From: Draconibacterium mangrovi
GTDB lineage: Bacteria > Bacteroidota > Bacteroidia > Bacteroidales > Prolixibacteraceae
Assembly (NCBI RefSeq): GCF_010586825.1
Contig: NZ_JAAAGB010000001.1
Location: 1,612,001 to 1,676,000 of the forward strand
Length of the DNA stretch: 64,000 nt
Direction: 5' to 3'
The first letter of the stretch is position 1; each line of letters opens with the position of its first letter. This document shows positions 1 to 64,000 of the stretch, piece after piece. Position numbers and translations under genes: made by a program. The notes under the pieces were generated by a model. The model had not been told where the DNA came from, ran no database searches, and saw only the letters and a list, made by a program, of their open reading frames with translations.

Positions 1-216
1 TCTTATTTCAAATTGCGTAACATCCAGCTTGGTTACTCCTTGCCAAAAAATACATTGGATAAAGTTGGCATGGACAAGGTTCGCTTTTACCTGATGGCCG
101 AAAACCTGTTTTGGATTCAAAGCAACGAATTTCAGGGACCCGATCCGGAACGTACAGATGTAAATACCATCCCTATTCCAAGAACTTTCTCTGCCGGTGT
201 TAATGTTTCATTCTAA
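1..216 (+). CDS. SusC-family TonB-dependent outer-membrane receptor, C-terminal end (partial)
   Basis: Only the last 71 residues are inside the window; the frame is open from base 1 and stops at 214-216. The visible part is the final beta-strands of a SusC/RagA barrel: a LRNIQLGYSLP strand, a RFYLMAENLFW strand, the loop ending IPIPRTFSAG and a terminal NVSF, with the aromatic last residue expected for recognition by the outer-membrane assembly machinery. A SusD gene follows after 20 bp, as in nearly all SusC/SusD pairs. SusC forms the TonB-energised channel for oligosaccharides captured by SusD. With two GH32-family genes downstream, the likely ligand is a fructan, but that is inferred from context only. 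Confidence 0.93.
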   Translation, partial: SYFKLRNIQLGYSLPKNTLDKVGMDKVRFYLMAENLFWIQSNEFQGPDPERTDVNTIPIPRTFSAGVNVSF

Positions 217-236
217 TCAAAACAAACTAAAGAATA

Positions 237-1979
237 ATGAAAATGAAAAATATTAAAATATATATAGTTGCACTGATAAGTCTGTTGGCTGTCTCGTGCG
301 ATAATTACCTGGAAACTGAGCCGCAAGGGTTCATTTCAGCCGGAAGCCCAACGGCCGAAGGCGCTGAAGGTTTGGTTACCGCGGCTTACGCCGGAATTGG
401 AAACAACGATATGATTGGCCCTATAGCAAGTATGTGGGTTTATGGTAGTGTGCGCTCTGACGATGCTTACAAAGGAGGCGGTGGTGTTTCCGATGTTGAG
501 CCTTACAACTTTTACGAGCAATACAACCTTACTCAACCATTCCAAAGTTGGTTGGCCGGTTTACCTTACACCTGGGAAAATTATTACCGCGCTATTTCGC
601 GTGCCAACTCGGCATTACGCACCTTAAATGAGTTAACCGACGAAGAATTTGCTTTGCGCCAGACAAGGATTGCTGAAGCACGTTTCCTTAGAGGGCATTC
701 GCATTTTATGCTGAAAGTGTTGTTCAAATATGTTCCGTATATCGATGAAAAGCTGAGCAACGAAGAGATTCTTCAAACGTCGAACCGCGAATATTCAAAC
801 GATGAATTGTGGAACAAAATCTCTGAAGACTTTGAATTTGCAATGAATAATCTTCCCGAATCTCAATCGCAGGTTGGTAGAGCCAATAAATATGCGGCTG
901 CTGCTTATCTTGCAAAACTGAGGTTATACCAGGCTTACGAGCAAGATGAAAACAACCAGGTTGTAAACATTAACCAAAGCCGTTTGCGGGAAGTTGTTAA
1001 CCTGTGCGAAATGGTTATTGCATCAGGGCAGTACAGTTTGCAGGCTGATTTTGGTGAAAACTTTACGGGTGGTTACGATAATGGTCCTGAATCGGTTTTT
1101 GCGATTCAGTTTTCGATTAGCGACGGAACAACATCAGGACGTTTGAACTTCGAGAATGGATTGAACTACCCACACGGAGCTCCTCAATACGGATGTTGTG
1201 GTTTCCATCAGCCAAGTCAGAATATGGTGAATGCTTTTGCAACCGATGAGAATGGTTTACCAAAATTCGACACGTTTAACGATGTTGAACTAAGTGCAGC
1301 CGATATTACTCCTGATGGAGTACCTGTTGACCCGCGTATCGACCACTCTATTGGTATCGACGGTCACCCGTACAAATACCGTAACGAGGAATCCTACATT
1401 TTCAGCAACAGCTGGGTGCGCGATCCGGGAGTATACGGTTACTTTCAAAGTATGAAAGAGCAGCAGGCTGCCGATTGTTCCTGCTACAAAAAGCAAGGTC
1501 CGTTTATGGGCGTATCAAAAAACATCGATATCATTCGTTATGCCGATGTACTGTTAATGCAGGCTGAAGCATACATCGAACTGGGACAGCAAGATATGGC
1601 CCGTCCATTAATCAACCAGGTTCGTAAACGTGCCTCTGAAAGTACCAGCAGAACGCGTTTTGCTGATGGTACTGCTCCATCAAATTATATGATCTCGGAA
1701 TACGACGGATCGAATTTGGCATGGACACAGGATAACGCACGCAAAGCATTAAAGTGGGAGCGTCGTTTGGAGTTTGCTTTGGAGAGCCCTCGCTTTTTCG
1801 ACCTGGTACGTTGGGGAATTGCAGAACCAACTTTGAATGCTTACCTGGCAAAAGAGAAAACAAGAAAAGACTTTTTGAATGATGCTCAATTTACTGCCGG
1901 AAGAGACGAATATTTCCCGATTCCGCAGCGTGAGATAGACTTTACAAAAGGTTTGTACGAACAAAATGTTGGCTATTAA
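237..1979 (+). CDS. SusD/RagB-family surface glycan-binding lipoprotein
   Basis: 580 residues. The N-terminus is a lipoprotein signal ending in LLAVSC, so Cys21 is the probable lipidated residue, placing the protein on the outer membrane with the preceding SusC. The family's features are visible: the early NYLETEPQG motif, TPR-like helices with ARFLRGHSHF, the YADVLLMQAEAYIELG helix, and the late ERRLEFALESPRFFDLVRWG and YFPIPQREID motifs. An unusual Cys-rich stretch near residues 320 (YGCCGF) and 418 (CSCY) could form disulfides. There is an ATG at 237 and another at 243; both keep the signal peptide. It probably caps the SusC channel and binds the oligosaccharide cut by the downstream GH32. 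Confidence 0.95.
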   Translation: MKMKNIKIYIVALISLLAVSCDNYLETEPQGFISAGSPTAEGAEGLVTAAYAGIGNNDMIGPIASMWVYGSVRSDDAYKGGGGVSDVEPYNFYEQYNLTQPFQSWLAGLPYTWENYYRAISRANSALRTLNELTDEEFALRQTRIAEARFLRGHSHFMLKVLFKYVPYIDEKLSNEEILQTSNREYSNDELWNKISEDFEFAMNNLPESQSQVGRANKYAAAAYLAKLRLYQAYEQDENNQVVNINQSRLREVVNLCEMVIASGQYSLQADFGENFTGGYDNGPESVFAIQFSISDGTTSGRLNFENGLNYPHGAPQYGCCGFHQPSQNMVNAFATDENGLPKFDTFNDVELSAADITPDGVPVDPRIDHSIGIDGHPYKYRNEESYIFSNSWVRDPGVYGYFQSMKEQQAADCSCYKKQGPFMGVSKNIDIIRYADVLLMQAEAYIELGQQDMARPLINQVRKRASESTSRTRFADGTAPSNYMISEYDGSNLAWTQDNARKALKWERRLEFALESPRFFDLVRWGIAEPTLNAYLAKEKTRKDFLNDAQFTAGRDEYFPIPQREIDFTKGLYEQNVGY

Positions 1980-1990
1980 TACATAGAAAA

Positions 1991-2033
1991 AGATCATGGT
2001 TGGGAGACTTCTCCCGCCATGATCTGATTTTTT
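1991..2033 (+). terminator. Strong hairpin and T-run after susD
   Basis: The arms AGATCATGG...CCATGATCT enclose an inner TGGGAGA/TCTCCC stem and are followed by TTTTTT. It lies 11 bp past the SusD stop and 28 bp before the next gene on the same strand, so it acts either as a terminator or as a partial attenuator that keeps the enzyme genes below SusCD. Confidence 0.8.
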
Positions 2034-2060
2034 AACTTTACCAATTAAAACAGTTCACCT

Positions 2061-3533
2061 ATGAAAAGTCTGGCTTCAATTTTATTGCTGATTTTGCTTG
2101 TTTTCTGGGGGTGCACAGGAAATAAAGAACAGAAAGCTGCTATTTCCCTGCATTTCAACCCGGAAGATTCGATACTTCATAATCCGATAGCATTAATTTA
2201 TGCCGACAACACGTATCACCTGTTTTACAATCAATCGGTTGATGGTGAAGAGAAGTGTGGACAGGCTGAAAGTAATGACTTGGTAAACTGGAGCACTAAA
2301 GCAATTAGTTTTGAGAGGGAAAAAGCCGGAAATCAGAATATAAAAACCATTGTTTCAGATTGGAATCAAACAACAGATTATAGTGCAGAAACTTCTGCAT
2401 TGATTGCTTTCGGAACTGAAACTGATAACAATGGAGAACTGACCATCTCATACAGCAACGACAATGGCTCGACCTGGAATACGGACTACGAAAACACGAT
2501 TACGCTCGCTGATTTTTACGAATCCATTCAGGACCTGAAAGTATTTTGGAACGATGAAACACAGACTTGGATCCTGGTAACACTTTCAGGATATGAAGTG
2601 CGTTTTTATTCATCCACAGATTTGAAAAACTGGGAGTACCTAAGCCGTTTTGGCGATGATGTTGTGCTAAAATCGGGGCAATGGACAAGCGTTGATTTTT
2701 TCCCGATGGAAATGGCTGAAACCAACGAAACGAAATGGGTACTTTTTATCAGTGCCGATAGCGGTTCGCCAAACGAGGGCAGCGGTGTTCAGTACTTTGT
2801 TGGCAGTTTCGATGGCTTTGTTTACCAGGCCACGCACAATAAACCCAAATGGATCGATCATGGAAGCGATCTTTATCAGGCTGTTGTTTTATCCGATTAC
2901 CGGATCGTAAACAAAAAGCCAGTTTTAATAGGAACCTTATATAATTCCATCTACGAAAAATTCAATATTCCAACTAATCCCTCAACCGAATTCTCGCTAG
3001 CCCGCCAATTAACTTTAAAAGAAAAATTTTACGATTACTATTTAACGTCAGAACCTGTAAAAGCCATTGAGAAACCGGCAACAGAAACAATTAACGAAAC
3101 TGAATTAAGCGATGGCAAATCAATCGAAAAGAACCTGGATTTGCCAATCAGAATCGACTTGACATTCGATGTCAATAGTCGTTTATACTTGGGTATGGCA
3201 GAATCTTTTGGTGTTAAAATTACTACAAACGAAGGCCAGGAGCTGATCCTGGGTTATCAGGCCGAAAGAAGATATTTTTACATTGCTGACCCCTCGATAC
3301 AGCGCGATTTCCCCGATAGTTGGGATGGTTTCTACTATGCACCTTATGTAACCAACGAGCCAGAAATGGATATGACGCTTATTATCGACAGTAACTCGGC
3401 CGAATTATTTGCCATGAACGGATTGATTTCCGTTTCGCGAAAGTTTTCTTTTAATGCAGAAAACGTGCAGCTGAGCTTATTTGGCGAGACAGGAACAGTC
3501 AACCTGTTGAAAGGTACAATTACTGAATTTTAA
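2061..3533 (+). CDS. GH32-fold lipoprotein lacking catalytic residues (pseudoenzyme)
   Basis: 490 residues; lipoprotein signal with Cys18 (FWGC). The protein follows the GH32 fold throughout: a five-bladed propeller N-terminal part (HFNP..., YHLFYN, DLVNW, SSTDLKNW, SADSGSPNEGSGVQYFVGSFDG, W.DHGSDLYQAV) and a C-terminal beta-sandwich from about residue 345. Ungapped comparison with the intact GH32 next door shows the key changes. The nucleophile motif WMNDPNG is ILHNPIA here (Asp to Asn41). RDP is QDL (Asp158 kept). The acid/base motif WECPDLF is WTSVDFF (Glu to Thr209). Hydrolysis by the normal GH32 mechanism is therefore not expected. A fructan-binding or scaffold role is inference; the reading frame is intact and shows no decay. 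Confidence 0.88.
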   Translation: MKSLASILLLILLVFWGCTGNKEQKAAISLHFNPEDSILHNPIALIYADNTYHLFYNQSVDGEEKCGQAESNDLVNWSTKAISFEREKAGNQNIKTIVSDWNQTTDYSAETSALIAFGTETDNNGELTISYSNDNGSTWNTDYENTITLADFYESIQDLKVFWNDETQTWILVTLSGYEVRFYSSTDLKNWEYLSRFGDDVVLKSGQWTSVDFFPMEMAETNETKWVLFISADSGSPNEGSGVQYFVGSFDGFVYQATHNKPKWIDHGSDLYQAVVLSDYRIVNKKPVLIGTLYNSIYEKFNIPTNPSTEFSLARQLTLKEKFYDYYLTSEPVKAIEKPATETINETELSDGKSIEKNLDLPIRIDLTFDVNSRLYLGMAESFGVKITTNEGQELILGYQAERRYFYIADPSIQRDFPDSWDGFYYAPYVTNEPEMDMTLIIDSNSAELFAMNGLISVSRKFSFNAENVQLSLFGETGTVNLLKGTITEF

Positions 3534-3572
3534 TCCAAATAAAAAGATAAATAACCATTAAAACGAATAGAG

Positions 3573-5156
3573 ATGAACCATAAGTATTTCAATTTTCTGG
3601 CTGCAATTTTACTGTTGTTTGCGGTGGCCTGTTCTTCCGGTCCAACTAAAACAACAGAAGTCGAAGAAACGACAAAACCATACACCGAAAAGTATCGTCC
3701 ACAATTCCATTTTTCACCGGATTCGGCATGGATGAACGACCCAAATGGAATGGTCTATTACGAAGGAGAATATCACCTGTTTTATCAATATTATCCTGAT
3801 AGTACAGTTTGGGGACCCATGCATTGGGGACATGCAATTAGCACCGATTTGGTGCACTGGAAACACATGCCCATTGCTTTATATCCCGACAGTTTGGGGT
3901 ATATTTTCTCCGGTAGCGCTGTGGTCGACTGGAACAATACCTCTGGATTTGGTTCCGCTGAAAATCCGCCGTTAATAGCAATTTTCACCTATCACAATCC
4001 CGAAATTGCAAAGGCCGGTGGTGTTGATGTGGAATCGCAAGCCATTGCTTACAGTCTGGATAAAGGGCGAAGCTGGACAAAATATGAGGGAAATCCGGTG
4101 ATTCCAAATGATGGGAACCGCGATTTTCGTGATCCGAATGTGATTTGGAATGAAGAAATTCAAAAGTGGAACCTCGTACTTTCCGCTCACGATCATGTTC
4201 AGATTTATACTTCTGACGATTTGAAAAACTGGACACACGAAAGTAATTTTGGAATTGATGCCGGAACCCACGATGGCGTATGGGAGTGCCCCGATTTATT
4301 CCCGCTGCAGGTTGAAGGAACCGACGAAACAAAATGGGTGTTGATCGTGAATATCAACCCCGGTGGGCCAAATGGTGGCTCGGGAACCCAATACTTTTTG
4401 GGCGATTTTGATGGACATGAATTTACTGCCGACTCGAAAGATACCAATTGGGTAGATTGGGGCCGCGACAATTACGCCGGTGTCACCTGGTCGGATGTGC
4501 CAAAAGAAGACGGTCGTCGGATTTTCCTGGGTTGGATGAGTAACTGGGCGTATGCACAGGTTGTGCCCACTGAGGAATGGCGCAGTGCAATGACTTTACC
4601 CCGTAGGCTTTCGCTGACTAAAAAGAATGAGCAATACGTTTTAAAGTCGAGCCCGGTAAAAGAAACAGAGCTGCTCACAGCTAATTCAGTAACAGTGAAT
4701 ATTGATGAAGCGCTGAAAATTTCGGGAGTTAAGGAGCTGGATATACAAGGTTTGACTTTGAATCAGAGTCACTTGTCGCTAGAGCTTGAAATGGGAGAAA
4801 CGCTTCCCGAATCATTTGGTATTCTGCTTGAAAATGAATTGGGCGAAAATGTCACACTAAGTTATTCTGCATCGGCAGAGCAGTTTCAGTTTGATAGAAC
4901 ACAATCAGGAGACATGAGCTTTTCTGATCAGTTCTCCGGAATATCGGTGGCTCCATACAAAATCGGATCAACCGTAAAACTTGAAATATTTGTGGATGCC
5001 GCATCTGCCGAAATTTTTGTAGACGGCGGTGATCTGGTAATGACCGAAATATTTTTTAATTCTCAAGCGTTCAGCAAACTAAAGGTTTTTACCGATGGGC
5101 AACCCATTTCTTTGACAGAAGCAAAATTTAAAAATGTAAATTCCATTTGGCATTAA
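3573..5156 (+). CDS. GH32 fructan hydrolase (levanase/inulinase/invertase type), lipoprotein
   Basis: 527 residues; lipoprotein signal with Cys20 (AVAC). All three GH32 signature sites are present: WMNDPNG with nucleophile Asp56, FRDP with transition-state stabiliser Asp187, and WECPDLF with acid/base Glu238. The supporting motifs QYYP, WGHA, FSGSAV, LGWMSNW and the TLPRRLSL region before the C-terminal beta-sandwich (about 370-527) are also visible. It cleaves beta-fructosyl linkages; whether beta-2,1 or beta-2,6, endo or exo, cannot be read from these motifs. It lies 39 bp after the dead paralogue and is the last gene before a bidirectional terminator. Being a lipoprotein next to SusCD, it probably acts at the cell surface or in the periplasm. 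Confidence 0.95.
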   Translation: MNHKYFNFLAAILLLFAVACSSGPTKTTEVEETTKPYTEKYRPQFHFSPDSAWMNDPNGMVYYEGEYHLFYQYYPDSTVWGPMHWGHAISTDLVHWKHMPIALYPDSLGYIFSGSAVVDWNNTSGFGSAENPPLIAIFTYHNPEIAKAGGVDVESQAIAYSLDKGRSWTKYEGNPVIPNDGNRDFRDPNVIWNEEIQKWNLVLSAHDHVQIYTSDDLKNWTHESNFGIDAGTHDGVWECPDLFPLQVEGTDETKWVLIVNINPGGPNGGSGTQYFLGDFDGHEFTADSKDTNWVDWGRDNYAGVTWSDVPKEDGRRIFLGWMSNWAYAQVVPTEEWRSAMTLPRRLSLTKKNEQYVLKSSPVKETELLTANSVTVNIDEALKISGVKELDIQGLTLNQSHLSLELEMGETLPESFGILLENELGENVTLSYSASAEQFQFDRTQSGDMSFSDQFSGISVAPYKIGSTVKLEIFVDAASAEIFVDGGDLVMTEIFFNSQAFSKLKVFTDGQPISLTEAKFKNVNSIWH

Positions 5157-5245
5157 AGTAGGTCGATCTGTTTGATAAGGCTTTGTTTGTACCAGAACAA
5201 AAAATTATTACAATATCATTTATAAAGTACATAAAAGAGGTAGTT

Positions 5246-5304
5246 GTAAGCAAGGAAGATAGCTTTCGACTTGCATACTGGGGCGGTTCGATTCCCGCCT
5301 GGTT
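5246..5304 (+). other. Two small hairpins, one resembling a tRNA T-arm
   Basis: A first hairpin (GTAaGCAAG...CTTGCaTAC, 5246-5278) is followed by GGCGG-TTCGATTC-CCGCC (5282-5299), which looks like a tRNA T-stem and loop but has an 8-nt loop. No matching acceptor, D-arm or anticodon arm could be folded around it, so it is not called a tRNA. It may be a decayed tRNA end or chance. Confidence 0.3.
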
Positions 5305-5307
5305 ATA

Positions 5308-5342
5308 AAAAAAGAGTCCGTTAAAATCGGACTCTTTTTTTT
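5308..5342. terminator. Bidirectional rho-independent terminator
   Basis: The stem AAAGAGTCCG / CGGACTCTTT with a short A/T loop has A-tracts on one side and T-tracts on the other. It lies between the converging GH32 gene (plus) and FNR-like gene (minus) and can serve both. Confidence 0.9.
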
Positions 5343-5420
5343 GCAGTTTATCTTTCATTTGAAATCATGATCTGTTGGGATCATCTATCTATTGTAAAAG
5401 TCTATCGTAAATGCCAAAGT

Positions 5421-6134
5421 TTACCCTTCAAGGAAATAGCTTGATTGTTGCAATTGTGCAGCAAATTTGTTGAGATCCGGAATACCCAGTTTTTTGCCCT
5501 TTGCAATTAGTAAACCTTCCTTTTTCAGGGCAGATATTACGCGAATAACCTGATCGGTTGATGTTCCGGCAAATTCGGCTATGTCGCGTCTTGACAAAGT
5601 CATATTGATGTAGCCATCGGTTTGTCCAAACTTATTTTCGATAAAAAGCAAACCGTTAATTACCCGCTCTCTTACCGACATTTGGATAAATAATTTGCTG
5701 TTGGCTTCACTTTTTTGCAGCTGGTCGGCATAAAAAAGCATAAAGTCAAACATTAATGACGGGGCCTTGTGTAACATCTCAATCAATACACTGCTTGAAA
5801 AATTACAAAGTATGGTGTCCTTAAGTGCCGATGCGCTGATGTTGTACACATAGTCGGTTCCAAAACCACGATGCCCAACAATTTCCCCGTTTTTCGAGAA
5901 ACGAATGATTTGCGATTCTTTACTGGCAGTTTGCCGGTAAACTTTTACTGCCCCGCTGTAAATAAAATAAAGTCCGTTAACCGGTGCTCCTTCCAAAATG
6001 AACTGTTGGCCCTGGTTACAGTTAAATGTATTCTTTTGTTGCAGATATGTTTGAATCGAACCATTGGCAATGTGCTTTTTTATAAGGCAGTTCGCGTTTT
6101 CGCAGGTCTGACAATCATAATTATTTTCGCGCAT
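5421..6134 (-). CDS. Crp/FNR-family regulator with FNR-like cysteine set (copy 1)
   Basis: 237 residues. The N-terminus carries C8-x2-C11-x4-C16, then a cyclic-nucleotide-binding-type beta-roll (about 35-130) with a fourth cysteine, Cys110, in an ILCNF strand. The C-terminal winged helix has recognition helix SRRDIAEFAGTSTDQVIR. Three N-terminal cysteines plus one near position 110-122 is the arrangement that holds an oxygen-sensitive [4Fe-4S] cluster in E. coli FNR, so oxygen or NO sensing is plausible; cluster binding is inference. It starts 9 bp after the nrt ATPase gene, so it is the last gene of the nrt operon. A same-length homologue lies at 12080-12793 with all four cysteines at identical positions. 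Regulation of nitrate genes is likely from context. Confidence 0.93.
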   Translation of the reverse strand: MRENNYDCQTCENANCLIKKHIANGSIQTYLQQKNTFNCNQGQQFILEGAPVNGLYFIYSGAVKVYRQTASKESQIIRFSKNGEIVGHRGFGTDYVYNISASALKDTILCNFSSSVLIEMLHKAPSLMFDFMLFYADQLQKSEANSKLFIQMSVRERVINGLLFIENKFGQTDGYINMTLSRRDIAEFAGTSTDQVIRVISALKKEGLLIAKGKKLGIPDLNKFAAQLQQSSYFLEG

Positions 6135-6143
6135 AGTCGTTTA

Positions 6144-6929
6144 TTAATGATCTAAAAATGTGAGCAGTTGCTGACGATATTTATAAAAGTCAGGGTGTTC
6201 TACCACTGTTTTTCGGTTGCGAGGCCGTTCAAGTTTAATGTGTGCAACCTCGCCAACCTTTGCGTAAGGACCCGATGTCATCATAATTACCCGGTCAGAT
6301 AAAAAGATTGCTTCATCCACATCGTGAGTTACCATAATGGCTGTAATCTTCTCTTTCGACCAAACATCAATCAGCACATCCTGTAGCTCAATCCGGGTCA
6401 TCGAATCGAGCATTCCAAACGGTTCATCAAGTAATAAAACTTTTGGCTTTAATGCAAATGCCCGGGCAATTCCAACCCGCTGTTTCATACCCTGCGACAA
6501 GTCTTTGGCTTTTTTATAAAAAGAATCTGCCAAACCAACTTTGCTTAGGTAATATTTGCAAATCTCCAGGCGTTGGTTGGTTGTCGCATGCGGAAAAACC
6601 TGTTTAACACCTATTAGCACATTCTCCAACGAAGTCATCCAGGGGAACAAGCTGGGCGATTGAAATACCACTGCCCGGTCGGGGCCGGCTCCCTGAATGG
6701 GATAGTTAGCAACAGTAATCGCTCCGGCTGTAATATCGTTTAAACCGGCAATCATGGTCAGCAAGGTTGATTTACCACAACCGGAATGGCCAATAATTGA
6801 TACGAACTCGCTTTCTTTTGCCTGTAACTGGAAATTCTCTAAAACAACAAAATCGCCTTTTGGTGTTGGATAAGCCTTTTTTATATCGCGGCATTCCAGC
6901 ATTATTTTTTCTTCAGTTAATACTTCCAT
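6144..6929 (-). CDS. nrtD: Nitrate/nitrite ABC transporter ATP-binding protein (NrtD type)
   Basis: 261 residues. Walker A GHSGCGKST near residue 50, Q-loop FQSPSLFPW, signature LSQGMKQR, Walker B VLLLDEP and switch MVTHD are all present. The ending DFYKYRQQLLTFL is typical of nitrate/sulfonate/taurine-type importers. It forms a heterodimeric ATPase pair with the neighbouring NrtC-like protein and drives the NrtB permease. Its start overlaps the stop of nrtC by one base, which implies translational coupling. It lacks any fused substrate-binding domain, unlike cyanobacterial NrtC. A short cytoplasmic N-terminal extension precedes the first beta-strand, so internal starts are possible. Confidence 0.93.
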   Translation of the reverse strand: MEVLTEEKIMLECRDIKKAYPTPKGDFVVLENFQLQAKESEFVSIIGHSGCGKSTLLTMIAGLNDITAGAITVANYPIQGAGPDRAVVFQSPSLFPWMTSLENVLIGVKQVFPHATTNQRLEICKYYLSKVGLADSFYKKAKDLSQGMKQRVGIARAFALKPKVLLLDEPFGMLDSMTRIELQDVLIDVWSKEKITAIMVTHDVDEAIFLSDRVIMMTSGPYAKVGEVAHIKLERPRNRKTVVEHPDFYKYRQQLLTFLDH

Positions 6930-7804
6930 TACAAATTGGTTCTTGGATTAAATAAACGTCTTTCTGCGCCCGGAATGATGGGATCCAGGATGGGCAGATC
7001 GTATTTCTTATCATTGGCAACCACACGATGTTTGCCAATTTCCATCAGGTAAGCGTTAATAGCATTCCGTTCTTTTTTAAAATTCGGATCGGCATTAATG
7101 GTTGCTTTATCGCGCGGGCGTTTAAAACCTATCGGGAAATTGAGGCCAAGTGTGGCACGCGGCCCGGGTTTTAGCGGAATAACCCGATCGGCAAGTAAAA
7201 TTCCTTCGTCCACATCGTTGGTTATAAGCAGTACGGTTTTTCTTGATTCGCGCCAAATACGCTCAATTTCCATTTGCAGCGACCCCCTTGTTAAGGCGTC
7301 GAGGGCACCCAGTGGTTCATCCATCAGTAAAATTTCCGGATCCATTGCCAGTGCCCGTGCTACGGAAACACGTTGCCGCATTCCTCCGGACAATTCTGAC
7401 GGCCTTTTGTGCAAAGCCGGGTGCAGGTTAACCATTTTTATAAAATGTTCAACATGGCTTTTTCTGTCTGCTTTGCTCATTTTCGGGAATACCTGTTTTA
7501 CGGCCATATCAACATTGCCCGATACACTTAACCAGGGTAGCAAGGAGTAGTTCTGAAAGATAACTCCGCGATCCGGCCCCGGCCCGGTAATGGGCTTGCC
7601 TTTTAGCAGAATCTCTCCTTCATCCGGTGTAATCAATCCGGCGATGAGGTTAATAAGTGTGGTTTTTCCGCTACCGGTGAAACCCACAATGGCAATAAAT
7701 TCTCCTTCCTCAACAGTGAGATTGATATTTTTCAGGACTTCGACACGATTGGTGCCCTGTCCGAAACTTTTCGATACATTGCGTAATTCTAGAAATGCAC
7801 TCAT
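6929..7804 (-). CDS. nrtC: Nitrate/nitrite ABC transporter ATP-binding protein (NrtC type, no fused binding domain)
   Basis: 291 residues. Walker [11 protein letters not shown]-loop FQNYSLLPW, signature LSGGMRQR, Walker B LLMDEP and switch region TNDVDEG; the switch residue after NDVDE differs from the usual histidine site (TN-D instead of TH-D). This loss of the H-loop histidine would make one of the two ATP sites of the NrtC/NrtD dimer degenerate. A C-terminal tail of about 30 residues ([17 protein letters not shown]) follows the ATPase domain. Cyanobacterial NrtC carries a nitrate-binding regulatory domain here; this protein does not. It lies 59 bp downstream of nrtB. Confidence 0.92.
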
Positions 7805-7863
7805 AATGTGTTCATTTTTAATCGGTTTTGTGCGTCATGTTTTGTCGTTCTTTCAAAATAGAA

Positions 7864-8958
7864 TTACGCTTTGCTTTCGTAGCTTACCGCTTTCTGAACC
7901 AGCATCATTAACCTGTCGAGCGCAAAACCAATGCCCCCGATCACAAACATGGCCACAATGATTTTTGCGTTTGAATCGTTTGCTCCGTTCTGGAATTCTT
8001 CCCAAACAAACGAGCCCAAACCCGGGCTTTGTGCCAGAAGTTCGATAGCAATAAGCACCATCCATGCCACCGACAAGGTGATGCGTAATCCGGTGAAAAT
8101 CAGCGGAACCGATGAAGGAAGAATAACTTTGAAAACATTGCTTACAACTCCGAGGCGAAGTACTTTGGATACGTTCAGGTAGTCTTTGTCAACCGACGAA
8201 ACACCAACTGAAGTATTCACCAAAGTTGCCCACATGCTGCATAAACCAACGCTTATAAATGAAATGACAAATGATTTGTCCATATCGGCAGATGCCAGGA
8301 TTGTTTTTACAACCATTGAAACCAACAGTAACCACACCACGGGCGAAACGGGTTTAAATATTTGTATTATCCAATTTAAAGCAGTGCGCAAGGTTTCGCT
8401 TAAACCAAGCACGATGCCCGCAGGAATAGCGAGAAACGCCGCCAACAGAAACCCGGCAAAAACCGTTTTGAGGCTGGTAAAAATCTGATCGACAAACGAA
8501 GGACGGCCCGTATAACGGATAGATGATAAGCCTTGCGCATGGCGCTGTGCATTAACAGCTGCAGTTCTTGTTTTAAACTCCGCCTTATCGGTACTTATCA
8601 TCCGGTGGTCGGCAATTAAGGTTTGTGTTGCCCGCCACACATCGGCTGGCGAAGGCAGGGAATTGGGTTTGCAACTTATGTCGCCCGAATCGATACATTC
8701 CTGCATGGCCAATGCTGCTTCATCTCCTTGCGTTTCGCGGGTTTTTTCAATTTTTCGCTCGCGCTCGATATTGTACAGGTAGCTTGAAAAGAAATTGGCA
8801 ACACCCAGAAATATCGCGATTGACAGGATTGGAATGATTGCTTTTTTTAGAAAAAGAGCTCCGTTTTTTTTCGGTTCGATTCCCTGAAACAGTTTTACTA
8901 AGGGGTCAAGAAATCCAAATCCGAGCCATCTGAATGAGGCTAAAATTGTTTGTCCCAT
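7864..8958 (-). CDS. nrtB: Nitrate/nitrite ABC transporter permease with N-terminal extension (NrtB type)
   Basis: 364 residues, longer than the 250-280 usual for the family. The C-terminal part (about 165-355) is a standard BPD_transp_1 permease with five to six membrane segments and the coupling-loop region LNVSKVLRLGVVSNVFKVILPSSVPLIFTGLRI. The first 165 residues hold an extra membrane segment (about 38-60) and a roughly 100-residue soluble region with two cysteines (ECIDSGDISC) and basic/acidic helices, probably periplasmic. The permease moves nitrate across the inner membrane with NrtC/NrtD. A 153-bp gap containing a strong hairpin separates it from nrtA upstream. Confidence 0.92.
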   Translation of the reverse strand: MGQTILASFRWLGFGFLDPLVKLFQGIEPKKNGALFLKKAIIPILSIAIFLGVANFFSSYLYNIERERKIEKTRETQGDEAALAMQECIDSGDISCKPNSLPSPADVWRATQTLIADHRMISTDKAEFKTRTAAVNAQRHAQGLSSIRYTGRPSFVDQIFTSLKTVFAGFLLAAFLAIPAGIVLGLSETLRTALNWIIQIFKPVSPVVWLLLVSMVVKTILASADMDKSFVISFISVGLCSMWATLVNTSVGVSSVDKDYLNVSKVLRLGVVSNVFKVILPSSVPLIFTGLRITLSVAWMVLIAIELLAQSPGLGSFVWEEFQNGANDSNAKIIVAMFVIGGIGFALDRLMMLVQKAVSYESKA

Positions 8959-9017
8959 GATGATATCTTTTAGATTGGTAAATTTTTGAGAATTGATTAT
9001 TAACTAAGTAAGTAGCC

Positions 9018-9074
9018 GGTGAGTAGAAAGATACAGCTGCTAATCCGGATAGCCGTACCTTTCTGATATTCACC
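9018..9074 (-). other. Intercistronic hairpin between nrtA and nrtB
   Basis: Outer arms GGTGA/TCACC and inner 10-bp arms AGAAAGGTAC/GTATCTTTCT (one G-U pair) enclose a loop with a further GCTA/TAGC pairing. There is no T-run, so it is better read as an mRNA stabiliser or processing element that raises nrtA over nrtBCD than as a terminator. Confidence 0.65.
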
Positions 9075-9111
9075 AACTAAAAGAGCGGGTCTTGAATTTT
9101 TTCACCCGTTT

Positions 9112-10491
9112 TTAGATGTCTTTATTGCCAATGTCAAATTTTGTGAGGTACTCATTTGGCTTTTTCCCATCGTACTGAATGCCATCAATAAAGTCGGTTG
9201 TTACAGACTTAAAACCATCGGTTTCAGGAATGTCGGATGCGGGAATTTTCCCTTCTTCAACAAGCAATGTTGCCGCTTTTTTCCAGATGTCGGGGCGGTA
9301 AACTTTTTTCGCTGTTTCCAGGTACCATTCGTCTGTTTTTGCTTCGGGGATCTGTCCCCAGCGACGCATTTGAGTGAGAAACCATACGGCATCAGAGTAG
9401 AACGGATAAGTTGCGTGATAACGATAGAAAACGTTAAAATCGGGTAACGACCGTTTGTCACCTTTTTCAAATTCAAAAGTGCCGGTCATCGAATTGGCGA
9501 TAACAATGGAATCAGCGCCCACATAGTCAGATTTTGACAGAATTCCTACCGCGCTAGGCCGATTGGCCGGATCATCCAACCATTTTCCGGCACGAATTAA
9601 AGCTTTGGTTACCGCAATGGCTGTATTCGGATTCTCATCGATGAATTTTTGGGTCATCACAAACACCTTTTCAGGGTTGTTTTTCCAGATTTCGTAGTTG
9701 GTAACTACCGGTACACCGATTTGCTTAAAAACGGCCTGTTGATTCCAGGGTTCGCCCACACAATAGCCGTATATAGTACCGGCTTCGAGTGTGGCCGGCA
9801 TTTGCGGTGGCGGTGTAACCGATAACAAAACGTCGGCATCAACCTGTCCCTGAATGTTGTCGGCTGTGTACATTCCCGGCTTAATACCGGCTGCCGCCAG
9901 CCAGTAGCGGATTTCGTAGTTGTGTGTAGATACCGGAAAAACCATTCCCATTTTAAACGGGTTACCGTTGGCTTTATATTCTTCAATTACGGGTTTTAGT
10001 GCATCTGCTTTAATCGGATGTATCGGTTTTCCGTCGGCATCCTTCGGGACGTTTGCTTTCATTTTATCCCAAATCGGATTGGATACGGTAATTCCATTTC
10101 CGTTTAAATCCATTGAAAATGGCGTTACAAGCTGCGCCTGACGGCCAAAACCTGCATTTGCGGCGATGGGTTGGCCTGCCAGCATGTGCGACCCGTCCAG
10201 TTCGCCATCGATAACCCGGTCCAGAACATTTTTCCAGTTTGATTGCGCTTCAATGGTTACAAACAAACCTTCTTCTTCAAAATAACCCAGTTCTTTGGCT
10301 ATAGCCAGCGGGGCCATGTCGGTAAGTTTAATAAAACCGAAGGTAAGCTGTGGTTTTTCAATTAATAATGATGAGCCTGAAACTTCCTCTGAAGAGGTAG
10401 CAGTTTTGTTGCCGGAGCCGCCGCAAGCATACAGAATGATAGCCAGAATTGCCGCCACTCCGGGCATTAGTAATTTTTTGAATCGTAACAT
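9112..10491 (-). CDS. nrtA: Nitrate/nitrite ABC transporter substrate-binding lipoprotein (NrtA type)
   Basis: 459 residues; lipoprotein signal with Cys23 (LYAC), then a low-complexity Ser/Thr linker. The mature part has the NrtA/CmpA two-lobe fold: [72 protein letters not shown] and RWGQIPEAK, all typical of the nitrate/bicarbonate subgroup. It binds nitrate or nitrite in the periplasm and hands it to NrtB. The porin gene lies 49 bp upstream and nrtB 153 bp downstream, so one operon porin-nrtABCD-regulator is likely. Specificity (nitrate rather than bicarbonate or cyanate) rests on the surrounding reductases. Confidence 0.93.
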
Positions 10492-10540
10492 GATATTTTA
10501 ATTTTAGTTGTTTGAATAAAAATGGATGGAAATGGTGTTT

Positions 10541-11893
10541 TTACAGGAACTTAGGTGTGAAAGCAATCATTAGCCAGCCCCAACACTGCATGTCACCGGT
10601 TTCGGTTGCAGGGTCGTTAAATTTTAATTGTTTCATCGTGTCGGAGATGCCAAATAGTTGGGAGTAACCGGCACTCAAACTCACACCTTTTGTCAGCGCG
10701 TAGTTGAATACCAGATCCAGCTCGGTCCCCAAATAGCCATCGTAACTTTGGCCGCTTGTTGCGTTTGTTCGTGCTTCGGGTGCTGAGAAGTAGTGCAAAT
10801 GCCCCAACAGCTTACCTTTTTCGCCTAATTTGAAAGTAGTTTGCAGGTAAATATCCAACAGCCCGGCGCTTTTTGCATCAGCACCGCCGTGGCCATTGCC
10901 AACATAGAAATAGTCCATGAATCCATAAAATTTGTGATTGGTTCCGTATTTCGGAGCCCAGCCTTCAACTTTGTCGGTAGTTTCTTCGTCATCGCCACTC
11001 AGGTAATCGATTCCGAGCAGTGGCGTACCGGACAAGTTTGTAAACTGAATATAGGCATTGGCCATGTAGCCGCTCAAATCCGTTTTTTCGTAGCTCCCGT
11101 TGGTTTCTGTTTTACCGCTGGTACCGCCTGTATAGTAGACCTGGCCGCCAAATTTCAGTTTTTCTGTTTTGAAGTTTGGTGTGAATCCGATGGTCAGGTT
11201 CCCATAGTTTTCGCCCGAAGTGGCATCCACATCATAAATATCTTCCAGCAACATAAAAGCCACATCCCCCGATTTGAAGGTCTTTTTGTAATAAGCCATT
11301 GCCTGAGCCTTCGGGAGGCCAAGGTTAAATATTCGGGTGTTGGTGCCGCCACCGCTGGTAATTACATAGGAGTTTCCTACCAGTTTTGCCGGTTCAGGTG
11401 CGCCGTCGCCGTAACCGGTTTGGTTCCAGCTTGCCATCATATCGAATTGGTTGCCCTTCTCATCTTTGTATAAATACCGAATGGCATCCAGAGACCTGCC
11501 CTGCGCTGCCCAGTCGAGGCTTCCGAACAGGCGATGACCATCGTAAATCACTTCCTGGCGGCCAATTCGAAAGGTTGAGTTTTTCGAGGCATAAAATTCG
11601 CCATACGCTTCGTGGGTGCTCAGCAATTGGTCTGACTTATTAATCTGCCCGGTTTCTCCCCAAATACGAACATCTTGTACGGAAAATTTGAATCCATACT
11701 TTTCAGCTTTAAATCCGGCAATTAAACGCGAACGTTGTTCGGTAAATAAAGCCGGTTCCTGTCCGGGGAGTATCGGCTTTTTAAAACCGTTACGTAGTTC
11801 GGTGCGCGGACGAAGTTGTCCTTCAAGTGAGAATTGTGCGTAACCGGCACTGGCTGCAAACACAATTAGAAATAAGGTAAATAGTTTTTTCAT
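10541..11893 (-). CDS. Alginate-export-type outer-membrane porin linked to nitrate uptake
   Basis: 450 residues with a Sec signal peptide ending SAGYAQ. The mature protein starts with the LEGQLRPRTELRNGF strand and continues in alternating amphipathic strands (FRIGRQEVIYDGHRLFG is the most conserved part), as in the AlgE/alginate_exp porin family. It ends with an aromatic residue pair (PKFL). No polysaccharide genes flank it. It is the first gene of the nrt operon, 49 bp before nrtA, so it most likely forms an anion-passing channel for nitrate/nitrite across the outer membrane; that function is inferred from position. A -7 promoter box lies 36 bp upstream of its start codon. Confidence 0.88.
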   Translation of the reverse strand: MKKLFTLFLIVFAASAGYAQFSLEGQLRPRTELRNGFKKPILPGQEPALFTEQRSRLIAGFKAEKYGFKFSVQDVRIWGETGQINKSDQLLSTHEAYGEFYASKNSTFRIGRQEVIYDGHRLFGSLDWAAQGRSLDAIRYLYKDEKGNQFDMMASWNQTGYGDGAPEPAKLVGNSYVITSGGGTNTRIFNLGLPKAQAMAYYKKTFKSGDVAFMLLEDIYDVDATSGENYGNLTIGFTPNFKTEKLKFGGQVYYTGGTSGKTETNGSYEKTDLSGYMANAYIQFTNLSGTPLLGIDYLSGDDEETTDKVEGWAPKYGTNHKFYGFMDYFYVGNGHGGADAKSAGLLDIYLQTTFKLGEKGKLLGHLHYFSAPEARTNATSGQSYDGYLGTELDLVFNYALTKGVSLSAGYSQLFGISDTMKQLKFNDPATETGDMQCWGWLMIAFTPKFL

Positions 11894-11928
11894 TTTCTGT
11901 CCTCTTTTGGTTATGTAATTCTATACAC

Positions 11929-11936
11929 CAAAAGTA
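11929..11936 (-). promoter_or_regulatory. -7 promoter box of the porin-nrt operon
   Basis: TACTTTTG on the minus strand fits the Bacteroidota TAnnTTTG consensus and lies 36 bp before the porin ATG. No clear TTTG box is seen at the -33 position, which would fit an activator-dependent promoter. Confidence 0.5.
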
Positions 11937-12014
11937 TGTGTTGCAAAACATGAAAAATATGGGATATGGATTGTTAGAACAGTCTTTTGTGCAGGTATTA
12001 ACAGACGAGATGGT

Positions 12015-12041
12015 ATAAAAAAAACTGCGAAAAAGCAGGTT
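12015..12041 (-). terminator. Weak terminator after the nir operon
   Basis: On the minus strand a short CTGC/GCAG stem is followed by eight T residues, 40-65 bp beyond the stop of the second FNR-like gene. The stem is only 4 to 6 bp. Confidence 0.5.
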
Positions 12042-12079
12042 GGATTTTGTAAGGTGCAGATAGCCAGAGAATAGTGAAG

Positions 12080-12793
12080 TTAGCTTTGTATAAAATAATG
12101 ATGCTCGGCGATTTCCTTTTTCAGGATATTGATATCCGGAATTCCTATTCTTTTACCTGAAAGCGTGATGAGCTCCTCTTTTTTTAAGGCCGAAAGATAA
12201 CGTATTACCTGTTCTTCAGTTGTTCCTGCAAAGTCGGCTATTTCTTTCCTGCTCAACTGCATCGAAATGTAATTTTTTCGTTGCCCGAATTTACGGTTGA
12301 TATAAAGCAGTGCATCAATCACTTTCTCGCGAACAGTCATATGGGCAAACATGCGGACTTTGGTTTCGCTACGGTGCAATTCTTCAGCATAAAACGAAAT
12401 AAAGTCATAAGACAGTTTCGGTAGGCTCATTAGCATCTCCTTCATCATTTCAACCGGAAAGTTGCACACTATGCTGTCTTGCATGGCAGTGGCGCCAATG
12501 GGCGAATATTGATGTGTGCTAAAACCACGTTGTCCAAGCATTTCGCCTTCTCGGGCAAAGCGCAGAATTTGTTCGCGTCCGTTAATCCCAGTGGTTAACA
12601 CTTTTATTCGGCCGGAGAACATAAAATAAAGGCCATGAATAGGCGCTCCCTCAATGATAACACTCTGACCTTTTCGTGCGGGAATCGATACTTTTCGAGC
12701 CAGATATGGTTCAATGCCCGGGTCGTTGCAATGTTTTTTGATGAGGCAGTCGGTGTTTTTGCAATCTGTACAATCGATGTGGTGTTTTATCAT
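12080..12793 (-). CDS. Crp/FNR-family regulator with FNR-like cysteine set (copy 2)
   Basis: 237 residues, the same length as the copy at 5421-6134 and clearly paralogous. Cysteines C8-x2-C11-x4-C16 and Cys110 (IVCNF) are conserved, plus one extra at Cys22. The beta-roll includes EGAPIHGLYFMFSG and the winged helix SRKEIADFAGTTEEQVIR. It lies 14 bp after the cobA-like gene and is the last gene of the nirB-nirD-cobA operon. Two such regulators, each ending one of the two uptake/reduction operons, suggests cross- or auto-regulation by oxygen, NO or nitrite; the signal is inference. The DNA site is unknown, so no box is assigned to it. Confidence 0.93.
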   Translation of the reverse strand: MIKHHIDCTDCKNTDCLIKKHCNDPGIEPYLARKVSIPARKGQSVIIEGAPIHGLYFMFSGRIKVLTTGINGREQILRFAREGEMLGQRGFSTHQYSPIGATAMQDSIVCNFPVEMMKEMLMSLPKLSYDFISFYAEELHRSETKVRMFAHMTVREKVIDALLYINRKFGQRKNYISMQLSRKEIADFAGTTEEQVIRYLSALKKEELITLSGKRIGIPDINILKKEIAEHHYFIQS

Positions 12794-12807
12794 GACGCGC
12801 TATTCCT

Positions 12808-13611
12808 TTAAATTGATACTAATTCCGCGGTGGAATTCATTTCCAATTGTGTTAAACCACAATTTATTTCTTCAGCGATGGGAGTGGCATACCTGCCGAT
12901 AAAAAGTACGGCCGGCGAAACGGGCTTGTTTTTGTCAATATCTGATACAATACAAGCAATTGTACTGCTTAAAATGCTTTGTTCTTTTTGCCCAACCTGG
13001 CTCATTACCTGAACCGGCATTTCGGGTTCAATACCGGCTTCCATAATTTTTGCAGTGAGCAATCCAATGTTTTTAAATCCCATATAAATGGTTACGGTAC
13101 CATCGCCTTTTAATACTTCAATCACACTTTCAATATTGCTAAGCGAATTATCGGTGCGATGGCCGGTATAAAAAAGTGCCATCGGGCTTTTATGACGTTC
13201 GGTTATTGGCACTTCCATCAGTCCCGATGCCGCAACTCCGGCGGTTATACCTGGTATCACTTCGTAGTTTAGCCCATGTGTTTTGCAAAAACGAATTTCT
13301 TCGGCACCACGTCCAAATACCATTGGGTCGCCTGCTTTTAAACGAACCACCTTTTTTCCGCGGACAGCCAGTTCAGCCATTTTATGGTGAATGTTATCCT
13401 GCCGTTCGTGCTGGCACTGGCCATCACCCTGGAATTTACCGACATAAATTAGTTCTGCATCGTTTCGGGCAAGTTTTAGCATTTCCTTTCCGTGCAGGGC
13501 ATCGTATAAAACCACATCAGCTTCCGTCAGGCGTTTGTGTGCTTTTACTGTCAGCAACTCCGGATCTCCGGGGCCGGCTCCAACTATTGATATCAGGTGA
13601 TTTTTGCTCAT
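12808..13611 (-). CDS. cobA: Uroporphyrinogen-III C-methyltransferase (siroheme synthesis)
   Basis: 267 residues, the length of a stand-alone SUMT. The family motifs are visible in order: VGAGPGDPELLTVKA, VVLYDAL, RLKAGDPMVFGRGAEE, VIPGITAGVAAS, PITER and LKGDGTVTIYMG. It transfers two methyl groups from S-adenosylmethionine to uroporphyrinogen III, giving precorrin-2, the precursor of siroheme. Siroheme is the catalytic cofactor of NirB encoded two genes upstream, which explains the operon. No precorrin-2 dehydrogenase/ferrochelatase is in the window, so those steps must be encoded elsewhere. Confidence 0.95.
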   Translation of the reverse strand: MSKNHLISIVGAGPGDPELLTVKAHKRLTEADVVLYDALHGKEMLKLARNDAELIYVGKFQGDGQCQHERQDNIHHKMAELAVRGKKVVRLKAGDPMVFGRGAEEIRFCKTHGLNYEVIPGITAGVAASGLMEVPITERHKSPMALFYTGHRTDNSLSNIESVIEVLKGDGTVTIYMGFKNIGLLTAKIMEAGIEPEMPVQVMSQVGQKEQSILSSTIACIVSDIDKNKPVSPAVLFIGRYATPIAEEINCGLTQLEMNSTAELVSI

Positions 13612-13632
13612 AAAAGTTACCTTTCTGATTTA

Positions 13633-13986
13633 CTATTCAATACCGATAAACACGAAGCCGTTTTCTACTTTTACCGGATATGTTTTAAGCTGGTATTGTT
13701 CATCTGTCAGGCATTTGCCATCTTCCAGCGAGAATGTTCGTTTATGAAAAGGACAAGCTACTTTCGGATGCCCTTCCGAATCGCCTGTCAGGCCGCGGGA
13801 TATTGCCATCTCGCCTTTGTGCGGGCACTGGTTTTGTGTGGCGTACCAGCGACCTTCGTTTGTAAAATTGAAAACGGCAATTTGCTCTCCATTAATCAGT
13901 ACAGCTGCGCCTCCGTTTTCAGGGAAATCTTCAACGGCTGCTGCTTTAATCCATTCTTTTACCTCTGTAATAGTTTGTGTTTCCAT
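13633..13986 (-). CDS. nirD: Assimilatory nitrite reductase small subunit, Rieske type
   Basis: 117 residues. The Rieske ligands are intact: C-P-H (QCPHKG, about residue 54) and C-x2-H (ACPFHKRTF, about residue 78). In E. coli NirD these ligands are lost, so this copy probably binds a [2Fe-2S] cluster. It lies 5 bp after nirB and pairs with that subunit in the NAD(P)H-dependent reduction of nitrite to ammonium in the cytoplasm. The surrounding gene order nirB-nirD-cobA is typical for assimilatory systems. Confidence 0.94.
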   Translation of the reverse strand: METQTITEVKEWIKAAAVEDFPENGGAAVLINGEQIAVFNFTNEGRWYATQNQCPHKGEMAISRGLTGDSEGHPKVACPFHKRTFSLEDGKCLTDEQYQLKTYPVKVENGFVFIGIE

Positions 13987-13991
13987 AATTG

Positions 13992-16484
13992 TTAAACTTT
14001 GGCGGGCATTTTCTGGCCGCGCATTGGTACATACTTGATATTTTCGTCGATTTGATCGGAGTTAACAAAGTGGCGGAACTTTTTACGCATTTCCTCATTG
14101 CGAACAACGGTGGTCCACTCGCATTGGTAATGGGAGATGAGCTCCTTCATTTCCTGCTCCAGTTTTTCGCCAATACCCAACGAGTCTTTTACAATTACAT
14201 CTTTCAGGTAGCCAAGGCCACCTTCCAGTTCCGACAGCCATTTGGAGGTACGTGTAAGCGGTCCGGCCGTTTTGATGTAAAACATTAAGAAGCGGTCGAG
14301 ATACCTGACACAAGTTTCCTTATCCAAATCGGAGGCCAGTAAGTCTGCATGACGCGGGTTGGCTCCGCCATTTCCGCAAACAAATAGGTTCCATCCTTTA
14401 TCGGTCGCAATAATTCCGAAATCTTTTCCGCGTGCTTCGGCACATTCGCGAACGCAGCCCGAAACGCCGCCTTTTAATTTGTGGGGAGAACGCAAACCTT
14501 TGTAGCGGTTTTCAACTTCAATGGCAAACGATACCGAGTCGTCCATACCAAAACGACACCAGGTTGATCCCACGCAGCTTTTCACCGTTCGCAGTGCTTT
14601 TCCGTAGGCATGTCCGCTTTCAAAACCTGCATCAATAAGCTCTTCCCAAATGTTTGGTAACTGATCAACACGTGCTCCAAACAGGTCGATTCGCTGGCCT
14701 CCCGTTATTTTGGTGTACAAATCGTATTTTTTTGCTACCTGTCCGATCACGATCAGCTTATCAGGGGTTATTTCCCCACCCGGAATACGCGGGACTACCG
14801 AATAAACACCTCGTTGTTGAATATTGGCTAAAAAGCGGTCGTTGGTGTCCTGAATCGTATCGTGTTTTACAATTACATCGTTCCAAATACTGGCAAGCAG
14901 CGAAGCTGTAAGCGGTTTGCAAAGCTCGCAGCCTGAGCCTTTTCCGTAAGTCGCCAGCAAATCGTTAAATGTCTTTATTTCATTCACTTTAATTAGATCA
15001 TACAGCTCCTGGCGGGTGTAATTAAAATGCTCGCAAATGGTTTTACGAACTTCGCGGCCCTGCGATTTCATGTAATGGGTGAGCAAATCGTCGAGCATAG
15101 GCACACATCCACCACAACCTGTTCCGGCTTTTGTACATTTTTTTATCAGTGGTAAAGCTTCGGCTCCGTCTTGTTCAATGGCCTGCATAATTTGCCCTTT
15201 GCTGATATTTTCGCATGAACAAATACTCGCAGCATCCGGCAGGTCGCCAACACTAATGCCTGCAGCGCCTTCTCCTCCACGGGCTCCCAGGATAAAATCT
15301 TCAGGATTTTCGGGCAGCACCATTTTGTTGTTTACCACCTGCTTCAGCATGTTGTATTCTTCAGCTTCACCAACCAATATGCCTCCAAGCAGGTATTTGC
15401 CATCGGCAGTAAGGTTAAGTCGCTTGTAAATACCGCGTGCTTTATTTTCATACACGATGGTTTTTATGTTCTTATCCTCAACCAGTGCATCGCCAAAACT
15501 GGCCACGTCGGTACCAATCAATTTTAATTTTGAAGACAGATCGAATCCGAGAAATTCTTTTGAATCGCCCTGCAGATTCTGCACAAGCACTTCAGCCATT
15601 TCGTAACAGGGGGCAACCAGGCCCCAAACCATATTGTGGACCACCACGCATTCGCCAATGGCAAAAATGCCCGGGTCGGCAGTTTCCATTTTGCTGTTTA
15701 CAACAATTCCTCCCCGGGGATGAACTTCCAGACCGGCCTGTTTTGCCAGCTCATCGCGTGGCCGGATGCCTGCTGAAATTACCAGTAAATCAGTGTCTAG
15801 TTTGCTGCCATCGTTAAACTCCAGACCTTGAACCGAACCGTTGCCCATGATGCATTTGGTGCTTTTGTTCAGCATCACTTCGAGGTTAAATTCTTCAAGT
15901 TTCGATTTTAGTATTTCAGCGCCTTGCGGATCAAGTTGCCGGGGCATCAGGCGAGGAGCAAACTCAATGATACTTGTTGGAAGCCCGTCATCCAAAACGG
16001 CTTTGGCAGCTTCAAGCCCAAGCAAACCGCCCCCAATTACCGCAGCCTTTTTTGCATTGGGAATGTAGGCTTTGATTTTATCAATATCATCGAATGTCCG
16101 GTATACAAAAACTCCCTTCTTTTCCACACCTTCAATTGGTGGGACAAAGGCTGAAGAGCCTGTTGAGAGTATGAGAATATCGTACGAATAACTTAAGTTT
16201 TTCTCGGAGATTATCGTTTTTGAATTTCGGTCAATCGAAGTAATTCGCTCATGTGTGCGTAGTTCAATGCCGTGTTCTGCGTACCAACCTGCAGGAGCCA
16301 GCAGAAGCTCTTCGGGTACTGTTCCTGTGTAGTAGGAAGTAAGGTGCACACGGTCGTAGGCAGGGTGCGGTTCTTCACCAAAAACAAGCAGTTCATACTC
16401 GTGAACCAATGAAGACGCTACAAATTTCTCGCAGAATTTGTAGCCGGTCATCCCGTTTCCAATTAAAACAATTCTTTTTTTCAT
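13992..16484 (-). CDS. nirB: NAD(P)H nitrite reductase large subunit
   Basis: 830 residues, close to E. coli NirB. Domains in order: FAD-binding (IGNGMTG at the N-terminus), NAD(P)-binding (AVIGGGLLGLEAA near residue 150), a BFD-like [2Fe-2S] domain (CSCENISKGQI...TGCGGC, about 420-470), a second Cys-pair region (GSGCELC), a ferredoxin-like half-domain, and the siroheme/[4Fe-4S] domain with CVGSTWC and GCVRECAE (four cysteine ligands). It reduces nitrite to ammonium with six electrons. It is divergent from the DUF4202 gene, the two starts being 81 bp apart, and leads the nirB-nirD-cobA-FNR operon. Confidence 0.96.
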   Translation of the reverse strand: MKKRIVLIGNGMTGYKFCEKFVASSLVHEYELLVFGEEPHPAYDRVHLTSYYTGTVPEELLLAPAGWYAEHGIELRTHERITSIDRNSKTIISEKNLSYSYDILILSTGSSAFVPPIEGVEKKGVFVYRTFDDIDKIKAYIPNAKKAAVIGGGLLGLEAAKAVLDDGLPTSIIEFAPRLMPRQLDPQGAEILKSKLEEFNLEVMLNKSTKCIMGNGSVQGLEFNDGSKLDTDLLVISAGIRPRDELAKQAGLEVHPRGGIVVNSKMETADPGIFAIGECVVVHNMVWGLVAPCYEMAEVLVQNLQGDSKEFLGFDLSSKLKLIGTDVASFGDALVEDKNIKTIVYENKARGIYKRLNLTADGKYLLGGILVGEAEEYNMLKQVVNNKMVLPENPEDFILGARGGEGAAGISVGDLPDAASICSCENISKGQIMQAIEQDGAEALPLIKKCTKAGTGCGGCVPMLDDLLTHYMKSQGREVRKTICEHFNYTRQELYDLIKVNEIKTFNDLLATYGKGSGCELCKPLTASLLASIWNDVIVKHDTIQDTNDRFLANIQQRGVYSVVPRIPGGEITPDKLIVIGQVAKKYDLYTKITGGQRIDLFGARVDQLPNIWEELIDAGFESGHAYGKALRTVKSCVGSTWCRFGMDDSVSFAIEVENRYKGLRSPHKLKGGVSGCVRECAEARGKDFGIIATDKGWNLFVCGNGGANPRHADLLASDLDKETCVRYLDRFLMFYIKTAGPLTRTSKWLSELEGGLGYLKDVIVKDSLGIGEKLEQEMKELISHYQCEWTTVVRNEEMRKKFRHFVNSDQIDENIKYVPMRGQKMPAKV

Positions 16485-16542
16485 GATGCACTTTATTTAT
16501 TTGTTCTTTTTGTATTCAATTAACTTTTATGCTTTACCGCTG

Positions 16543-16563
16543 TTATCAACTTAAAACTGATAA
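16543..16563. promoter_or_regulatory. Inverted repeat in the nirB/DUF4202 divergent region
   Basis: TTATCA-N9-TGATAA, perfect 6-bp arms, ending 2 bp before the DUF4202 start codon and 59 bp from the nirB start. It may be an operator for one of the FNR-like proteins (FNR half-sites are TTGAT/ATCAA) or a leader hairpin. The only evidence is the symmetry and position. Confidence 0.4.
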
Positions 16564-16565
16564 GT

Positions 16566-17144
16566 ATGTATAGTTCTGTTTATTCTTCGGCCATTGAGGC
16601 ACTGAAATCCGCACACCAAAAAGATCCAAACCTTGAGTTGGATGGAACCCCGGCCGAGTTGTTGTATTGTCAGCGCCTGTCGGATTGCCTGAAAGAAGTT
16701 TATCCCGATGCTTCGGAAGCCTTGTCTGTGGCAGCCTGGTGCCAGCATTTGTACCGTTGGGAGATTGCCCGCAGCACCTATCCCGAGGGCCGGGTTGGTT
16801 ATTACCAATGGCGTAATTTTTTGGGTGAATACCAGGCTGAAAAAGCTGCCGATATATTGAAAGAAGCCGGATATTCCGCCGATTTTATTGCAGAAGTGAC
16901 CAATATTCTGAAAAAGGAAAATATCAATCGACTTGCTGATGCCCAGAAGTTGGAAGACATTGTATGTCTGGTCTTCCTGGAACATTACATGGCTGCTTTT
17001 ATGCCCGGAAAAACCGATGAACAACTGGTTCTGATTGTTCAGAAAACGTGGCGTAAGATGTCTGCACATGGTCATGATATTGCTTTAAAATTAAACTTGC
17101 CAGAATCCGTAAAACGAATTGTTCATTTAGCACTGGCTACCTAA
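16566..17144 (+). CDS. DUF4202 family protein
   Basis: 192 residues, no signal peptide or membrane segment; cytoplasmic. Recognisable DUF4202 features are AAWCQHLYRWEIARSTYPEGRVGYYQWR near residue 57, LVFLEHYMAAF near 138, and VQKTWRKMSAHGHDIAL near 157. Its all-helical nature and the spaced His/Glu residues (WCQH, FLEH, GHD) suggest a metal-binding helical bundle, but the function of the family is unknown to me. It is the only plus-strand gene in the nitrate island and shares the short divergent promoter region with nirB, which ties it to nitrite reduction. Its 3' end converges on the rubredoxin-fusion gene. Confidence 0.85.
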   Translation: MYSSVYSSAIEALKSAHQKDPNLELDGTPAELLYCQRLSDCLKEVYPDASEALSVAAWCQHLYRWEIARSTYPEGRVGYYQWRNFLGEYQAEKAADILKEAGYSADFIAEVTNILKKENINRLADAQKLEDIVCLVFLEHYMAAFMPGKTDEQLVLIVQKTWRKMSAHGHDIALKLNLPESVKRIVHLALAT

Positions 17145-17202
17145 TTATTTACCTGAAAATCGATTCTTCATCTGATCTTCAGTTTTGATACATTTTGTTA
17201 TT

Positions 17203-18663
17203 CTATACACTTGTTGTTTCTGCAATTTCTACTGTTTTAAAAGTTGATTTTGGAGACTCGCATACCTGGCAACAATAGTTTTCAGGTAATTTGTTGAAAG
17301 CTGTGCCGGCAGCAATTTCGGCCAGAATATCACCATACCGTTCGTCGTAAACCGTTTGGCACAATGGGCACTGGTAAACATTATGCCCGGGACTTTTTGC
17401 CTGTTTTTGCTCTCCGGTAATATTCATCGAATTTTTTACAAACTGCTGATTATAATATTGTTTGCTAAGTTTGTTAAGGGCTTTTGGTAAATCCTGTTTG
17501 CTTAATGCCCGCTCGTACTGCATGTAAAAGTTGCTGTTTGGGTTAAAATCGTAAGCATGATCAATACTGTAGCTGGCGGTAAAATCGAAGCGGCCCAAAA
17601 AAGGAAGGCGCCCGTTTTTACGGATCACTACTGATGTGAAATTTCCCTTGTTTTTATTTTGAATGGCGAATGAAAGACCATAAGTGCGGATGTCGAATTT
17701 ATCGAACTCAGCTACTAAAAATCGCTTAAGTTTAAAAGCCTCTTTATCCAGCAGCGGTAAATGCCAGTTCAATTCAAAAGAGGAGTGGCGCATGTTAATT
17801 CCGTAACGGCCGATCAAATCATCCCAGTAAATTTTGTCTTTGGTTTCTATATCCTTGATCAGGAATGTTTTCCAGGGAGTAAAACTGATTTTGGCGATGT
17901 TGGTTTTCATGCACAATTCGCAAACGTCTTTCAAAAACTGAATGGGGTACTGGTTGTTACGCCAGTAAAAACCTGCCCAGTATTTATTTTTGTTCTCCAT
18001 TTTCACCAAACCTTCGTAATACGGCGAAGAGCCTTTTGGCAGCGTGAGTTTCGGATTTTTGTCGAGTGTGTTTTTTTGCAGATCGGAAATGGCCACGGAT
18101 TGATGCAAGTCTTCGGTCGTACGAATTCCCTCCTCAAGGATCAGTTTCTCAAGTGTTTGGGCAAACAAGGCAATGTCTTCGGTAAATATAAGGCCCGGCC
18201 ATGCTTCCGGTTGATGCATCTCTTCGATGTTAAGGTACAGGTGCCAGAAATTCGGGATTTCGGATGCAATAAAATTAAGCTCTCCGTAAAACAGCGGAAC
18301 CATGTTTTGCTGCGGATCAACGATGTTTACACGCAGCCGGTGCTTATAAGTGAACTGATCTGCAATTTTGATAAATATACCCGAGTAAACCCAGTTGGTT
18401 GATGGTAAAATATCAACGCATACGAATGATGACACCACATTTTGGATTCCCGAGTTTCGGCTTTGAATTGGAATTGCTGTGGTTTCAATTTTTGGCAACG
18501 AATACTTTGGAAGGTAAAAAAGCATGTCTTGTCGTGATCCAAGCATAACGTATTTATTGCCTTCATTTTCTGCCAGCTTCAATGCTTCAGTAAACATGGA
18601 GGTAGATATCAGACCTCCTTTGCTGAGCACACGATAGAGATATTTGTTGTTAGCCTTTTTCAT
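17203..18663 (-). CDS. Nitrite/sulfite-reductase-like scaffold fused to a C-terminal rubredoxin
   Basis: 486 residues. Residues 429-480 are a rubredoxin: C432-PL-C435, YDERYGD, GTAF, and C465-QV-C468, with an extra Cys464 in place of the usual tryptophan/valine before the second pair. The first about 400 residues resemble the duplicated ferredoxin-like halves of siroheme reductases (GGLISTSMFTEALKLAE...LGSRQDM and TNIAKISFTPWKTFLI), but the C-x5-C / C-x3-C ligands for siroheme and [4Fe-4S] are absent; the only other cysteines are C82, C248 and C251. The start overlaps the end of the nitrate reductase gene by 14 bp. An electron-carrier role between the nitrate reductase and another donor is inference. 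Confidence 0.88.
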   Translation of the reverse strand: MKKANNKYLYRVLSKGGLISTSMFTEALKLAENEGNKYVMLGSRQDMLFYLPKYSLPKIETTAIPIQSRNSGIQNVVSSFVCVDILPSTNWVYSGIFIKIADQFTYKHRLRVNIVDPQQNMVPLFYGELNFIASEIPNFWHLYLNIEEMHQPEAWPGLIFTEDIALFAQTLEKLILEEGIRTTEDLHQSVAISDLQKNTLDKNPKLTLPKGSSPYYEGLVKMENKNKYWAGFYWRNNQYPIQFLKDVCELCMKTNIAKISFTPWKTFLIKDIETKDKIYWDDLIGRYGINMRHSSFELNWHLPLLDKEAFKLKRFLVAEFDKFDIRTYGLSFAIQNKNKGNFTSVVIRKNGRLPFLGRFDFTASYSIDHAYDFNPNSNFYMQYERALSKQDLPKALNKLSKQYYNQQFVKNSMNITGEQKQAKSPGHNVYQCPLCQTVYDERYGDILAEIAAGTAFNKLPENYCCQVCESPKSTFKTVEIAETTSV

Positions 18664-21600
18664 TGTAATTGCCGGTTACGGGTTCCAACTCTTCTTTTAA
18701 TAATTTCTGAATTTCAGGTCGGCAGCTGCCGCAGCCAAGTCCGGCACCGGTGATTTCGCAAACAGCATCTTCATGGGAAGCCCCGTTTCTGATCGCTTTC
18801 TGAATGTTGCCTGATCCAACATTATTACAGGAACAGAGGAGCTTGCCAATCACCGGTTCCATTGGTTTTCCGGTTCGAAGCAGAGTATTTCGAAGTCCGG
18901 CCAGCTCTTTTTGCTCTACTATTAGTTTTTTGAATTCGGCAAATTCAGCTTTGTCACCCATTAAAATGGCGCCCATTAATACATCGTTTTTAACAATGCA
19001 CTTTTTGTAATAGCGGGTGGCTTTATCAATAAAAACTATCTCTTCGAAACCTTCCGCTCCGGCAGGAACAGAAGTTAAACCAATGGAACAAAGGTCGATT
19101 CCCGGAAATTTCAGGATGTTCATTGGAACAGTTCCGTAGTATTCGCTAATTGGATTGCCAAGCAGGTGTTTGGCCAGTATATCAGCTTGTTCTTCGGCTG
19201 CTGCGGTTATGCCAAACAGGTTACCATTAAGCTCCGCAATTTCGCCAATGGCGTAAATATCCGGGTTACTGCTTTTCAGGTGCTCGTTAACAATTATTCC
19301 CCTGCGAACATTAACCACTCCTTTGGCAAAGCTGATATTGGGTTTTGTACCCACTGCGAATACAATAGAATCAAAAACCAGGCGTTTGCCGCTTTTAAAA
19401 CTAACGCGATGTTTATCTTCCCAATCGCTGCTTATCTGGCTTAGTTCATCATTAAATAGAATTTCAACGCCTTTTTCGTTCAGTATTTCTTTCAACAACG
19501 TGGCTGATTCGTTATCGAGCTGGCGTTCCATTAAGCGTGGATTGCGGTTTACCAGCGTTACCTGAACATCCATTTCCAATAATGAAGCTACCATTTCAAG
19601 TCCTAACAATCCGCCACCAACAACCAGAACACGATGGTTAGATTTTGTCATTTTTCGGAACTGGTCGGCATCTTCCCGTGTGCGAATGGTATAGGTGGCG
19701 GGTAATGCAGCCCAATCGGGGTTCATAACATTTGAGCTCGATCCGGTGGCCAGAATTAGCTTGTCATAATGGTAGTCCTTCCCATCGGTACAATCAATGG
19801 TTTTATTTTCAGAGTCAATGGAGTTAAGGCTTACCCCGGTTTTAACCTGTATATTTAGTTTTTTGATTTCTGCTTCGCTTGTTTTCTGAAGGGCCTCCCA
19901 ATTAAGACTTCCTGTAATATAATCAGGCAATAAAACGCGGTTGTAGAACGGATAATCTTCTTTTGAGATGACCAATATTTTGTCGGTTTTGTTTTTCTCC
20001 CGATAGCTCTTTACAAATTGAAGGGCTGCAGCACCTGCTCCAACCACAAGCAGTTGTTCTGTTGGTTTGTAATTCTTTTCAATGCGAACTGTGCTAAATT
20101 TAAAGTCGGGTTCTTTTGATTTTGGGTCTACCAAATCATTGGTTAAGTTGTTGGTTCGCGCTTTGTTTCCTGAGAGAACTTTTCCCCAGTGCATGGGCAG
20201 GAACACAACTCCCCGGCGAATTGAGTCAGTAACTTGTGCGGGTGCTTTTACTTCTCCGTTCCGGTTGCTGATCGTTAAAATGTCATCATTTTCGATGTTT
20301 AAATTTTTGGCATCAGCCGGATGGATTTCAACAAATGGTTTGTCGATATGCTGTTGTAGGCGTTTAACTTTTCCGGTTCGTGTCATGGTGTGCCACTGAT
20401 CGCGGATACGCCCTGTTGTTAAAATAAACGGATATTCTGTATTTGGTTGTTCCGAGAGGTTGGTTCCCTCCACGGCAAATATATTTGCTTTTTTAGACGG
20501 AGTATAGAAGTTGCCATCCTCAAAAAGGCGCAAAGTACTTTTTCCATTTCTGAATGGCCACTGAACCGAACTGGTTGTGCGTAAATGCTCATAGGTCAGT
20601 TCTTCAATCGAGAGATTTGTTCCGCGGGTTAGTAGTTTATATTCGTCGAATATTTCCCGGGCATTCTTAAAGTTGAACCCGGAATAGCCCATTTTTCTTG
20701 CAACACGGCATATAATTTCGTAATCGGGGAGTGCTTCTCCCGGAGCCTCTACCACTTGGTTAAGATGCGTAATTCTGCGTTCGGAGTTTGTCATCGTACC
20801 TTCTTTTTCCAACCATCCGGCGGCGGGAAAAACCACATCGGCAAATTGTAGCGTATCCGATTTTTTAGAAATGTCCTGAACGACCACAAACCGGGCTTTT
20901 TTCAACGCTTGTTCCACTTTGTGTAAATTAGGCAAACTCACCATAGGGTTTGTGCAAATAATCCAGACCGCTTTTAACCGTCCGTCTTCAAGAGCGTCAA
21001 TCATTTCAGTTGCGCTGTAACCCGGTTTGGCAGGTATTTCTTTCACCTTCCAAAAATCTGCCACTTCAGCCCTGTGGGCTTCATTATCTAAATTTCGGTG
21101 GGCAGGAAGCAGGTTACACATTCCACCAACTTCGCGTCCGCCCATGGCATTGGGTTGACCGGTAAGGCTAAACGGTCCGCAGCCGGGTTTACCTATTTTT
21201 CCGGTGATGAGGGAGAGATTGATAAGTGAAAGGTTCTTGTTTACGCCGATAACGCTTTGATTTAATCCCATGGCCCACATGGATATAAATCCTTTCGACT
21301 CTCCTATATATTTTGCTGCCAAACGAATATCGGCAGCGGGAACACCACAGATTTCAGCCGCTTCGTTTACGCTTTGTTTAACGACTTGCTTTTGCAATTC
21401 TTCAATACCATTGGTATGTTGGCGGATGAAATTCCAATCGGCATAACCGTCTTCAAGCAGGCAGCGGGCAATGGCATTGTTCAGGAACACATCAGTGCCC
21501 GGCTTTAATTGTAAATGCAAATCTGCTAATTCGCAGCTTTGCGTACGACGCGGGTCGGCTACAACAATTTTAACTTCAGGACTGGCCTTTTTACGCGCTT

Positions 21601-22162
21601 CTATCCTGCGAAACAAAATTGGATGGCACCAGGCCGGATTTGCACCTGTAATAAAAAAGCAATCGGCAAGGTCAATGTCTTCGTAGGATGCAGGAACAGC
21701 ATCTTCTCCCAGTTGCATTTTGTAGCCTACCACTGCAGAACTCATGCATAAGCGTGAATTCGTATCTATATTATTGGTTCCCCAAAAACCTTTTGCGAGT
21801 TTTGAAGCCACATAATATTCTTCAGTCAGACATTGTCCGGATACATAGAACGCCACAGAATCAGGGCCAAATTTTTCGATTAAGCTTTTGAATACATTCG
21901 CAACACGCCCTATGGCTTCCGGCCATTCAACATTTTTTAAGGGATACCCTTTGGCCAAACGGACTTGTGGAGTGGTTAAGCGGTCCGTTTGATTGTTTAC
22001 CACATAATGCAGGTTTAATCCTTTTGAACACAGCTTTCCCTTGTTGACGGGATGGTCCTTGTCTCCTTTTACGGCAACCTTTCCGTCAGCCGATTTTGAG
22101 ACAATTATCCCACATCCAACTCCACAATAGGAACATGTTGATTTAAATTCTTCGGTCCTCAT
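18650..22162 (-). CDS. nasA: Assimilatory nitrate reductase, molybdenum + FAD/NAD(P)H + [2Fe-2S] fusion
   Basis: 1170 residues made of three enzymes in one chain. Residues 1-690 form the molybdopterin oxidoreductase: [4Fe-4S] ligands C10, C13, C17, C45; Cys139 in SRLCMSS; and the dinucleotide-binding domain ending about 690 (LPMHWGK). Residues 700-1095 are an FAD/NAD(P) oxidoreductase like NasB/NirB (VVGAGAAAL and VVGGGLLGLE). Residues 1105-1160 are a BFD-like [2Fe-2S] domain (CSC...GCGSC). In most bacteria the diaphorase is a separate protein; here NAD(P)H could feed the Mo site within one chain. Start ATG overlaps the stop of the transporter gene by 4 bp; the next gene overlaps by 14 bp. 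Confidence 0.95.
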   Translation of the reverse strand: MRTEEFKSTCSYCGVGCGIIVSKSADGKVAVKGDKDHPVNKGKLCSKGLNLHYVVNNQTDRLTTPQVRLAKGYPLKNVEWPEAIGRVANVFKSLIEKFGPDSVAFYVSGQCLTEEYYVASKLAKGFWGTNNIDTNSRLCMSSAVVGYKMQLGEDAVPASYEDIDLADCFFITGANPAWCHPILFRRIEARKKASPEVKIVVADPRRTQSCELADLHLQLKPGTDVFLNNAIARCLLEDGYADWNFIRQHTNGIEELQKQVVKQSVNEAAEICGVPAADIRLAAKYIGESKGFISMWAMGLNQSVIGVNKNLSLINLSLITGKIGKPGCGPFSLTGQPNAMGGREVGGMCNLLPAHRNLDNEAHRAEVADFWKVKEIPAKPGYSATEMIDALEDGRLKAVWIICTNPMVSLPNLHKVEQALKKARFVVVQDISKKSDTLQFADVVFPAAGWLEKEGTMTNSERRITHLNQVVEAPGEALPDYEIICRVARKMGYSGFNFKNAREIFDEYKLLTRGTNLSIEELTYEHLRTTSSVQWPFRNGKSTLRLFEDGNFYTPSKKANIFAVEGTNLSEQPNTEYPFILTTGRIRDQWHTMTRTGKVKRLQQHIDKPFVEIHPADAKNLNIENDDILTISNRNGEVKAPAQVTDSIRRGVVFLPMHWGKVLSGNKARTNNLTNDLVDPKSKEPDFKFSTVRIEKNYKPTEQLLVVGAGAAALQFVKSYREKNKTDKILVISKEDYPFYNRVLLPDYITGSLNWEALQKTSEAEIKKLNIQVKTGVSLNSIDSENKTIDCTDGKDYHYDKLILATGSSSNVMNPDWAALPATYTIRTREDADQFRKMTKSNHRVLVVGGGLLGLEMVASLLEMDVQVTLVNRNPRLMERQLDNESATLLKEILNEKGVEILFNDELSQISSDWEDKHRVSFKSGKRLVFDSIVFAVGTKPNISFAKGVVNVRRGIIVNEHLKSSNPDIYAIGEIAELNGNLFGITAAAEEQADILAKHLLGNPISEYYGTVPMNILKFPGIDLCSIGLTSVPAGAEGFEEIVFIDKATRYYKKCIVKNDVLMGAILMGDKAEFAEFKKLIVEQKELAGLRNTLLRTGKPMEPVIGKLLCSCNNVGSGNIQKAIRNGASHEDAVCEITGAGLGCGSCRPEIQKLLKEELEPVTGNYNEKG

Positions 22163-23553
22163 GCATTTAGCTTTATTATGCTATTCTCTGCGTAGCTGAA
22201 CATAAATACCGGTTTGGGCTGAACGCTTCGGGCTTGGTATACCTCGCCAAGCTCTTTTCGTGCTTCCGCTTCGGCTTCCTCGCTAAAGCGAACAAGGAAA
22301 GCAAAAAGCGAAACTACACTGACGATGATTCCAATGATAAATAATGCCTGCGGATATGAGACTCCTTCCAATTTAAAGAGGAATCCGGCGGCAACAGCAC
22401 CGGCGTTTCCGCCAGCACCTACAATCCCCGATACGGTTCCTATTGCTTTTTTATTGATAAAGGGAACGACTGAAAAGGTTGCCCCTTCCGACATTTGCAC
22501 AAATAGACTAAACACGATCATAGTCGCAATGGCAACAGGTAAAATGGTCATTCTGCTAAACATGATCAATGCAATTCCTTCAAGGAACAAAGCTGTAAAC
22601 AGAAAATAGACACGTCCTTTTAAGCCCCATCTGATCCCTGATTTATCGCCAAGAATACCGCCAACGGAACGGGCAAATATGTTCATCACACCAAATAACC
22701 CGGCGATTAATCCTGCGGTTTTTACATCAAGGCTGAAATAGTCTTTGTAATAAAGAGAGGCTATATTGTTAATGGTAAGTTCAATACCAAAACAAGCCCC
22801 GTAAATTATAAACAAGCCCCAAACACGGAAGTCTTTTATTGTTTCCACAAACTGGCCCTTTTCGGCTTTCTTTTTTATGGCAAAATCAGGATCTGCTTTT
22901 TTAAGGTCGTTCAAATTTCCTTCGGGAGTGTCCTTGGTAAACTTGTAATAAACCAGTCCCATTATTATCATCAAAATTCCGGGAACAATCATGGCATATC
23001 GCCAGGAGCTGGCGTTAGTATATCCAATTGCCACAAAAGCTGAAAAAATAAGTGGCATTACCATTTGGGTTACTCCGCCACCCAGATTTCCCCAGCCAGC
23101 TGTGGTTGCGTTAGCTGTACCTACAACGTTTGGAGCAAACATAAGAGATGTATGATACTGTGTGATTACAAATGATGCTCCGATTACTCCAATCAACAGG
23201 CGGAAAATCAAAAAAGACGTATAATCGTTGCTCAGTCCGATCAACATAACGGGGAGAGATCCAACAATTAGTAACCAGGTATAGGTAATTCGAGGACCTA
23301 TTTTATCCGATATCCAACCGATTAGAAGGCGGGCAAAAATGGTAATCATTACCGAAGCGATAATAATGTTTCCGATTTGTGATTTACTTAGTAATAATTC
23401 TTCGCGGATTACTGCCATTAGCGGGGCTACTCCAAACCATCCGAAAAAACAGAGAAAAAACGAAAACCAGGTAATATGGAAGGTTTTCATTTGAATTGAT
23501 TTAATACTGAATAAGTCAATTTTAGTAGCTTTTGAAGATTTTGAATGTTCCAT
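22159..23553 (-). CDS. narK: NarK/NasA-type nitrate/nitrite MFS transporter
   Basis: 464 residues with about 12 membrane segments. The nitrate signature AGWGNLGGGVTQ (about residue 155) and the second motif SGIVGAGGNAGAVAAGF (about 380) identify the nitrate/nitrite porter family. It is the first gene of a three-gene operon narK-nasA-rubredoxin fusion. With nrtABCD it gives this organism two separate nitrate entry routes through the inner membrane; whether this one imports nitrate, exports nitrite or exchanges them cannot be told from sequence. The long N-terminal cytoplasmic stretch (about 25 residues, with KSSKATK) leaves a second start at Met22 possible. Confidence 0.95.
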   Translation of the reverse strand: MEHSKSSKATKIDLFSIKSIQMKTFHITWFSFFLCFFGWFGVAPLMAVIREELLLSKSQIGNIIIASVMITIFARLLIGWISDKIGPRITYTWLLIVGSLPVMLIGLSNDYTSFLIFRLLIGVIGASFVITQYHTSLMFAPNVVGTANATTAGWGNLGGGVTQMVMPLIFSAFVAIGYTNASSWRYAMIVPGILMIIMGLVYYKFTKDTPEGNLNDLKKADPDFAIKKKAEKGQFVETIKDFRVWGLFIIYGACFGIELTINNIASLYYKDYFSLDVKTAGLIAGLFGVMNIFARSVGGILGDKSGIRWGLKGRVYFLFTALFLEGIALIMFSRMTILPVAIATMIVFSLFVQMSEGATFSVVPFINKKAIGTVSGIVGAGGNAGAVAAGFLFKLEGVSYPQALFIIGIIVSVVSLFAFLVRFSEEAEAEARKELGEVYQARSVQPKPVFMFSYAENSIIKLNA

Positions 23554-24170
23554 ATTTCTCTACATTTTTTTGATAAACGAATACGGGATCTTTATGTCTG
23601 TAAAGAAACTAAATGAAACTGTTCAAAAAGTGGAATCGGAGCTCATGTGCTCCTTGAAGGTATTTAAAAGACATAAATAAACATGTAAAAGCGCGTTTAT
23701 AATTATGGGCAAAAACCATATAAAAAATAATGTGATCCAATGTGTAAGGTAAGTGTGATTTTTTAAGAGGCTGAAAGATAGTGTCTTGTGCGGCTTTGGC
23801 CAATTGCCGCAGATGAGTAGTTTTTTGAGAAAAGGAATTGAAAAAATCAAAAAGGCTCAAATATTAAATAAAAGTTATCAAAAAGATTTATAAAATCGAA
23901 CAAATCGAACAAAAAGAAATATGTCAGTTAATTGTGTTATGAAATGGTAATTCTTAGCTTACTTGCTTACATTTTGTTAAAGTCGAACAACTTTGTGGAT
24001 CACAAAAACCTTATATCGTGGATTTTTGCGTATGGTTTTTTAACAATCTAAATTGTTTGGGAATTGAACTGAAGCTTGATTTCTATGGTCATAATAATAA
24101 ATCCACGGCATTGAGGATTGTCCTATCCATTTCGATGTATTTTTGTGGATTAGTTTTTTAAGCAACAGGT
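23554..24170. other. 617-bp divergent intergenic region with no supported gene
   Basis: It lies between narK (minus) and a TonB receptor (plus). Short minus-strand frames near 23609-23860 have low-complexity translations and no family features. The region holds three TCGAACAA octamers (23896, 23905, 23983) and the TTGTG-GAT-CACAA palindrome, so it is probably regulatory for both directions. No riboswitch (no cobalamin-box-like GCCACTG) was seen. Confidence 0.6.
23993..24005. promoter_or_regulatory. Palindrome TTGTG-GAT-CACAA upstream of the TonB receptor
   Basis: Perfect 5-bp arms with a 3-bp spacer, 165 bp before the receptor start and 440 bp before narK. The TTG...CAA symmetry is Crp/FNR-like, but the 13-bp length differs from the classical 14-bp E. 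coli site. Binding is unproven. Confidence 0.4.
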
Positions 24171-26339
24171 ATGAAAAATCTTTTCTTAGTCATTTCAATT
24201 CTATTTACCTTTAATTCTTTAGCTCAGAATTCGATCATCTTTACTATTAAAGATGAAAATGATGAGCTTTTAACCGGAGCAAATATTCTCATTGAAGGAA
24301 CTACAACCGGAACGGTTTCAGACGAAAACGGAGTGGCAAGGTTCAGCAATATTCCTAATGGAAAAACGGTGTTTCTTGTGTCTTTTATTGGCTATGAAAC
24401 AACGAAAATAACGCTTCATTTTCCGCAGGACAACAATAAAAGTATCGTTGTGGAACTGGAAGAGGGTGAGGAGCTGGAAGAGGTGATTGTTGCCGCCACC
24501 CGTTCATCACGGACAATTGAAGATATTCCAACACGTGTTGAAGCTATTACCGGTGAAGAATTAGGTGAACAAGCTGCTATGAATTCAAGTAATATCGGCA
24601 TGCTTTTAAGCGAAACCACAGGAGTGCAAATGCAACAAACTTCGCTGAGTTCAGGAAATATGAATATCCGGATTCAAGGCTTGGACGGCAGATACACCCA
24701 AATATTAAAGGACGGATTTCCGTTGTATTCCGGATTTGCCGGAGGTTTATCCATTATGCAAATTCCACCCCTCGATTTAAAACAGGTAGAATTGATTAAG
24801 GGAAGTAATTCAACGCTTTACGGCGGTGGTGCTATTGCCGGACTGGTGAATCTTGTTTCAATTACTCCCGAAGAAAAACCGGAGCTCAGCCTCATGTTTA
24901 ATCAAACCAGCGCTTTAGGATCGACAGCTAATTTTTTCTATGCGCAAAAATTCAGTAAAACCGGAATTACAATTTATGGTTCGGCAAATCATCAGGTTCC
25001 TTACGACCCGGATGATGATGGTTTCTCAAACCTGCCTAAATCGACCACCTATAATCTGAATCCAAAGTTTTATTTCTACCCCAATAAAAACACCGAACTA
25101 TTATTTGGAGTCACCTCTACTTTTGATAACCGAACCGGTGGTGATATGGAAGTCATTAAAGACAAGGCAAATCAGCAACATGTATTTTCCGAGAAGAATA
25201 CTTCAGAACGATATTCCACTCAATTTAAATTTCAGAATTCAAACGATGTACGAAGTATCGTTGTAAAAAACAGTGTGAGTTATTTTAAACGAGAATTGAA
25301 CATCCCTAATTATCAGTTTGGCGGAAAACAGTTATCTGGCTTTTCAGAGGTAAATTACAGCCTTTACAAAGAGGAAAATACTGACTGGCAATTTGGGGCA
25401 AATCATTATTTCGAGCAGTTTAAAGAAACGAGGACTGATGCGGATGCAAAAAGGGATTATACGCATAATACGCTGGGTGTTTATGCGCAGAATACTACCG
25501 ATTTTAGTCCGAAGTTTACGCTTGAAGGCGGATTGAGAACGGACTACAATTTCGATTACGGAACTTTTGTACTTCCGAGAATTGCCTTGCTTTTTAAAGC
25601 CACAGAAAAACTGAGCTCACGAATTGGCGGTGCGATGGGATACAAACTTCCAACGATTTTTACGGAAGATGCCGAGAAATTGTATTTCCGCAATATTCAG
25701 CCGATATCAAGCGATCAAATGGATCCGGAAAGGTCGATAGGAGGGAATTTTGATGTGAATTACAAAACGGTGTTTTTCGATGCGGTAACCTTTTCTATCA
25801 ACCAACTTTTCTACATTACACAACTCAAAGATGCACTTGTTTTAAGAGAGAATCAGATTGATAATACTTCTTTTTTTGAGAATGCCGACGGGAACATTTT
25901 AAGCTCAGGATTTGAAACTAATGCCAAGTTCTCGTACGCCGATTTTAAGCTGTATTTTAATTATGCTTTTATAAACACCAAGCTTCAATACGATAACATA
26001 AACAACCAGAAACCACTTACGCCAAAACATAATTTAGGAACGGTTTTGATGTACGAAACGGAAGAAAAATGGTCGATAGGGTATGAGTTGTATTACACCG
26101 GAACTCAGTTTGACGAACAATACAACTCAAAACCTGATTTTTGGGTAATGGGATTTATGGTGATGCGACATTTTAAAAACCTGTCGGCATTTATCAATTT
26201 TGAGAATTTTACCGATGTAATTCAGACCAATTATGAGCCGTTGGTTTTGCCTCCATACAATTCTCCGACTTTCCCTGATATTTGGGCTCCCTCCGACGGT
26301 TTTGTATTTAATGGCGGGATTAGAATAAATCTACTGTAG
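24171..26339 (+). CDS. TonB-dependent outer-membrane receptor with carboxypeptidase-like N-domain
   Basis: 722 residues. Signal peptide to SLAQ (residues 1-19), then a carboxypeptidase-regulatory-like domain (about 22-105; FTIKDEND, GTTTGTVSDENG, VSFIGYE), a plug domain (about 115-230; VIVAATRSSRTIEDIPTRVEAITGEEL, NIRIQGLDGRYTQILKDG, LIKGSNSTLYGGGAIAG) and a 22-strand-type barrel ending NGGIRINLL. The plug has the BtuB/siderophore-receptor style, without a SusD partner, so the cargo is probably a small chelate or cofactor rather than a glycan. It lies beside the nitrate island but on the other strand; a role in metal supply (Fe, Mo, Cu) is guesswork. No cobalamin riboswitch precedes it. Confidence 0.9.
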   Translation: MKNLFLVISILFTFNSLAQNSIIFTIKDENDELLTGANILIEGTTTGTVSDENGVARFSNIPNGKTVFLVSFIGYETTKITLHFPQDNNKSIVVELEEGEELEEVIVAATRSSRTIEDIPTRVEAITGEELGEQAAMNSSNIGMLLSETTGVQMQQTSLSSGNMNIRIQGLDGRYTQILKDGFPLYSGFAGGLSIMQIPPLDLKQVELIKGSNSTLYGGGAIAGLVNLVSITPEEKPELSLMFNQTSALGSTANFFYAQKFSKTGITIYGSANHQVPYDPDDDGFSNLPKSTTYNLNPKFYFYPNKNTELLFGVTSTFDNRTGGDMEVIKDKANQQHVFSEKNTSERYSTQFKFQNSNDVRSIVVKNSVSYFKRELNIPNYQFGGKQLSGFSEVNYSLYKEENTDWQFGANHYFEQFKETRTDADAKRDYTHNTLGVYAQNTTDFSPKFTLEGGLRTDYNFDYGTFVLPRIALLFKATEKLSSRIGGAMGYKLPTIFTEDAEKLYFRNIQPISSDQMDPERSIGGNFDVNYKTVFFDAVTFSINQLFYITQLKDALVLRENQIDNTSFFENADGNILSSGFETNAKFSYADFKLYFNYAFINTKLQYDNINNQKPLTPKHNLGTVLMYETEEKWSIGYELYYTGTQFDEQYNSKPDFWVMGFMVMRHFKNLSAFINFENFTDVIQTNYEPLVLPPYNSPTFPDIWAPSDGFVFNGGIRINLL

Positions 26340-26366
26340 GGTTTACACTATTTGAAGATAGAATCC

Positions 26367-26561
26367 TTAAACAATTGTTTTTTTTAATTCCTCAATACAG
26401 TCGGGGCACAGGCAACCATCGAAACAAGCCATGATATAATCGCGCACTTTTTCGGGCATATCTACTTGTGCACACCAGCAGTGATAGTTGCCGGTGCAGG
26501 TATGCAAATTTCCACATTTGGCGCATGAATGTGGTTCGTATTTCGGATTGTGTTCCATCAT
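26367..26561 (-). CDS. Cysteine-rich CWC family small protein
   Basis: 64 residues if read from the first of two adjacent ATGs (26561 or 26558); a longer reading upstream has no family features. Nine cysteines occur in pairs: SCAKCG, CTGNYHCWC, AC..GCLCPDC, with the CWC core that names the family. The spacing suggests one or two zinc or metal knuckles. It is cytoplasmic, with no signal peptide. It converges on the TonB receptor gene with only 27 bp between the stops. The family has no assigned function that I know. Confidence 0.75.
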   Translation of the reverse strand: MMEHNPKYEPHSCAKCGNLHTCTGNYHCWCAQVDMPEKVRDYIMACFDGCLCPDCIEELKKTIV

Positions 26562-26656
26562 TGTCCGGATTTTAGGAATACAAAAATGAATATTTCTTAC
26601 AACATTGCAATTTGAGTTTGAAAAATGGTTGGAAAAAGAATTATTAACAGTAAAAC

Positions 26657-26691
26657 AAAAGCCTGATATTCGCAAAGATTATCAGGCTTTT
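26657..26691 (-). terminator. Terminator after the esterase gene
   Basis: Twelve-base perfect arms AAAAGCCTGATA / TATCAGGCTTTT with an 11-nt loop, 20 bp beyond the esterase stop. T-runs on both sides allow it to act in either direction. Confidence 0.88.
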
Positions 26692-26710
26692 ATACTATTT
26701 TTTATCCGTT

Positions 26711-27550
26711 TTAATCTTTCTTCCCTTTTTCAAAAAAGTGGTGAAAAAATACACTTTGAAAAGCGATAGCGTTTTTCCAATAATCCCAGGTATGTCCGCC
26801 GGGCCGTGTGGTAAAATCGTGTGGAATATTTCGCTCAAGCAGCTTTTCGTGCAAGTCGCAGTTAACGCCGTAAAAGAAGTCGCCTACGCCACAATCAATT
26901 GATATTTCAAGCGATCCGGGCGTTAGCTTGTAAACAAGATTGATGACGCTGTTTTCTTCCCAGTTGTCTTTGTTTTCCGCATAAGTGCCCAGTCTTTTCG
27001 AAAGATCCCAGTTGTTGGGGAACGGGCGAATATCAACTCCGCCACTCAAACTTCCTGCCGCGCCATAAACGTCCTGGTTTCTGAAAGCAAGATACAAAGC
27101 ACCGTGTCCGCCCATACTTAATCCGGTAATCGCACGTCCTTCGCGCGAATCAATTGTGCTAAACGAGGCGTCAACCCGGTTTACCAGTTCATGTGCTACA
27201 TAGGTTTCGTATTTTATGTCTTCATCAATCGGGCTATCGAAATACCAGCTCGAGAAAGCACCGTCAGGACAAACGATAATAAACTGATACAAATCGGCAT
27301 AATCTTTAATTTCAGGTACGTTGTTTAACCAATCGTTTTGATTGCCACTATAACCGTGAAGCAGATAAAGAACCGGATAGGAATTGGTTTCAGAATAACC
27401 TTCCGGAGTAATTACCACAGTTTCTATGTCTTTATCCATCGACTGGCTGTGAGTAGTTAAGTATTGAACTTTGGCCGCTTCAGTTTCTAACACAAAGCCG
27501 GAAACAACAATCAGTAAGATGATTGCTTTAAGTATAAACGTTCTTTTCAT
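26711..27550 (-). CDS. Secreted alpha/beta-hydrolase, putative carbohydrate esterase (esterase D / CE1 type)
   Basis: 279 residues with a Sec signal peptide (cleavage about TEAA). The fold markers are YPVLYLLHGYSGNQNDW (oxyanion-hole HG), the nucleophile elbow GLSMGGHGAL (Ser about 143), and PGGHTWDYW with the catalytic histidine; the acidic residue is probably in DCGVGDFFYGVN. This is the family of feruloyl/acetyl-xylan esterases and S-formylglutathione hydrolases. The signal peptide and closeness to glycosidase genes favour removal of acyl groups from plant or algal polysaccharide. It is a single-gene unit with its own terminator. Confidence 0.88.
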   Translation of the reverse strand: MKRTFILKAIILLIVVSGFVLETEAAKVQYLTTHSQSMDKDIETVVITPEGYSETNSYPVLYLLHGYSGNQNDWLNNVPEIKDYADLYQFIIVCPDGAFSSWYFDSPIDEDIKYETYVAHELVNRVDASFSTIDSREGRAITGLSMGGHGALYLAFRNQDVYGAAGSLSGGVDIRPFPNNWDLSKRLGTYAENKDNWEENSVINLVYKLTPGSLEISIDCGVGDFFYGVNCDLHEKLLERNIPHDFTTRPGGHTWDYWKNAIAFQSVFFHHFFEKGKKD

Positions 27551-27932
27551 CTATTCAAATTTTTTAGCTGGCGTTAAAATTAGGGACAAATAATTTATGT
27601 TAGGCACTGTTCACAATTAAATGCTTTCATTCTTCATTTTTTATTATTGCATCGTACTTAAAATGATTGATGTTGTCAAAGAGTACATCTTCGAAATCAG
27701 AAATCAATTAGTGAAATTTCCTTTGAAGTAGGCTTTAAGCACCTGCCTGCTTCATTTTTATAGATGTTGAAAACGCCGGTAGGAATACTGATCAAGTAAT
27801 ATCGTAATTTGTTTATATTTACTTGCAATGTGTCAGTATAACACTAAGTTTTTGATTTTTTGGCTATCTTTCGCCACTGATTTGTATTGACTAGCTGATA
27901 AATTCTAAAACTAACTGACTTAAACTAAGCAA
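27551..27932. other. 382-bp divergent intergenic region without a gene
   Basis: It separates the esterase (minus) and a plus-strand outer-membrane-like protein. It is A/T-rich and no frame with family features is seen. TATCTTTC at about 27865 is a weak match to the Bacteroidota -7 box for the plus-strand gene. Confidence 0.55.
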
Positions 27933-28691
27933 ATGAAACGAATACTAATTTTTGTAGTACTTATGGCTGCGGTGCAGTTTGTAGGTGCGCAAGACAATGA
28001 AAATAAATCCTCTGATAAACATTTTTCAGGTTCGGTATGGGCTACTAATAATGGCATTTCTTTAATTCCTACGTTTAACCTTGGGAAACCGGCATTTATG
28101 TTTAATTTTTCAATAGGCGGCGAAAAATTGAGTTTTGATCCGCAACTCCGATTTTCCATGGAAGGGAAACCTTGGTCATTTATTTTTTGGTGGAGGTATC
28201 AATTGGTAAATAGTGAAAAATTTCGGCTTAAGATAGGGGCTCATCCTGCTTTTTCGTTCAAGGAGATCGATGTAGTAAAAGATGGGGCAGAAATGGAGAT
28301 AATAAGAGTCAGGCGGTACTTAGCCGGCGAACTTTCGCCAACTTTTAATTTATCTGAAAAGGTAACAGTGGCACCTTATTATCTTTATGCGCATGGTGTG
28401 GAAGATGATATAACGCAACATACTCAATACATTGCTTTACAGAGCAGTATTTCAAATCTTCAATTATCGGAGAATCTTCGTTTCAGCCTAACTCCACAGG
28501 TGTACTACCTGAGAATGGATGGCCTTGACGGATTTTATGTAGCTTCAAGTTTTTCACTGTCGTTAAAGAACTTTCCCGTATCCGCTTCTTTTATGATGAA
28601 TCAGAAGATTGACAGCGAAATTGCCAGTGATGATTTTACTTGGAGTGCCAGCCTGGTATATTCGTTTAGTAATAAGTACAGAAAACGGTAA
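27933..28691 (+). CDS. Putative small outer-membrane beta-barrel protein
   Basis: 252 residues with a signal peptide ending VGAQ. The mature part alternates hydrophobic/aromatic and polar residues in segments of 8-12 (FMFNFSIGG, WSFIFWWRYQL, FRLKIGAHPAFSF, VTVAPYYLYAHG, FSLSLKNFPVSASFMM, WSASLVYSFS), as in 10- or 12-stranded barrels. I do not recognise the family and no function can be assigned. The C-terminus is basic (NKYRKR) rather than aromatic, which is unusual for a barrel end. It converges on the GH43 gene with a shared terminator. Confidence 0.75.
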   Translation: MKRILIFVVLMAAVQFVGAQDNENKSSDKHFSGSVWATNNGISLIPTFNLGKPAFMFNFSIGGEKLSFDPQLRFSMEGKPWSFIFWWRYQLVNSEKFRLKIGAHPAFSFKEIDVVKDGAEMEIIRVRRYLAGELSPTFNLSEKVTVAPYYLYAHGVEDDITQHTQYIALQSSISNLQLSENLRFSLTPQVYYLRMDGLDGFYVASSFSLSLKNFPVSASFMMNQKIDSEIASDDFTWSASLVYSFSNKYRKR

Positions 28692-28754
28692 AGTTATAAA
28701 AATATAGATTTGGTGAGAATTCAATATTGGCCCTGTCAGTTCCGTTTAATAAAG

Positions 28755-28786
28755 AAAGACTGCCCTGTTATAACAGAGCAGCCTTT
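28755..28786. terminator. Bidirectional terminator between converging genes
   Basis: Arms AAAGaCTGCcCTGTT / AACAGaGCAGcCTTT with two mismatches. It lies between the barrel-protein stop and the GH43 stop. Confidence 0.75.
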
Positions 28787-28807
28787 CAATTCGTAAATAT
28801 ATTTCGA

Positions 28808-30424
28808 TTAATTTTTCAGGTATTCAATCCAGTCGAAATCGGCGTTTGCTTTTAAAACTTTACCATTTCTTGTGGCATACAAACCAACAAAAATACCGGT
28901 AAAGAAGCCAACTGTCTCGGTTGCCAGAAACTTCGCATCGGCGGTTTCAACGGGGACAAATTCGTCGTTACCCTGTGCAAACGAAAAGGTAAAAGTGGTT
29001 TTATCGCCGCTAACCCGCAGTTTTACCGGACCCGGTTTTAGCGTGTATTCTTTCGATGTGTAAATGGTTTGTCCAAACTGCAATTTTACGGTCAGAATTC
29101 GGTCGTTTCCTTTTTTGCTAACCAGTATATCGAAGTGCGAACCGTTGTTTAGCAAGATCAACCCTGCCTCCTCATTTTCATTTTTCGGATCAAACTCAAG
29201 TTGAGTGGTTGCCGTAAAATAATGGTGTTTTAGACGACGTCCCACAAAGGTTGATGAATTATTGGTACTGATTGTCTCGGCAGCTCCTTTTAAGCGCAGG
29301 TAACCTTTTCTTTCGGTAAGTGAAAAGTTACTTTCTACCGGTGCCTGAACATAGTTCCAGTCTAAACCAAGCTTGTCGTTATCAAACTCAATTTTAGCAG
29401 GAGGCTCGGTAACCGGTTTTAATGGTAGGGTGGGGCAGGTCATATCAATGTCAACAGTTCCGTTTCCGTTTACCACAGGCCAGCCGTTTTTGGGCCAGGT
29501 TACCGGTGCCAAACAGGTTTCGCGTCCTAAAATGTGGTGCGTTTTATCCGAAATATTGCGATAGCCGTGGAAAACGATCCACCACGAATTGTCGTGCGCC
29601 TGGATAATATCGGCATGGCCAATTCCTTGTATCGGTTTACCCTGACCAGCAGCGTTGCATTGTGTTAAAATTGGGTTGGCCGGATTATCAGTGTACGGCC
29701 CCCAAATGCTGTTACTGCGGGCAATAGTTTCGGAGTGTGCTTCCTCGGTTCCGCCTTCTGCGGCCATCAGGTAGTACCAACCGTCTTTTTTGTAAATGTG
29801 TGGTCCTTCGGAATATCGGCCACCCGTGCCATTCCAAACTTTTTTACCTACCGAAAGTGCACCGGTTTTTAAGTCTACTTCATACAAAATAAAAGGAGAA
29901 CTGATGATGTACGCCTTCCCATCTTCATCCCAAAACAGATCCGGATCGATACCCGGAACATCCACCCAAATTGGATCGGACCACGGACCTGCAGGATTGG
30001 TTGCGCTTACAAAAAAGTTTCCTCCGCCGGTAATATTGGTGGTGATCATATAAAACGTTCCGTCGTGGTGACGTAGCGTTGCAGCGAATATATTCAGTCC
30101 GTTCGGAATTTGTTCTTTACGGTGAATACAATGACCGATCTGTTCCCAGTTTACAAGGTCTTTACTATGAAAAATGGGGACTCCGGGAAAGTATTCAAAA
30201 GTACTGGTGATGAGGTAATAGTCGTTGCCAACACGGCAAACACTCGGATCGGAATAGAAACCCGGAAGAATTGGATTATTGTAGGTTACTGTTGCATTTG
30301 GCTCGGGTGCTTTTGCAAACGGATTTGAGGCAATTTGCGCAAACACGTTCATGCTCAGGCAAAGTGCGAGTAGCAGAACAAAACTTTTTAATGCTGTGGT
30401 TGAGCACAATTCATTCTTATTCAT
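28808..30424 (-). CDS. GH43 glycosidase (beta-xylosidase / arabinofuranosidase type), secreted
   Basis: 538 residues from the ATG at 30424, chosen because it gives a clean signal peptide (cleavage NVFAQ); an upstream ATG at 30454 would add ten residues. The five-blade GH43 propeller shows the general base in NPILPGFYSDPS, the pKa-setting Asp in GIDPDLFWDEDG and the acid Glu in GRYSEGPHIYKKDGWYYL. The WDYTDNP/ILTQCN region and the HGYRN motif support the xylosidase-like branch. A C-terminal beta-sandwich (about 345-538; GLDWNYVQAP...GFFTGIFVGLYA) is typical of bacterial GH43 xylosidases. The substrate is xylo- or arabino-oligosaccharide; the exact one is uncertain. It stands alone, divergent from the Tat protein gene. 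Confidence 0.92.
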   Translation of the reverse strand: MNKNELCSTTALKSFVLLLALCLSMNVFAQIASNPFAKAPEPNATVTYNNPILPGFYSDPSVCRVGNDYYLITSTFEYFPGVPIFHSKDLVNWEQIGHCIHRKEQIPNGLNIFAATLRHHDGTFYMITTNITGGGNFFVSATNPAGPWSDPIWVDVPGIDPDLFWDEDGKAYIISSPFILYEVDLKTGALSVGKKVWNGTGGRYSEGPHIYKKDGWYYLMAAEGGTEEAHSETIARSNSIWGPYTDNPANPILTQCNAAGQGKPIQGIGHADIIQAHDNSWWIVFHGYRNISDKTHHILGRETCLAPVTWPKNGWPVVNGNGTVDIDMTCPTLPLKPVTEPPAKIEFDNDKLGLDWNYVQAPVESNFSLTERKGYLRLKGAAETISTNNSSTFVGRRLKHHYFTATTQLEFDPKNENEEAGLILLNNGSHFDILVSKKGNDRILTVKLQFGQTIYTSKEYTLKPGPVKLRVSGDKTTFTFSFAQGNDEFVPVETADAKFLATETVGFFTGIFVGLYATRNGKVLKANADFDWIEYLKN

Positions 30425-30515
30425 GGTAATTATTAATTTTAGTTGGTTGTACAATTTTGTTAGATCAATAAGACTAATTTATAAAAATTAAGCTGATGTG
30501 CGAATCTAATTCATA

Positions 30516-30535
30516 TTGTACAAAGTACAAAATTA
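30516..30535 (-). promoter_or_regulatory. GH43 promoter -7 box overlapping a TTGTAC-AAA-GTACAA palindrome
   Basis: On the minus strand TAATTTTG (30528-30535) fits the TAnnTTTG -7 box. A perfect 6-bp inverted repeat (30516-30530) begins inside it and runs over the expected start point, the usual place for a repressor. It lies about 100 bp before the GH43 ATG. Confidence 0.5.
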
Positions 30536-30755
30536 AATTCTACTCTTCTTACAGAACACAACGATCTGATACTTGCCAGCATGTATTTCTATAAGATGGT
30601 AGTCCTGTGCCATAAAATTAAAGTAGAAAATCATAAGATAATATTTTTCTTATATCCTATGAACTTCGGCTGGAGTAAGATTGCTTTCGTGATGATACGA
30701 TCATATCTATCCTATGGAAGACGTTTGGTGGCTTTTGTGCAGTAGTCTAAAATTA

Positions 30756-30832
30756 GTACAAGTTTTTTACCTATTTGTCTAAATAATACTTTGCTAATAA
30801 TTCTGAAAAGGCAGGAGGATGTTTTAATTTTG
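30756..30832 (+). promoter_or_regulatory. Operator copy A plus -7 box before the Tat-protein gene
   Basis: A 35-bp element (30756-30790) with CAAGTTTTTTAC, ATTTGTC and ATAATACT blocks matches copy B at 31507 in 30 of 35 positions. The -7 box TAATTTTG (30825-30832) lies 34 bp beyond it, and the spacing is identical in copy B. No -33 TTTG is present, which suggests that an activator binds the repeat. Confidence 0.65.
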
Positions 30833-30899
30833 AAAAGCCGCGTTCAGCTTTCTTTTCCAATAGAATAGTTGAGCCTAAAAAACTAAAGCTTTAACTAAA

Positions 30900-31475
30900 A
30901 TGGAAAATTCTGGAAAGAACAACAGCCGCCGAAATTTTATCAAAAAAGCGTGTATATCCGGTTCCTGTTTTTGTGGTTTTCTGGCTCTGGTAAATGACGG
31001 GCGTGCAGAAGAACAACCCGATTCCGGGAAATTACTGATGCAGGAGTGGATTTCAACCCTCTTAAAAAGTATCGAAGATAACACCGAAGCTTCGCAACAG
31101 ATTTTGAAAAATTGTGCCCATGTGCATTTTCGGCATTTGGAGATGGAAAAAGTGCTGAAACCGTACAAAGGTGATATCGACAAATTCATTTCATTTTTGG
31201 AAAAAGAGTGGGGCTGGAAGATTGAATACGATAAAAGTACCGGTGTGTTACTGGCCAACGAAAACAAGGATTTTTGTGTTTGCCCAATGGTAAACCCGGA
31301 AAAAGGAGTGGACTCATCGATTTTGTGTTATTGCTCCGAGGGATTTGCCGAACTCATGTTTTCATTTGTTTCAGAACAAAAGGTAAGAGCCGAAGTATTG
31401 TCATCAATCCATCGAGGGAATAATAATACCTCTATTTATAAGAAAAATACCTGTATTTATAAAGTGATGCTGTAA
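30900..31475 (+). CDS. Tat-exported cysteine-containing protein of unknown function
   Basis: 191 residues. The N-terminus has a textbook twin-arginine signal (SRRNFIKKA) and a short hydrophobic stretch with probable cleavage after GRA, so the protein is folded, perhaps with a cofactor, before export. The mature part is mostly helical, then ends with a compact region rich in paired cysteines (FCVCPM near 136, LCYCSEGF near 152). The Cys-x-Cys pairs and conserved HFRHLEM suggest a metal or redox site. I do not recognise the family. It is controlled by the same repeated operator as the GH27-GH127 operon 150 bp downstream, so it probably works with carbohydrate breakdown. Confidence 0.8.
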   Translation: MENSGKNNSRRNFIKKACISGSCFCGFLALVNDGRAEEQPDSGKLLMQEWISTLLKSIEDNTEASQQILKNCAHVHFRHLEMEKVLKPYKGDIDKFISFLEKEWGWKIEYDKSTGVLLANENKDFCVCPMVNPEKGVDSSILCYCSEGFAELMFSFVSEQKVRAEVLSSIHRGNNNTSIYKKNTCIYKVML

Positions 31476-31506
31476 TTTTTACTGAGATTTACACGAGAAC
31501 GAATAG

Positions 31507-31583
31507 GTGCAAGTTTTTTACTGATTTGTCCACATAATACTAAAAAATGTCTTCTCGAAAAATAAGAGTTTGTTTTACTTTTG
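31507..31583 (+). promoter_or_regulatory. Operator copy B plus -7 box before the GH27 operon
   Basis: The repeat spans 31507-31541 and the -7 box TACTTTTG 31576-31583, again 34 bp apart. The two copies also share TTCT, AGAG-like and TGTTT segments between operator and -7 box. It lies 47 bp before the GH27 start. Confidence 0.65.
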
Positions 31584-31629
31584 TTACCATGTGCTAAGCG
31601 TTTGTGTTGTAAATAAATTCAATAAAAAT

Positions 31630-32997
31630 ATGAAGAACTTTAAACTACTATTTGTCGCAATTCTTTTTGCACTTTTTGCATGTAATAATCAGAAACAAGC
31701 GGAGCCGTTTGCTAAAGGCGAGTTCAAAACCTGGGCTGAAACGCCACCAATGGGTTGGAACAGCTGGGACTGTTACGGACCAACCGTTGAGGAACACGAG
31801 GTAAAAGCCAATGCCGACTACATGGCCGAGAACATGAAAGATTATGGTTGGGAATACATTGTGGTTGATATCCGTTGGTTTGTTGAGAACGACAAAGCCG
31901 GTGGTTACAACCAAACCGATCCGCGTTATGTAATCGACGAATACGGACGTTACCAACCTGCCGTAAACCGTTTCCCTTCGGCTGCCTATGGAAAAGGATT
32001 TAAAGAGCTGGCCGAATATGTACACGGCAAAGGATTAAAATTTGGTATTCACATTATGCGCGGTATTCCGAAAGTGGCGGTTGAAAACAAATTACCGATT
32101 CTGGGAACCGATGGAATTACTGCAGATCAGATTTATTCAACTGAATTGCAGTGTCCCTGGTTACGGGATAATTACACCATTGTTGCTGATCAACCCGGTG
32201 CGCAGGAGTATTACAACTCAATTATGAATATGTATGCAGGCTGGGGAGTTGATTTTATCAAGATCGACGACTTGTCGCGTCCATACCACCAGGGAGAAAT
32301 TGAACTGATCCGAAACGCCATCGATAATTGTGGCCGCCCGATCGTTTTAAGTACATCGCCCGGTGCAACCCCCATTACCGCTGCCGACCATGTAAAAGAA
32401 CATGCCAACATGTGGCGTATGGTTGATGATGTTTGGGACACCTGGCATCATTTCGATAACCTGATTAAAGTTTGTGAACAATGGTATCCGCACATTGCAC
32501 CCGGTACCTGGCCCGATTGTGATATGATTCCGCTGGGACGTATTTCAATTCGAGGCGAACGTGGGGAAGATCGTATGACACGTTTGACTTCGGATGAGCA
32601 ATATTCGTTAATGTCATTATTTACAATTTTTAAATCGCCACTCATGTTTGGCGGCGATCTGCCAAGTAACGATGAATTCACCCTGTCGTTGTTAACCAAC
32701 GAAGACGTGCTGAAAATGCACCGTGAAAGCATCGATGTAAAACAACTTTTCCAGGATGAAAGCAAGGTAGCCATAACATCAAAAAATCCAGATACCGGAG
32801 AAATCTACCTGGCACTTTTCAATATCTCGGATGGGGAAGAACCTTTAAATGTAGGTGTAGAACTTTCAGAACTGGGTATTGAAGGTGAATGTTCTGCAAT
32901 AAATATGTGGACGGGAGAAGACCTTGGAACCTTCTCCGGATCCATCGATCAAAGCCTTTCGGCACACCAAAGTATCTTGTTAAAACTAAAACAGTAA
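31630..32997 (+). CDS. GH27 alpha-galactosidase-like glycosidase, lipoprotein
   Basis: 455 residues from ATG 31630, which gives a lipoprotein signal (LFALFAC); a longer reading from 31570 has no signal. The TIM barrel starts with PPMGWNSWDCYG. The nucleophile is Asp213 in VDFIKIDD and the acid/base is in the RMVDDVWD segment (Asp266/267). The C-terminal beta-sandwich covers about 380-455. GH27 enzymes remove terminal alpha-D-galactose or, in some members, beta-L-arabinopyranose or alpha-N-acetylgalactosamine; the GH127 partner makes an arabinose- or galactose-bearing pectin or arabinogalactan side chain plausible. It lies 12 bp before the GH127 gene, in one operon. Confidence 0.93.
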   Translation: MKNFKLLFVAILFALFACNNQKQAEPFAKGEFKTWAETPPMGWNSWDCYGPTVEEHEVKANADYMAENMKDYGWEYIVVDIRWFVENDKAGGYNQTDPRYVIDEYGRYQPAVNRFPSAAYGKGFKELAEYVHGKGLKFGIHIMRGIPKVAVENKLPILGTDGITADQIYSTELQCPWLRDNYTIVADQPGAQEYYNSIMNMYAGWGVDFIKIDDLSRPYHQGEIELIRNAIDNCGRPIVLSTSPGATPITAADHVKEHANMWRMVDDVWDTWHHFDNLIKVCEQWYPHIAPGTWPDCDMIPLGRISIRGERGEDRMTRLTSDEQYSLMSLFTIFKSPLMFGGDLPSNDEFTLSLLTNEDVLKMHRESIDVKQLFQDESKVAITSKNPDTGEIYLALFNISDGEEPLNVGVELSELGIEGECSAINMWTGEDLGTFSGSIDQSLSAHQSILLKLKQ

Positions 32998-33009
32998 TTT
33001 ATTATTAAA

Positions 33010-35385
33010 ATGAAGTATACAGCATTATTCCTTTTGTTATTTTTTGCTCTGAATTCATGTGTAAAAGAAATAGATAACACACCCGCAAAGTATTTTGAGC
33101 TCAGCGATGTAAAATTGCTCGATAGCGAATTTAAAAACGCGCAGAAACAAGATATCGCCTATTTGATGGCCCTTGATCCTGATCGTTTACTGGCTCCGTT
33201 TTTGCGCGAAGCCGGGCTGGAAACCAAAGCCGAAAGTTATCCTAATTGGGAAAATACCGGGCTCGACGGACACATTGGCGGGCACTACCTAACCGGACTT
33301 GCATTAATGTACGCGTCAACCGGCGATAAAGAGATCAAGGAAAGACTGGACTATATGATCTCCGAACTAAAACGCTGTCAGGATGCCAACGGAAACGGTT
33401 ATGTTGGTGGTGTTCCCGGTGGACAAACGGCATGGGATGAGATAAAAAGTGGCGAAATTCGTGCCGGAGGTTTCAGCCTGAATGGGAAATGGGTACCGCT
33501 TTATAACATTCATAAAACCTATGCGGGATTGCGTGATACATGGATTTATGCTGGAAACGAAACAGCCAAAACCATGCTGATCGACATGACCGACTGGATG
33601 CTGGATATGGTATCCGACTTAAACGATGAGCAGATACAAACCATGCTCGAAAGCGAACATGGCGGATTAAATGAAACTTTTGCCGATGTAGCCGAAATTA
33701 CCGGCGACGAGAAATACCTCGAGCTGGCTAAAAAATTCTCACATCGTGAAATTCTCGATCCTTTAATCGAACATCACGATGAGTTGACTGGAAAACATGC
33801 CAATACACAAATACCAAAAGTTATCGGTTATCAGCGAATTGCCGAGTTGGGTGGCGATTCTGTCTGGTCGGATGCATCACTGTTCTTTTGGAATACGGTG
33901 GTAAACGGGCGCAGCATAGCCATTGGCGGAAACAGCGTCCGCGAACACTTTCATCCAAAAGATGATTTCTCCGAAATGATTTCATCGGTTGAAGGTCCGG
34001 AAACCTGCAATTCATATAACATGCTGAAGTTGACCAAAATGTTGTACCCTACTTTTGGCAACAACAGCAAGTTTATCGACTATTACGAAAAAACACTTTA
34101 CAATCATATTTTAGCATCGATTAATCCGGACAACGGCGGGCTGGTTTATTTTACGCCTATGCGCCCCAACCACTACCGCGTGTATTCGCAGCCAGAAACC
34201 AGCTTTTGGTGTTGTGTGGGTTCCGGTATCGAAAACCCGGGAAAATATGGCGAGATGATTTATGCACATACCGATCAGTCGTTGTACGTAAACTTATTCA
34301 TTCCATCGGTGCTCAACTGGGAAGAGAAAAGCACAGAAGTGGTTCTGGAAACCCAATTCCCTGATAATGATAAAGTTTATCTGACCATCAATCCAAACGA
34401 AAAAAACGAATTCGAATTGCACCTGCGTTACCCGTCGTGGGTTGAAAACGGAGCTCTGAACGTATTGGTGAACGGTAAAGAAGCAAAATTTCAGGTGTCG
34501 GAAAATGGTTATGCGGTGGTTAAGCGGGAATGGGAAAAAGGCGATAAAGTTGAGCTGGTTTTACCCATGAAAATTACGACAGAACAGTTGGAAGACGGCA
34601 GTAATAACTATGCTTTTAACTACGGACCTATTGTGCTGGCAGCTAAAACAGGCACCGAAGATTTGAAAGGATTATACGCCGATGCAAGTCGCATGGGACA
34701 CGTTGCACATGGCAAGATGATTCCGCTAAAAGACCGACCCGTACTTGTGGCTTCTGCTGATAATTTGCCGTCGATGCTGGAAAAAGAAAGCGGAAATCAG
34801 CTGGCCTTTCAACTAAAGGGTTTATACCCGGAGCAATACCAGGACGGATTGGAGTTGTTGCCGTTTTACCGGATACACGAGTCGCGCTACAATATCTACT
34901 GGTCGCAGGCAAGCAAAGAAGAACTGAGCGATATGATTCGCGAAGTTGAGCAAGAAGAGCAAGCCCGAATTGCCCTTGAAGAAATTACAGTCGACAAGGT
35001 TGGATGCGGAGAGCAGCAGCCCGAATCAGATCACTTCGTAAAATTTGAAGGATCAAGAACCGGATATGCAAATGATTATCACTACCGTGAAACAAGACGG
35101 TTTTTTAGTTACAACCTGAAAAATCCGGATAAAACAGGTCGCTTTTTATACCTGAAATATTTTGACTCGCAATATCCGCGTACGGCTGAAATTCTTGTGA
35201 ATAACAAATCTGCAGGTACGATAGAACTGAATGGAGGAGATGAAGATACGATTCTTGAAAAAGTGATCCCGTTACCTGACAGCGAGCTTGCAAAACAAGA
35301 GCTGATATTTAAAGTGCAGGCTTCGGATCAGTCCAGTATGCGGCTTATCGAAGTACGATTGCTAACGAAGAATGAAATTCCGTAA
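33010..35385 (+). CDS. GH127 beta-L-arabinofuranosidase-like enzyme, lipoprotein
   Basis: 791 residues; lipoprotein signal (ALNSC). The (alpha/alpha)6 barrel has GLDGHIGGHYLTGLALMYA near residue 81 and FSLNGKWVPLYNIHKTYAGLRD near 157. The zinc/catalytic set of HypBA1 is conserved: Glu331 and Cys333 (EGPETC), Cys401 and Cys402 (FWCC). The C-terminal beta-sandwich modules run from about 470, with a further region after 660 (VGCGEQQPESDHF...) seen in Bacteroidota members. The enzyme removes beta-L-arabinofuranose from oligosaccharides through a cysteine nucleophile. It is translated with the GH27 gene, followed by a terminator. Confidence 0.94.
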   Translation: MKYTALFLLLFFALNSCVKEIDNTPAKYFELSDVKLLDSEFKNAQKQDIAYLMALDPDRLLAPFLREAGLETKAESYPNWENTGLDGHIGGHYLTGLALMYASTGDKEIKERLDYMISELKRCQDANGNGYVGGVPGGQTAWDEIKSGEIRAGGFSLNGKWVPLYNIHKTYAGLRDTWIYAGNETAKTMLIDMTDWMLDMVSDLNDEQIQTMLESEHGGLNETFADVAEITGDEKYLELAKKFSHREILDPLIEHHDELTGKHANTQIPKVIGYQRIAELGGDSVWSDASLFFWNTVVNGRSIAIGGNSVREHFHPKDDFSEMISSVEGPETCNSYNMLKLTKMLYPTFGNNSKFIDYYEKTLYNHILASINPDNGGLVYFTPMRPNHYRVYSQPETSFWCCVGSGIENPGKYGEMIYAHTDQSLYVNLFIPSVLNWEEKSTEVVLETQFPDNDKVYLTINPNEKNEFELHLRYPSWVENGALNVLVNGKEAKFQVSENGYAVVKREWEKGDKVELVLPMKITTEQLEDGSNNYAFNYGPIVLAAKTGTEDLKGLYADASRMGHVAHGKMIPLKDRPVLVASADNLPSMLEKESGNQLAFQLKGLYPEQYQDGLELLPFYRIHESRYNIYWSQASKEELSDMIREVEQEEQARIALEEITVDKVGCGEQQPESDHFVKFEGSRTGYANDYHYRETRRFFSYNLKNPDKTGRFLYLKYFDSQYPRTAEILVNNKSAGTIELNGGDEDTILEKVIPLPDSELAKQELIFKVQASDQSSMRLIEVRLLTKNEIP

Positions 35386-35470
35386 TTGATTTTCGTATTA
35401 ATCGTTGAGCCTATAAAAGGAATGTTGGGTTTTCGAAAAACGATTAGAATAAGTTGATTTATGTCAAGTT

Positions 35471-35509
35471 AAAAAGCCTGTTAACCATGTGGTTATCGGG
35501 CTTTTTATT
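35471..35509 (+). terminator. Terminator of the GH27-GH127 operon
   Basis: Stem AAAAGCCtgTTAACCA / TGGTTAtcGGGCTTTTT followed by TTTAT, 86 bp after the GH127 stop. Confidence 0.85.
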
Positions 35510-35579
35510 TATAATTTCGAAAATTGCTGCCAACAATTTTAAAAGATGGCTGTTTGGTGTAAAACAAAATTTAGAAGTT

Positions 35580-35990
35580 ATGAAGAAGTTATTTCAAACA
35601 AAATTAAACAATACCAGTGTTCATTTATCGTTGTTGCTGTTGCGTTTGGCAACAGGAGGTTTTATGCTTACTCACGGCTATCCAAAGCTGCAGCGTCTGT
35701 TATCGGGCGAAATGCAATTTGGCGATCCGCTTGGTTTAGGGCCTGAAGTCTCACTGGTACTGGCTGTGTTTGCCGAGTTTTTCTGTTCCATTCTTATTGT
35801 GCTTGGTTTAGGAACCCGCCTGGCCGTAATTCCTTCAATCGTAACCATGGCCGTAGCTGCTTTTATTGTTCATGGTGCCGATCCGTTTGGCCGCAAAGAA
35901 ATGGCTTTGCTTTACCTGGTAGGCTATGTTGTGTTGCTGCTAACGGGTAGTGGAAAAATTTCGGTCGACCGTTTAATCAGCCGAAAGTAG
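35580..35990 (+). CDS. DoxX-family membrane protein
   Basis: 136 residues from ATG 35580; a longer reading back to 35454 crosses the terminator. Four membrane segments are visible, with the DoxX features LLLRLATGGFMLTHGYPKL at the N-terminus and EFFCSILIVLGLGTRLAVIPSI in the second and third helices. DoxX proteins are linked to membrane redox and oxidative-stress complexes, but the role here is not defined. It is a single-gene unit between a terminator and the ECF sigma gene. It shows no relationship to the neighbouring glycosidases. Confidence 0.88.
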   Translation: MKKLFQTKLNNTSVHLSLLLLRLATGGFMLTHGYPKLQRLLSGEMQFGDPLGLGPEVSLVLAVFAEFFCSILIVLGLGTRLAVIPSIVTMAVAAFIVHGADPFGRKEMALLYLVGYVVLLLTGSGKISVDRLISRK

Positions 35991-36051
35991 AATCTACGAT
36001 CACATATTATCAATTGGCTATCCATTGTTAAAGCGTGGGATTGACACTTAG

Positions 36052-36059
36052 TATATTTG
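36052..36059 (+). promoter_or_regulatory. -7 promoter box of the ECF sigma gene
   Basis: TATATTTG fits TAnnTTTG, 84 bp before the chosen start. A TTG at 36025 is near the -33 position but with spacing of 24 instead of about 20. Confidence 0.4.
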
Positions 36060-36143
36060 TATTGCTTTCTCTTTATTTTATGTGTTTGTAGCAAGATAAA
36101 GTTTGAATTTCATAAGTTTATATTTATTTTGCTGAAAGAACTT

Positions 36144-36737
36144 ATGGAGGACAGACAGAAATACCTACTGAAGAAGCTGAAGTCGGGTGACGAGGGAACC
36201 TATATATCACTTTTTAAAGAGTATTATGTTGGTTTGTGCGCTTACTCCAGAAGGTATGTGGGGAGAAAAGATATTGCAGAGGACATTGTCTCCGAGACCT
36301 TTTTTAAGATTTGGGAGAACCGGAATAAACTGGAAATAACCGGCTCGATAAAATCATACTTGTTTCAGGCGGTTGCGAATAATTCGCTCAATCATTTACG
36401 GAAACTGAAAAAGGAAGAAAAATTAGAAGATTATTTTTCGGGCACCGATAATGAAAATATTGGCTTTAAAGAAGTGGCGGAAAGGGTTACTGAAAATAGC
36501 CTGTTGATAAAGGAACTGAATTCAAGAATAGAAGAAGCTGTTAATCTTTTGCCACCTCAGCAACAAACAGCTTTTCGGCTAAAAAGATTTGAGGGTAAAA
36601 AGAACAAAGAAATAGCGGAAGAGATGGGATTGGCTGTAAAAACAGTTGAAATGCACCTCTCAAAAGCGGTAATTTCACTGCGGAAAAACTTACAGGATTA
36701 TCTTCCTGCATTTCTTCTTTTTATGCTCTTGAAATAA
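36144..36737 (+). CDS. ECF RNA polymerase sigma factor
   Basis: 197 residues from ATG 36144, which follows a GAAAGAA-type ribosome-binding sequence; the longer reading from 36057 is hydrophobic and untypical. Region 2 includes LFKEYYVGLCAYSRRYV and AEDIVSETFFKIWENR; region 4 includes LLPPQQQTAFRLKRFEGKKNKEIAEEMGLAVKTVEMHLSKAV. This is the FecI-like Bacteroidota ECF group. The FecR gene and SusC with an STN domain come next, so it forms a trans-envelope signalling system that senses ligand through the SusC. Target promoters were not identified. Confidence 0.93.
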   Translation: MEDRQKYLLKKLKSGDEGTYISLFKEYYVGLCAYSRRYVGRKDIAEDIVSETFFKIWENRNKLEITGSIKSYLFQAVANNSLNHLRKLKKEEKLEDYFSGTDNENIGFKEVAERVTENSLLIKELNSRIEEAVNLLPPQQQTAFRLKRFEGKKNKEIAEEMGLAVKTVEMHLSKAVISLRKNLQDYLPAFLLFMLLK

Positions 36738-36812
36738 ATATTTCAAAAAATTTTATCTTCCATACAGGGTTTTTTGTCCTCAATGCATCATGGCAATAGA
36801 AACACAAAATTT

Positions 36813-37787
36813 ATGTTGGAAGAAAACATACATAATCTGATTATTCGTCTCTTTAGTGGAGAGGCAACCACTAAAGAAAAAGCATCGGTGCGTCATTGGA
36901 TAAATGAATCTGATGAAAATCGGGAAATGTATTCTGACTTGCAGGAAATCTGGTTAGCAACCGGAGATCACAACGAATATAACACCGAAAAAGCCATCCT
37001 TAAATTCAAGGATGAAATCCATCAAGAACAGAAAAAAAGCTATCGGATTGGCGAGATTTTAAAATACGCTGCCATTGCAGTGTTGCTACTTTCGCTACCA
37101 TTTATTTACTACCTCGGCAAACAACAAAACCTTACCGAACCAACATTTACAACCATAACTTGTGCTTTGGGGGATAAGTCAACCGTTACACTGCCCGATG
37201 GATCGTTGGTTTATCTGAACTCTGGAAGCGAATTGCGCTTCAATAACGACTTTCACCAGGATTACCGCGAAGTGGAAATTGAAGGTGAAGCCTATTTTCA
37301 AGTAGAAAAGAACAAGGAAATTCCGTTCCGGGTTGAAGCCGGCGATATTACGGTGGAAGTGTTGGGCACTGAATTCAATTTGAAAGCATATCCCGAAGAA
37401 AATACCATATCAACCACTTTGGTTGAAGGAAGTGTACAGATCAAGAGTGCTTCGCAGCAGGCAATAATGAAGCCAAATCAGAAAATTGTTTTCGATAAGG
37501 AAAGCAACAAAATGACACTTCATAATTTAAAAGATGTTGATCCTGAAACCGAATGGAAAGAAGGAAGATTGGTGTTCAGAAATGAATCGCTGGGCGATTT
37601 GGAACTAAAGCTGGAGCGCTGGTTTGATGTTGATATCGTATTTAGCGACAATGAAGTAAAAGCCAGAAGGTTTACAGGAATTCTGGAAAGAGAAAGTATT
37701 CTGGAAGCATTGGCATATTTCAGTATTTCGGATAAGGTTGGATATAATATAAACAACAATGAAATAACTTTTTACACTAAGAACTAA
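36813..37787 (+). CDS. FecR-family anti-sigma factor
   Basis: 324 residues from ATG 36813; ATG 36783 would add ten residues. The cytoplasmic N-terminus (about 1-75; LIIRLFSGEATTKEKA) binds the sigma factor. A single membrane segment (ILKYAAIAVLLLSLPFIYYLG) leads to the periplasmic FecR domain (about 115-240; ALGDKSTVTLPDGSLVYLNSGS, ATFQVE..., VLGTEFNLKAYPEENTISTTLVEGSV) and the C-terminal DUF4974-type region (about 250-324; FTGILERESILEALAYF). It transmits ligand binding by the SusC to the sigma factor. Located between sigma and susC genes, with about 75 and 100 bp spacers. Confidence 0.94.
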   Translation: MLEENIHNLIIRLFSGEATTKEKASVRHWINESDENREMYSDLQEIWLATGDHNEYNTEKAILKFKDEIHQEQKKSYRIGEILKYAAIAVLLLSLPFIYYLGKQQNLTEPTFTTITCALGDKSTVTLPDGSLVYLNSGSELRFNNDFHQDYREVEIEGEAYFQVEKNKEIPFRVEAGDITVEVLGTEFNLKAYPEENTISTTLVEGSVQIKSASQQAIMKPNQKIVFDKESNKMTLHNLKDVDPETEWKEGRLVFRNESLGDLELKLERWFDVDIVFSDNEVKARRFTGILERESILEALAYFSISDKVGYNINNNEITFYTKN

Positions 37788-37887
37788 AAGAGAGAGAATA
37801 GGAATGGTTTAAAAAAAAGAGGAAGTGTTCCCGCACCTCCCCTTAGTAAAAATTAAACCGAAGTTTAACTTTAAGACAATCAAATTT

Positions 37888-40800
37888 ATGAATTTAAACC
37901 GAATTCTTTGGCCCTGCCATGGGCACAAAGTGAAAAACTATGTACGAATTATGAAATTAACGTGGTTTCTTGTTCTGGTTTTTACCTTACAAACCAATGC
38001 CAGCTTGTGGTCTCAAACCACAAAAATGGATGTTAATGTACAAAACACGACTCTTCTTGAGCTTTTTACACACATTGAAAAGAACAGCGAATACCGCTTC
38101 TTTTACAGTAATGATGAAGTTGATATAAATCAGCGGGTTACTTTGTATGCCAAAGACGAAGTGATTGGAGACATTCTTAAATCAGCCTTCGCCGAGTTGC
38201 CATATTCATTTAAGGAGCTGCAAAGCAATATGATATTGGTTGAGCTAAAAGATGAACCTGCAAAATCGGGTGCTCAGCAAAATGGTGTACGCGGATCGGT
38301 GAAAGATGAAGCCGGACTTCCTCTGCCCGGAGTAACAGTAATTGTAAAAGGAACTACAAACGGAACCGTTACCGACATCGACGGAAACTTTTCGCTTTCG
38401 GGTGTTGAACAAGGAACCGTTCTCCAGATTTCGTTTGTGGGGATGCGCACCGTTGAGCTTGAGGTAGGCGAAAAAACGGTTTTTGATGTTGTGATGACAG
38501 AAGAAAACATTGGTATTGATGAAGTTATTGCCATTGGCTATGGTTCACAATCGAAAAGAAATATTACCGGTGCTGTTCAGAATTTAAGTACCGACGAAAT
38601 TGCAGACATCCCAACAGCGCAACTTTCACAAAAACTTCAGGGTAAACTGGCCGGTGTTCAGATTAATCAAACATCAGGAATTCCGGGACAGGGAATGTCA
38701 ATCCGTATTCGTGGTCAGGCGTCTATCTCTGCAGGTAGCGATCCGCTCTACGTTGTTGATGGATTCCCTATTACCGGAGATATCTCGAACATTAACCCGG
38801 ACGAAATTGAAAGTATTTCAGTTTTGAAAGATGCCTCTTCTACTGCACTTTACGGATCGAGAGCAGCCAACGGTGTAGTAATGATTACGACAAAACAGGC
38901 AAAATTTGGCGAGTCGAAAGTAAATGTAAGCGTTTACCAGGGACTTCAGCAAATTCCAGAATATTTGTTGCCCGATATGATGAATGCAAGAGAATTTGCC
39001 CGGTTCAAAAAGGAAATTCACGAAGAAAATGGTTGGGGAGTGCCAGAAATGTTTCAGAATCCGGATCAATATGGAGAAGGAACAGATTGGTTAGATGCCA
39101 TTACCCGCACAGCATTAATTCAAAACTATTCTGTACAATACAGTGCCAGTAAAGATAAATTCAAATCATCGGTTGTTGGTGGATTCTTTAGCCAGGAAGG
39201 TGTTTTGTTAAACTCTAAATTTAAGCGCTTTTCACTGCGTGCGAACTCTGAATATCAGTTTAATGACAGAATTAAAGTTGGTGTAAACCTGTCGAATAAT
39301 GTTACGCACAATAAAACACCTTCGAGTGATGGTGTTTGGTACGAAACAGGAGGTATTTTGCAGGGGGCATTGTTAACTTCTCCATTGGCACCATATAAAA
39401 ACGAAGACGGATCTATTCCAATTAATGCCGGAGTATGGGGAAATGATTATGGCTCAATTGCGGGACCAAACTGGTACAACCAGGTACAGGTAGTAAAAAA
39501 TACAGCTAAAAATATTGGTGTTTTGGCCAATGCTTTTGCCGAGTTCGAGCTGGCAAAAGGTTTAAAATACAAATCTTCAGTTGGTGTTGATCTTGGAAGT
39601 AATGTAGCTGATTCATTCCGACCTTCAACAGCCGGTGGAATTTTTGATCCGGGAAGCGCAACTGATTTCTCGCGTACTTCTGGTTCGCATTCCAATTCGT
39701 TTGGTTACTCGTGGTTATGGGAAAATATCCTGACCTATAAAAAGAGTTTCGAAGATCATAACTTTGATGTTTTGGCCGGTTATTCATCACAAAGTGCCCA
39801 TGGCGAAAGTGGAGTGAGTTATGGTTCAAGCTATCCTGATAACAATATCCAAACTTTAAATGTTGCAAAAACAATTACAGGATCAACCGATATTCAGGAT
39901 TGGTCATTGGTTTCTCTTATCAGTCGGGTAAACTACAACTATAAACAACGTTACCTCGTTTCGCTGGCTTATCGCCGCGATGGTTCATCGAAATTTGGTT
40001 CGGATAATCGTTGGGGAGATTTCCCTTCTGCATCTGTGGGTTGGATTGCTTCAGAAGAAGCATTTATGACTGTAGTGCCAGAAATGTCGTTTCTTAAATT
40101 AAGGGCGAGCTATGGTGTTACAGGTAACAATAATATTGGTAACTACACCCAGTACGCAAGTATGGTAGCTACCAACAGCCCGATGAATAATGTTCTTGTA
40201 AGTGGTAAAAGTTTGGCTGGTTTGAACAACACCGAATTGGGTTGGGAGAATACCTCAGAATTTGATATTGGTTTCGATTTGGGTTTCTTTAATAACCGTA
40301 TTTACCTGATTTACGATTATTTCCACAGAACTACAGACAACCTGTTGTATACGGTTGATATTCCAATATCGTCAGGCTTTTTTAATTTTACAACCAACAT
40401 TGGCGAGTTGGAGTTTTGGGGACATGAATTTACTTTAAATACCAAAAATCTAACCGGTGATTTTAAATGGAGTACTGATTTTAACATCTCATTTAACCGT
40501 AATAAGGCAGTGAAGTTAGGTACTTCAAATGCCGCAATCTACGGCGAAAATACAATCACCGAAGTCGGTCAGCCACTTGGACAGCTTTATGCGTTAAAAT
40601 GGGAAGGTTTATACTATACTCAGGAAGAGATTGATGAAGTAGGCAGAGACGGTGCCCAGGTAGGAACAGTAAAATTTGCCGATAAAGACGGCGACGACTG
40701 GGTAAATAACGACGATCGTGATAAATTTGTACTTGGAAGTTCAACACCAAAAGCAACTTACGGTATTACCAACACCTTTAATTATAAAAATTTCGATCTT

Positions 40801-41244
40801 TCAATTGTTGGACAGGGAGCTTACGGTCATAAAATTTTCAACCATATCGAGCGCTTTTCTACAAACTTAGATGGGGCATTTAATGTACTTGAAGCAGTAG
40901 ATCGCAGATGGCGTTCTCCGGAAGATCCGGGTGATGGCATTTACGGTAAAGTAATCTCAGGAACAACGTCTTACGAACGCGACTGGATGAGTTCAAAATT
41001 CTTATACGATGCGAGCTATTTTGCCATTAAGAATATCACCTTGGGATACCAGATTCCTTTTAGTAGAACAGGCATCATTAAAGGCTTACGTATTTACGGA
41101 AGTATTCAGCAAGCTTATGTATTCACCAAATATCCCGGTAATAACCCCGAGGTGTCAGCGGCCGGAGGTTTATTCTCTGGTAACGATAAAACCGCTTATC
41201 CGGTACCACGAACATTTACCTTGGGTCTTAACTTGAACTTATAA
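37888..41244 (+). CDS. SusC-family TonB-dependent receptor with N-terminal STN signalling domain
   Basis: 1118 residues from ATG 37888 (the frame is open further upstream to 37825 but without a plausible signal). A long n-region and signal peptide (LVFTLQTNASLWSQ) are followed by an STN domain (about 55-110; VNVQNTTLLELFTHIEKNSEYRFFYS), a carboxypeptidase-like domain (about 130-205; GSVKDEAGLPLPGVTV), the SusC plug (VIAIGYGSQSKRNITGAV; RIRGQASISAGSDPLYVVDG) and the barrel to NLNL. STN domains dock with FecR, which matches the two genes before it. It is paired with the SusD gene 18 bp downstream. The ligand is probably an oligosaccharide of the GH5/GH78 substrate. Confidence 0.95.
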   Translation: MNLNRILWPCHGHKVKNYVRIMKLTWFLVLVFTLQTNASLWSQTTKMDVNVQNTTLLELFTHIEKNSEYRFFYSNDEVDINQRVTLYAKDEVIGDILKSAFAELPYSFKELQSNMILVELKDEPAKSGAQQNGVRGSVKDEAGLPLPGVTVIVKGTTNGTVTDIDGNFSLSGVEQGTVLQISFVGMRTVELEVGEKTVFDVVMTEENIGIDEVIAIGYGSQSKRNITGAVQNLSTDEIADIPTAQLSQKLQGKLAGVQINQTSGIPGQGMSIRIRGQASISAGSDPLYVVDGFPITGDISNINPDEIESISVLKDASSTALYGSRAANGVVMITTKQAKFGESKVNVSVYQGLQQIPEYLLPDMMNAREFARFKKEIHEENGWGVPEMFQNPDQYGEGTDWLDAITRTALIQNYSVQYSASKDKFKSSVVGGFFSQEGVLLNSKFKRFSLRANSEYQFNDRIKVGVNLSNNVTHNKTPSSDGVWYETGGILQGALLTSPLAPYKNEDGSIPINAGVWGNDYGSIAGPNWYNQVQVVKNTAKNIGVLANAFAEFELAKGLKYKSSVGVDLGSNVADSFRPSTAGGIFDPGSATDFSRTSGSHSNSFGYSWLWENILTYKKSFEDHNFDVLAGYSSQSAHGESGVSYGSSYPDNNIQTLNVAKTITGSTDIQDWSLVSLISRVNYNYKQRYLVSLAYRRDGSSKFGSDNRWGDFPSASVGWIASEEAFMTVVPEMSFLKLRASYGVTGNNNIGNYTQYASMVATNSPMNNVLVSGKSLAGLNNTELGWENTSEFDIGFDLGFFNNRIYLIYDYFHRTTDNLLYTVDIPISSGFFNFTTNIGELEFWGHEFTLNTKNLTGDFKWSTDFNISFNRNKAVKLGTSNAAIYGENTITEVGQPLGQLYALKWEGLYYTQEEIDEVGRDGAQVGTVKFADKDGDDWVNNDDRDKFVLGSSTPKATYGITNTFNYKNFDLSIVGQGAYGHKIFNHIERFSTNLDGAFNVLEAVDRRWRSPEDPGDGIYGKVISGTTSYERDWMSSKFLYDASYFAIKNITLGYQIPFSRTGIIKGLRIYGSIQQAYVFTKYPGNNPEVSAAGGLFSGNDKTAYPVPRTFTLGLNLNL

Positions 41245-41262
41245 TCCTAAATGATCAAAACA

Positions 41263-42774
41263 ATGAAAAAATATAATTTAATATACTTGATAATTGCTGC
41301 CTTGCTTGGTGCAACTTCATGCAGCGATGACTTTTTAACGAACCTGCCGGAAACAGTTGTTTCGGCCGAGGATTTCTATAAGACCGAATCAGATTATGCA
41401 CAAGCCATTATTGGCGTGTATCAGCCGGTGCGCTCACTTTATAACACCGGTTTGGCGGGTTACGGTGCCTGGACTATGGGCGAAATGCGATCGGATAATA
41501 CCACATTTAGCTACAACGTATCAAACCGTGGTTACGCCGACAGAGAATTTGTTGATTTGTTTATTGATGATTCGAACGGCGGATCAACATCGAACAAATA
41601 CAATAACGACTACATCATTATTGGAAGAGCTAACCAGATTTTGAGCCAGATTGACGACGCTGCTATCAGCGAAGCTTCGAAAAACAATTATAAAGGACAA
41701 GCTTTGTTTCTGAGAGCTTTTGCACATTTCGATTTGGTTCAGTATTTCGGCGATGTGCCGTTAATGACCGAGCCTGCAACAAGCTACGAGGAGACCTTGA
41801 AAAACAGAACGCCAAAAGCAGAGGTTTTAGATCAAATTATTGCTGATGCAACACTGGCTGCCGAGTTGTTACCCGGCCGCGATGCTCAAGCTCCTGGATA
41901 TGTGGCTAATGGTGCTGCCTATACATTGTTGGGTAATGCTTACCTTGTTCTGGAAGATTGGGCAAATGCTGAAGCTGCTTTGAGAAATGTTACCGGTTAT
42001 TCATTGTTATCGGATTATGCAGCAATCTTCGATCCAAATAATAAGAACAATGCCGAGATGATTTTCGAAGTTCAGTTTACCGATGATCCAACAGCCGGAG
42101 CAGCAAGTAACTGGGCGTATAACTTCTTGCCGATTTTAACCAATCCGGGTGTAATTCCTGGATTTCCCAGCGGAAGTACAAATAACTATGCAGGTTGGAA
42201 CACTCCAACACCAGACCTGATTGCAGAATACGAAGAAGGTGATTTACGTCTCGACGCTTCAATCGGTTTTTACACCGGCGAAGGTTATGTTGATCGTCCT
42301 TACGTGAAAAAATATGTACACGGTGCGCAAATTGCACCAAATACAAATAACGACTGGCCGGTTTATCGTTACTCTGAGGTTCTGCTAATGTTAGCAGAGG
42401 CATTAAACGAACAAGGAGAAACCGGCGATGCGTTGACTTACCTGAATATGGTTCATGCACATCCAAGAACCGGATTGAGTGAGTTGTCAATAAGCAGCCA
42501 GTCGGAATTAAGAGAGGCGATTATGAAAGAAAGACAAATTGAGTTGGCTTTCGAGAATAAACGCTGGTTAGATTTAGTACGTTGGGGAATTGCTGTTGAG
42601 GTGATGAATGCCCAGGGAGCAAAAATCAAAGCAAATCCACAGGCTTATTATTATCCTGAAGGAGTTGCGCCAATCAACGAAGCTTATAACGTAACAAGTG
42701 ATCGTTTACTCTTCCCGATTCCTGAAAGAGAATTACGTTTAAATCCGGATATGGTACAAAATCCGGGATATTAA
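41263..42774 (+). CDS. SusD/RagB-family surface glycan-binding lipoprotein
   Basis: 503 residues from ATG 41263; ATG 41251 adds four residues and cannot be excluded. Lipoprotein signal GATSC. SusD features: DDFLTNLPETVVSAEDFYKTESDYAQAI at the N-terminus, RAFAHFDLVQYFGDVPL (about 148), YSEVLLMLAEALNEQG (about 363), KERQIELAFENKRWLDLVRWG and LLFPIPERELRLNP near the end. It caps the SusC channel and binds the oligosaccharide. A strong terminator-like hairpin follows the gene. Confidence 0.95.
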   Translation: MKKYNLIYLIIAALLGATSCSDDFLTNLPETVVSAEDFYKTESDYAQAIIGVYQPVRSLYNTGLAGYGAWTMGEMRSDNTTFSYNVSNRGYADREFVDLFIDDSNGGSTSNKYNNDYIIIGRANQILSQIDDAAISEASKNNYKGQALFLRAFAHFDLVQYFGDVPLMTEPATSYEETLKNRTPKAEVLDQIIADATLAAELLPGRDAQAPGYVANGAAYTLLGNAYLVLEDWANAEAALRNVTGYSLLSDYAAIFDPNNKNNAEMIFEVQFTDDPTAGAASNWAYNFLPILTNPGVIPGFPSGSTNNYAGWNTPTPDLIAEYEEGDLRLDASIGFYTGEGYVDRPYVKKYVHGAQIAPNTNNDWPVYRYSEVLLMLAEALNEQGETGDALTYLNMVHAHPRTGLSELSISSQSELREAIMKERQIELAFENKRWLDLVRWGIAVEVMNAQGAKIKANPQAYYYPEGVAPINEAYNVTSDRLLFPIPERELRLNPDMVQNPGY

Positions 42775-42793
42775 TTTGTAAGTCTAAAGTAGC

Positions 42794-42845
42794 GTAAGCA
42801 ACCGGAGTATGAAAGTATACGATGGTTGCTTACTTTATTTTTTTG
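42794..42845 (+). terminator. Long hairpin and T-run after the second susD
   Basis: Perfect 10-bp arms GTAAGCAACC / GGTTGCTTAC with an inner GTAT/ATAC pairing, followed by TTTATTTTTTT. It separates susCD from the enzyme genes, as the hairpin at 1991 does in the first PUL. Confidence 0.85.
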
Positions 42846-42921
42846 GATCATACCCTCCAAATTTTACCAGATAATTTCGGTAGTTTGTCAGTAAGTTTTG
42901 TGCAGCGTGTAATCTTTTAAA

Positions 42922-45168
42922 ATGGATAAAATGAAGAAGTTAATACTAGGAATTTTTATCATAGTAGTTGGGCAGTTAATGGTTTTTAATCAGGCATGTT
43001 TTGCTCAGTTCACTTCCTCCGATTTTCTAAAAGCTGCAGGGCCGGTTATCCGCAATCAGTCGGGCGAAGGCGATGTTGTTGCTTTGCGCGGAACAAATTT
43101 CGGGTCGTGGCTAAGCATGGAACACTGGATCGGGCCATTGGGATATGGTTTGATCGACCGCTCGGAATGGACAATTTCGGCTTCTGCCAACGTTTCCAGC
43201 GACAACCTGAATTATATTATCGACGGAGATGAAACTACACGATGGAATTCAGTAACCAACCAAACTTCGGTGGTTGAGCAGTCGCTAACTTTCGATCTTA
43301 AGGAGAAAGTTGTTTTCGATAAAATTAGCCTGTTGGGTGGCGACAATGCAAATGAATCGCCATCGCAATACCGTATTGAGATTTCAACAAACGGAACAAG
43401 TTGGACTGAAATTACTTCGGGAAGTGGTTCTTCCAGTACGGTTGTTGATATTGAAATTGGTGCTGTTGAAGCGCAGTTCTTGAAAATCACGCTGGCGGCT
43501 AGCTCGCTTAACACCTGGACCATTTCGGAATTGTACCTCTTGATGAACGACGATTTCTCGGTAAGAAACGCGATGTACGACCGTTTTGGCGTGGCAAAAA
43601 CTGATTCGATTTGGGATTACTACCAGGATTTGTGGATCACTACTGCGGATCTCGACAGTATAAAAGCGATGGGAATGAACATGGTGCGCGTGCCGTTTTA
43701 CTGGATGGAAGTAATGAACAACGACGGTACCATTAAAGAAAATGCCTTTACCCAACTCGACTGGGTGGTTGAAGAATGTTCTCAAAGAGAAATATATGTG
43801 ATGCTCGATTTGCACGGCGCACCCGGCGGACTGGATGGCTATATTACAAGTGGGCAGGCGGTAACTAACGAATTGTGGAGTAGTGTAGAATACCAACAAA
43901 TGACCGTTGATTTGTGGAAAGCCGTAGCCTGGCATTTTAAAGGAGAACCTGCTGTTTGTGCCTACGATTTGATGAATGAACCGGTGAGTAACAATTCATC
44001 ATTCTCAACCAGTACCATGTACGATAAAATTTATCAGGCAGTGCGTGAGATCGATCCCGATCATATTATTTCGGTTCAGGCATTTTATAATTTCGATATG
44101 ATTAGTTCACCCGATCTTATAGGTTGGGAAAACATGCTTTACCAAGCGCATTATTACAATACTGATTTCTACAACTGGGATTCTCAAAACGGATTTATAA
44201 ACTGGGCTTTGTCCGATCTTTCGTGGCACCAAATGCATTGGAATGTGCCGGTACTGGCAGGAGAGTATAACTTCTGGACGCATCTTGATCTTTGGAGCAA
44301 GTGGATGCGAGGACTTAATTCTTTCAGCGGATCGTGGTCGAACTGGTGTTATAAAAACAATACCAGCGAACGAAACTGGGGATTATATCTCGGGAACTTT
44401 AACCCGGCACCCGATTTGAATTTTGATACCGAAGAAGAGATAAAAGCAAAGTGGGATAAATTTACCACTCCCAATTTTATAAGAAATAATCAATTGATCG
44501 ACACCATTGTAAACTTCACGCAAACCGCCTCTTACATCGGAATTGGAGATAACGTGTGGTTTGAAGCCTACAATGGTAGTTTCATCAGTTCTGAGAATGG
44601 AGCTTCGCCAATGACCTGCAATACTTTTACAGTTGGCGAAACTGAGGTTTTTACCATTGTTGATGCCGGCGATGGCAAAATTGCATTGCTCGGAAACAAT
44701 GGAAAATATGTGAGTTCGAACAACGGTACCACCTCAATGACATGTACAAAAGATGAAATTGGCGAAACGGAAAAGTTTTACTGGATAAATCTTTCAAACG
44801 GCCAAATGGCTTTGTTAGGGAAAGGTGGTTTTGTGTCAATGGAGGGGGGAAGTAGTCCGATAAATGCCAACCGTAATGCCATCGACGGATGGGAAATATA
44901 TTCGTGGGGAAAACAGGACATTCAAACATCGGTGATTGAATACAATCAATCGATCGAAATTTATCCCAATCCACTGGGAGCTGATCGTTTGCTGAATTAT
45001 AACCTGAAAAACACCAACGATATTCCAATGCATATTTACAATGCGAAAGGGCAAAAAGTTTATACTGAAAATCTCTCCGGAAATGGAGTAATTAATCTGT
45101 CCTTTTTGTCTTCGGGCACGTATATAATTGGTCTTGGTTCAAAAAGAGAAAAACTAGTTGTTAGATAA
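42922..45168 (+). CDS. GH5 glycosidase with inserted F5/8 type C domain, fascin-like module and type IX secretion signal
   Basis: 748 residues with a signal peptide (ACFAQ). The GH5 barrel begins at VVALRGTNFGSWLSMEHWI (53-71), is interrupted by an F5/8C (CBM32-like) domain at about 82-208, and resumes with LWITTADLDSIKAMGMNMVRVPFYW. Acid/base Glu353 (LMNEPV) and nucleophile Glu448 (LAGEYNFW) are present. A fascin-like beta-trefoil fragment (about 540-655; GKYVSSNNG, FISSENG) and a Por secretion C-terminal domain (about 670-748; IEIYPNP...GTYIIGL...KLVVR) follow. The barrel resembles fungal exo-beta-1,3-glucanases and rutinosidases (GVNLGGWL-type start), so a beta-glucoside, possibly 1,3-linked, is likely. 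First gene of the three-gene enzyme operon. Confidence 0.93.
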   Translation: MDKMKKLILGIFIIVVGQLMVFNQACFAQFTSSDFLKAAGPVIRNQSGEGDVVALRGTNFGSWLSMEHWIGPLGYGLIDRSEWTISASANVSSDNLNYIIDGDETTRWNSVTNQTSVVEQSLTFDLKEKVVFDKISLLGGDNANESPSQYRIEISTNGTSWTEITSGSGSSSTVVDIEIGAVEAQFLKITLAASSLNTWTISELYLLMNDDFSVRNAMYDRFGVAKTDSIWDYYQDLWITTADLDSIKAMGMNMVRVPFYWMEVMNNDGTIKENAFTQLDWVVEECSQREIYVMLDLHGAPGGLDGYITSGQAVTNELWSSVEYQQMTVDLWKAVAWHFKGEPAVCAYDLMNEPVSNNSSFSTSTMYDKIYQAVREIDPDHIISVQAFYNFDMISSPDLIGWENMLYQAHYYNTDFYNWDSQNGFINWALSDLSWHQMHWNVPVLAGEYNFWTHLDLWSKWMRGLNSFSGSWSNWCYKNNTSERNWGLYLGNFNPAPDLNFDTEEEIKAKWDKFTTPNFIRNNQLIDTIVNFTQTASYIGIGDNVWFEAYNGSFISSENGASPMTCNTFTVGETEVFTIVDAGDGKIALLGNNGKYVSSNNGTTSMTCTKDEIGETEKFYWINLSNGQMALLGKGGFVSMEGGSSPINANRNAIDGWEIYSWGKQDIQTSVIEYNQSIEIYPNPLGADRLLNYNLKNTNDIPMHIYNAKGQKVYTENLSGNGVINLSFLSSGTYIIGLGSKREKLVVR

Positions 45169-45179
45169 AAAACCAGAAA

Positions 45180-48100
45180 ATGAATAAAACTCGAATCTTA
45201 CAAAAACATTTAACTGCATACCTGCTGGTAGTGGTTTTAGCTGCCATGTTTGGCTGTTCAAAAGAAAAGGTGGCAATTGATAAACTCACCGTTGAGTATA
45301 TGCCAAATCCCTTGGGAATTGATGTAGAACTTCCACGCTTCGGATGGCAAATGGAAGCTCCCGAAGATCAATATGAAGTTTATCAGACTGCTTATCAGTT
45401 ACAAGTAACGAGTGCCGATGACGAGCTTGTTTGGGATTCGGGTAAAGTGGACGATGCAAAAGCTTTGGCGATAGAATATGCAGGCAAACCTTTGAAAGCC
45501 GAGACAAGATATAACTGGACTGTAAATGTTTGGGATCAGAACAGTGAAATGCACGCGGCAAGTTCATGGTTCGAAACCGGTATGATGAACCCAAATATTG
45601 AAGCATGGGACGGCGCCCAATGGATTGGCGGAGGTGATGACGACCTTGTTTTCTTTGCAGATTATCAGTTGATTTTTGCATTGAAATATAAGGTGGCAAT
45701 TGAAGAAGGAAGCACAAAAGCCGGTTTTGTTTATGGTGCTAACGACCTTCGTTTAATGGATAAATACAAAAATATTTACCAGCTCGAAAACAAACTCAAC
45801 GAAAGTTATATTAAACTCGAGTTGGATATTTCAGACCTTGAAAAGTCGGCAAATGGATTGGCTAAATTGAATATTTATCGGGCCGGATACGCACCTAACG
45901 ATGACGCAAATAAACGGTTTAAAACATATACGGTAAAATCCTCTGTAATCAATTCGAAGAATAAATATGCCCCTCATAATATCGCATTTAACAGTGCTTA
46001 CGGAAAAATTACGGTAAGCATTGACGGAAAGGATGACTTTTTTGTAAGCAAAAAGACAGATGAGCCAAGTGGTGGAATGCCACAGTTTGGGCAGGGTAAC
46101 AGTGGGGCAACCATAATCCTGAATCCAATAGGACACAATCACGATTATATTCCATTCGGAATGGTTTGTGATATGGGCTTCTCAATGGAGGCCGGACAAA
46201 AAGCTACTTTTTCCGATCTGGAGATTTTTAATGACCGGACACCAAATAATACACTTTTTAAAGAAGATCTTTCGGGCAATTATAATGGAATTTTCGCGGG
46301 TAAAGTGAAGGTGGAAAATGATGCGTATTTTGTTGAAGGAGGCGCGGCTGGTAGTTTTATTGTTGCCGATCCGAGCCGAAATGCGGCCCCCATGTTACGC
46401 ACCGAATTCAATACAAAAAAAGGAATTGAAGCGGCCCGTTTGTATGTTACTGCCCGCGGTATTTACGAGGTGCAAATAAATGGAGAAAAGGTAGGAAACG
46501 ACTATTATAATCCCGGGCAAACACAATACAACAAAACACATTTCTATCAAATTTATGATGTTACTGACCAACTTCAGGTAGGAGCAAATGCCATGGGAGC
46601 AATGCTTTCTGAAGGTTGGTGGAGTGGACTTTTGAGTTTTGGTGCCATATGGAACCATTTTGGCGACCGTCAGTCGTTGTTGGCAAAACTGGTAATTACC
46701 TACGATGATGGTTCAAAAGATGTGATTGTAAGTAACGATAAAGACTGGCAATTTTATAACGACGGACCAATACAATACAGTAGTCTTGATCTTGGCGAGA
46801 TACATAATGCTGCGAAGGAGGAAAAAATTGAAGGATGGTCTGAGGCCGGATTTGATAATTCCGAATGGAAAACGGCTTCTGTTGTTCCAATTGAAGGAAC
46901 TACTTTCGATGAAGAAGAAAGAGATTTTACAGGCGAGGTTACCCAGTTCAATTATGATGAAATGAAGCTGATCGGTCAGATTGGTAACAACGCGGGACAA
47001 TACACCACATTAACGGCACAAAGCATGGAAGAAGTGCGGCCGGGTGTTTACGTATACAATATGGGGCAGAACTTTGTGGGTGTTCCAAAAATCGCTATTG
47101 AAAATGGTACTGCCGGCGATACAATGATTTTAAGATTCGCAGAAATTCTTTACCCTGATCTGGATGAATCCGGTGATAATGTAGGAATGATCATGACCGA
47201 AAATTACCGCGCAGCCATCAGTCAGGATATTTATATCATGAAAGACGGAGAACAGGTTTTCCAGCCAAAATTTACTTCGCACGGTTACCAGTATATCGAA
47301 ATTACCGGTATCGATGAACCACTGCCATTGGAAGCTGTTCAGGGTGTTTCGATTAGTTCGGTGGTTGATCTTACTGCCGATTATAAAACTTCAAATTCAA
47401 AAGTAAATCAACTGTGGTCGAACCTTACCTGGTCGAATGTCGATAACTTTTTAACGCTTCCAACAGACTGTCCTCAACGTAATGAGCGCATGGGGTGGTC
47501 GGGCGATATCTCTGTTTTCTCGCGAACCGCAACATATATTTCCAATACTTCTCAGTTTTTGCGCAGACACATGATTGCCATGCGTGATGTGCAAAAAGCA
47601 AGTGGTAAGTTTACCGATATTGCTCCAATTGGCGGAGGTTTTGGAGGCCTGCTTTGGGGAAGTGCAGGACTAACAGTTCCATGGGAAGTTTATCAGCAAT
47701 ACAACGATGAAGCGCTGCTGGCTGAGCACTACGATGCAATGGTGGCTTATATTGAATATCTTGATAAGTCGATTGATCCGAAAACAGGATTGAGTAACGA
47801 TGTTCAGTTGGGAGACTGGTTAGGGCCACAGAACAATCAGCTTGGGCCACAATTTCTGGCTACTGCTTATCATGTTTACGACTTATGGATCATTACAAAT
47901 ACTGCAGAATTGTTGGGAAAAGATCAGGATGTCAAACGTTTCGAAAACATGTATCAGGAACGAAAAGACTTTTTCAATAAGACCTTTGTGAACGACGAAG
48001 GAAAAACGCTTGGCTTAATTGGTGGTGGGGGTTTTGGTGCTCCAGGTGGTCAAAAAGCCGAGTTCAAACTGGCAGACACGCAAACCTCTTATGCGGTAGG

Positions 48101-48788
48101 TTTGGCACTTAACGCTTTTGATAAAGACAAGGAGCAGCAAATGGCGCAACAACTTGCCGAAAGTATTGAATGTAAGAATCTGGATGATGAAAGCATCAAA
48201 CGCCCGGAATATTCATTAATGACCGGTTTTATTGGTACTTCGTGGGTGAGTAAAGCCCTTTCGGATTACGGCTATAACGAGCATGCTTATAAACTGTTAC
48301 AAAATAGTCAGTATCCATCGTGGTTGTATTCTATCGATCAGGGTGCAACAACAATTTGGGAGCGCCTGAATGGTTACACCGTTGAAAATGGTTTTGGCGG
48401 GAATAATAGCATGAACTCGTTTAACCACTATTCGTTTGGTGCTGTTGGCCAATGGATGATTGCTTACTCGCTCGGTATTCAACGAGATGAGCCGGGATTC
48501 CAAAAGTTTATTCTTCAACCAACAACTGATCCAAGTGGCGAAATGAAATGGGCAGAAGGTTACTATGACTCAATGTACGGGAAAATTTACAGCAAATGGG
48601 AAGTAGAAGATGGTCAGTTAACTTACACTGCAACTGTTCCGGCCAACACTTCGGCTACCTTGTATTTGCCTGCAAAATCGGAAAATGATGTTATTGAGGC
48701 GAATGGTTGTGAACTGCTTAAGTTTGAAAATGGGAAAGCGGTTTATTCTCTGAAATCCGGAAAATATAGTTTCATTACAAACTTGTAA
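45180..48788 (+). CDS. GH78 alpha-L-rhamnosidase with a large insertion, lipoprotein
   Basis: 1202 residues; lipoprotein Cys26 (AMFGC). An N-terminal fibronectin-like domain (about 35-140; VEYMPNPLGIDVELPRFGWQM) is followed by AQWIGG (about 145), an inserted beta-sandwich of about 235 residues (155-395), then the beta-jelly-roll carrying RLYVTARGIYEVQINGEKVG. The (alpha/alpha)6 catalytic barrel has the acid Glu769 in CPQRNERMGWSGD and the base Glu1061 in TTIWERL. It removes alpha-L-rhamnose. The insert could be a CBM67-like or concanavalin-like domain. It lies 11 bp after the GH5 gene. Confidence 0.94.
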   Translation: MNKTRILQKHLTAYLLVVVLAAMFGCSKEKVAIDKLTVEYMPNPLGIDVELPRFGWQMEAPEDQYEVYQTAYQLQVTSADDELVWDSGKVDDAKALAIEYAGKPLKAETRYNWTVNVWDQNSEMHAASSWFETGMMNPNIEAWDGAQWIGGGDDDLVFFADYQLIFALKYKVAIEEGSTKAGFVYGANDLRLMDKYKNIYQLENKLNESYIKLELDISDLEKSANGLAKLNIYRAGYAPNDDANKRFKTYTVKSSVINSKNKYAPHNIAFNSAYGKITVSIDGKDDFFVSKKTDEPSGGMPQFGQGNSGATIILNPIGHNHDYIPFGMVCDMGFSMEAGQKATFSDLEIFNDRTPNNTLFKEDLSGNYNGIFAGKVKVENDAYFVEGGAAGSFIVADPSRNAAPMLRTEFNTKKGIEAARLYVTARGIYEVQINGEKVGNDYYNPGQTQYNKTHFYQIYDVTDQLQVGANAMGAMLSEGWWSGLLSFGAIWNHFGDRQSLLAKLVITYDDGSKDVIVSNDKDWQFYNDGPIQYSSLDLGEIHNAAKEEKIEGWSEAGFDNSEWKTASVVPIEGTTFDEEERDFTGEVTQFNYDEMKLIGQIGNNAGQYTTLTAQSMEEVRPGVYVYNMGQNFVGVPKIAIENGTAGDTMILRFAEILYPDLDESGDNVGMIMTENYRAAISQDIYIMKDGEQVFQPKFTSHGYQYIEITGIDEPLPLEAVQGVSISSVVDLTADYKTSNSKVNQLWSNLTWSNVDNFLTLPTDCPQRNERMGWSGDISVFSRTATYISNTSQFLRRHMIAMRDVQKASGKFTDIAPIGGGFGGLLWGSAGLTVPWEVYQQYNDEALLAEHYDAMVAYIEYLDKSIDPKTGLSNDVQLGDWLGPQNNQLGPQFLATAYHVYDLWIITNTAELLGKDQDVKRFENMYQERKDFFNKTFVNDEGKTLGLIGGGGFGAPGGQKAEFKLADTQTSYAVGLALNAFDKDKEQQMAQQLAESIECKNLDDESIKRPEYSLMTGFIGTSWVSKALSDYGYNEHAYKLLQNSQYPSWLYSIDQGATTIWERLNGYTVENGFGGNNSMNSFNHYSFGAVGQWMIAYSLGIQRDEPGFQKFILQPTTDPSGEMKWAEGYYDSMYGKIYSKWEVEDGQLTYTATVPANTSATLYLPAKSENDVIEANGCELLKFENGKAVYSLKSGKYSFITNL

Positions 48789-48808
48789 CCTGAATTCCTG
48801 AAAGTTGA

Positions 48809-48826
48809 TTTCGTCTATAGACGAAA
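48809..48826. promoter_or_regulatory. 18-bp perfect palindrome between GH78 and the beta-helix gene
   Basis: TTTCGTCTA / TAGACGAAA with no spacer, 20 bp after the GH78 stop and 19 bp before the next ATG. As DNA it would be a dimer-binding site; as RNA it cannot form a loop well without opening the centre. Confidence 0.45.
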
Positions 48827-48845
48827 GCTGAAAAAGAACACTAAA

Positions 48846-50570
48846 ATGTATAAAATATACCTGAGTTTATTTCTTCTACTTCTTTTGAGTCAATGCAATT
48901 TGGCGGACAAAACGGAGAGCCATAATTATACTGATCTGGGCGAAAATGTATACCTGTTTTCACCCGAAATGGAAATTGGAGCTATCCAGCATTTAATCGA
49001 TTCAGTCTACGCCATTCAAACAACAAATGAGAGTGAATTCAACGAGAATCGCTTTGCCTTTTTATTTCAGCCCGGCGAATATGAGCTCGATGTAAAAGTT
49101 GGATATTATACACATGTTATTGGGTTGGGTCAATCTCCCGATGATGTAATGATTAATGGCTCAGTAACGGCAGTTGCACCACCAACCTATAATGGTAGTG
49201 TACTCATAAATTTTTGGCGTGCAGTTGAAAACCTGGCGATAAATCCATCAACCGACTCGACCAACGTTTGGGGAGTTTCGCAAGCTGCTCCAATGCGCAG
49301 AGTTCATATAAAAGGTAATTTGCAACTTCACGATAATGGCGCTGCAAGCGGAGGATTTTTAGCCGATTCAAAAGTTGATGGGCAGGTAGTTTTTGGGGGG
49401 CAGCAGCAGTGGTTTTCACGAAACAGCGAATGGGAAAGTTGTAAAGGAGGCCTGTGGAACATGGTTTCTTTAGGCGTTATTGGAGCGCCTAAAACTGACT
49501 GGCCAAACAAACCATATCTTTCAATAGATAATACACCATTTGTAAGGGAAAAACCGTTTTGGACGATGAATGAATCAGGCGAATTGTGGCTTGAGGTTCC
49601 TGCATTAAAAGAGGAGACGAAGGGTGTTAGTTGGGGCGCTGCGAAAGAGAGCAGCAACAAAGAAATTAGTATTTCAGAATTTTATATTGCTCATCCAGAA
49701 GTTGATAATTCAGAAAGTATCAATGCCGCTTTGGCTAATGGGAAAAATATTCTTTTTACTCCCGGAATTTATTGGCTGAAAAACAGCATTGAAGTAACAA
49801 ATCCGGGCACGATAATAATTGGAATGGGAATGCCATCGCTGATTCCTGAAGGAGAAAGTCCGGTGATAAAAATTGCCGATATTGATAATGTAACGTTAAG
49901 TAGTATTCTGGTGGATGCCGGTTTGACTAAAACAGATCAACTGATTCAGATCGGAGAGCCTGGCTCGGATTTGGATCACAGCGAAAATCCCACCTTTATT
50001 TATGATCTTTTCATTCGTGTAGGAGGTTTCCATGCAGGCACTACAAAAAATTGTGTGACAATAAACAGTAACAATGTTGTGGTTGATCATGTTTGGTTGT
50101 GGCGCGCAGATCACGGAAATGGTGTTGGTTGGGATGTTAACAAGGCGGCTAATGGTTTAACTGTTAACGGCAAGGATGTTACGATTTATGGCTTGTTTAA
50201 CGAACATTTTCAGGAGTATCAAACGATATGGAACGGCGAAAATGGAACAGTTTATTTTTACCAGTGCGAAATGCCTTACTATGTGCCAACTCCTGAAGCC
50301 TGGCAACACGACGGCAAAAATGGATATGCATCCTATAAAGTAGCCGATCATGTTACAAATCACCATGCCTGGGGACTGGGTATTTACAACGTATTTTTTA
50401 ATAGTGCCGCTATTGTTGATTGTGCCATTGAAGCTCCAGAGAATTTGGAACAAAACTTTCATCAGGTAACTACTATTTGGCTTGGTGGTAACGAGGGAAG
50501 TGAAGTTAAAAGTATTATTAACGGTAAGGGAGCTGCTGTAAATCAAAGCAACAGAAAGGCAACCTGGTAA
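48846..50570 (+). CDS. Secreted right-handed beta-helix protein (GH55/pectate-lyase-like fold), lipoprotein
   Basis: 574 residues; lipoprotein Cys17 (LLSQC). Repeated short turns with Gly/Asn ladders (FAFLFQPGEYELDVKVGYYTHVIGLGQSPDDVMING) mark a beta-helix. It belongs to a family I know from Streptomyces and fungi, where genes are often mislabelled 'coagulation factor 5/8 type' or 'adenylyl cyclase'; shared stretches include SRNSEW, DHVWLWRADHGNGVGW and YGLFNEHFQEYQTIWNG. Enzymatic activity is unproven, but the twin-helix layout resembles GH55 exo-beta-1,3-glucanases. Last gene of the GH5-GH78 operon, with a strong terminator after it. A beta-glucan or rhamnoglucan target is inference. Confidence 0.85.
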   Translation: MYKIYLSLFLLLLLSQCNLADKTESHNYTDLGENVYLFSPEMEIGAIQHLIDSVYAIQTTNESEFNENRFAFLFQPGEYELDVKVGYYTHVIGLGQSPDDVMINGSVTAVAPPTYNGSVLINFWRAVENLAINPSTDSTNVWGVSQAAPMRRVHIKGNLQLHDNGAASGGFLADSKVDGQVVFGGQQQWFSRNSEWESCKGGLWNMVSLGVIGAPKTDWPNKPYLSIDNTPFVREKPFWTMNESGELWLEVPALKEETKGVSWGAAKESSNKEISISEFYIAHPEVDNSESINAALANGKNILFTPGIYWLKNSIEVTNPGTIIIGMGMPSLIPEGESPVIKIADIDNVTLSSILVDAGLTKTDQLIQIGEPGSDLDHSENPTFIYDLFIRVGGFHAGTTKNCVTINSNNVVVDHVWLWRADHGNGVGWDVNKAANGLTVNGKDVTIYGLFNEHFQEYQTIWNGENGTVYFYQCEMPYYVPTPEAWQHDGKNGYASYKVADHVTNHHAWGLGIYNVFFNSAAIVDCAIEAPENLEQNFHQVTTIWLGGNEGSEVKSIINGKGAAVNQSNRKATW

Positions 50571-50632
50571 TGCTTGTGGTTTCGCATTCAAATTGAAAAA
50601 TATAGTTTTCTAAAAATAGATAGTTTGGTTTG

Positions 50633-50664
50633 AGAGAGGTTGTTGGTCTGACAACCTCTTTTTT
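50633..50664. terminator. Terminator between the beta-helix gene and histidine kinase gene
   Basis: Stem AGAGGTTGT / ACAACCTCT with a 7-nt loop and a six-T run on the plus strand; the converging kinase gene stops 3 bp away, so it may serve both. Confidence 0.9.
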
Positions 50665-50666
50665 AC

Positions 50667-52019
50667 CTAAAAAACAAGAACCGCCGAAGTATATTTATCA
50701 GGAACCGAGCTCATTTTCAGGCTGCCACTGTGCAATTGCATGATCTGCCTGGAAATGCTGAGTCCGATTCCCGAACCATTTTCTTTGGTGGTAAAAAACG
50801 GAACAAAGATCTTATCCATCAGCTCATCCGAAATTCCCGGACCATTATCGGTAACCGAAATGATAGGGTGTCCTGCTTCATTAACCGTTGCTATGATCTT
50901 GATTTTTGCATCCTTGTTGCCCTCGTTGGACTGATAGGCATTTTTTACGAGGTTGATCAACACCTGCGAAATCTGCTTTTCATCGGCATGTAACTCCAGT
51001 TCGGGAGGCACAACATCACACGATAACTCAACATGCTCGGCATTTTCGAACGAAGATGATAAAATCCGGATATGGTCGATGAGGTTACTTACCTGAAAGA
51101 CTTTCTTTTCTGGAGCCGGAAGCCGTGTGATCTTCCGGTACGAATCAACAAAATTGATCAGTCCCTTACCTTGTTCGCGAATAACTTCCAGCCCGCGAAT
51201 GGTGTTCTCAATCGTTTTTGTATTAATGTCTTCAGGAGATACCATTGCCCCGTTTTTGTAAAAATATCCGGCCAGACTTTCGGATAAAGAGGTTACCGGA
51301 GTGATTGAGTTCATGATCTCGTGCATCATTACGCGTATCAGTTTGCGCCACGATTCGAGTTCTTTTTCATCCAGTTGATTCTTAATATCATGCACCGAAA
51401 TAAGCATCAACTCATCTTTGTCAGAAATAAATGAGTTCGACTTGATGAGCAACTGAAAGATGCCGCTTTTTAAATGTAAAGTGATCAGTCTTTGTTCTGA
51501 GGGGTGTATTTCTTTTATCGTCTGAAAAAGTTTGGGATCAATTCGCTCCAACTGGTTGATGTGGGTAAGAACATCCACCTCAAAAAGTTGTTTGGCAAGT
51601 TTATTCGAGTGCAGAATAAATCCTTTTCTGTTGAAGGTGAACATGCCGGTGGCAGCGTGTTCCAGCAGGGCCTGAAAATATTGTTCCTGCTTTTGGTTAT
51701 CGAGATAGATTTGCTGAATCTGTGAGTTTACTTTTTGCAGGCTTTGGTTCAGGTCGTTTATAATTTTGTTGTTGACGTTATTCGGGAACCGAAGTGTTGA
51801 ATCTTCGTTTTTTATGGCATCGAAAAAGTAAAATATGCGGCGATTGATTCGGTTCAAAAAATAGATGAGGTTAATAGTAACTCCCAAAATAAACAGGGTA
51901 GGAATGATGGCAAAAATGTACGCTTGCCGGTCAAATATCAGCCAACCTAAAAACAGGGCACCGGCCAGCAAAAGCAGGACTCTGACAAGAATTTTGACGT
52001 AAAGATTTTTACTGATCAT
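50667..52019 (-). CDS. NtrY-like sensor histidine kinase
   Basis: 450 residues. Two membrane segments (about 12-28 and 33-56) are joined by only about four residues, so there is no periplasmic sensor domain. A coiled coil (about 60-115), a PAS-like domain (about 115-215) and the kinase core follow. His233 lies in MHEIMNSITPV, the NtrY/NtrB-type H-box; the ATP-binding domain has LINLVKNAYQS, VTDNGPGIS and GSGIGLSI. It probably senses a membrane or cytoplasmic signal such as envelope stress. Its start overlaps the response regulator's stop by 4 bp. Partner regulator: the sigma-54 activator next to it. Confidence 0.93.
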   Translation of the reverse strand: MISKNLYVKILVRVLLLLAGALFLGWLIFDRQAYIFAIIPTLFILGVTINLIYFLNRINRRIFYFFDAIKNEDSTLRFPNNVNNKIINDLNQSLQKVNSQIQQIYLDNQKQEQYFQALLEHAATGMFTFNRKGFILHSNKLAKQLFEVDVLTHINQLERIDPKLFQTIKEIHPSEQRLITLHLKSGIFQLLIKSNSFISDKDELMLISVHDIKNQLDEKELESWRKLIRVMMHEIMNSITPVTSLSESLAGYFYKNGAMVSPEDINTKTIENTIRGLEVIREQGKGLINFVDSYRKITRLPAPEKKVFQVSNLIDHIRILSSSFENAEHVELSCDVVPPELELHADEKQISQVLINLVKNAYQSNEGNKDAKIKIIATVNEAGHPIISVTDNGPGISDELMDKIFVPFFTTKENGSGIGLSISRQIMQLHSGSLKMSSVPDKYTSAVLVF

Positions 52020-53380
52020 AGCCCGTATTTTTTAATTTTATTGTACAGCGTTTGGCGTGTAATTCCCAGTTTATCGGCGGCCAGGCTCATATTTCCAGCA
52101 TTTTTATCAATTGCTGAAACGATCATACGTTTTTCCATCTCTTCAATGGTTAGTAGTTCATCTTCAAACTTGGATGCAAATACTTGTTTAAAGAAAAAGT
52201 CTTCTGGTTTTAGCACCATCGAATCACTCAGAATTACTGCTTTTTCAATGGTGTGTTGCAGTTCGCGAATGTTGCCGGGCCAGTTGTTTTTCAACAGCTT
52301 TTCCTGGGCTGGCTGATTAATTTTTAATCCATGTTTTTCGTATTTCGAAGCAAACTTCTTCAGGAAAAAATCGGCCAGAACAATAATGTCGTCGCCTCTT
52401 TCGCGCAGCGGAGGAACTTCTATTTGAATGGTGTTAATACGATACAACAAATCTTCGCGAAACAAACCTTCAACAACCATATTCTCCAGTTTTTTATTGG
52501 TGGCACAAACCAGCCGGATATCAACCGGGATGTGTTTATCAGAACCTAAGCGCATAAACTCACGGTTCTGAATAGCTGCAAGTAATTTGGCCTGCAGATG
52601 AAAGGAAAGGTTTCCGATTTCATCGAGAAACAGCGTTCCCTTGTGAGCCGTTTCGAATTTGCCGGCGCGGTTTTCGCGGGCATCAGTAAAAGCACCTTTT
52701 ACATGGCCAAAAAGTTCGCTTTCAAAAAGTGTTTCGCTAATGGCGCCCATGTCAACACTCACCATCACTTCGTTTCGGCGTTGCGAAAGGTGGTGTATTT
52801 CGCGTGCAATCAGTTCTTTTCCGGTTCCGTTTTCGCCGGTAATCAGAATGTTGGCATTGGTTTTTGCCACTTTTCGAACCATGTTCATCACTTGCGTAAG
52901 TTGTGGCGACGAGCCAATAATAAACTTCTGATCGCGGTTGAGTTCCTGTTTTAAACCGGCCTCTTTTTGCCTGAGTTTGCCAACTTCTGTTTTCGAGAAA
53001 TTAAGCTGGACAGCCGCCTTAATCGTTGCCAGCAGTTTGCTGTTGTCCCAGGGTTTTGGCACAAAGTCGGTAGCTCCCTGTTTCAGTGCTTTTACGGCCA
53101 GTTCCACTTCGCTGTAGGCAGTAATCAGCACTACCGAGATATCAGGATAACTCTTTTTTATCTGTTCGAGCCAATATAAACCTTCGTTTCCCGTGTTAAT
53201 TCCGGCTTTAAAATTCATGTCGAGAATGACAACATTGTAGTTGCCTGTTCGCAGCTCATTGGGAATGAGGTTAGGATTGGTAATTCCTTTCACTTCATCA
53301 AATTCCTGCCCCAGCAAAATTTCCAGGGTGCTGATAATGCTTTTGTTATCGTCGACTATTAAGATGTTTCCTTTTGGCAT
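52016..53380 (-). CDS. NtrC-family sigma-54-dependent response regulator
   Basis: 454 residues from ATG 53380; a longer reading to 53458 has no receiver features. Receiver domain (3-120; phospho-acceptor Asp54 in VVILDMN), AAA+ domain (about 150-390; Walker A GENGTGKE, GAFTDA loop, VDIRLVCATN, LRERGDDI) and a Fis-type helix-turn-helix (AADKLGITRQTLYNKIKKYGL). The sigma-54 contact loop reads GAFTDA, a known variant of GAFTGA. A sigma-54 promoter and paired palindromes lie in the divergent region facing the TolC gene, so it likely controls the export operon. The kinase is co-transcribed. Confidence 0.95.
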   Translation of the reverse strand: MPKGNILIVDDNKSIISTLEILLGQEFDEVKGITNPNLIPNELRTGNYNVVILDMNFKAGINTGNEGLYWLEQIKKSYPDISVVLITAYSEVELAVKALKQGATDFVPKPWDNSKLLATIKAAVQLNFSKTEVGKLRQKEAGLKQELNRDQKFIIGSSPQLTQVMNMVRKVAKTNANILITGENGTGKELIAREIHHLSQRRNEVMVSVDMGAISETLFESELFGHVKGAFTDARENRAGKFETAHKGTLFLDEIGNLSFHLQAKLLAAIQNREFMRLGSDKHIPVDIRLVCATNKKLENMVVEGLFREDLLYRINTIQIEVPPLRERGDDIIVLADFFLKKFASKYEKHGLKINQPAQEKLLKNNWPGNIRELQHTIEKAVILSDSMVLKPEDFFFKQVFASKFEDELLTIEEMEKRMIVSAIDKNAGNMSLAADKLGITRQTLYNKIKKYGL

Positions 53381-53397
53381 AGTGTACAATATTGATT

Positions 53398-53481
53398 GCC
53401 TTTCCACCCTCTGACTCCCTGAAGGGAGAATCGGAAAGGCTCTGTTTAAACCAACCACCTTAAGTCCCCTTTCGGGGATTT
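53398..53481 (-). repeat. Two palindromic hairpins in the response regulator leader
   Basis: A nested hairpin GCCTTTCC...CTCCC-tgaa-GGGAG...GGAAAGGC (53398-53440) and a second AAGTCCCC-TTTC-GGGGATTT (53462-53481) lie just upstream of the regulator's start. They resemble small dispersed palindromes of Bacteroidota intergenic regions; they could be transposon-derived (MITE or REP-like) or leader RNA structure. Copies elsewhere in the genome could not be checked. Confidence 0.55.
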
Positions 53482-53537
53482 AGGGGTAAAAACTGATGGA
53501 TCAAAATTAGACCAAGCCAAAAACAATTCCAATCAAC

Positions 53538-53576
53538 TGTAAAAATATTTTACAATTTTCTGTAAATAATTTTAAC
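53538..53576. promoter_or_regulatory. Probable upstream activator sites (TGTAAA palindromes)
   Basis: TGTAAAA-ATA-TTTTACA (53538-53554) is a perfect 7-bp inverted repeat. A second, weaker TGTAAATAATTTTAAC starts 23 bp later at 53561. They lie 55-90 bp before the sigma-54 promoter, the usual position of NtrC-type binding sites, and about 160 bp from the regulator's own start codon. Confidence 0.6.
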
Positions 53577-53629
53577 GTTTTCAGAAAAGGGTGATTTGTA
53601 AAGTTCACGAAATCAGCATGAAAGGTTTG

Positions 53630-53645
53630 TGGCATTATAATGGCA
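53630..53645 (+). promoter_or_regulatory. Sigma-54 promoter of the export operon
   Basis: TGGCATTATAATGGCA matches the -24/-12 consensus TGGCACGnnnnTTGCA, with GG and GC exactly 10 bp apart. Transcription would start near 53656, about 16 bp before the TolC ATG. The NtrC-type regulator is encoded divergently. Confidence 0.7.
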
Positions 53646-53671
53646 CGGGGAGTAGAAACAATTTTTACACG

Positions 53672-55024
53672 ATGATAAAGAAACGAATAGTTCTCATTAT
53701 AATTTTTTATTTGATTATAGGAAATACGGTTCAGGCCCAGCAAAAATGGAGCCTGAGCCAATGTATTTCTTATGCCATTGAAAACAACATTAATTTAAAG
53801 GAATACGAGATTCTTGAAAAACTATCGCTGGAAAATGAGCAACAGGCCAAACGCAATATGTTGCCGGGTATTGAAGCTTCAACCAGGGCAGGTTTAAGTT
53901 TCGGTCGTTCGGCGGACCCGAATACCAACGATTATATCAATACAGAGTTTTTTTCCAGCAGCTTCGATTTGGGGTCGACCATCGCTGTTTTTGACGGATT
54001 TCGTATTCAGAACCTGATAAAATATCAGAAATTCAGAAAACAGGCCTCGGAATACAATCGGATAAATGCAACCGACGATTTGGCGTTTAACGTGATGGTG
54101 GCCTTTTTTGATGTGGTTTATTATAAAGGAATGCTCGACATTGCCAACGAGCAGGTAGAAGCCTCAAAGCTAAGTTTGAAAACAACAGAAAAAAAAGTGG
54201 AAGTCGGTTTAAAAGCCAAGACCGACTTGCTGGACATGCGCGCCAATCTGGAGCGCGAAGAACTCAACAAAATTCAGATTGAAAACACCCTGGAAACAGC
54301 GACTTTGAAACTAAAGCAGTTGATGAATCTTATTTCTGCTGAGGAAATGGAACTGGTAGATGAATCGTCGGTGGTTATAAACGAACAAGTGGCTCAACCG
54401 CGACAACTTTTTGAACAGTACACCGGTTGGTCGCCCTATTACCAGTCGATTTATGCGAACGTGAAAGCTACGGAAAAAGGTCTTGCTTTAAGTCGCTCGG
54501 CACTTTATCCGTCGATTTACGCCAGTGGCTCGATCGGTACCGGTTTTTACGAAACCAACACCGATGCCGATGGTAACACCCTGGCATTTAGCGATCAGTG
54601 GAAAAACAACAAAAGCCAGTATCTGGGAGCCTCATTAAGTATTCCGGTTTTTAGCCGGTGGAGCAATCGTTCGGAGGTGAAAAAGGCAAAACTGGAACTG
54701 GAACGTGCCCAAAATAACCTGGACGATGAACGTCAAAAAATGTTTTTCGATATGGTGAATGACCTTACAGAATTGGAAGCTTTATACAAAGAACACAGTC
54801 AGTATGTAAAGCGCACCGAGGTTGATGAGCTGGCTTTTCAGGCTGCTGAAAAGAAATTCGACCAGGGACTGATTGACATTAACGATTACTACATAGCTAA
54901 AAACCGCTTGGCAAATACTCAGAGTCAGGTTTTACGCTCGCGCACGCAGTGGGAGATAAAAATGAAAGTATTGCAGTTTTACCGGGGACAGCGGTTTTGG
55001 GAATTGGACGAAAGTGCTCAGTAA
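53672..55024 (+). CDS. TolC-family outer-membrane export channel
   Basis: 450 residues from ATG 53672, which gives a signal peptide ending VQAQ; a longer reading from 53591 would begin upstream of the sigma-54 promoter. The duplicated OEP pattern is visible: WSLSQCISYAIENNINLKEYEI, then the first coiled coil, DLLDMRANLEREELNKIQIEN, an inner repeat with YQSIYANVKATEKGLALSRSALYPSIYASGSI and a second coil ending NDYYIAKNRLANTQSQVLRSRTQWEIK. It forms the outer-membrane exit of the following adaptor/ABC system. Confidence 0.93.
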   Translation: MIKKRIVLIIIFYLIIGNTVQAQQKWSLSQCISYAIENNINLKEYEILEKLSLENEQQAKRNMLPGIEASTRAGLSFGRSADPNTNDYINTEFFSSSFDLGSTIAVFDGFRIQNLIKYQKFRKQASEYNRINATDDLAFNVMVAFFDVVYYKGMLDIANEQVEASKLSLKTTEKKVEVGLKAKTDLLDMRANLEREELNKIQIENTLETATLKLKQLMNLISAEEMELVDESSVVINEQVAQPRQLFEQYTGWSPYYQSIYANVKATEKGLALSRSALYPSIYASGSIGTGFYETNTDADGNTLAFSDQWKNNKSQYLGASLSIPVFSRWSNRSEVKKAKLELERAQNNLDDERQKMFFDMVNDLTELEALYKEHSQYVKRTEVDELAFQAAEKKFDQGLIDINDYYIAKNRLANTQSQVLRSRTQWEIKMKVLQFYRGQRFWELDESAQ

Positions 55025-55074
55025 TCAGTAGCAGTTGACAGAAAATTAATTGAAAAAAGTAAAAGACCATAGAT

Positions 55075-56331
55075 ATGGGAATGGATAAAAAAATTGAAAA
55101 GAAGAAAGGCTTAAAAGCCAAGCACATTATTTGGATTGTTGGCGGATTGGCGTTTGCCTTTCTGTTGTATAAAGTGGTGTTAGGAAGCAGCGGTTCGGTA
55201 TTTCGTGCCGAGAAAGACAAGCTGACTATCAGCTCCGTAACCGACGGCGAGTTTAACGATTACATTACCGTAATTGGCCAGGTGGAGCCTATTACAACCA
55301 TTTTCCTCGATGTGGAAGAAGGCGGAAAAGTTGAAGAGATTTTTATTGAAGAAGGCGAGATGGTGAAAAAAGGTGACGTTATTCTTCGTTTGAAAAACAA
55401 CGATCTGAATACCACAATTATGAACAGCGAGTCGAATATGGCCTATCATTCCAACGAACTTAGGAATACACAAATTGCCATTGAGCAGCAGCAGATCGGT
55501 AACCAACGTGCCAAGTTGCAGATCGATCTTCAGGTAACACAGGCCGAGCGAAAATACAAACAATATGAGGCCTTGTTTGAGGATGATCTGATTGCCCGCG
55601 AGGACTACTTACAAGCCAAAGAGGACTACGAACTGGCACTTAAAGAAAAGGAGTTGACCTACCTGAAATTTGAACAGGACTCGATTTTCCGTGCCAACCA
55701 AAAGAAAAACATGGACGAGAGTCTGGACAATATGCGTGATAACCTGGCAATGGCGCGCCTGCGTTTAGATAACCTGAATGTAAAAGCTCCTGCCGACGGT
55801 CAGTTGGGCTTATTAAATGCTGAGATCGGGGAGTCAATCGCCCGTGGACAGCGAATAGGTATGGTGAATATTTTAACCGACTTTAAAATCAATGCACTAA
55901 TCGACGAGCATTATATAGACCGCGTGCGTCGTGGCCTGAATTCGTCGTTCGATCGTGGTGGTGAAAACTACAACCTCACTGTTAAAAAGGTATATCCTGA
56001 AGTGCGCGAAGGTCAATTTGAAATCGACATGATCTTCGAAGGGGCAAAACCGGATAACATCCGCACCGGGCAAACTTATCATACAAAATTACAGTTGGGA
56101 CAACCTGAAAAAGCGGTGCTGATTCCCAAAGGCGGTTTCTTTCAAAGTACCGGCGGCCAGTGGGTTTATGTGCTGAACGATAACGGAACGGAAGCCGAAA
56201 AACGCAGCATCCGTATCGGGAAACAAAACCCACAGTATTACGAAGTGCTGGAAGGTTTAACACCGGGCGAGAAAGTGATTACTTCCAGCTACGATTTGTT
56301 TGGGGATAACGATAAGATTGTGTTTAAGTAG
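55075..56331 (+). CDS. Membrane-fusion (HlyD/MacA-type) periplasmic adaptor
   Basis: 418 residues. An N-terminal membrane anchor (about 19-36; IIWIVGGLAFAFLLYKVVL) is followed by the first lipoyl half (VEEGGKVEEIFIEEGEMVKKGDVILRL, about 82-108), a long alpha-hairpin (110-230), the second lipoyl half (LNVKAPADGQLGLLNAEIGESIARGQRIG), and the beta-barrel/membrane-proximal domain to 418 (GLTPGEKVITSSYDLFGD). It bridges TolC to the ABC permeases. It lies 50 bp after the TolC gene. Confidence 0.94.
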   Translation: MGMDKKIEKKKGLKAKHIIWIVGGLAFAFLLYKVVLGSSGSVFRAEKDKLTISSVTDGEFNDYITVIGQVEPITTIFLDVEEGGKVEEIFIEEGEMVKKGDVILRLKNNDLNTTIMNSESNMAYHSNELRNTQIAIEQQQIGNQRAKLQIDLQVTQAERKYKQYEALFEDDLIAREDYLQAKEDYELALKEKELTYLKFEQDSIFRANQKKNMDESLDNMRDNLAMARLRLDNLNVKAPADGQLGLLNAEIGESIARGQRIGMVNILTDFKINALIDEHYIDRVRRGLNSSFDRGGENYNLTVKKVYPEVREGQFEIDMIFEGAKPDNIRTGQTYHTKLQLGQPEKAVLIPKGGFFQSTGGQWVYVLNDNGTEAEKRSIRIGKQNPQYYEVLEGLTPGEKVITSSYDLFGDNDKIVFK

Positions 56332-56412
56332 GTGCAAAGGGCTCGGAGGAAAGCGCTAAGCGATTCGTAGAACATTCAGCTGTTGTAAGTAAGAAACATT
56401 AAATATTTCGAC

Positions 56413-56781
56413 ATGGCACATTTTAGGTTTATGGATTTAGACATCTGGAAAGAAGCTATTGTTTTAAATGACGAGCTTTACGATTTGGCAGAAATCCTGG
56501 AGCAGGCAAAACATTTTCGAGCAGCCGAACAATTAAGGGCAGCATCATTAAGTATTTCTAATAACATTGCTGAAGGTGCCGGTTCTTTTTCTGACAAAGA
56601 TTTTGCTAATTTTCTAAAGTTTGCCCGACGTTCAGTTTTTGAAACAGTTAATATTACTTATGTCACTTATCGTAGAAAATTTATTACCGAAGATGAGCTC
56701 AATAAAAAGCTTGATGACATGGATAAACTAAGTAGGAAAATAACAAATTTCAGAAAGAAGATTCTTAGCGCAGAGCGATAA
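56413..56781 (+). CDS. Four-helix-bundle protein of the 23S rRNA intervening-sequence family
   Basis: 122 residues with FRFMDLDIWKEAI at the start, AAEQLRAASLSISNNIAEGAG in the middle and NFLKFARRSVFETVN; these are the hallmarks of the bacterial four-helix-bundle (S23/IVP) family. It forms a pentameric helix bundle; the role is unknown. It sits inside the export operon between adaptor and ATPase genes, flanked by degenerate spacer repeats, so it may be a passenger rather than part of transport. Confidence 0.9.
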   Translation: MAHFRFMDLDIWKEAIVLNDELYDLAEILEQAKHFRAAEQLRAASLSISNNIAEGAGSFSDKDFANFLKFARRSVFETVNITYVTYRRKFITEDELNKKLDDMDKLSRKITNFRKKILSAER

Positions 56782-56922
56782 GCGCATAGGGCATAGCGAA
56801 AGAAGCCAGTAACATATAAAAGCATCTTATAGTTCTAGGCATTTGGGGCATTGCCATTATTTTTCGCCATGCGCCACGCTCTCTGCGCCCGCAAATTGAT
56901 TATACAACAAAACAAAAATATC

Positions 56923-57621
56923 ATGATAAAGACAGAAAATCTAACGAAAGTATTTCGCACCGAAGAGGTGGAAACCAGTGCATTGAATGAGGTAAGTTTA
57001 CATGTAAAAAAAGGTGAATTTGTGGCCATCATGGGACCTTCAGGTTGTGGAAAATCAACCTTGATGAATATCATCGGGTTACTGGATAATCCTACCGGCG
57101 GTGAATATTATTTTGATGGTGCCGAGGTTGGTCAACTAAAAGAACGCAACCGCACCATGTTGCGCAAGGGAAACATCGGTTTTGTGTTTCAGAGCTTTAA
57201 CCTGATCGATGAACTGAACGTTTACGAAAATGTGGAACTTCCGCTAATCTACCTCAAACTGAAAGCCCGTGAGCGCAAAGAAATGGTAGAGAAAGTACTG
57301 GAGCGAATGAAAATTGCGCACCGCGCCAAACACTTTCCGCAACAACTTTCGGGTGGACAACAGCAGCGTGTGGCCATTGCGCGTGCCGTAGTTGCCAATC
57401 CGAAGCTGATTCTTGCCGATGAGCCTACCGGTAACCTCGACTCGAAAAACGGTTTGGAAGTAATGAACCTGCTTACCGAACTCAACAGAGAAGGAACCAC
57501 TATTGTAATGGTAACGCACTCGCTACACGACTCTGAATTTGCTCACCGCGTTGTTAACCTGTTCGACGGTATGATCATTACCGAAGAAGTGAAAAAAGAA
57601 ATGGGAGAGATTCTGCTATAA
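56923..57621 (+). CDS. ABC transporter ATP-binding protein, LolD/MacB type
   Basis: 232 residues from ATG 56923; the longer reading from 56851 begins within a spacer repeat. Walker [10 protein letters not shown], the signature LSGGQQQR, Walker B LILADEP with TGNLDSK, and the H-loop MVTHS; the LDNPTGG and [12 protein letters not shown] regions are typical of the MacB/LolD branch. It powers the FtsX-like permeases that follow. It lies about 140 bp after the four-helix-bundle gene. Confidence 0.95.
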
Positions 57622-57708
57622 AAAAGAGCAGGACGCAAAGAGCCATGAGCAGGGAGAGCTGTTAGCGCTATGCTCTCTGCATCGTGCCCCTGACAAAATC
57701 GAAAAGCC

Positions 57709-60057
57709 ATGAAAAATTTACGATTTATATTCAGAATGTTTCGGCGAAATCCCTTGCTGGTTTTTGTAAACCTGCCCGGATTGGCCATCGGATTAAGTGC
57801 AGTATTGCTGTTGTCGGTTTACCTGAAACACGAGCTAAGTTACGACCAGCATTTTCAAACTAAAAACAATGTTCTTCGTCTTTACAATGCAGTTGCCGAA
57901 AATGGAAACACCACTAATTACGCCATTTGTTTGCGCAAAGCTTACACCGAAATTCCATCGCGGGTTCCAGAAATAAGATCGGCCACTCAGATTTATAATG
58001 GCTGGAACACTACAGCAGAATTTGAGAAGCAAAAATTCCCAAACGTGCATATGTTGTTTGCCGACAAAGATTTCTTTGATGTGTTCGGACTAAAGTTGAT
58101 TCAGGGAAACACCGATGATGCTTTGGTGGGTGAAAACAACGTGGTTATTACGCGGTCAACGGCACTGAAGGTATTTAATACCGAAGACTGTGTTGGCAAG
58201 GTTTTGAATGTTTCGGAAGAGCCGGCCACGGTAACAGGAGTGATAAATGATTTACCCAATAACACGCACTTTAATTTCGATTTGCTGTTATCGATGCAGA
58301 CTGTTCATCCTGAAAACTGGGGAGGGCTGGAGTTTTACACTTATTTCAGAATTGATGAAAATGCCGATTTGGCTTCAGTTGGAGAAAAAATAGCCGCTGC
58401 AAACAACAAGCTTATGAAACCGTGGGGTGAGCCATTCAACCTAACTGTGGAAACAGGGACCGAACTTCTGGCCGATTTACATCTACATACCGTTGTTGAT
58501 TTTGATCTTTCGCCAAAAGCCAATTTAACGCACGTGTTTATTATTGCCGGCATTGCCTTTTTGGTGCTGCTTATTGCCATGGTAAATTACATAAATCTGT
58601 ATGTTTTGCATGGCGAAAAGCGGATTGCCGAAATTGCTTCAAGAAAATCGTTGGGCGCAACGCAAAGCACGTTGAGTCGTTTGTTCTTTACCGAAACATC
58701 GGTGATCAGCCTTTTGTCGTTTGTGCTGGCGTTGGGACTAACAGCACTTGTTCAGCCTGCGTTTGCCGGTTTAATGAAAAGCCAGATTGAGCTGTCGGAC
58801 ATGTTCTCCTTATCCGGCATTTTACTGGTTTTGGGAATTCTTGCCATTCTAATATTGGTTTCAGGTGCTTATCCAAGTTATTATTTGTCGAAGTTAAACC
58901 TGGTAAATGCGCTAAAAGGAAAGACCTCTAAAGTCAAACGAAAAAGCACCTTATCGCGCATTGCCGTTATTTCGCAGTTTTCCATATCGGTTTTTCTTAT
59001 TAGTGCGCTGGTAATTGTTTTTGCCCAGGTGAACTATTTAAAGGAAGTGCCACTTGGTTTTAATCCCGAAAACGTAATCGGTATTACCAACCTGAATAAC
59101 GAGGTGCGAAGAAGCGCGTCGTCTATCGCTGATGAATTGTCGCAACTGGCATTTGTTGAAGATGTGGCGTCTTCCGATCATGCAATGGGACAAGGCTCAA
59201 GCGGACAGGGAATAAAGAAGTACGGAGCTCCCGGAAATTTTAAAAGTATTGATGAATACCGTGTACATCCCGGATTTGCAAAAACCATGCAGATGGAATT
59301 GGTCGACGGTCGTTATTTTAATAATTCGGAAGCAGATAGAAAGGCAGTAATTCTTAATGAAGCGGCGGCAAAAATGCTGGGATCCGATGTAAAAGTGGGC
59401 AGCCTGCTCGATATGTTTGATGAACCTTTAACGGTAATCGCCATTGCTAAAGATTTTTACTACATCGATCATCCGGGGGCACCAATTGGGCCACTAGTTC
59501 TTACCAATTACCGAGGCAATGTAAACAATATGTATGTGCGAACAAAAGCAGGAGCCACACCGGCGCAACTGGCACAAATTGATGAGGTGATTAAAAGTTA
59601 TTCGCCGGAATTGATCATCAGTAAGTTTCAGTTAACCGATGTTTACGCCAATAAATACACCAACGAAGAGCGTATGATAAAACTGGTTACTACCGGTGCC
59701 GGACTGGCGATTATCATCAGTTTTATTGGTTTAATGGCGCTGTCGGTGTTGAATGTAAACCGACGACGAAAAGAGATCGGAATCCGAAAAGTGATTGGCA
59801 GTACCGAAACACAGGTTGTTCGCGAGTTGCTTAAAGAAACGTTTGTCCTGGTGCTTATTGCTATTGTTATCGCTTTTGTAGGCAGCTATTTTACCATGCA
59901 TCAATGGTTACAACATTTTGCAAACCGCGTTTCCATCAGTCCTGTATATTTTCTGGTTAGCGCTGCTTTTGCTCTGTTTATAGCGTTTATGGCAGTTAGT
60001 TGGCAAAGCTGGCGAGCAGCTACGCGAAATCCTGTTGAGGCACTCAGATATGAATAA
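57709..60057 (+). CDS. MacB/FtsX-like ABC permease 1
   Basis: 782 residues with an N-terminal anchor, a large periplasmic MacB-type domain (about 40-270), then three membrane segments, a second periplasmic segment (about 415-660), and the FtsX-like C-terminal segments ending SWRAATRNPVEALRYE. This duplicated two-periplasmic-domain layout is common in Bacteroidota. It belongs with the preceding ATPase. Its C-terminus is identical in the last 19 residues to that of the next permease, showing recent duplication or gene conversion. Confidence 0.93.
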   Translation: MKNLRFIFRMFRRNPLLVFVNLPGLAIGLSAVLLLSVYLKHELSYDQHFQTKNNVLRLYNAVAENGNTTNYAICLRKAYTEIPSRVPEIRSATQIYNGWNTTAEFEKQKFPNVHMLFADKDFFDVFGLKLIQGNTDDALVGENNVVITRSTALKVFNTEDCVGKVLNVSEEPATVTGVINDLPNNTHFNFDLLLSMQTVHPENWGGLEFYTYFRIDENADLASVGEKIAAANNKLMKPWGEPFNLTVETGTELLADLHLHTVVDFDLSPKANLTHVFIIAGIAFLVLLIAMVNYINLYVLHGEKRIAEIASRKSLGATQSTLSRLFFTETSVISLLSFVLALGLTALVQPAFAGLMKSQIELSDMFSLSGILLVLGILAILILVSGAYPSYYLSKLNLVNALKGKTSKVKRKSTLSRIAVISQFSISVFLISALVIVFAQVNYLKEVPLGFNPENVIGITNLNNEVRRSASSIADELSQLAFVEDVASSDHAMGQGSSGQGIKKYGAPGNFKSIDEYRVHPGFAKTMQMELVDGRYFNNSEADRKAVILNEAAAKMLGSDVKVGSLLDMFDEPLTVIAIAKDFYYIDHPGAPIGPLVLTNYRGNVNNMYVRTKAGATPAQLAQIDEVIKSYSPELIISKFQLTDVYANKYTNEERMIKLVTTGAGLAIIISFIGLMALSVLNVNRRRKEIGIRKVIGSTETQVVRELLKETFVLVLIAIVIAFVGSYFTMHQWLQHFANRVSISPVYFLVSAAFALFIAFMAVSWQSWRAATRNPVEALRYE

Positions 60058-60099
60058 TTAAAACAAAACCAAATATAATCACCCTTACAATTAAATTTT

Positions 60100-62424
60100 A
60101 TGAAGCATTATTTCTTAACGATTTGGAGTTCGATACGAAAAGCAAAACAAACCAACTTTTTTAATTTAATAGGCTTGTCCGTTTCGTTTGCTGCATTTGT
60201 ATTGTTGTCGATTTATTTGTGGAATGAATTTACTTTCGACCAATACAATAATAATTACAAGCAAGTATACATGCTTGAAATGAATTCGGATGAAAACGGA
60301 GAAAATGAATCGAGTTATTTTCTGCCAAATCCGATGGCCGATTATTTTGCGGAGAACATTCCGGAATTGTCTACGCTTTGTTCGTTTGCCTGGGGAGCCA
60401 ATACTTATTCTTTGCAAAAGGGTGGAGAAGCAAGCGTGAATCTTGCAACCAGGGCAGTTGATTCCACTTTTGCCCGGATGTTCGATTTGCGAATGAAATT
60501 CGGAGACCTGAATACCTTGGCACAAAATGATGGTATTATTCTTTCTGAAACAGGAGCTAAAAGGTTATTCGGGAATGAAAATCCGGTTGGAAAAACCATC
60601 TATGCCAATTTTGAAACGCCTTATATAATTGAAGGAGTATTTTTTGATCTTCCACAAAATAGTTCGTATCACGAATACGATGCTTTTTGCTCTTTCCCAA
60701 CCGCTTCCTGGGCAACCAATTGGTCGGAATACAGTTTTAATCACTATTACCAATTACCCAAAAATGCTTCCGTATCCGAGGTGATATTGAAAATGAATGA
60801 ATCGCAAGGCGTAAAAGATTGGAAAGAAAATTCGACTGAGGATTTTTCCTTTAGTTTGTTACCAATAAAAGAAAAACATTTTAATAAACAATTGGGTAGT
60901 GGGAACCTGCTTTTTACCCGCTCGCTGGTTGTAGTTGCTGTATTACTGCTATTTATGGCCTTTGTTAACTACCTGAATTTTGCCATTGCCAATGCTCCAA
61001 AACAACGTAAAGCAATCAACGTTCGTCAGGTTTTGGGAGAAACGAAAAAGCATTTATTGTTCTTATCCGTTTCAGAGTCGGCATTTATAATTACCCTGGC
61101 GTTTATCGGAAGTATCGTGCTGAGTTCAGTGGTGACTTATTTCTGGCCGGATATTTTTTCGTACGAATTTCATCTGAAAAATTACGTTTGGATTTTTGCC
61201 TTATGCTGGTTATTGGTCGTTCTTTTAGGAGCTCTAATTGCGGTGATACCGTCCCGAATGAATGGAAATATGGCCCCTGCAAGGGCTTTAAGCGGAAATG
61301 TGCCGCAAGGTCAGCAACGTAATTTCACCGGAAAGGTTTTAACGGTTCTGCAATTCGGTATTTCAATTTTTCTGATTATTGGTGTGTTGTTTATTGAAAA
61401 GCAAGTTCGTTTTTTCAAAAACTACGACCTGGGCTTTGATAAAGAAAACATTGTGGTCGTTGATATTCCTCAGTCGATACAAGAACACGAAGATGCGTTT
61501 GTAAGTGAATTAGTAAAGAATGGTAATATTACTGATTATGCTTTTTCTCAATTTGTACCCGGTGGAGTTGGAATGGGCTGGGGGCGCGACATAGATGGTA
61601 AGCGTGTAAGTTTTAAGTGCTGGCCGGTTGACGAGCGCTATATGAATTTTATGGGATTTGAGATTGTAGATGGCAGGGCATTTTCAGAGAATCTTAAGTC
61701 GGACGAAAATAATTTCATAATGAATGAGACTGCCCTAAAAGATTTTGGCTGGGAAACCGAATATTTGGGGAAGCAGATTCCGGGATTTGGCTTTAGCGGT
61801 ACTTTAATTGGTGTTGTAAAAGACATGAAATATGCATCGTTAAGAGAAGAAGTTACACCCCTGGCATTTTGGCTCACTGAAACACGCCACAATAAACTCA
61901 ATGTAAAAATATCAGGGCAAAATGTCTCTAATACAATTGCGCATATTAATGACGTTTATAGCCAATTCGAGAAAAAACGTACGTTTAATTATCGTTTCCT
62001 TGATGAACAGCTAAACAGCATGTACAAAGCTGAGGAGAAACAAGCACAACTCATTTCTATATTTTGTATTATATCAATCATCATTTCGGTTATTGGAGTT
62101 TTAGGATTGGCAATTTTATTGTCAGAATACAGAATAAAAGAAATTGGAATACGAAAAGTGAATGGAGCCAATATCGGCGAAATTATAACGCTGCTAAATA
62201 GTGGTTTTATTAAATCGATTTTAATTGCCTCAATTATTGCTTGCCCACTTGGTTACTACGCCATGAATAAATGGCTCGAAAATTTCGCCTACAAAACTTC
62301 GTTGAGCTGGTGGATATTCGCTTTGGCAGGGTTACTGGCTTTGGGAATTGCCTTGTTAACGGTTAGTTGGCAAAGTTGGCGAGCAGCCACAAGGAACCCT
62401 GTTGAGGCACTCAGGTATGAGTAA
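60100..62424 (+). CDS. MacB/FtsX-like ABC permease 2
   Basis: 774 residues, a clear paralogue of the gene before it (LWNEFTFDQYN vs. LKHELSYDQHF; RKAINVRQVLGETKKHLL; EIGIRKVNGANIGEI). N-terminal membrane anchor, periplasmic domain, central membrane block, second periplasmic domain, terminal FtsX-like helices and the identical C-terminal ending. It starts 42 bp after the first permease. Whether it pairs with the first as a heterodimer or handles another substrate is open. Confidence 0.93.
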   Translation: MKHYFLTIWSSIRKAKQTNFFNLIGLSVSFAAFVLLSIYLWNEFTFDQYNNNYKQVYMLEMNSDENGENESSYFLPNPMADYFAENIPELSTLCSFAWGANTYSLQKGGEASVNLATRAVDSTFARMFDLRMKFGDLNTLAQNDGIILSETGAKRLFGNENPVGKTIYANFETPYIIEGVFFDLPQNSSYHEYDAFCSFPTASWATNWSEYSFNHYYQLPKNASVSEVILKMNESQGVKDWKENSTEDFSFSLLPIKEKHFNKQLGSGNLLFTRSLVVVAVLLLFMAFVNYLNFAIANAPKQRKAINVRQVLGETKKHLLFLSVSESAFIITLAFIGSIVLSSVVTYFWPDIFSYEFHLKNYVWIFALCWLLVVLLGALIAVIPSRMNGNMAPARALSGNVPQGQQRNFTGKVLTVLQFGISIFLIIGVLFIEKQVRFFKNYDLGFDKENIVVVDIPQSIQEHEDAFVSELVKNGNITDYAFSQFVPGGVGMGWGRDIDGKRVSFKCWPVDERYMNFMGFEIVDGRAFSENLKSDENNFIMNETALKDFGWETEYLGKQIPGFGFSGTLIGVVKDMKYASLREEVTPLAFWLTETRHNKLNVKISGQNVSNTIAHINDVYSQFEKKRTFNYRFLDEQLNSMYKAEEKQAQLISIFCIISIIISVIGVLGLAILLSEYRIKEIGIRKVNGANIGEIITLLNSGFIKSILIASIIACPLGYYAMNKWLENFAYKTSLSWWIFALAGLLALGIALLTVSWQSWRAATRNPVEALRYE

Positions 62425-62472
62425 ATCAATTTTGAACATTTGGATGAAGATGTAAATAGAAACCGGAAAACT

Positions 62473-64000
62473 ATGTCAAAACTGAAAATACTATTTAGGA
62501 ACTTACTAAGACGAAAACTGTCAACAACCTTTACTATCGCTAGTTTTATTATCGCCTTTTGCTGTGCCGTTTTGGTCTATCTATACGCAACCGATGAGTT
62601 TGCATTCGATAAGTACAACAGCAAATTTGGGCAAATTTACCGGTTAAATGTTAAATCTACTGACGGTACAGGAACGGTTAACTGTTCTTTCCCGGGAGTT
62701 TTTAGCGACAACCTTGGTCCGGTAAGCGGAATCGGGAATTATGCTCGTTTGCAGATTGGATCCGACGAAAGGTATATCTCTGTCAACAACGAACCGTTCG
62801 TTGAAACAGACATTTTGTACGGCGATCCTGATGTCCTGAAAATTTTCGACTTTCAGTTTTTGGCAGGAAATCCGGATAATGCGCTGGAAGCTCCTTTAAA
62901 CATGATTGTCACCGAGTCGATGGCCAAAAAATATTTCGGTAATGAAAATGCGAAGGGCAAATTCATTCACCTAGACAACCATGATTTTACTATAACCGGG
63001 ATTGTAAAAGATTTACCGCCTCAATCGCATTTTAAAATGAACATGTTAGTGTCAGTTTCAAGCTATAAGGTATTGAACAGCAACTTGCTCACGAAATGGT
63101 ACATGACTGCATTTAACTACTATTTTATGATTCCTGATAACAGTAATATCGGTGGAATCGAAAAGCAATTAGCAGACATTTTTGCCACAGGCCATGAAAT
63201 TGCTAACAATGACCGGAAATTTGAAATGTACCTCGAACCGCTGGGTGACATTCATTTACAATCGGTGGGAACGCGCTGGGATAATGCAATAAAAGGGGAT
63301 TATAAAGTTGTTATCGGATTAATAGTTATAGCTTTTTTGATTTTGGGAATAGCCATTACCAACTATATCAATAATCTTACAGCTACATACCGAAAGAAAA
63401 TAAAGGAAACGGGGATCCGAAAAATTAACGGGGCATCGCGTTTTAAGCTAGCACTTGAGCAGGTAATGGAAACATTCATCCTGCTGGCAGTATCGCTGCT
63501 CGGGGCAATTGTATTGACAATGTTTGTCCTACCTTATATTAATGCATTAGTCGGCAAATCCATTTCTTTTAATTTTTCTTTGGTTGTTTTCCTTGCAATA
63601 CTGCTTCTGGCAACCATTCTGTTTTCTACAGTTTATCCTATTTTGTTCTTTAATTCGTTTAACCCATCGGATGCCATTAAAACCCAAGGAGGAATTTTAA
63701 AACGGAAGAATAAAAAACAGCAACAACGAATCCGTGGTTCGTTTGTCATTTTTCAGTTAGGCATTGCTTCTGTATTAATTGTTGCAAGTATTGTAATCAA
63801 CAATCAGTTGCAACTTATGCTTAATGCCAAAATTGGTTTCGACAAAGAAAATGTACTTATTATAACCAACCCGTATAGTGAAAATATGCAACAACGGTAT
63901 GTGCGGTTTAAATCGGAGGTTTCCAAAATACCATTGGTTAACACAATTGGAGTAACGCAAAATGCTCCTGCAGGTTACGTCAATAATTATTCGCCCGGAA
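62473..64000 (+). CDS. MacB/FtsX-like ABC permease 3 (partial at right edge)
   Basis: The frame is open from ATG 62473 to the last base (509 residues visible). It begins MSKLKILFRNLLRRKLSTTF with a membrane anchor, then YATDEFAFDKYNSKFGQIYRLN, a periplasmic domain, the FtsX block RKKIKETGIRKINGASRFKLALEQVMETFILLAVSLLG, and the start of the second half (SFVIFQLGIASVLIVASIV). It is a third paralogue in tandem; more copies may lie beyond the edge. It is 48 bp after permease 2. Confidence 0.92.
   Translation, partial: MSKLKILFRNLLRRKLSTTFTIASFIIAFCCAVLVYLYATDEFAFDKYNSKFGQIYRLNVKSTDGTGTVNCSFPGVFSDNLGPVSGIGNYARLQIGSDERYISVNNEPFVETDILYGDPDVLKIFDFQFLAGNPDNALEAPLNMIVTESMAKKYFGNENAKGKFIHLDNHDFTITGIVKDLPPQSHFKMNMLVSVSSYKVLNSNLLTKWYMTAFNYYFMIPDNSNIGGIEKQLADIFATGHEIANNDRKFEMYLEPLGDIHLQSVGTRWDNAIKGDYKVVIGLIVIAFLILGIAITNYINNLTATYRKKIKETGIRKINGASRFKLALEQVMETFILLAVSLLGAIVLTMFVLPYINALVGKSISFNFSLVVFLAILLLATILFSTVYPILFFNSFNPSDAIKTQGGILKRKNKKQQQRIRGSFVIFQLGIASVLIVASIVINNQLQLMLNAKIGFDKENVLIITNPYSENMQQRYVRFKSEVSKIPLVNTIGVTQNAPAGYVNNYSPG

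Follow-up and report, generated by a model that had tools for sequence, protein, structure and literature searches.

A predicted sigma-54 promoter with helically phased putative activator dyads between an NtrC-type regulator gene and a multi-permease exporter in Draconibacterium mangrovi

RESULTS

Gene content and promoter elements of the locus

The window, i.e. the whole 64,000-nucleotide stretch of Draconibacterium mangrovi DNA analysed here, carries a two-component gene pair and, divergent from it, a run of exporter genes that extends past the window end. The features of this locus are the following:

50667–52019, minus strand: sensor histidine kinase with two predicted membrane helices, a loop of about 5 residues, a weak PAS match and HATPase_c (Pfam HATPase_c, E 2e-21; PAS, E 3.5e-4, under the curated cut-off; hydropathy)
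52016–53380, minus strand: NtrC-type response regulator with receiver, sigma-54 AAA+ domain with GAFTDA loop and Fis-type HTH (Pfam Response_reg, Sigma54_activat, HTH_8; the top solved-structure matches are NtrC-family regulators)
53502–53532, minus strand: TTG-N20-TAATTTTG, an element of the -33/-7 type and probable housekeeping promoter for the regulator gene (ATCAAAATTA identical in L182; TAnnTTTG enrichment)
53538–53554, no strand: putative activator dyad 1, TGTAAAAATATTTTACA (TGTAAAA-ATA-TTTTACA; sequence read, dyads kept in relatives)
53561–53577, no strand: putative activator dyad 2, imperfect, TGTAAATAATTTTAACG (locus L191 has a comparable imperfect copy at the equivalent place)
53630–53645, plus strand: sigma-54 -24/-12 element TGGCATTATAATGGCA (TGGCAT-N5-TGGCA; sequence read, score, relatives)
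53672–55024, plus strand: TolC-family outer-membrane channel (Pfam OEP, E 1.4e-55)
55075–56331, plus strand: periplasmic adaptor, HlyD/MacA/DarC-like (Pfam HlyD_3; NCBIfam RND_mfp over its cut-off; DarC, E 4e-52, under its cut-off)
56413–56781, plus strand: four-helix bundle protein of the 23S rRNA intervening-sequence protein family (Pfam 23S_rRNA_IVP, E 1.8e-26)
56923–57621, plus strand: ABC ATPase, MacB/LolD/DarD-like (Pfam ABC_tran, E 8.9e-37; DarD, E 2.5e-84, under its cut-off)
57709–60057, plus strand: duplicated permease 1 of the MacB/FtsX type (Pfam MacB_PCD and FtsX, two stretches each)
60100–62424, plus strand: MacB/FtsX-type permease 2 (Pfam FtsX, two stretches; MacB_PCD, one)
62440–64000, plus strand: permease 3, extending past the window end (four further permeases in L003, 2950–12730)

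The kinase gene lies downstream of the regulator gene on the minus strand. In the opposite direction, the TolC gene is followed by the genes for the adaptor, the four-helix bundle protein, the ABC ATPase and then seven MacB/FtsX-type permeases in a row, of which the final four lie outside the window; from this order we infer a single transcript. According to Pfam, an OEP channel, an adaptor, MacB_PCD/FtsX permeases and an ABC ATPase are all encoded, with ATPase and permease as separate genes. Gene order and domains thus agree with the preliminary description of this DNA, which had placed the promoter between a divergent NtrC-type regulator and a TolC/adaptor/ABC operon. RpoN is present in the genome as a single copy (one Sigma54_DBD match, E 9.8e-52).

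Permeases 3 to 7 are 79–96% identical in their last 95 residues and 25–33% identical elsewhere (gapped alignments; window 60100–64000 and L003 441–12730). The same C-terminal tail is found in permease 2 at 73–80% and in permease 1 at 51–54%, and it looks like a cassette that was spread, or kept similar, by recombination on otherwise different permeases. A gene related to the four-helix bundle gene, which lies between adaptor and ATPase (56413–56781), occurs at the equivalent place in L182, L191, L066 and L086, and because of this shared position in four relatives it may be a standing operon member in part of the family. After the seventh permease, L003 carries a metallophosphoesterase-like gene (12907–13944, named from its translation by reading) and, about 390 bp past it, a further permease-like gene from position 14332.

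In the -24/-12 element TGGCATTATAATGGCA, GG at 53631–53632 and GC at 53643–53644 form a GG-N10-GC core, and the TolC ATG at 53672 lies 27 bp beyond the last base; the GG/GC spacing and the distance to TolC read as previously described. We scored such elements with weights that we set from the sigma-54 consensus, a score of at least 12 being taken as good; the window element reaches 13.1 out of 14.5, with G and not T at base 13. When the 292-bp intergenic stretch was dinucleotide-shuffled 1000 times, 3 of the shuffles held an element scoring as well. Transcription is predicted to start near 53656. Upstream, both TGTAAAA-ATA-TTTTACA and the second copy reported 23 bp further on are present, the latter as an imperfect dyad. 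Each dyad is 17 bp long, their starts are 23 bp apart, and the -24/-12 element begins 69 bp after the first base of dyad 2. The dyad centres lie about 110 and about 87 bp upstream of the predicted start, in line with the expectation that NtrC-like activators act from sites about 100 bp upstream; the corresponding distance bands are conserved (see below). By itself, the window palindrome is weak evidence, as 206 of 1000 shuffled versions of the intergenic stretch contain some 17-bp palindrome in which 7 or all 8 of the arm pairs match, and single TGTAAA-N5-TTTACA sites (at most one mismatch) are not enriched genome-wide, with 58 occurrences against 72 of the reversed pattern. The -24/-12 element and the dyads exceed chance because they are conserved in relatives.

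Conservation of the promoter and phasing of the dyads

Are these elements kept in related genomes? We compared two sets of loci. At E ≤ 1e-110, 83 of 149 genomes of the order, the own genome included, encode a close relative of the regulator; the best 100 of 117 relative loci together with the window make up the 101 loci of set 1, 53 of which have a recognised divergent exporter gene starting no more than 600 bp away. The first exporter gene met in these 53 encodes an adaptor (18), a permease (15), TolC (11) or an ATPase (9). Set 2 consists of loci from named genomes (the best 80 of 563 confirmed matches), for which the score and dyad rules were fixed beforehand, and includes Flagellimonas, Cellulophaga, Aquimarina, Maribacter, Echinicola, Algoriphagus, Ohtaekwangia, Parabacteroides, Phocaeicola and Bacteroides; 44 loci were left after removal of 4 exact duplicates of set 1 and of 32 loci at which we recognised no divergent exporter gene up to 600 bp away. 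Among the matches listed, the closest named regulators come from a Prolixibacteraceae metagenome-assembled genome (84%) and from Sunxiuqinia (72%). Two named loci with divergent exporters, L200 and L225, are titled Chlorobiota and Acidobacteria; both are from metagenome-assembled genomes and represent either misnamed bins or spread outside Bacteroidota.

In the exporter direction, a -24/-12 score of at least 12 was found at 46 of 53 loci in set 1 and at 39 of 44 in set 2, each against a shuffle mean of 1.8; these are counts of loci and not of independent events, because closely related loci are still present in each set and across the two. The preliminary description had made its proposal hinge on conservation of the motif in related genomes, and conserved it is. 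Indeed, when the window is aligned with its nearest relatives L182 and L191, conserved islands mark the dyads as well as both -24/-12 boxes, single bases aside, and dyad 2 of L191 still has the imperfect TTTTAACG arm.

Exact TGT-N11-ACA dyads are present in 36 of the 53 intergenic stretches of set 1; one shuffled set has them in 6 of 53. Single dyads lose their value as a test once a mismatch is tolerated (50 of 53 real versus 44 of 53 shuffled). Tandem dyads with at most two mismatches in total occur at offsets of 21, 22 and 23 bp in 16, 16 and 22 of the 53 loci, respectively, while shuffles yield a mean of 1.2 per offset and 6 at the largest; other offsets are also above shuffles, with 2–12 of 53 loci. 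We defined a clean pair as one with at most one mismatch in 12 positions and chose promoter and pair independently of each other. The distance from the start of dyad 2 to the TGG of the -24 box then falls into two classes for the 27 of 53 and 26 of 44 loci that have a clean pair: 69–72 bp (17 loci in set 1, 14 in set 2) and 80–83 bp in set 1 (10) or 79–82 bp in set 2 (12). At these 27 and 26 loci no clean pair lies at any other distance, be it between or outside both classes. When all exact dyads within 140 bp upstream of the -24 box are considered at the 93 loci with a -24/-12 score of at least 11, 107 of 112 lie in four bands, at 69–72, 79–83, 91–95 and 101–106 bp. The bands, like the two distance classes, are spaced by about one helical turn (~11 bp). 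On a quick regulator tree, calculated with the HTH excluded and with poor support for 17 of 59 inner branches, the distance classes swap at least five times among 51 loci.

Loci without a clean pair (26 of 53 and 18 of 44) show poor pairs at scattered distances, or none. Their recognition helix is other than RQTLYN in 40 of 44 cases, RQTLYN in 2 and unassignable in 2, and because of these 40 such loci may use other half-sites. At 80 of all 177 loci we recognised no divergent exporter gene up to 600 bp away, and the phased layout occurs in just 2 of 48 and 1 of 32 of those. L191 belongs to the 32 uncounted loci because a small ORF puts its tolC 893 bp away; it has the phased layout, and the remaining 31 do not. 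This ORF (L191 5382–5789, minus strand), which by eye has a signal-peptide-like N-terminus, sits between the sigma-54 promoter and tolC, a place where the window has none.

Promoter of the regulator gene

The regulator gene is preceded by TTG-N20-TAATTTTG, a probable housekeeping promoter by the -33/-7 consensus. The -7 box is contained in ATCAAAATTA, which is conserved in the L182/L191 alignment and identical in L182. Towards the regulator, TAnnTTTG occurs at 23 of 53 and 22 of 44 loci versus 10.6 and 10.1 in shuffles, and a -24/-12 score of at least 12 is found at 0 of 53 and 3 of 44 loci, which is chance level (1.8 in the shuffles of either set). The regulator gene thus has no conserved sigma-54 promoter at this threshold, and the closed two-component/sigma-54 circuit of the preliminary description is not supported: because TAnnTTTG is enriched and good -24/-12 elements are not, the circuit is probably not closed by sigma-54 at regulator transcription. 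As dyad 1 starts 6 bp from the -33 box, binding to the dyad might repress the regulator gene.

Regulator, half-sites and kinase

The regulator comprises a receiver, a Sigma54_activat and a Fis-type HTH domain (Pfam). Its sigma-54 contact loop was compared over 101 regulators including that of the window and reads GAFTDA in 86, GAYTDA in 2, GAFTHA in 1 and GAFTGA in 1, with no pattern match in 11.

For regulators with the recognition helix RQTLYN, half-site position 6 is A in 119 of 130 half-sites, and where Arg replaces the Asn it is C in 36 of 46; with other helix residues the position is mixed (A 20, G 9, C 2, T 1; n = 32). The residue after Tyr (Asn or Arg) matches base 6 of the half-site (A or C) at all 42 scorable loci, out of 62 with an exact dyad. 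As independent proof this covariation was rejected: it looks decisive by a rank test, yet each trait changes once on the tree, and because of this single change the match is consistent with, and not independent proof of, binding. The local regulator would fit as the dyad binder.

In the own genome, the dyad-pair pattern (at most 3 mismatches, both strands) gives 37 matches versus 35 for the control, and two patterns of dyad plus TGGCA give 9 versus 6 and 7 versus 3. Within these two patterns, no second place has a good -24/-12 element at a phased distance, the next best two scoring 11.8 and 11.5 at 86–87 bp from a single dyad. None of the three other exact TGTAAA-N5-TTTACA sites in this genome has a -24/-12 element reaching 11, and the regulator paralogues (L005–L012, about 1.5 kb on either side) have neither an exporter gene nor a dyad pair with fewer than 2 mismatches. 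A single phased place in the own genome fits a dedicated local switch.

By simple hydropathy, the kinase has two helices joined by a loop of 0–19 residues at 84 of the 97 divergent-exporter loci; the other 13 show one helix (6), none (1), no reading frame (4) or a truncated regulator (2). A short-loop kinase is also found at 63 of the 80 loci that lack a recognised divergent exporter gene, so that this topology says nothing on the partner. Most kinases of the family seem to be without a periplasmic sensor domain. Intramembrane-sensing histidine kinases have two membrane helices with a linker of fewer than about 25 residues, and the window kinase, with a loop of about 5 residues by simple hydropathy, lies within this limit.

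DISCUSSION

Based on the sequence elements with their conservation and fixed phasing, on the gene order and on the domain make-up of the encoded proteins, we propose, with a probability of roughly 0.86, that 53538–53645 is an enhancer-dependent sigma-54 promoter at which the NtrC-type regulator binds both dyads and the exporter is the target. The neighbouring kinase would phosphorylate the regulator (52016–53380), which in this form would occupy both 17-bp dyads, side by side on one DNA face, and assemble its AAA+ ring there. By looping of the DNA, this ring could contact the -24/-12 element and open the promoter together with the sigma-54 polymerase, such that transcription from the predicted start would depend on RpoN and the exporter would stay off until a kinase signal arrives. 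Regulator and kinase, in turn, would be made from a separate, oppositely directed promoter of the housekeeping type.

Could the exporter instead be transcribed chiefly from a housekeeping promoter, the -24/-12 element being minor or silent? TAnnTTTG does occur towards the exporter at 12 of 53 and 6 of 44 loci, but shuffles give as many (10.6 and 10.1, respectively) and no such box faces the exporter in the window, so that we consider this very unlikely. A coincidence, i.e. an AT-rich intergenic stretch that happens to hold a palindrome and a TGGCA pair, could account for the palindrome alone, given its frequency in shuffles, but hardly for conservation and phasing in two locus sets, and is extremely unlikely.

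The dyads might also be bound by another protein, Crp/Fnr-like or a global regulator, that modulates the sigma-54 promoter while the local regulator binds elsewhere. The dyad motif is indeed simple and AT-rich, and similar single TGTAAA-N5-TTTACA sites exist elsewhere in the genome, at chance level; however, the pairs adjoin the divergent regulator in Bacteroidia, Flavobacteriia and Cytophagia, hold their phasing to the -24 box, change their letters with the regulator branch and, for the patterns searched, have one phased place only in the own genome, all of which makes a foreign binder quite unlikely. A loop in which the regulator drives its own gene too, via sigma-54, could draw on the position of the dyads between both genes and on the reverse-direction score, which reaches 11 at 14 of 44 loci in set 2 versus 7.6 in shuffles. 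Yet at 12 the reverse strand is at chance in both sets, in set 1 also at 11 (8 of 53 versus 7.8), the best reverse score in the window is 10.6, and TTG-N20-TAATTTTG is present; we give such a loop very little credence. We therefore retain the enhancer-dependent sigma-54 promoter directed at the exporter as the preferred reading.

How does this compare with what has been reported? In the available part of PMC12316311 (2025), which presents itself as first evidence, COG0577 permeases are enriched among the predicted sigma-54 targets in Bacteroidia. That prediction shares with our locus the permease class (COG0577, FtsX/MacB), the sigma factor and the organism class; it is, as far as the available part goes, a COG-level count of predicted promoters without an adjacent regulator, dyads or phasing. 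The assertion that the arrangement is rarely described holds in part: the layout is common in the phylum and sigma-54 control of the permease class has been predicted (the same available part), but it has hardly been studied there. In the partly accessible literature searched, with subscription journals mostly outside, we found neither the dyad pair nor its phasing described. A candidate precedent, the TolC mutants of Flavobacterium johnsoniae (PMC10197871), was set aside as not relevant, as the pump in the part available adjoins a TetR-type regulator. The kind of switch is thus known, though hardly studied in this phylum; the cis-code, the helical phasing and the seemingly sensor-less kinases are new.

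The cis-code is testable and consists of two TGT-N11-ACA dyads, the second starting 69–72 or 79–83 bp before TGGCAY-N5-TTGNW. In Bacteroidia, Flavobacteriia and Cytophagia it links exporter operons with a common kinase–regulator pair, and the phylum is one whose sigma-54 targets have received little study. Moreover, at least five changes of the spacing class with no clean pair in between constitute a natural experiment on enhancer facing near a sigma-54 promoter.

Like enhancer-binding regulators of the NtrC/ZraR type, the system combines receiver, AAA+ and Fis-type HTH with dyads about 100 bp before the start and a -24/-12 core. In size (17 bp) and in their outer TG...CA, the dyads resemble the E. 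coli NtrC site. Unlike NtrC/ZraR-type systems, the dyads are 21–23 bp apart, the target is an exporter, GAFTDA replaces GAFTGA, and the window regulator stays under the cut-off of the 25 NCBIfam models listed (of 87 matched), including NtrC, ZraR and AtoC. GAFTGA is described as strongly conserved in PMC3162934, in whose available text names beginning with Bacteroid- or Flavobacteri- are absent, and the part of PMC4641369 at hand lists GAFTDA among the variants expected to stay active. The prevalence of GAFTDA may go with a difference in region I of the Bacteroidota RpoN.

The exporter, in turn, shares adaptor, ATPase and FtsX/MacB_PCD permease with MacA-MacB-TolC and DarBCD, and DarC and DarD are the top NCBIfam models of the adaptor and the ATPase, respectively. 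It is unlike these exporters in falling under the Dar equivalog cut-offs, in an ATPase apart from the permeases and in having a single ATPase gene followed by seven permease genes in a row.

A further comparison is offered by BceRS-BceAB of Firmicutes. BceR is an OmpR-type regulator; a regulator of this type is absent at our locus, where the regulator is NtrC-type according to Pfam. Bce modules, as treated in the available part of PMC7828314, have kinases without an extracytoplasmic sensor domain that are governed by their ABC transporter, and there, as seemingly here, a sensor-less kinase adjoins an ABC transporter whose permeases have large extracytoplasmic parts. By analogy, sensing through the transporter is possible. 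We speculate, as a tentative and rather doubtful proposal, on a widespread Bacteroidota counterpart of Bce, in which flux through or occupancy of the FtsX/MacB permeases would inform the sensor-less kinase, the NtrC-type activator and sigma-54 would switch on the exporter from an enhancer locked to one helical face, and the seven permeases would be interchangeable inputs to one kinase or one ATPase. Unlike BceRS-BceAB, the system described here pairs its kinase with a Gram-negative exporter that includes TolC and an adaptor, and with an NtrC-type regulator and sigma-54.
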